A stretch of DNA of 13,852 nucleotides from Nitrospira sp. (GTDB taxonomy: Bacteria; Nitrospirota; Nitrospiria; Nitrospirales; Nitrospiraceae): assembly GCA_024998705.1 (NCBI GenBank), contig JACOEF010000185.1:1-13852 (forward strand). The letters are read 5' to 3'. Shown here in pieces: positions 1 through 13,852 of the stretch. The notes below the pieces were generated by a model. It was not told where the DNA came from and made no database searches. It saw only the letters and a list, made by a program, of their open reading frames with translations. Both the position numbers and the translations under genes were made by a program. Positions within the stretch are counted from its first letter, which is position 1, and every line of letters begins with the position of its first letter.

Positions 1-351
1 CCCTCTCGAGGTTAGTTGATGGCGCCCACCAAGTTGGGGCTCTACGTGGCGGGAGTATAGGTAACCTCCACAGGCTTGTCAATCGCAAAGCCGGTTCACG
101 CGCGAGTGCCTTCAAACAGAGTCGTACAAACCCTAGGTCCATATGGCCCCATCGTGGAAAGGACCGTTGATGGGCCTCCCCAGCAGGTGACACCGGATTC
201 CGCGCACAAGGTGCGTCCGCAATGCCCGACGATCTAGGCGGGCCGCCACTCCGTAGGAACAAAGGTCTGGCCACAACCGAAGCACCGTCCCTGTCGAGCC
301 TGACGCAATCGCCACCCGTTCCATAATCTCTTACCTGGCCGCGCAGGCGCG
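1..351. other. Intergenic or gene-poor left edge
   Basis: No convincing gene is seen here. Open frames exist on both strands, including one on the plus strand open from the edge to about 170, but none has a recognisable protein family, a ribosome-binding site or a good start. I see no tRNA cloverleaf, riboswitch or repeat array. The region lies downstream of the DUF4105 gene. Its only structure is a short stem at 343-367 overlapping that gene's stop codon. Confidence 0.5.
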
Positions 352-367
352 CTAAAAAAACGCCTGC
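343..367 (-). other. Stem-loop over the DUF4105 stop codon
   Basis: GCAGGCG (343-349) is the exact reverse complement of CGCCTGC (361-367), with an 11-nt loop. On the minus strand the loop holds a run of seven T that encodes the terminal Phe-Phe and the first T of the TAG stop. The T run lies inside the loop rather than after the stem, so this is not a standard intrinsic terminator. It may still be the 3' end structure of the transcript. Confidence 0.3.
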
Positions 368-2307
368 ATCGTGAACAGGACATCGTTATCATGATCGCGA
401 TGACTGTACTCCAGGCGAAGCGACCAATTCTGCGCGACCGTATACCGCTGGCCCACTGACCAGCGCACATCGTCGGACTTCTCGCCCAACGCATACCTGA
501 GATAGCCCGCCGAGGCCAACAGCCGCCATCGCTCGGCCAGATCGGCATACAGCCCTACCGATGCCCCACCGCCGACCCGATGCCGTTCTTCGTAGGCCCG
601 GCTGTAATTCCCCTCCACTTCCGCAAACGCAAACCAGACCTCACGACGGAGCAGATGCGTGTCCGTCGCTACGCCGATGCCACCACTGACATTCCAATTG
701 CTGCAGAGCTCACAGGTCCCATGTTTGATCGTCTGCATCCCGATATTCAATTTCCAGGAGGGAGCATGGAACAGACCATCGATCGGTGACAACGACAACA
801 CGTTCGCCAGGGTGGCCCGTTCAATCCGCGTCTGGTCGGCCCGGTTGTAGTGACGCAGACTGATCGAACCGAGTTCGATCTGCGCATCCGGCGTATAGCC
901 GGACTCAGGATCGAGCAAATCGTGATATCCGGCCCGCACACTGACCTCTTCGAAGGTGTCGTTGTTTCGCCAGCCTCCGCCCAGACTCGCGCGGGATGTC
1001 TTGTGCCCCAACTCCGGCTGCGTGGCGAAGGGACGAATCAAGAGATCTTGTGACGGAATCCGCAAGAGACTCCGTGCGGTCAAGATCTGCCGGTTGTGGT
1101 CACGAGCCGTCGCTGCCTGCGCTTCGTCGCGCTCCCCCCTATACCGAACATAGTCGGACGCGACATCCAACACGAACGCCTGACGGGCCGGCGGCAGGAT
1201 CCGAAGGTCCTCCGACTGAGCGGCGGACGCATCCTGCACCAATCGCTTCACCACCTCCTGCTCAGGCTCCGACAGGTGTTCGCGCTTGCGGCGAATGAGT
1301 GTGACACGGGACGGACGAAATGCGATCTCGTTCACCAAGCCTGGCTCAGCCGCCAGCACCCGAACCGTGTCGGCCGGGACAGTCCAGAACCGGAACTGCT
1401 CGGTCAGATGCAGCGAAGGGTCCGCATATTCCAGCAAGGATAACAGATGGTAGGAACAGTTCTCCTTGAAGAAAAAGTAATCAAAGGAGGCATTGCCGAG
1501 CTCCCAGGCATGCATGAGGAGCCGACGGATTTGCGGCCCGTTGAAATTCAGCCGATACTCCCAGATATCGCGATTTTCAATGTCCCGATATTCCTGCACC
1601 TCGAGGTAATAGGGAATGGTGGAAAAATATCCTCGATAGCCGCCGAAGATGCCGCGCACGGGATAGGCAAGACCTTCGTCAGGCGGCACATCCGCCGCGT
1701 AATTGATGGTATAGGCCAGAATGCGGGTGTGCGGCGTCTGCCCTTCCTGGTCGATACGCAACAACGTGTGGCCGAACATGGACGCGGGATTGTTCATGAA
1801 CGCCGACGGGAATACGAGCGTGATGGACCGGGCATGAAACTCCTCGATCCATCGTTCGAACCGTTCGCAGGGCATGGGAGGCAGCTGCATCGGATCGCAG
1901 GCCAACTGCTCCGCAAGCCAGGCGTGGCGCGCGACAAACGCACATTGAGCCGGTTGCTGAGAGCGACCGACCAGGTCCGGCGAAAAAAACTGTTTCAGCG
2001 TCGCATCGAGCTCCGCCTGAGGATCGGTCTTGCCTCCGGGCGAGAGAAAAAACCCGGGGGCGTCCTGTTCACTGGTGTAGCCACCGAACAGATTGGCACG
2101 ATAGTGGAGCAGGAGCTGCCACTCACGCGCATCCGCCAACCGAGCCTGACGAGCCTGTTGAAGAAGTTGCGTCACATAAGGCGCGGGCAAATCGTCCGCT
2201 GCGACAGACGTCGCTAGGACAAGAAGAGCCAGCAGAAAAGACAGGATGGGCACGATGGGAAGCAGAAGAACGGACAGGGCTCCGGTCATTGACCGGAGCC
2301 CTGGCAT
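352..2307 (-). CDS. DUF4105 (Lnb_N-like) envelope protein with C-terminal beta-barrel
   Basis: This is a 651-residue exported protein. Residues 1-37 form a signal peptide with one Arg, a long hydrophobic core and an AXA-type end. The central part (about 120-300) matches the DUF4105 family: a conserved stretch around MNNPASMFGH (His180) and later KENCSYHLL (Cys284). This His-then-Cys order is typical of permuted papain-like (NlpC/P60-type) folds. Some DUF4105 members in Bacteroides have been linked to lipoprotein N-acylation (Lnb), but a shared activity here is only a possibility. From about 430 to the end the chain alternates polar and hydrophobic residues and ends in Phe-Phe, as outer-membrane barrels do. 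The gene lies 2 bp after the DUF3015 gene. The start is uncertain: the ATG at 2307 and the second ATG (residue 7, at 2289) both lie at or inside a strong hairpin. A GTG at residue 19 would leave a very short signal peptide. Confidence 0.82.
   Translation of the reverse strand: MPGLRSMTGALSVLLLPIVPILSFLLALLVLATSVAADDLPAPYVTQLLQQARQARLADAREWQLLLHYRANLFGGYTSEQDAPGFFLSPGGKTDPQAELDATLKQFFSPDLVGRSQQPAQCAFVARHAWLAEQLACDPMQLPPMPCERFERWIEEFHARSITLVFPSAFMNNPASMFGHTLLRIDQEGQTPHTRILAYTINYAADVPPDEGLAYPVRGIFGGYRGYFSTIPYYLEVQEYRDIENRDIWEYRLNFNGPQIRRLLMHAWELGNASFDYFFFKENCSYHLLSLLEYADPSLHLTEQFRFWTVPADTVRVLAAEPGLVNEIAFRPSRVTLIRRKREHLSEPEQEVVKRLVQDASAAQSEDLRILPPARQAFVLDVASDYVRYRGERDEAQAATARDHNRQILTARSLLRIPSQDLLIRPFATQPELGHKTSRASLGGGWRNNDTFEEVSVRAGYHDLLDPESGYTPDAQIELGSISLRHYNRADQTRIERATLANVLSLSPIDGLFHAPSWKLNIGMQTIKHGTCELCSNWNVSGGIGVATDTHLLRREVWFAFAEVEGNYSRAYEERHRVGGGASVGLYADLAERWRLLASAGYLRYALGEKSDDVRWSVGQRYTVAQNWSLRLEYSHRDHDNDVLFTMQAFF
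2275..2303 (-). terminator. Perfect 14-bp inverted repeat; terminator or attenuator
   Basis: CAGGGCTCCGGTCA (2275-2288) and TGACCGGAGCCCTG (2290-2303) are exact reverse complements around a single central base. Read on the minus strand, it begins 6 bases after the DUF3015 stop and is followed by a pyrimidine-rich, moderately T-rich stretch (TCCGTTCTTCTGCTTCCC). It therefore looks like an intrinsic terminator of DUF3015. It also covers codons 2-11 of the DUF4105 reading frame, and the ATG of its residue 7 sits in the loop. Confidence 0.6.
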
Positions 2308-2309
2308 TG

Positions 2310-2819
2310 TTAGCGGCTGACGGCTTGCGCGAGGACAGGGCTCTTGGAGACCGCGTCGTTCAACGTCTTCACCAACGCGACCGACGAGGTTTCACCATCC
2401 TGCACCAACGCCGTGTAGCGCTCTTGGGTTAACGCAAAAAACGCCGGATGCTGCTCGTCCGGAATCCCCATGAGCGAAGCCAGGGAAGCCAAATGCTCAC
2501 CCTTTCCCTGCGCCATCTCCTGGGTCAAATTCTCGAAGTTCAGTAAGGCGAACATCGTGGTCTTCTGGTCAGCCATGACTTGCCCATCGTTCGTGCAGCC
2601 GGACGTTCCTGAGCTGATGCCGAAGGTGCCGCTGCCGAACGTGCCGTCGGTTGTCGCCATCATGACTTGCGGGGCGATATTCTTTTGATTCTTATAATCC
2701 GCCCAGGCCAGCTTCCCCAGACCACAACCCGGTCCGGTGTCGGGATTGGCGGCCAAGGCCAAGCCCGCCTGCGATACCACTGCGGCCACGCCCAATGCTA
2801 CGATGACTTGTCTCAGCAT
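2310..2819 (-). CDS. DUF3015 family secreted protein
   Basis: This 169-residue protein has a clean signal peptide (MLRQ, then a hydrophobic core, ending ALA-A at about residue 23), so it should be periplasmic. The mature N-terminus carries the DUF3015 signature GCGLGKLAW, followed by ATTDGTFGSGTFGISSGTSG and a Cys (two Cys in all, a likely disulfide). The family's function is unknown. A strong Shine-Dalgarno (GAGGAGG) lies just upstream of the ATG, which supports this start, and a promoter is visible at 2885-2913. DUF3015 genes are, as I recall, often found beside DUF4105 genes in Gram-negative genomes, so the pair may act together in the envelope. The intervening hairpin suggests that expression of the second gene is reduced or controlled relative to this one. 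Confidence 0.85.
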   Translation of the reverse strand: MLRQVIVALGVAAVVSQAGLALAANPDTGPGCGLGKLAWADYKNQKNIAPQVMMATTDGTFGSGTFGISSGTSGCTNDGQVMADQKTTMFALLNFENLTQEMAQGKGEHLASLASLMGIPDEQHPAFFALTQERYTALVQDGETSSVALVKTLNDAVSKSPVLAQAVSR

Positions 2820-2884
2820 AAGTCCTCCTCGTTTAAACAGGTGGCTGATTCTATCCGCTCGACTACCTATTGATAGCCTGTCGC

Positions 2885-2913
2885 ATTATAGCCAACGTAT
2901 CCCATCTTGTAGA
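2885..2913 (-). promoter_or_regulatory. Sigma70-type promoter for DUF3015
   Basis: On the minus strand there is a perfect TATAAT (-10, plus-strand positions 2885-2890) preceded by a 17-nt spacer and TCTACA (-35, 2908-2913, four of six consensus bases). It would give a leader of about 60 nt before the strong ribosome-binding site of the DUF3015 gene. Confidence 0.6.
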
Positions 2914-2915
2914 GC

Positions 2916-2945
2916 AAAAAAAATTCTGCGTGCCGTCACCGCACC
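2916..2945 (-). terminator. Possible terminator after the phosphoesterase gene
   Basis: Directly after the TAA of the phosphoesterase gene, the minus strand has a small stem (GTGC, 7-nt loop, GCAC), then GCAGAA and a run of eight T (2916-2923). The stem is short, so this is a weak intrinsic terminator at best. It does separate two units, since a promoter overlaps its far end. Confidence 0.4.
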
Positions 2946-3430
2946 TTACTCCGCCCGATCAGCCAGCAAAATATGCCGCGCGTCGAATGTGTCACATTCG
3001 AGCACCAGCAGTCCCACCGCGCGCGGCAAGTGAAACCGTTTCGGTCCCGCAGACCCGGGATTGAACAAGAACACCCCCTCCTGCCATTCCGCCTTCGGCT
3101 GGTGGGTATGCCCGTAGATACAAATCGACGGATACGTACGCGCCAAGAATCCGGCCCCGTCGCGGGTGAGCCGGCCACCCTCATAGAGCCGGTGGTACAG
3201 GGCGATCCGGCGGCCCGCCAGTTCAAGCACCTGCTCCACCGGAAACCCGCTCGCCTCGAACCCATCGACGTTGCCGGATACGGCTGTCACCGGAGCGATG
3301 TGTGCCAACTGCTCAATGACGCCGCCCCGTCCGATATCCCGGCGTGGAGGATATGGTCGACCCCGGAAAAGTGGCGAACAATCGCCCGGTCGAACAACCC
3401 ATGCGTATCTGAAACCACCCCGATGCGCAT
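2946..3430 (-). pseudogene. YfcE/MJ0936-type metallophosphoesterase, frameshifted
   Basis: The intact product would be a 161-residue calcineurin-like phosphodiesterase. The N-terminal part (ATG at 3430) reads MRIGVVSDTHGLFDR, the D-x-H metal motif, and continues to VDHILHAG. The expected next residues, D-I-G-R-G, are in another frame. That second frame continues with GNVD, then YGHTHQP and NPGSAGPKRF, all family motifs, to the TAA at 2946. One extra C in the CCC run at 3338-3340 would restore HAGDIGRGG and a continuous reading frame. The break therefore falls on the catalytic Asp of the second metal motif. A ribosome-binding site (GGAG) lies 6 nt before the ATG, 14 bp after the M48 stop, so the gene is in the same operon. 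It could be a true pseudogene or a sequencing or assembly error in a homopolymer. Everything downstream is well conserved, which favours error or a very recent mutation. Confidence 0.85.
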
Positions 3431-3444
3431 CTGCCACTCCACAA

Positions 3445-4578
3445 CTATTTTTTTGGCTCGGACGTCCCCAACGAGTCCTGAACGCTGTTCCACTCGAAGG
3501 TGAACGGCTCGGGAGTCTGCTTGGGCAATGCGGCCAGTTCCGCTTTCAACCGCTCAGCGCGAGCCGCGCTCATGGGGTGGGTGGAGAAGAGCTCCACACG
3601 TTCTTTGTCTTTTTCCGACAGACGCTCAAAAAACCGGATCATGCCGTCCGGAGCAATGCGTGCGTCGTGCAAGAGCCGAATGCCGGTCACATCGGCTTCC
3701 GTCTCCTGCTCGCGGCCGAACTTCAATGTGGCCAACTCCATTCCTACTTGCCTGGCCAGCCCGAGCAGGCCCTGCTGATCTCCCACAAGAATACTCACCA
3801 CCGCAGCCAACCCCATCATCCTCACGATACGTTCCATCCCGTGCCGCTGCAACACATGATTCAACTCATGACTCAACACCCCTGCCACTTCCTCCCCGCT
3901 CTCCGCCTTCTTCATCAAGCCGGTGAACACCACCACATAGCCCCCCGGCAACGCAAACGCGTTCACCACCGGGCTCTGAACCACCGACACCTGGAACGTG
4001 TAGGGGTTATTGGGAATCTTGACCGTCATGCGCTGGATCATTTCCTGTACCGCCGTGACAGCCGGGCCCTCCTTGAGCACTGTCTCTTTGGTCAAGAAGT
4101 CCTGATAGACCGTTTCGCCGAGCTTCTGTTCCCACTGAACGGGGATGCGAGCTACCGCCCATTCGACGATCAGATCCGACCCGAACCACAACAGCAATCC
4201 CAGCCCGACCACCACCCCCACCGCGCTGCCCCACAAGACACGATGGCTGTGACGCGCGCGCCGACCCTGCTCAGCCGCCCGATCAAGATGCGCCATCAAC
4301 GCAGACGGAGCGGCGCGACGGAAGGCGATGATCAAGACCGGGTCTTTCAGATAAAGCGTCCTGGCCGATGCGCCCTCTCCCCACGACACCACGAGTTGAT
4401 CATGATCCAGCCCCCCGGCCTGAACGGACATGGCCGTGAACGCAATGGCCTCTTCGCCAAGCGAAGCATTCCCGACCGGATCCATGGTCAGACCATCGGC
4501 TGATACCGTGACATAGCACGGCGCACCCGCGCCCGGCAGGCCATCACCGAAACAGAGCGCGTTAGGAGTAGGATTCAT
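3445..4578 (-). CDS. M48 family membrane-anchored metalloprotease
   Basis: This is a 377-residue zinc protease. Residues 1-110 form an N-terminal cytoplasmic-looking domain, followed by a membrane helix at about 114-132. The M48 peptidase domain covers about 150-350. The zinc site is HELNH (His237, Glu238, His241), with the third ligand Glu294 in ETEADVTG; FSTHP at 331-335 is also typical of M48. The layout is like that of other single-helix M48 proteins related to HtpX and BepA/LoiP, which take part in quality control of membrane or envelope proteins. The substrate is unknown. The gene lies after the AIM24 gene, separated by a structured element, and 14 bp before the phosphoesterase gene on the same strand. 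No strong ribosome-binding site is visible before the ATG at 4578, so the start is slightly uncertain. Confidence 0.88.
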   Translation of the reverse strand: MNPTPNALCFGDGLPGAGAPCYVTVSADGLTMDPVGNASLGEEAIAFTAMSVQAGGLDHDQLVVSWGEGASARTLYLKDPVLIIAFRRAAPSALMAHLDRAAEQGRRARHSHRVLWGSAVGVVVGLGLLLWFGSDLIVEWAVARIPVQWEQKLGETVYQDFLTKETVLKEGPAVTAVQEMIQRMTVKIPNNPYTFQVSVVQSPVVNAFALPGGYVVVFTGLMKKAESGEEVAGVLSHELNHVLQRHGMERIVRMMGLAAVVSILVGDQQGLLGLARQVGMELATLKFGREQETEADVTGIRLLHDARIAPDGMIRFFERLSEKDKERVELFSTHPMSAARAERLKAELAALPKQTPEPFTFEWNSVQDSLGTSEPKK

Positions 4579-4592
4579 CGGTTCAGATCTTG

Positions 4593-4714
4593 CGGCCGAT
4601 CAAAATGGCTGCGAACGAGGCCGCAGGTGAACGCAAACCGGAGGCGTACCCTCGGGGGTACGTTGAGGATTTGTCGTGAGCCGAGAACGAAGTGCGCGGG
4701 CATTTCATCGGCCG
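4593..4714. repeat. Structured intergenic element with inverted ends
   Basis: The ends are inverted: CGGCCGAT (4593-4600) pairs exactly with ATCGGCCG (4707-4714), and AAATG (4603-4607) pairs with CATTT (4701-4705) across a small bulge. The centre is a perfect hairpin, CGTACCC (4645-4651), loop TCGG, GGGTACG (4656-4662). The flanks between also pair in part. The element fills the gap between the AIM24 stop (4715) and the leader of the M48 gene. It resembles dispersed REP/MITE-like intergenic elements that I associate with Nitrospira genomes, but copy number cannot be tested here. Confidence 0.5.
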
Positions 4715-5398
4715 TTATTCTGAGACGGGAATGAATTGTCTGATCCAATTCCCGAAACTGCTGGGATTGCGGCTTTGGATGTAGACAACTCCGGGACCAC
4801 GGAAGCGGCACACCAGCCCGTCACCGGAGGTCAGACTGGCAATCCAGCCGGAGGAGGCCTTTTCGATATTGTACGTAGTGGTGGACGTCCAGGCAACGAG
4901 GTGACTGTTATCGACGATGTACTCTTCGTTCGGCTTGAGGTCGATCTTATGAATGGCTCCGAAGCTGTTGAGGACCAGCTGCCCGGTCCCGCCGATCTTC
5001 AGAATAAAAAACCCTTCGCCGCCCAACAGGCCGCGGGTGAGGCTTTGCATCTTGCTTTCGATCTTCACCCCTTCCGCGCCGGCCAGAAAGCCGTCCTTCT
5101 GCACCATGTATTCATTGACGCCGTCAAGATCCAGCAACACGATTTCACCGGGCACCGTCGGAGCCAAGAGGACTTCACCCGCTCCACGACCGGCCCGGAG
5201 CGTCTGGAAGAAAAACTTCTCGCCGCTCAGCATCTTGCGCGACAACGCCCCCAGGAAACCGCCTTCCATCTTGCTTTCGATATCGATCGTCGGCGAGGCG
5301 GCCACCATGGCGCCGGACTCAGCCTTCACCGTCTCCCCTTCATTCAGATAGACGCGCACCATCGGAAATGCCCCGGGATACAGAATCTCACTCTTCAT
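4715..5398 (-). CDS. AIM24 / TIGR00266 family protein
   Basis: This 227-residue soluble protein belongs to the AIM24 (TIGR00266, formerly DUF124) family. The signs are the repeated beta-rich halves: AESGAMVAASPTIDIESK with GGFLGALSRK and GEKFFFQT early on, then a matching IESKMQSLTRGLLGGEGFF and VDNSHLVAW later, and a typical end VVYIQSRNPSSF. The fold is a trimer-forming beta-sandwich. The bacterial function is not established, and mitochondrial Aim24 is linked to membrane organisation. The start at 5398 is chosen because an AGGGAG ribosome-binding site precedes it by about 7 nt and it matches the family N-terminus; the frame is open further upstream, but that part has no family likeness and overlaps the promoter. 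It heads the operon with the M48 protease and the phosphoesterase. Confidence 0.88.
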   Translation of the reverse strand: MKSEILYPGAFPMVRVYLNEGETVKAESGAMVAASPTIDIESKMEGGFLGALSRKMLSGEKFFFQTLRAGRGAGEVLLAPTVPGEIVLLDLDGVNEYMVQKDGFLAGAEGVKIESKMQSLTRGLLGGEGFFILKIGGTGQLVLNSFGAIHKIDLKPNEEYIVDNSHLVAWTSTTTYNIEKASSGWIASLTSGDGLVCRFRGPGVVYIQSRNPSSFGNWIRQFIPVSE

Positions 5399-5443
5399 CT
5401 CGCGCTCCCTTCTTGAAACCACAGCTCGCTGACAATGCAGCCG

Positions 5444-5472
5444 ATTCTGTGGAATGTCCCCCATCCTGTCAA
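5444..5472 (-). promoter_or_regulatory. Strong sigma70-type promoter for the AIM24 operon
   Basis: The minus strand shows a perfect TTGACA (-35, plus positions 5467-5472), a 17-nt spacer and CAGAAT (-10, 5444-5449, four of six consensus bases). Transcription would start near 5437, giving a leader of about 40 nt before the ATG at 5398. This also argues against the longer N-terminal version of the AIM24 protein. Confidence 0.65.
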
Positions 5473-5536
5473 GTCGACAACACAAAACCATCGCGCGCGC
5501 ATACATTCCTCCCCGCGCCCTGCTCGCTCCACCCTC

Positions 5537-5565
5537 TTCAGATTCGGCCGGAACCGACCGATAAA
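5537..5565 (+). promoter_or_regulatory. Possible promoter for the HDOD/GGDEF operon
   Basis: TTCAGA (5537-5542), a 17-nt spacer and GATAAA (5560-5565) match the sigma70 consensus at four of six positions each. It lies 67 bp before the first ATG in the divergent intergenic region. It is weak on its own and supported mainly by position. Confidence 0.3.
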
Positions 5566-5587
5566 GAGCGACCGAGTCAGGACCCGC

Positions 5588-5617
5588 GCGCCGTTGCACC
5601 AGGCGCCGTTGAACCAG
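5588..5617 (+). repeat. Tandem 15-bp direct repeat in the operon leader
   Basis: GCGCCGTTGCACCAG (5588-5602) is followed at once by GCGCCGTTGAACCAG (5603-5617), with one mismatch. The second copy ends in the AGGA (5616-5619) that may be the ribosome-binding site for the ATG at 5632. Tandem sites in a leader could bind a regulator or arise by slippage. No known operator is recognised. Confidence 0.5.
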
Positions 5618-5631
5618 GATAGACCGCTCAT

Positions 5632-5967
5632 ATGAAACGAGTGGTGATAGAAGAACTCACTCCGGGCATGATTCTCGCCAAACCGGTCACCAACAACGCA
5701 GGATTGGTGGTGCTTCCTGTCGGCGCCAAGCTGGATGAAGCGACCCTCTCCCGATTGCAGCGCTTGGAGCTGACCTCTGTCTACGTGGAGGGGGAGGCGG
5801 GTGATGCAAGCGGCAAGACGCTCGACGAGCTGGAAGCCGAGCTCGACCACCGCTTTCGACTGGTGGCCCAGGATCCGATTCAATGCCGACTTCGTGAGGC
5901 GATTCGCCTCCACCTTCGAACCACGCACGGAATCAGCGACCATCCGGAGGCGACGCCATCGGCATGA
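5632..5967 (+). CDS. Small protein like the N-terminal domain of HD-GYP proteins
   Basis: This 111-residue soluble protein begins MKRVVIEELTPGMILAKPV, then NAGLVVLPVGAKLDEATLSR and a short strand ending VYVEG. That pattern (L-x-PGM-x-LA-x-PV, then a G-x-x-L stretch) is what usually precedes the HD domain in HD-GYP cyclic-di-GMP phosphodiesterases, roughly residues 1-60. The remainder is helical and charged and has no recognised domain. The gene ends in an ATGA overlap with the HDOD gene, so the two are translationally coupled. It may be a detached sensor or partner domain acting with the HDOD protein. The molecular function is unknown. The best ribosome-binding site is AGGA about 12 nt upstream, which is distant. 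Confidence 0.75.
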   Translation: MKRVVIEELTPGMILAKPVTNNAGLVVLPVGAKLDEATLSRLQRLELTSVYVEGEAGDASGKTLDELEAELDHRFRLVAQDPIQCRLREAIRLHLRTTHGISDHPEATPSA

Positions 5968-6800
5968 ACCCTTCAGGGCACGTTGATCTCCGTCGACGCA
6001 TCGAGCAGGTCGGGGAGTTGCCGACTCTGCCGCATGTCGTCCAGAAACTCGCCTCGATGATCGGCCGCCCCAACGTGTCGGCGGAAGAAATCGGTGCGCT
6101 GATTGAAAAAGACCAGGTGCTCTCCGCCAAGGTCTTGCGACTGGCCAATTCCCCTTTTTACGGTTTTCCTTCGCGTATTGCGTCGGTCGCTCACGCGGTG
6201 GTGGTCCTGGGCTTGAACGTGGTGAAGGGCCTCACCCTCTGTGCCACGGCGTTCGACATCATGCGCAACGCCGGCATGAACGAACTCTGGCGGCACTCAC
6301 TGGGAGTCGCCATCACCGCGCACATTCTGGGCACCAAGGCGGCCATGAAGAATCCGGAGGAAGTCTTTGTCGGCGGGCTCCTGCACGACATCGGCAAAGT
6401 CGTGTTGTATGTCAAATGGCCCGATGTCGGCCAACAAATCACAGCCCAGACCCGCAAGACCTCCCGACCTCTTATGGACGCGGAGCAGGACCTGTTCGCG
6501 GTCACCCATGCCGACGTCGGAGGATGGCTCGCGACCGCCTGGCATCTCCCGATCAGCCTGAGGGAGCCTATTCTCCATCACCATACGCCGGCGGCAGCGC
6601 GGGAGGCGACGCTTCAAACCGCCATCGTGCACGTGGCGGATGTGTTGGTAAAGGGTCTCTCCTGCGGGAACCCCGGCGACAATCTGGTCCCGCCACTGTC
6701 CCATCAAGCCTGGGATCTGGTGGGCCTGGATGAGCAGAGCCTCGCCCACTGCCTGGCCCAGGCTACGGAAGAATTTCAGACCATCGACGACTACTTATGA
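5964..6800 (+). CDS. HDOD domain signalling protein
   Basis: This 278-residue protein is a single HDOD domain over about residues 10-215. The family signs are the N-terminal LPTLPHVVQKL, the KDQVLSAKVLRLANSPFYG stretch (50-67) and the LLHDIGK motif (139-145). HDOD proteins usually lack enzyme activity and act as scaffolds in signalling. Here, however, several HD-superfamily residues are present: His111, His141-Asp142, His182, His205-207 and Asp226. A metal site is therefore conceivable. It overlaps the gene before (ATGA at 5964) and the gene after (ATGA at 6797), so the three products are probably made together. Its role is inferred to be signal transfer to or from the GGDDF protein. Confidence 0.9.
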   Translation: MNPSGHVDLRRRIEQVGELPTLPHVVQKLASMIGRPNVSAEEIGALIEKDQVLSAKVLRLANSPFYGFPSRIASVAHAVVVLGLNVVKGLTLCATAFDIMRNAGMNELWRHSLGVAITAHILGTKAAMKNPEEVFVGGLLHDIGKVVLYVKWPDVGQQITAQTRKTSRPLMDAEQDLFAVTHADVGGWLATAWHLPISLREPILHHHTPAAAREATLQTAIVHVADVLVKGLSCGNPGDNLVPPLSHQAWDLVGLDEQSLAHCLAQATEEFQTIDDYL

Positions 6801-7771
6801 GCGGGGCGTCCCCAACCCGGCGCATTCTGTTGCTACACAGCGATCCGCTTGAAATCGAGCGGCTGACCGCAGCGCTGAACCGGTCTGGCTTTACGGTGGT
6901 GACAGCGGATGTCGGCCGCCTCGCCATGCATGAACTGGTGCACGATCCACCCTGCCTCGTACTCGCCGCCGAAGGCACCAACGGCCGTTCGGCAGATACA
7001 TTAGCCAAGGACTTGCGCGCCGACCCCTTCCTGGGCCGATTACCCCTGATCATCCTGGTGCGTGATATCCGGATCAACGATTTGGATTGGGCGACGCTCG
7101 GGGTGGACGACTATATCGCCGTGCCCTACCGTCCAGAGGAAGTGCCGCAACGGGTGCGTCTTTGCCTGAGCCGGCTTGAACGCTCACTGGACGCGAATCC
7201 CCTCACCAGGCTCCCCGGCAACAGCACCATTCTCCATGAAACGACCGCCCGCATCGAAAGCAGATCGCCCTTTGCCCTGGCCTACCTGGATATCGATAAC
7301 TTCAAGTCGTTCAACGACCGGTATGGGTACGTCCGCGGCGACGAAGTCCTAGTCGTCACCTGCCGGATCCTTACCACCGTGGTCAGCGAACTGACCGGCA
7401 CCGACGGATTCGTCGGCCATGTGGGCGGAGACGACTTTGTGTTTATGAGCGCCCCCTCCGCCATCGATGCGATCTGCCAGACCCTCATCAAGCGGTTCGA
7501 TCTGGTCATTCCGGACTTCTACGATCCGGAGGATCGACAGACAGGATTCATCGACTCCGTCGATCGCCGCGGTAACCACGAACGATTTCCCATCATGAGT
7601 GAGTCCATCGCCGTGGTGACGAATGAACATCGCACCATCTCCCACCCGGGAGATGTCAGCAAGATTGCCTCGGAATTGAAGAAAGTCGCCAAGAGCCGCC
7701 CCGGCAGCGCCTACGTGAAGGACAACCGGAAAACACCTTCCCCTGATTCAGGGGCTGAATCTCCCCACTAG
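6797..7771 (+). CDS. Degenerate receiver-GGDEF (GGDDF) protein, probable diguanylate cyclase
   Basis: This protein has 324 residues. Residues 8-125 are a receiver-like domain whose key residues are lost: the acceptor Asp position reads LVLAAEG (Ala57/Ala58), the acidic pocket keeps only Asp16, and the conserved Lys before Pro110 is Val109. Phosphorylation control is therefore unlikely. Residues 132-300 are a GGDEF domain with NPLTRLPGN (Asn replacing the usual Asp of DxLT), LDIDNFKSFNDRYG and the signature HVGGDDF (GGDDF at 210-214), which fits the active-site pattern GG[D/E][D/E]F. The RxxD inhibitory site is not intact (TGTD at its position). Cyclic-di-GMP synthesis is plausible but not shown. 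Start and stop overlap its HDOD neighbour by ATGA. Confidence 0.87.
   Translation: MSGASPTRRILLLHSDPLEIERLTAALNRSGFTVVTADVGRLAMHELVHDPPCLVLAAEGTNGRSADTLAKDLRADPFLGRLPLIILVRDIRINDLDWATLGVDDYIAVPYRPEEVPQRVRLCLSRLERSLDANPLTRLPGNSTILHETTARIESRSPFALAYLDIDNFKSFNDRYGYVRGDEVLVVTCRILTTVVSELTGTDGFVGHVGGDDFVFMSAPSAIDAICQTLIKRFDLVIPDFYDPEDRQTGFIDSVDRRGNHERFPIMSESIAVVTNEHRTISHPGDVSKIASELKKVAKSRPGSAYVKDNRKTPSPDSGAESPH
7740..7766. terminator. Overlapping hairpins at a convergent gene end
   Basis: Two mutually exclusive stems overlap: CCCCTG (7740-7745), loop ATT, CAGGGG (7749-7754); and GATTCA (7745-7750), loop GGGGC, TGAATC (7756-7761). A third pairing, GGGG with CCCC at 7763-7766, is possible. They lie in the last codons of the GGDDF gene. 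On the minus strand the first stem is followed by AAGGTGTTTTCC, so it could end the converging DUF3106 transcript. The T run is short. Confidence 0.4.
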
Positions 7772-7821
7772 GTGCTTGAGGAGAGTGTCCTGGGAAGAGA
7801 CCGATCGGTGCATTCCACTGA

Positions 7822-8328
7822 TTACTGCGGCGATGACCCGCCGGGTGCCTGTCCACTACCATTCCCGCCGTACTGACGGCGAAGTTCCCGCCGATATGCG
7901 TGCCGTTCCTCCGGGGTCATGTTTTTGAATTTCTCCCGCAGCTCTTTACGCTGTTCGGGCGGGAGAGACCTGAACCACCGCCGAGCGTTCCGCACCGACT
8001 CACGCTGTTCGGGCGGGAGTTGCTGAAACTGCTGATACCGTTCGCGCAACTGTTGCTGCTGCTCCGGTGGAAGCGTCCGCCATTGTTTAAACCGTTGTTT
8101 CGCTTCTTGCCGCTCCTCCGGGGTCATCGTTCCCCACTGCTGCGCCCCGTTACGCAACCGTTGCTGTTTGCGCGGAGGCAGCTGATCCCAGTTCTCACTG
8201 AACCGTTGCAACAGTTGCTGCTCACCGGGACTCAGCTGGTTCCACGGCACACCAGCCGCATCGCCTTGAGCCCAGGCAGAGGCCACGCCACATACCAACA
8301 CGATCACACACGCGAGTAGCGCTCTCAT
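7822..8328 (-). CDS. DUF3106 repeat protein, secreted
   Basis: This 168-residue exported protein has a signal peptide ending near residue 20 (ASAWA-Q). The mature part is a run of repeats of exactly 18 residues, each beginning L/M-x-P and rich in E/Q/R: LSPGEQQ, LPPRKQQ, MTPEERQ, LPPEQQQ, LPPEQRE, LPPEQRK, MTPEERH, with a Trp or Phe near each end. Eighteen residues equal five helical turns, so a helical hairpin or coil is likely. The L-x-P-E-Q-R units recall the LTxxQ motifs of Spy/CpxP-type periplasmic chaperones, but the resemblance is not proof of kinship. It is the last gene of the sigma-factor operon; its ATG overlaps the stop of the preceding gene (ATGA). Betaproteobacteria have the same order, sigma, DUF3619, DUF3106. 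A Gly-rich tail ends the protein. Role: probably an envelope stress or folding factor (inference). Confidence 0.85.
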   Translation of the reverse strand: MRALLACVIVLVCGVASAWAQGDAAGVPWNQLSPGEQQLLQRFSENWDQLPPRKQQRLRNGAQQWGTMTPEERQEAKQRFKQWRTLPPEQQQQLRERYQQFQQLPPEQRESVRNARRWFRSLPPEQRKELREKFKNMTPEERHAYRRELRRQYGGNGSGQAPGGSSPQ

Positions 8329-8651
8329 GGTCCGGTCTGCATCCTCATCGGATCACGTGGTACGGTCGAACTGCGGTGCTGTTCACTGCCTTTCGATCGT
8401 GGAGAAGGGCTTGTACGCTGCCCCGGCACATCGGTTTTCGATTTCGGACGATGGTCTACGGAAAGATCTTCAGCAACTTGAAAGGGATCCACCCAGCGGC
8501 CGGAGTCGTTCTGCCAGGATCCCAGGAAGTCGAGAAAATCGGCCTCGATCTCGTCCGGGCTTGGCGCCGGATCCGGAGCGGCCTGAACCAGTGAGGCCAC
8601 CAGACACACACTGAGCCACAGCCCTCGCTTAGCCGGTCGCAGAAGTGCCAT
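8325..8651 (-). CDS. Small exported protein of the sigma operon
   Basis: This 108-residue protein of unknown function has a signal peptide ([12 protein letters not shown], hydrophobic core, VQA-A at about residue 24). The mature N-terminus is acidic, with DEIEADFLDFLGSW and then GRWVDPFQ, a block that looks conserved. I recall similar 'LEFLG..W..WVDP' proteins beside DUF3106 genes, but I cannot check this here. The last 45 residues are basic, rich in Pro, Ser and Arg, and probably disordered. The start overlaps the end of the DUF3619-like gene by 23 bases and the stop overlaps the DUF3106 start by ATGA, so it is clearly part of the operon. Another frame runs through the same bases, but the signal peptide and overlaps favour this one. 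Confidence 0.72.
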   Translation of the reverse strand: MALLRPAKRGLWLSVCLVASLVQAAPDPAPSPDEIEADFLDFLGSWQNDSGRWVDPFQVAEDLSVDHRPKSKTDVPGQRTSPSPRSKGSEQHRSSTVPRDPMRMQTGP

Positions 8652-8988
8652 CGGCCAGCCAATCGTAAAATTCGAGGTCTTCTGACAATTCGATATTTTC
8701 AGGCGATTGCATCAGCTCAAGATCTTCGAGCAAGAGAGGAGAGTGGCTTGCTCCGTTGAATGGCCCCATCCATATGGTGACGGCCAGCGCCGTCATCGCC
8801 GCCAACGCCACACCGCCGGCCCACCGGAACCAGGGGTGCCGCCGGCGCGAAGCGGCGTCCAACGCGCTGAGCCGGGCGCGCTGCACCCGCAGCACGGTCT
8901 TGTGATTGAGATCCTGCACACTCCGATCGAGAAGCCCCTTGGCCGCCATCGCCAGCGGGTCTGGATGTTCGTCCGATCGTTCGTTCAT
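8629..8988 (-). CDS. DUF3619-like membrane protein, possible anti-sigma factor
   Basis: This 119-residue protein has a cytoplasmic N-terminal region, one membrane helix (about residues 52-74, [18 protein letters not shown]) and a short periplasmic tail. The tail ends in acidic, conserved-looking [18 protein letters not shown], a pattern typical of DUF3619 proteins encoded next to ECF-type sigma factors. Ahead of the helix are conserved-looking residues around [14 protein letters not shown]. It has no zinc-binding HxxxCxxC motif, so it is not a ZAS-type anti-sigma factor. Topology and position make an anti-sigma or signal-relay role plausible but unproven. Its ATG at 8988 overlaps the sigma stop (ATGA), which decides the start; the frame also extends 26 codons upstream, but that would overlap the sigma gene without support. 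Confidence 0.8.
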
Positions 8989-9602
8989 GGCCAATGCGCT
9001 CCCAATCGTTTTCGCAACACCTGTAACGCTCGAAACAAATGGGTTTTGACGCTCCCCTGAGAACATCCCATCGCCTGAGCCGTTTGTGCGACGTCTAGTT
9101 CTTCCCAGATGCGCAACAGAAACGCCTGCTGCTGTCGCAGCGGGAGGGCGCGTAACGCCACCTCTAGCTCCGCACAGGCACGTTTACGCTGTAATTCCTC
9201 GTCCGGCGCCGAGGCGGTCGCATCGGCGATTTGTTCCAGCCGATCCTCTCCCTCCTCCTCATCCTGAGAGGCGCGAAAAAACTCCCGCACACGATTACGC
9301 ACCCTCTCCCGACGATACCAGTCGCGAATACGGCTCTGCAGAATACAGTGGAACAGCGGACCCCATTCCGCTTCGGCCCGCTCACCATACTTGTGCGCCA
9401 GCTTCAACATCGCATCCTGCACGAGATCCAGCGCCTCATCCTCATTCCCCGTGGCGATATGTGCCATGCGAAATGCACGCCGCTCAATCCCTGCCAGGAA
9501 CCGGTCCAATGCCTGGGTTCGATCCAGTGATCCCACCCTCTCACCCAGGCACAGACTGCCTGGCTGCCCCTCTATGGCGATCCGGGAATGCCAGCCGCTC
9601 AT
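8985..9602 (-). CDS. ECF-type RNA polymerase sigma factor
   Basis: This 205-residue protein has the two ECF regions: sigma-2 at about residues 30-95 ([14 protein letters not shown], then [19 protein letters not shown]) and sigma-4 at about 145-200 ([35 protein letters not shown] and [13 protein letters not shown]). Region 4 carries a helix-turn-helix that binds the -35 element. The linker is acidic. The start taken is the ATG at 9602, which overlaps the stop of an upstream small ORF as ATGA and has purine-rich sequence just before it. A GTG at 9608 in the same frame, or a GTG at 9536 that would remove 23 residues, cannot be ruled out. It is encoded first in a four- or five-gene operon with the DUF3619-like and DUF3106 genes, as in Betaproteobacteria. 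The membrane-linked neighbours suggest that the envelope is sensed. Confidence 0.9.
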
Positions 9603-9745
9603 TCCCACCTACCCCTGTCTACCCGGGGACCATCAGGATGGATTCGATTTTCAACTCGAATAACCTCGAAATCAAGGGGCGGCAAGGCATGCTCCTTGGC
9701 CTCGCCGAACATTCCCGCGTCCACCAACACGTGTCGTCGGTACAT
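9599..9745 (-). CDS. Possible 48-residue small ORF ahead of the sigma factor
   Basis: A frame from the ATG at 9745 to a TGA at 9599-9601 encodes 48 residues beginning [20 protein letters not shown] and ending VDRGRWE. Its stop overlaps the sigma ATG (ATGA), the same junction used by the three later genes of this operon. A GGGGGGAG run lies about 11 nt before the ATG, and an in-frame TAG lies just upstream, so the ORF is self-contained. The first half has strong third-position GC, the second half less so. It has no signal peptide, membrane segment or recognised motif. It could be a leader peptide for coupled translation of the sigma gene, a small regulator or a chance frame. Confidence 0.45.
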
Positions 9746-9917
9746 ACCCGCTGCTTCTCCCCCCTAGGAGCAACAACGCACCAAGAACCTCTCGGTTGAC
9801 TGGATTAAACGGGTGGGCTGACCACTCTGGCGATCAGGCCTGTGCCTGCGGCCTCACGCGCACCATACGGAAGAGAGATACCAGGAGATGAGGAGGAGGA
9901 GACTGCGTGGGAAAGGA
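9746..9917. other. Intergenic region between the large gene and the sigma operon
   Basis: About 170 bp lie between the stop of the large membrane-protein gene (9918) and the small ORF. A small stem, CAGGC (9835-9839), loop CTGT, GCCTG (9844-9848), is present without a T run, so it is not a convincing terminator. A purine-rich stretch occurs at 9870-9915 on the plus strand. No clear sigma70 or ECF promoter motif was found. Confidence 0.4.
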
Positions 9918-12900
9918 CTACTTGGATTTTTCGCTCTCGCCAGGGCGGTTTCCGTCAGGCCATGCGACCGAAGGAATCTTCGCGACCACGTCCAATCGAT
10001 CCGAGGCTTCGTTGTCCTTCAAATCCTGCCCGACACTGTAGAGTATCCCCTTCTGCTTATTCACCAGCATGGGAAACCCGGTGAAGGGGTCGTACACACC
10101 TTGCCCGGCCTTGGCAATCCTGGTCATCAGGTCTTGCCCCGGCGAGGTCCGTCGTAACCAGGCCTGCAAGGATGCCAGCCGTAACCGGGCATCCGTTTCC
10201 ATCACTCGCCCGGCGTACAGTTCCCATGTGGGAAGGGGATCGAGCCCGACGAGGCTCTCAATGGGATTCACGAATATGTCTCCCAGCCCGTACGGCGGAG
10301 TACGCACAAACTGAGACTGTTTCGGTAAGTCGGTATACTGTCCTTCCACGGCCGCCTTCTCAGCCGCTTCATAATATTGCGCATAGGCATTAAACCGGCG
10401 TTGCTTCGGCAGCGGCAACATGGCGGCGATGGCGCCGTAGAACGGTCTCGTCTCGGACCGGTCCTCACGCAGCGCCTCGTCCAGGGTCTTTGTGGCCAGC
10501 ACGAACTGGCTCTGCATCGGCCATCGGACAGACTGTTCAGCCTGTTCGAGCGGCCGGGAGAGTTTCGCCAATCGGCTCACGAATCGATCCTCGAGCTCCG
10601 GCCGCACCAAGAGCCCCCCCACGACCATGATGTCGTCATTCATTGCCGCGCTGGCCAACATTTTCACCGGCATCGTCTTGGCCTGCCCCAACACGGTCCG
10701 CCAGGCCGTGAGGTCGGTCTCGAGCCGGGTGACTCCGGTTTCGACATCTTGCGCGAATCCCTCAGCCACATAGAGTCGATGGGCATAGAGAATCAGCCCG
10801 CAGTTCGGAGTGATGGATTGCCCATATCCCCAATCTTCAAAGGGTTTGGACAGCCACTGCTGGTACCGGCCCATGCTCACTTCGGCCCTGGAGACCCATG
10901 CTTTGATGCCCGTCGCTTCTGCACGCATCTGCGACGCCGGGTCACTCATCTTCATCCACTTGCCCATGGTCTCGGCCGATGCCCCCTGTTCCCCGCCGGA
11001 CGACTGTTCTTCCGCGCTCAAGCAGGTATGGGCAACCGCGCGATCGGCGCCTTCTGCCCGCCGGTCTATCCCGGCCTGTACAGGATCCTGTGCCGCTGCA
11101 GCTCCGAATCCAAGGAGGAGGATATACCCGTTCTTGTGGGAATCCTGTAGCGTGTGCTGCGGTACCGAGGTCATGTTGCGATAGGCCGCATTGGGCTGCT
11201 CGTCCAAGACGAGCCAGGTCAGCGCAACGGCACCGATCACCCCGGCCATGAGACCCAGCGTGAGGCCCACCAGTGCCAGCACCATGACAACCAATGAGTG
11301 GGTCGTCGACACACCGGCTCCGACGAGAGACGCCACCACTTCGCCCATTCGGCGCCACACGCCGGCCGTGACCGGCTGGCTCACCTTGGAACGAACCACA
11401 GACGCGTCCGCAGCAACGGGTGCGGAACTCTTCGGTGGATCGAATGAGTGGTCGGTCACCACAACGGTGGCGTCCTGTGTTTCAACGGGCAACGAGGACG
11501 CACCAAGTGGCGGTTCATCGGGGACCGTCGCCGAGGCCTGCACGTCAGGGGACTCAGCGGGAGCGGGCTCGACCGGCTTCTTGAGCCAGCGTGTCAGCAT
11601 ATTCCCGACTCCAGCACTCGAAGTCGGTTTTGACGATGAGTCATCCCAAATAATGCGCAGGCCTTCACCCGCGGCAGACACAGTCGCAGACGGGGTCGTC
11701 GGAGTAATCGCCGGCTCACCAGAAGGAGCCACAGATTCAACGGGCGCCGCCACTGCCGGTGCAGTGACGACCGAGTCTTGCATCGGCTCGATCATCGTCA
11801 AACCCGGCACTTCCACTGGCGTCACGATCGGCTCAGGAATCGGTGAAGGTGAAACTGATTCCTGACCCGCCCCTGCCGAGACGGGCGCGGTCTCCACTGT
11901 CGCCACCACGGAATCAACTATCGAAGTCGTCACATCTTCAGAGATCCCAGCCACCGCTGTCACAGCCGGTTCCTGTTCCACCGACGCAGGCTTCGGCTCC
12001 GATGCCGGCAGCACCTCCTGAACCATCGGCGACAACATCGCCATCGGCTGAACTTCTTCGACCGGCTTCTCGTCTATCAGCGAGGACGAGATGGAGGCCG
12101 CAGGGCTCTCCACGCCCATCTCTGTGACCGGCGGAATAGGCAGCTGCTGCGCGGAGACGACCACGGCCGGTTCCTGAGCAGGAGACGTCACGTCGGTGCC
12201 GTCCGTAAGGGCGAACTCCGTCACCAGGTTGGTGGAGACAAGCGCAGGCTCGACCGACACCGTCGCCGCGACCGCTTCATCGCCGGCCAGACGAAAGGGA
12301 GGCTCCACCGCCTCAGCGATCGTCACCTCGGAGGGTGGTTGCGCTGCAACTGGAGCATCGAAAGTCGGCCCCTCGGCCGCGCTGTACGCCTCTACGGGAA
12401 TATGAATCGGATGTTCACGCGCGATGATCGGCCTGTCCGGAGACAGAATATGCAATTCCGAGTCTGTAGGAGGAATCGGTTCAACAGGGCGATCAACGAT
12501 CGTCTCACCTACACGAGCCTCTGCAGAAACCGTAGCCTCAGGAACCTGAGGTGCCTCCGGCAGAAGCAGGGTGGAATCCTGGGCTGCCACGACCGTCTCG
12601 GCAGAAACCGACCCGAACTCAGGCTCCGGCTCCTGCCGTAGAATCGTGACCTCGTCGACTTCGATCTGTTCCCATGGCATGGGTGCCGACAAGGATGGGG
12701 CGGCCCCTGCCTGATGGGCCAAATGATCCGACACCTCCGTCTCAAATAACGAGACCTCTGTCTCTTCCGGCTCGGCCGGAGCCATGAGGAGGCCGGCCGA
12801 CGGCTCTGGGACAACCGGATCGGCAACAGGCGGCTGCTCCTTGCCCGACAACGTCTGCGCGGGGGCAGGAGAAGCCTGCATGGCCGTGACTGCCGCAAGA

Positions 12901-13852
12901 CTTTCTTCCCACGGGAGTCCCGACGAAATGATGTCAGAGGAACGTGGTGAAGGGGAGGACTCCGTGGCCGCCCCTGCCTCGATCAGCTGGTCCTCAGCGG
13001 GAGACTCACTGGCCGTTTTGGCCTCGACCGTTCCGTGCACCAGCACCGTTTCGGCGCTGGGAGCCACAACACCCCTGTCTTCTTCAATCTGGTCCCAGGG
13101 CATCGGGGCGGGAGTGGTCGGCGCTTTGGCAATCGGGACACTACTGGCCTGTGCGAGCACTTCGATCGTCGGCGTGGCGGTTTCTACCACCGGCGGGAGG
13201 ATCTCCACCTCCCCGGACTGCAGCAGAGCGACGGCCTCCGGCACCTCAGGCTCGGATCGAGGCGCTTCAGCAAAGACCGATGCGGCGCTCCCCGGCGGCG
13301 GTATTTCCGTCCCGACCTCTTCAATCTGGTCCCAAGGCATCGGGGCGGGGCTTGCCGGCGGTTGAGCGATCGGATGACTGCTGGTAGCCGGCAGAAGTAA
13401 TTCAATCGTGGGAACTATCAGCTCTGCCGCCGGCGACGGAGACTCGACCTCAGCCGACGGTGGAGAGACGAGAGCGGCGGCGATGGAGTCCGGCGCCTCT
13501 GAGAGCTGAGCCTCCGGTGTGGCGGTCTCTTCGACGTGCTCCCGAGGCATTGACAGAGGGGTGACCGGCACTTGGGCAATTGGATCGTGGCCGGCTTGCG
13601 CCGCCACTTCGCTCGTGGCTGGACCCACTTCAGCAGCCAGTGAAGCAACCGGCTCGGCCGGCTCGATCGAAGCGGAGGCCAGAGTGTCGGTGGAAAGCTT
13701 CGATTGATCGGACTGAATCGGCTCTAGATCCTGAGTCGCCGATACTTCGACGGGATCCGCTCGCAGAGGAACTTTCGACTCCACGGACAGCCACGTCGAG
13801 AGCGTGGTCGCCGGTCCATCCTCTGGCTTGCCCTGCCCCAGACCATCCTCGC
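9918..13852 (-). CDS. Very long membrane protein with PW-motif repeats, 5' end missing
   Basis: This frame is open to the right edge, so the true N-terminus lies outside. From an in-frame GTG at 13784 it has 1288 residues, with 22 more open codons upstream that also read as coding. Residues up to about 800 are low-complexity, rich in Pro, Ala, Glu, Val, Ser and Thr, and probably disordered. They contain repeats with the motif APMPWDQIEE (around 150, 229 and 370, and a degenerate GLPWEES at 289) and a separate IIWDDSSSKP near 710. A single membrane helix lies at about 830-862 (SLVVMVLALVGLTLGLMAGV); Arg and Lys before it suggest the long part is cytoplasmic. The C-terminal 420 residues are globular-looking with many Trp and Tyr, and end near YDPFTGFPMLV and ILYSVGQDLKDN, which resemble a motif of pseudopilin-like proteins. 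I do not recognise the family. An assembly scaffold or tether is one possibility. Confidence 0.85.
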   Translation of the reverse strand, partial: EDGLGQGKPEDGPATTLSTWLSVESKVPLRADPVEVSATQDLEPIQSDQSKLSTDTLASASIEPAEPVASLAAEVGPATSEVAAQAGHDPIAQVPVTPLSMPREHVEETATPEAQLSEAPDSIAAALVSPPSAEVESPSPAAELIVPTIELLLPATSSHPIAQPPASPAPMPWDQIEEVGTEIPPPGSAASVFAEAPRSEPEVPEAVALLQSGEVEILPPVVETATPTIEVLAQASSVPIAKAPTTPAPMPWDQIEEDRGVVAPSAETVLVHGTVEAKTASESPAEDQLIEAGAATESSPSPRSSDIISSGLPWEESLAAVTAMQASPAPAQTLSGKEQPPVADPVVPEPSAGLLMAPAEPEETEVSLFETEVSDHLAHQAGAAPSLSAPMPWEQIEVDEVTILRQEPEPEFGSVSAETVVAAQDSTLLLPEAPQVPEATVSAEARVGETIVDRPVEPIPPTDSELHILSPDRPIIAREHPIHIPVEAYSAAEGPTFDAPVAAQPPSEVTIAEAVEPPFRLAGDEAVAATVSVEPALVSTNLVTEFALTDGTDVTSPAQEPAVVVSAQQLPIPPVTEMGVESPAASISSSLIDEKPVEEVQPMAMLSPMVQEVLPASEPKPASVEQEPAVTAVAGISEDVTTSIVDSVVATVETAPVSAGAGQESVSPSPIPEPIVTPVEVPGLTMIEPMQDSVVTAPAVAAPVESVAPSGEPAITPTTPSATVSAAGEGLRIIWDDSSSKPTSSAGVGNMLTRWLKKPVEPAPAESPDVQASATVPDEPPLGASSLPVETQDATVVVTDHSFDPPKSSAPVAADASVVRSKVSQPVTAGVWRRMGEVVASLVGAGVSTTHSLVVMVLALVGLTLGLMAGVIGAVALTWLVLDEQPNAAYRNMTSVPQHTLQDSHKNGYILLLGFGAAAAQDPVQAGIDRRAEGADRAVAHTCLSAEEQSSGGEQGASAETMGKWMKMSDPASQMRAEATGIKAWVSRAEVSMGRYQQWLSKPFEDWGYGQSITPNCGLILYAHRLYVAEGFAQDVETGVTRLETDLTAWRTVLGQAKTMPVKMLASAAMNDDIMVVGGLLVRPELEDRFVSRLAKLSRPLEQAEQSVRWPMQSQFVLATKTLDEALREDRSETRPFYGAIAAMLPLPKQRRFNAYAQYYEAAEKAAVEGQYTDLPKQSQFVRTPPYGLGDIFVNPIESLVGLDPLPTWELYAGRVMETDARLRLASLQAWLRRTSPGQDLMTRIAKAGQGVYDPFTGFPMLVNKQKGILYSVGQDLKDNEASDRLDVVAKIPSVAWPDGNRPGESEKSK
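12657..13559 (-). repeat. Degenerate coding repeats carrying a PMPWDQIEE motif
   Basis: Copies within the large protein are at 13317-13346 and 13080-13109 (near-identical, motif APMPWDQIEE), 12657-12686 (APMPWEQIEV), a shorter one at 12900-12920 (GLPWEES) and a decayed one at 13527-13559 (LSMPREHVEE). The Trp residues are 79, 62 and 79 apart. At DNA level, 13081-13112 and 13318-13349 match at 31 of 32 bases with a 237-bp spacing, which is the clearest evidence of duplication. Sequence before the motif also aligns between copies 2 and 3 (PTIELLLPATSSHPIAQ and PTIEVLAQASSVPIAK). Confidence 0.7.

Follow-up and report, generated by a model that had tools for sequence, protein, structure and literature searches.

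What the repeated tryptophan motifs of a very long Nitrospira membrane protein bind, and what such a protein might do in the cell, is the question raised by the locus at one end of contig JACOEF010000185.1 (assembly GCA_024998705.1; 13,852 nucleotides, hereafter the window). Nitrospira carry out nitrite oxidation and complete ammonia oxidation, and to our knowledge the organisation of their cell envelope is little described. The gene encodes an unstudied large membrane protein of these nitrite oxidisers, with a probably periplasmic domain that falls into no recognised family; no description of this protein was found among literature titles and abstract openings. Our best explanation, to which we give a probability of roughly 45%, is a membrane scaffold or hub built like FimV/HubP in the opposite orientation. 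Its tryptophan-acidic motifs would be bound in the groove of a tetratricopeptide repeat (TPR) domain, probably the one that it carries itself.

The coding frame lies on the reverse strand, as do all features below, and is open over 1310 residues (9918–13850) up to the contig end, placing its 5′ end off the contig. Judged by full-length relatives from the same genus (1494–1640 aa, with one of 1185 aa), the window lacks a basic tail and an N-terminal TPR domain, and the order of domains in relatives and window is basic tail, TPR, acidic disordered linker, one helix and C-terminal domain. For example, P0002, the closest full-length relative among the best 120 of 734 matches, is 96% identical over the C-terminal query and extends 270 residues further, including a TPR domain (a second match list comprised the best 120 of 207). 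In the source assembly (completeness 88.8%, 1028 contigs), the TPR piece lies at one end of a different contig (G000:C314), its basic tail interrupted by a single in-frame TAG.

The membrane helix (11205–11297; residues 2–32 of the modelled piece) is predicted from an AlphaFold2 (AF2) model and from charge bias, with lysine and arginine in excess on its N-terminal over its C-terminal side in 46 of 50 long forms and equal in two. It is followed by a mostly helical C-terminal domain of about 430 aa (9921–11204), and the 460-aa piece containing both was modelled with confidence (pLDDT 87, pTM 0.87). A Pfam scan of the 1310-aa frame returned no family at E ≤ 0.1, the long-protein family matched no Pfam or NCBIfam model beyond the TPR, and comparison of the C-terminal model with the PDB gave no convincing match. 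Two cysteines of the modelled piece, Cys 93 (11022–11024) and Cys 167 (10800–10802), are conserved together: a cysteine occurs at or within three alignment columns of either position in 51/51 long forms, versus 1/20 and 0/20 short forms, respectively. The charge bias and the paired cysteines suggest that the C-terminal domain is probably periplasmic, with TPR and linker in the cytoplasm, and that the two cysteines probably form a disulfide. An earlier note, made from the letters of the window without database searches, had described a long membrane protein with repeated tryptophan motifs, a start outside the window, a single helix followed by a large globular domain, and no likeness to known families, and on all of these points it is borne out.

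By model matches and fold, the N-terminal domain of the relatives belongs to the tetratricopeptide repeats. TPR_19 scored above its cut-off in P0002, P0038 and P0060 and TPR_16 in P0074, while both fell below cut-off in P0107. The TPR of an orthologue was modelled at block pLDDT 84–97, and 37 of the 50 PDB matches listed for this model had E ≤ 0.001; the matching chains are presumably TPR-type, judged in part by name. Positions at least 95% conserved across 36 motif-bearing TPRs were densest in helices 3 and 5 (24/27), which count as inner helices under the usual TPR layout rather than by coordinates. Among the 41 loci with an intact TPR match (out of 50 long-form loci), all 36 motif-bearing members keep Trp96, which is altered in three of the five motif-free ones. 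The TPR domain, invisible to the earlier note, is a natural candidate docking partner.

Within the window, the linker spans 850 aa (11301–13850), is rich in proline, alanine, glutamate and serine (14% A, 14% P, 11% E; net charge −100) and is predicted to be disordered, with AF2 pLDDT mostly below 50 in the orthologue L085. It contains three exact copies of MPW[DE]Q[IV]E, namely MPWDQIE at 13320–13340 and 13083–13103 and MPWEQIE at 12660–12680, the last having the lowest pN of the five copies genus-wide; shuffling the linker residues 20,000 times never produced a copy. A decayed copy that has lost its tryptophan, MPREHVEE, was read from the frame at 13527–13550 (position by manual count). The corresponding site reads MPREQVE in P0002, and several genus members have MPWDQVE at about the same place. 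The fourth site with a tryptophan, SSGLPWEES, diverges from the motif; it forms part of SSGLPWEESLAAV (12888–12926), which aligns with a predicted helix, SSGL[ST]W[ED][ED]ILAAV, in most genus orthologues. The earlier count of four motifs plus one decayed is therefore right if the divergent site is included, since the window holds three exact copies, SSGLPWEES and MPREHVE. Two further conserved sites, GLRIIWDDSS (11634–11663) and NMLTRWLKK (11577–11603), were identified by a blind scan of the linker, the former also by orthologue alignment and the latter by pN/pS.

The tryptophan motifs are under strong purifying selection while the linker drifts. Across 25 same-genus sequences, pN/pS was 0.110 for the five motifs together and 0.103 for the variant motif, against 0.673 for the linker outside the motifs (TPR 0.071; C-terminal domain 0.225), with pS similar across these groups (0.56–0.74). 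The blind scan likewise recovered mainly the tryptophan motifs, together with NMLTRWLKK, two motif-adjoining stretches and stretches flanking the membrane. In 24 author-selected genomes the motif pattern gave 42 matches, all inside the long-protein gene or the surrounding sequence retrieved with it, and the reversed pattern, used as a control, gave none. That selection holds the motifs while linkers drift was also proposed in the earlier note and stands, since orthologues keep the motif on linkers that vary in length and sequence; the exact motif is not universal, however, because it is absent from 5/41 long-form loci with an intact TPR and some others carry only variants such as MPWEH, exact copies ranging from 0 to 5 per long form. 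Putative docking sites along a disordered chain, as the earlier note suggested, fit the conserved motifs on variable linkers, and most of the checks that the note set came out in its favour.

A pairing of the motifs with the TPR is suggested by faster TPR drift in two relatives that have lost the motif. The mean ratio of TPR to C-terminal-domain divergence was 0.64 in L105 and 0.90 in L109, both motif-free, versus 0.35–0.56 in each of 18 motif-bearing relatives. Against pairing, the L105 value lies within the range of single motif-bearing pairs (largest 0.74), the TPR of motif-free L114 follows the normal trend, and Trp96 is kept in both L105 and L114. There are only five motif-free members, which do not count as independent cases, and one of them, L109, may just be degenerating. 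When TPR and linker were modelled together, five of six tryptophan sites fell within the few linker segments at pLDDT of at least 50, one block averaging 79; in the same model the first motif (W223) stayed below 50, and segment 479–489 rose above 50 yet holds no motif. Such a rise at conserved linker columns could have causes other than docking.

The best-surviving alternative, though in our view doubtful, is that the motifs dock another protein and the attached TPR binds something else. The partner could be an unrelated client or a separate, probably soluble TPR protein of about 590–670 aa, present in 7/10 genomes searched, whose homologous TPR (38–42% identical; E 1.6e-32 to 4.4e-36) could be the real motif reader. 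Multiple copies on a membrane-tethered linker would suit client recruitment, and in HubP the TPR rather than the linker is considered the main client-binding interface (PMC12918733). However, the separate protein is not tied to the motif, because it also occurs in genomes G002 and G024, in neither of which a long form was matched; in an alignment by eye, its residue opposite Trp96 is G, V, E, D or P, and in two cases motif loss accompanies TPR drift within the same chain. Less probable again is that the motifs are generic stickers of a sticker-and-spacer chain, mediating self-association or membrane contact through no dedicated groove: aromatic sites spaced along a disordered acidic linker and varying in number (0–5 exact copies) would suit this, but D/E, Q and I/V are fixed beside the aromatic residue, and plain stickers require less. 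That the copies are alike merely through recent duplication or gene conversion and have no function is very improbable. Some do lie within longer units that resemble one another (PTIEVLA..SSHPIA.AP..PAPMPWDQIEE), and in L111 three similar copies are spaced 71 aa apart. Yet motif pS is as high as elsewhere (0.74 together, 0.54–0.86 singly) with pN low, and the 25 codons flanking these motifs drift (pN/pS 0.47–0.78).

Returning to the scaffold read by its own TPR, the basic tail, TPR domain and very long acidic linker would lie in the cytoplasm, one helix would span the inner membrane, and the helical domain, probably with its disulfide, would sit in the periplasm, anchoring or sensing something in the envelope. 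The repeated PMPW[DE]Q[IV]E sites would serve as docking peptides, their likeliest reader being a TPR groove, chiefly that of the conserved domain in the same protein, either in cis by folding back or in trans by joining neighbouring molecules, so that several motifs per chain would give a multivalent, switchable network. We infer a hub role for this protein, which may link the cell interior to the envelope. A more specific and tentative version is a self-reading hub, with the TPR reader and several of its own tryptophan-acidic peptides in one membrane protein, in which the linker would alternate between a folded-back and a networked form and carry a signal between the periplasm and the cytoplasm. 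Such a hub would be a bacterial counterpart of kinesin light chain regulation, laid out as a mirror image of FimV.

FimV/HubP proteins cross the membrane once and combine a domain in the periplasm with a long acidic region in the cytoplasm and a TPR domain at the terminus; in HubP the cytoplasmic region is largely unstructured and contains repeats (PMC12918733). The Nitrospira protein shares the single predicted transmembrane helix, acidic disordered region and terminal TPR, but its order is reversed, its TPR being N-terminal and its C-terminal domain predicted to be periplasmic, and it repeats a tryptophan motif in place of an acidic sequence; it offers a mirror-image analogue of these hubs. 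No LysM was found in Pfam scans of the 1310-aa frame (E ≤ 0.1) or of five full-length relatives, and an NCBIfam scan of P0002 gave no FimV model at E ≤ 0.01. Genome-wide, FimV_core matched in none of 10 genomes, its controls also giving no match, and FimV_Cterm gave weak below-cut-off matches in 2/10 genomes, outside the long-protein gene, with 1/14 controls matching, also below cut-off. Kinesin light chain offers a second parallel, a TPR domain working with short tryptophan-acidic peptides that occupy its concave face and displace an LFP motif bound in cis (PMC6224480). That protein is eukaryotic and unrelated as a whole, and its motif is on the cargo, whereas the Nitrospira motifs, whose binding is putative, are on the TPR's own chain. 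If they are read by the TPR, a bacterial short-linear-motif reader and its peptide would occur in one chain. MamA, for which we know of no such linker or periplasmic domain, is also among the PDB matches of the TPR model. It is a self-assembling bacterial TPR protein that surrounds magnetosome vesicles, differing in its length of 217 aa and listed without a membrane helix (PMC3905215).

Within what was searched, the family is essentially restricted to Nitrospira and their kin, its C-terminal domain occurring in 26 of 28 other same-genus genomes. The long protein is dispensable, a point against the scaffold reading, since G024, at 97% completeness, gave no long-form match; G002 was likewise without one. 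Relatives were taken as the best 80 of 101 matches, giving 79 loci, 70 of which entered alignment A2 (L119 and L144 were excluded for stops within the match, and L110, L116, L124, L130, L136, L137 and L138 as partial or low); L091 was left out of alignment A4 for unknown residues. Neighbours were counted around 21 short and 53 long loci (L124, L130 and L136–L138 excluded). A recurring neighbour gene, to which the earlier note had looked for support, was found twice over: AIM24/TIGR00266 accompanies 35/53 long-form loci and M48 33/53, many loci ending at contig ends.

The minus-strand frame of the long protein (positions 9918-13850, 1310 aa) stays open up to the contig end, placing the true start beyond the window, as the earlier note had claimed. 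The nearest full-length relative among the best 120 of 734 matches listed (P0002, 1580 aa, 96% identity across the C-terminal query) additionally carries a basic tail (net +9 in 30 residues) and a TPR domain, with Pfam matches at residues 37-147 and helices that reach residue ~180 in an orthologue model. The draft assembly behind the window (4.16 Mb, 1028 contigs, completeness 88.8%, contamination 4.9%), of which the window is one contig and which its named relatives mark as Nitrospira-type, encodes a TPR piece (91% identical to an orthologue over 152 aa) at the end of a separate contig (G000:C314, locus L164). This N-terminal piece contains a single in-frame TAG within the basic tail, either an assembly error or a strain variant, and was kept separate from the window.

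The linker of the window protein contains three exact copies of the tryptophan motif MPW[DE]Q[IV]E, and an exact copy arose in 0 of 20,000 shuffles of that linker. Four such motifs and one decayed copy had been read from the sequence; the decayed copy (MPREHVE) and three of the four stand, while the fourth is a divergent SSGLPWEES. As anticipated, the motif recurs in homologues, with 1 to 5 exact copies at variable spacing in each same-genus orthologue, most of which also carry SSGL[ST]W[ED][ED]ILAAV and [IL][LVI]W[DE][DN]-type sites. Outside the genus, the number of exact copies per member ranges from 0 to 3; the loci L036, L039, L096 and L112 encode variants only (such as MPWEH or LPWEQ), and many members have FSWN..FDGAWKF-like sequence at the second-motif position. 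In L111, three like MPWDEV copies are spaced at 71 residues. The upstream frame of motif-free L117 contains another tryptophan repeat, PVHETWTPP, three times at 31-residue spacing (residues ~444-520).

Across 25 same-genus sequences aligned by codon (including the window but not P0002; summed pairwise values), pN/pS was 0.110 for the five motifs pooled (individually 0.031-0.198) versus 0.673 for the remaining linker, bearing out the proposal that selection conserves the motif while the linkers drift. Values were 0.071 for the TPR, 0.094 for TRWLKK, 0.103 for the variant motif SSGL[ST]W[ED][ED]ILAAV, 0.225 for the C-terminal domain and 0.273 for LRILWDDS, with pS between 0.56 and 0.74 across the compared groups. 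Ranked by pN among 814 linker windows, the five motifs occupied percentiles 0 to 2.8 from the bottom. In a blind scan of the linker, the conserved stretches recovered were the motifs, SSGLSWEEILAAVAAMQ, ILWDDSSS and NMLTRWLKK, together with VTIPRQEPEPE directly past the last motif, SELTSSGL bordering the second motif and two stretches by the membrane helix.

Across 24 genomes (our own and 23 selected), the motif DNA pattern gave 42 matches in 15 genomes, all inside the long gene or, in five genomes, inside the stretch fetched around it, and the reversed pattern gave none. The C-terminal domain was present in 57 of 100 genomes searched, our own included: 26/28 from the same genus, 28/32 from the same family and 2/39 from the same order, both weak (E values near 3e-4 to 4e-4). 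Every one of the 79 loci retained from the genome-contig search (best 80 of 101 relatives) carries a Nitrospir- title. Counting against strict restriction of the family are a relative filed under the cyanobacterium Petrachloros mirabilis (P0184, 49% identical), a record that may reflect contamination, and the lack of an organism name for the majority of the proteins listed. One genome (G024, 97% complete) yielded neither the C-terminal domain nor a high-identity match to the TPR of the long protein, which is therefore dispensable.

The long protein is inferred to act as a FimV/HubP-type hub turned round. It does not show the LysM feature of FimV/HubP and is not a member of that family. Its proposed motif-TPR pairing is like that of kinesin light chain as a mechanism only (PMC6224480). 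The candidate reader of the motifs is the TPR groove of the same chain. An AF2 model of the TPR and linker of one relative (L085; 699 aa, 31 sequences) modelled the TPR with confidence and most of the linker at pLDDT <50, with five of the six tryptophan sites (W367, W436, W537, W599 and W678) in segments modelled at pLDDT >=50; W223 fell outside such segments, and segment 479-489 reached this value yet holds no tryptophan site. Among 36 motif-bearing members, TPR positions at least 95% conserved were densest in helices 3 (12/13) and 5 (12/14), compared with helices 1 (10/18), 2 (8/14), 4 (8/17), 6 (6/14), 7 (6/17) and 8 (2/12). The canonical TPR arrangement would place helices 3 and 5 along the groove, but helices 1 and 7 as well.

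Five motif-free members retain an intact TPR (L105, L109, L114, L117 and L120). Two of them have close relatives that carry motifs, and their mean ratio of TPR to C-terminal-domain divergence was 0.64 (L105) and 0.90 (L109); in 18 motif-keeping relatives it was 0.35-0.56 each, with single pairs up to 0.74. L117 lies under the trend as well: its TPR identity is 0.59 at a C-terminal-domain identity of 0.45, a level at which motif-bearing pairs reach 0.64 or more. L120 is beyond the range compared, and L114 follows the trend. Trp96 of the TPR is altered in L109, L117 (to Arg) and L120 and retained in L105 and L114. The drifting TPR or altered Trp96 of some motif-free members thus suggests that the TPR is constrained owing to the motifs, from a small number of non-independent cases, and L109 could instead be a decaying gene.

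A recurring neighbour had also been expected, and within the fetched flanks 35 of the 53 long-form loci have AIM24/TIGR00266 and 33 an M48 peptidase. Short-form paralogues (L044-L049 and L122-L148) comprise a TM segment and the C-terminal domain in roughly 470-640 aa, commonly ~490, and are accompanied by a BtuF-like binding protein (18/21 loci) and a FecCD permease (17/21). The cluster at L046 looks like one for vitamin B12 uptake and salvage because it encodes CobQ and PduO (above cut-off) and BtuB-like (receptor), BtuC-like and BtuF-like proteins (below cut-off). These short-form neighbourhoods suggest that the C-terminal domain is linked to corrinoid uptake. A separate, probably soluble TPR paralogue (L157-L163; frames of 585-672 aa) has a module 38-42% identical to the TPR of the long protein, with lptF/lptG close by in L157, the single locus examined.

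Within the window, the long gene is followed on the minus strand by a set spanning 7822-9608, comprising an ECF sigma factor directly downstream (8985-9608), a small protein that matches DUF3619 weakly and below cut-off (8629-9066), a DUF3106 protein and another small ORF. In L035 and L042 the long gene adjoins a similar set. The plus strand encodes an HDOD protein and then a GGDEF-domain protein (5964-7771), the latter with an N-terminus that is receiver-like below cut-off.
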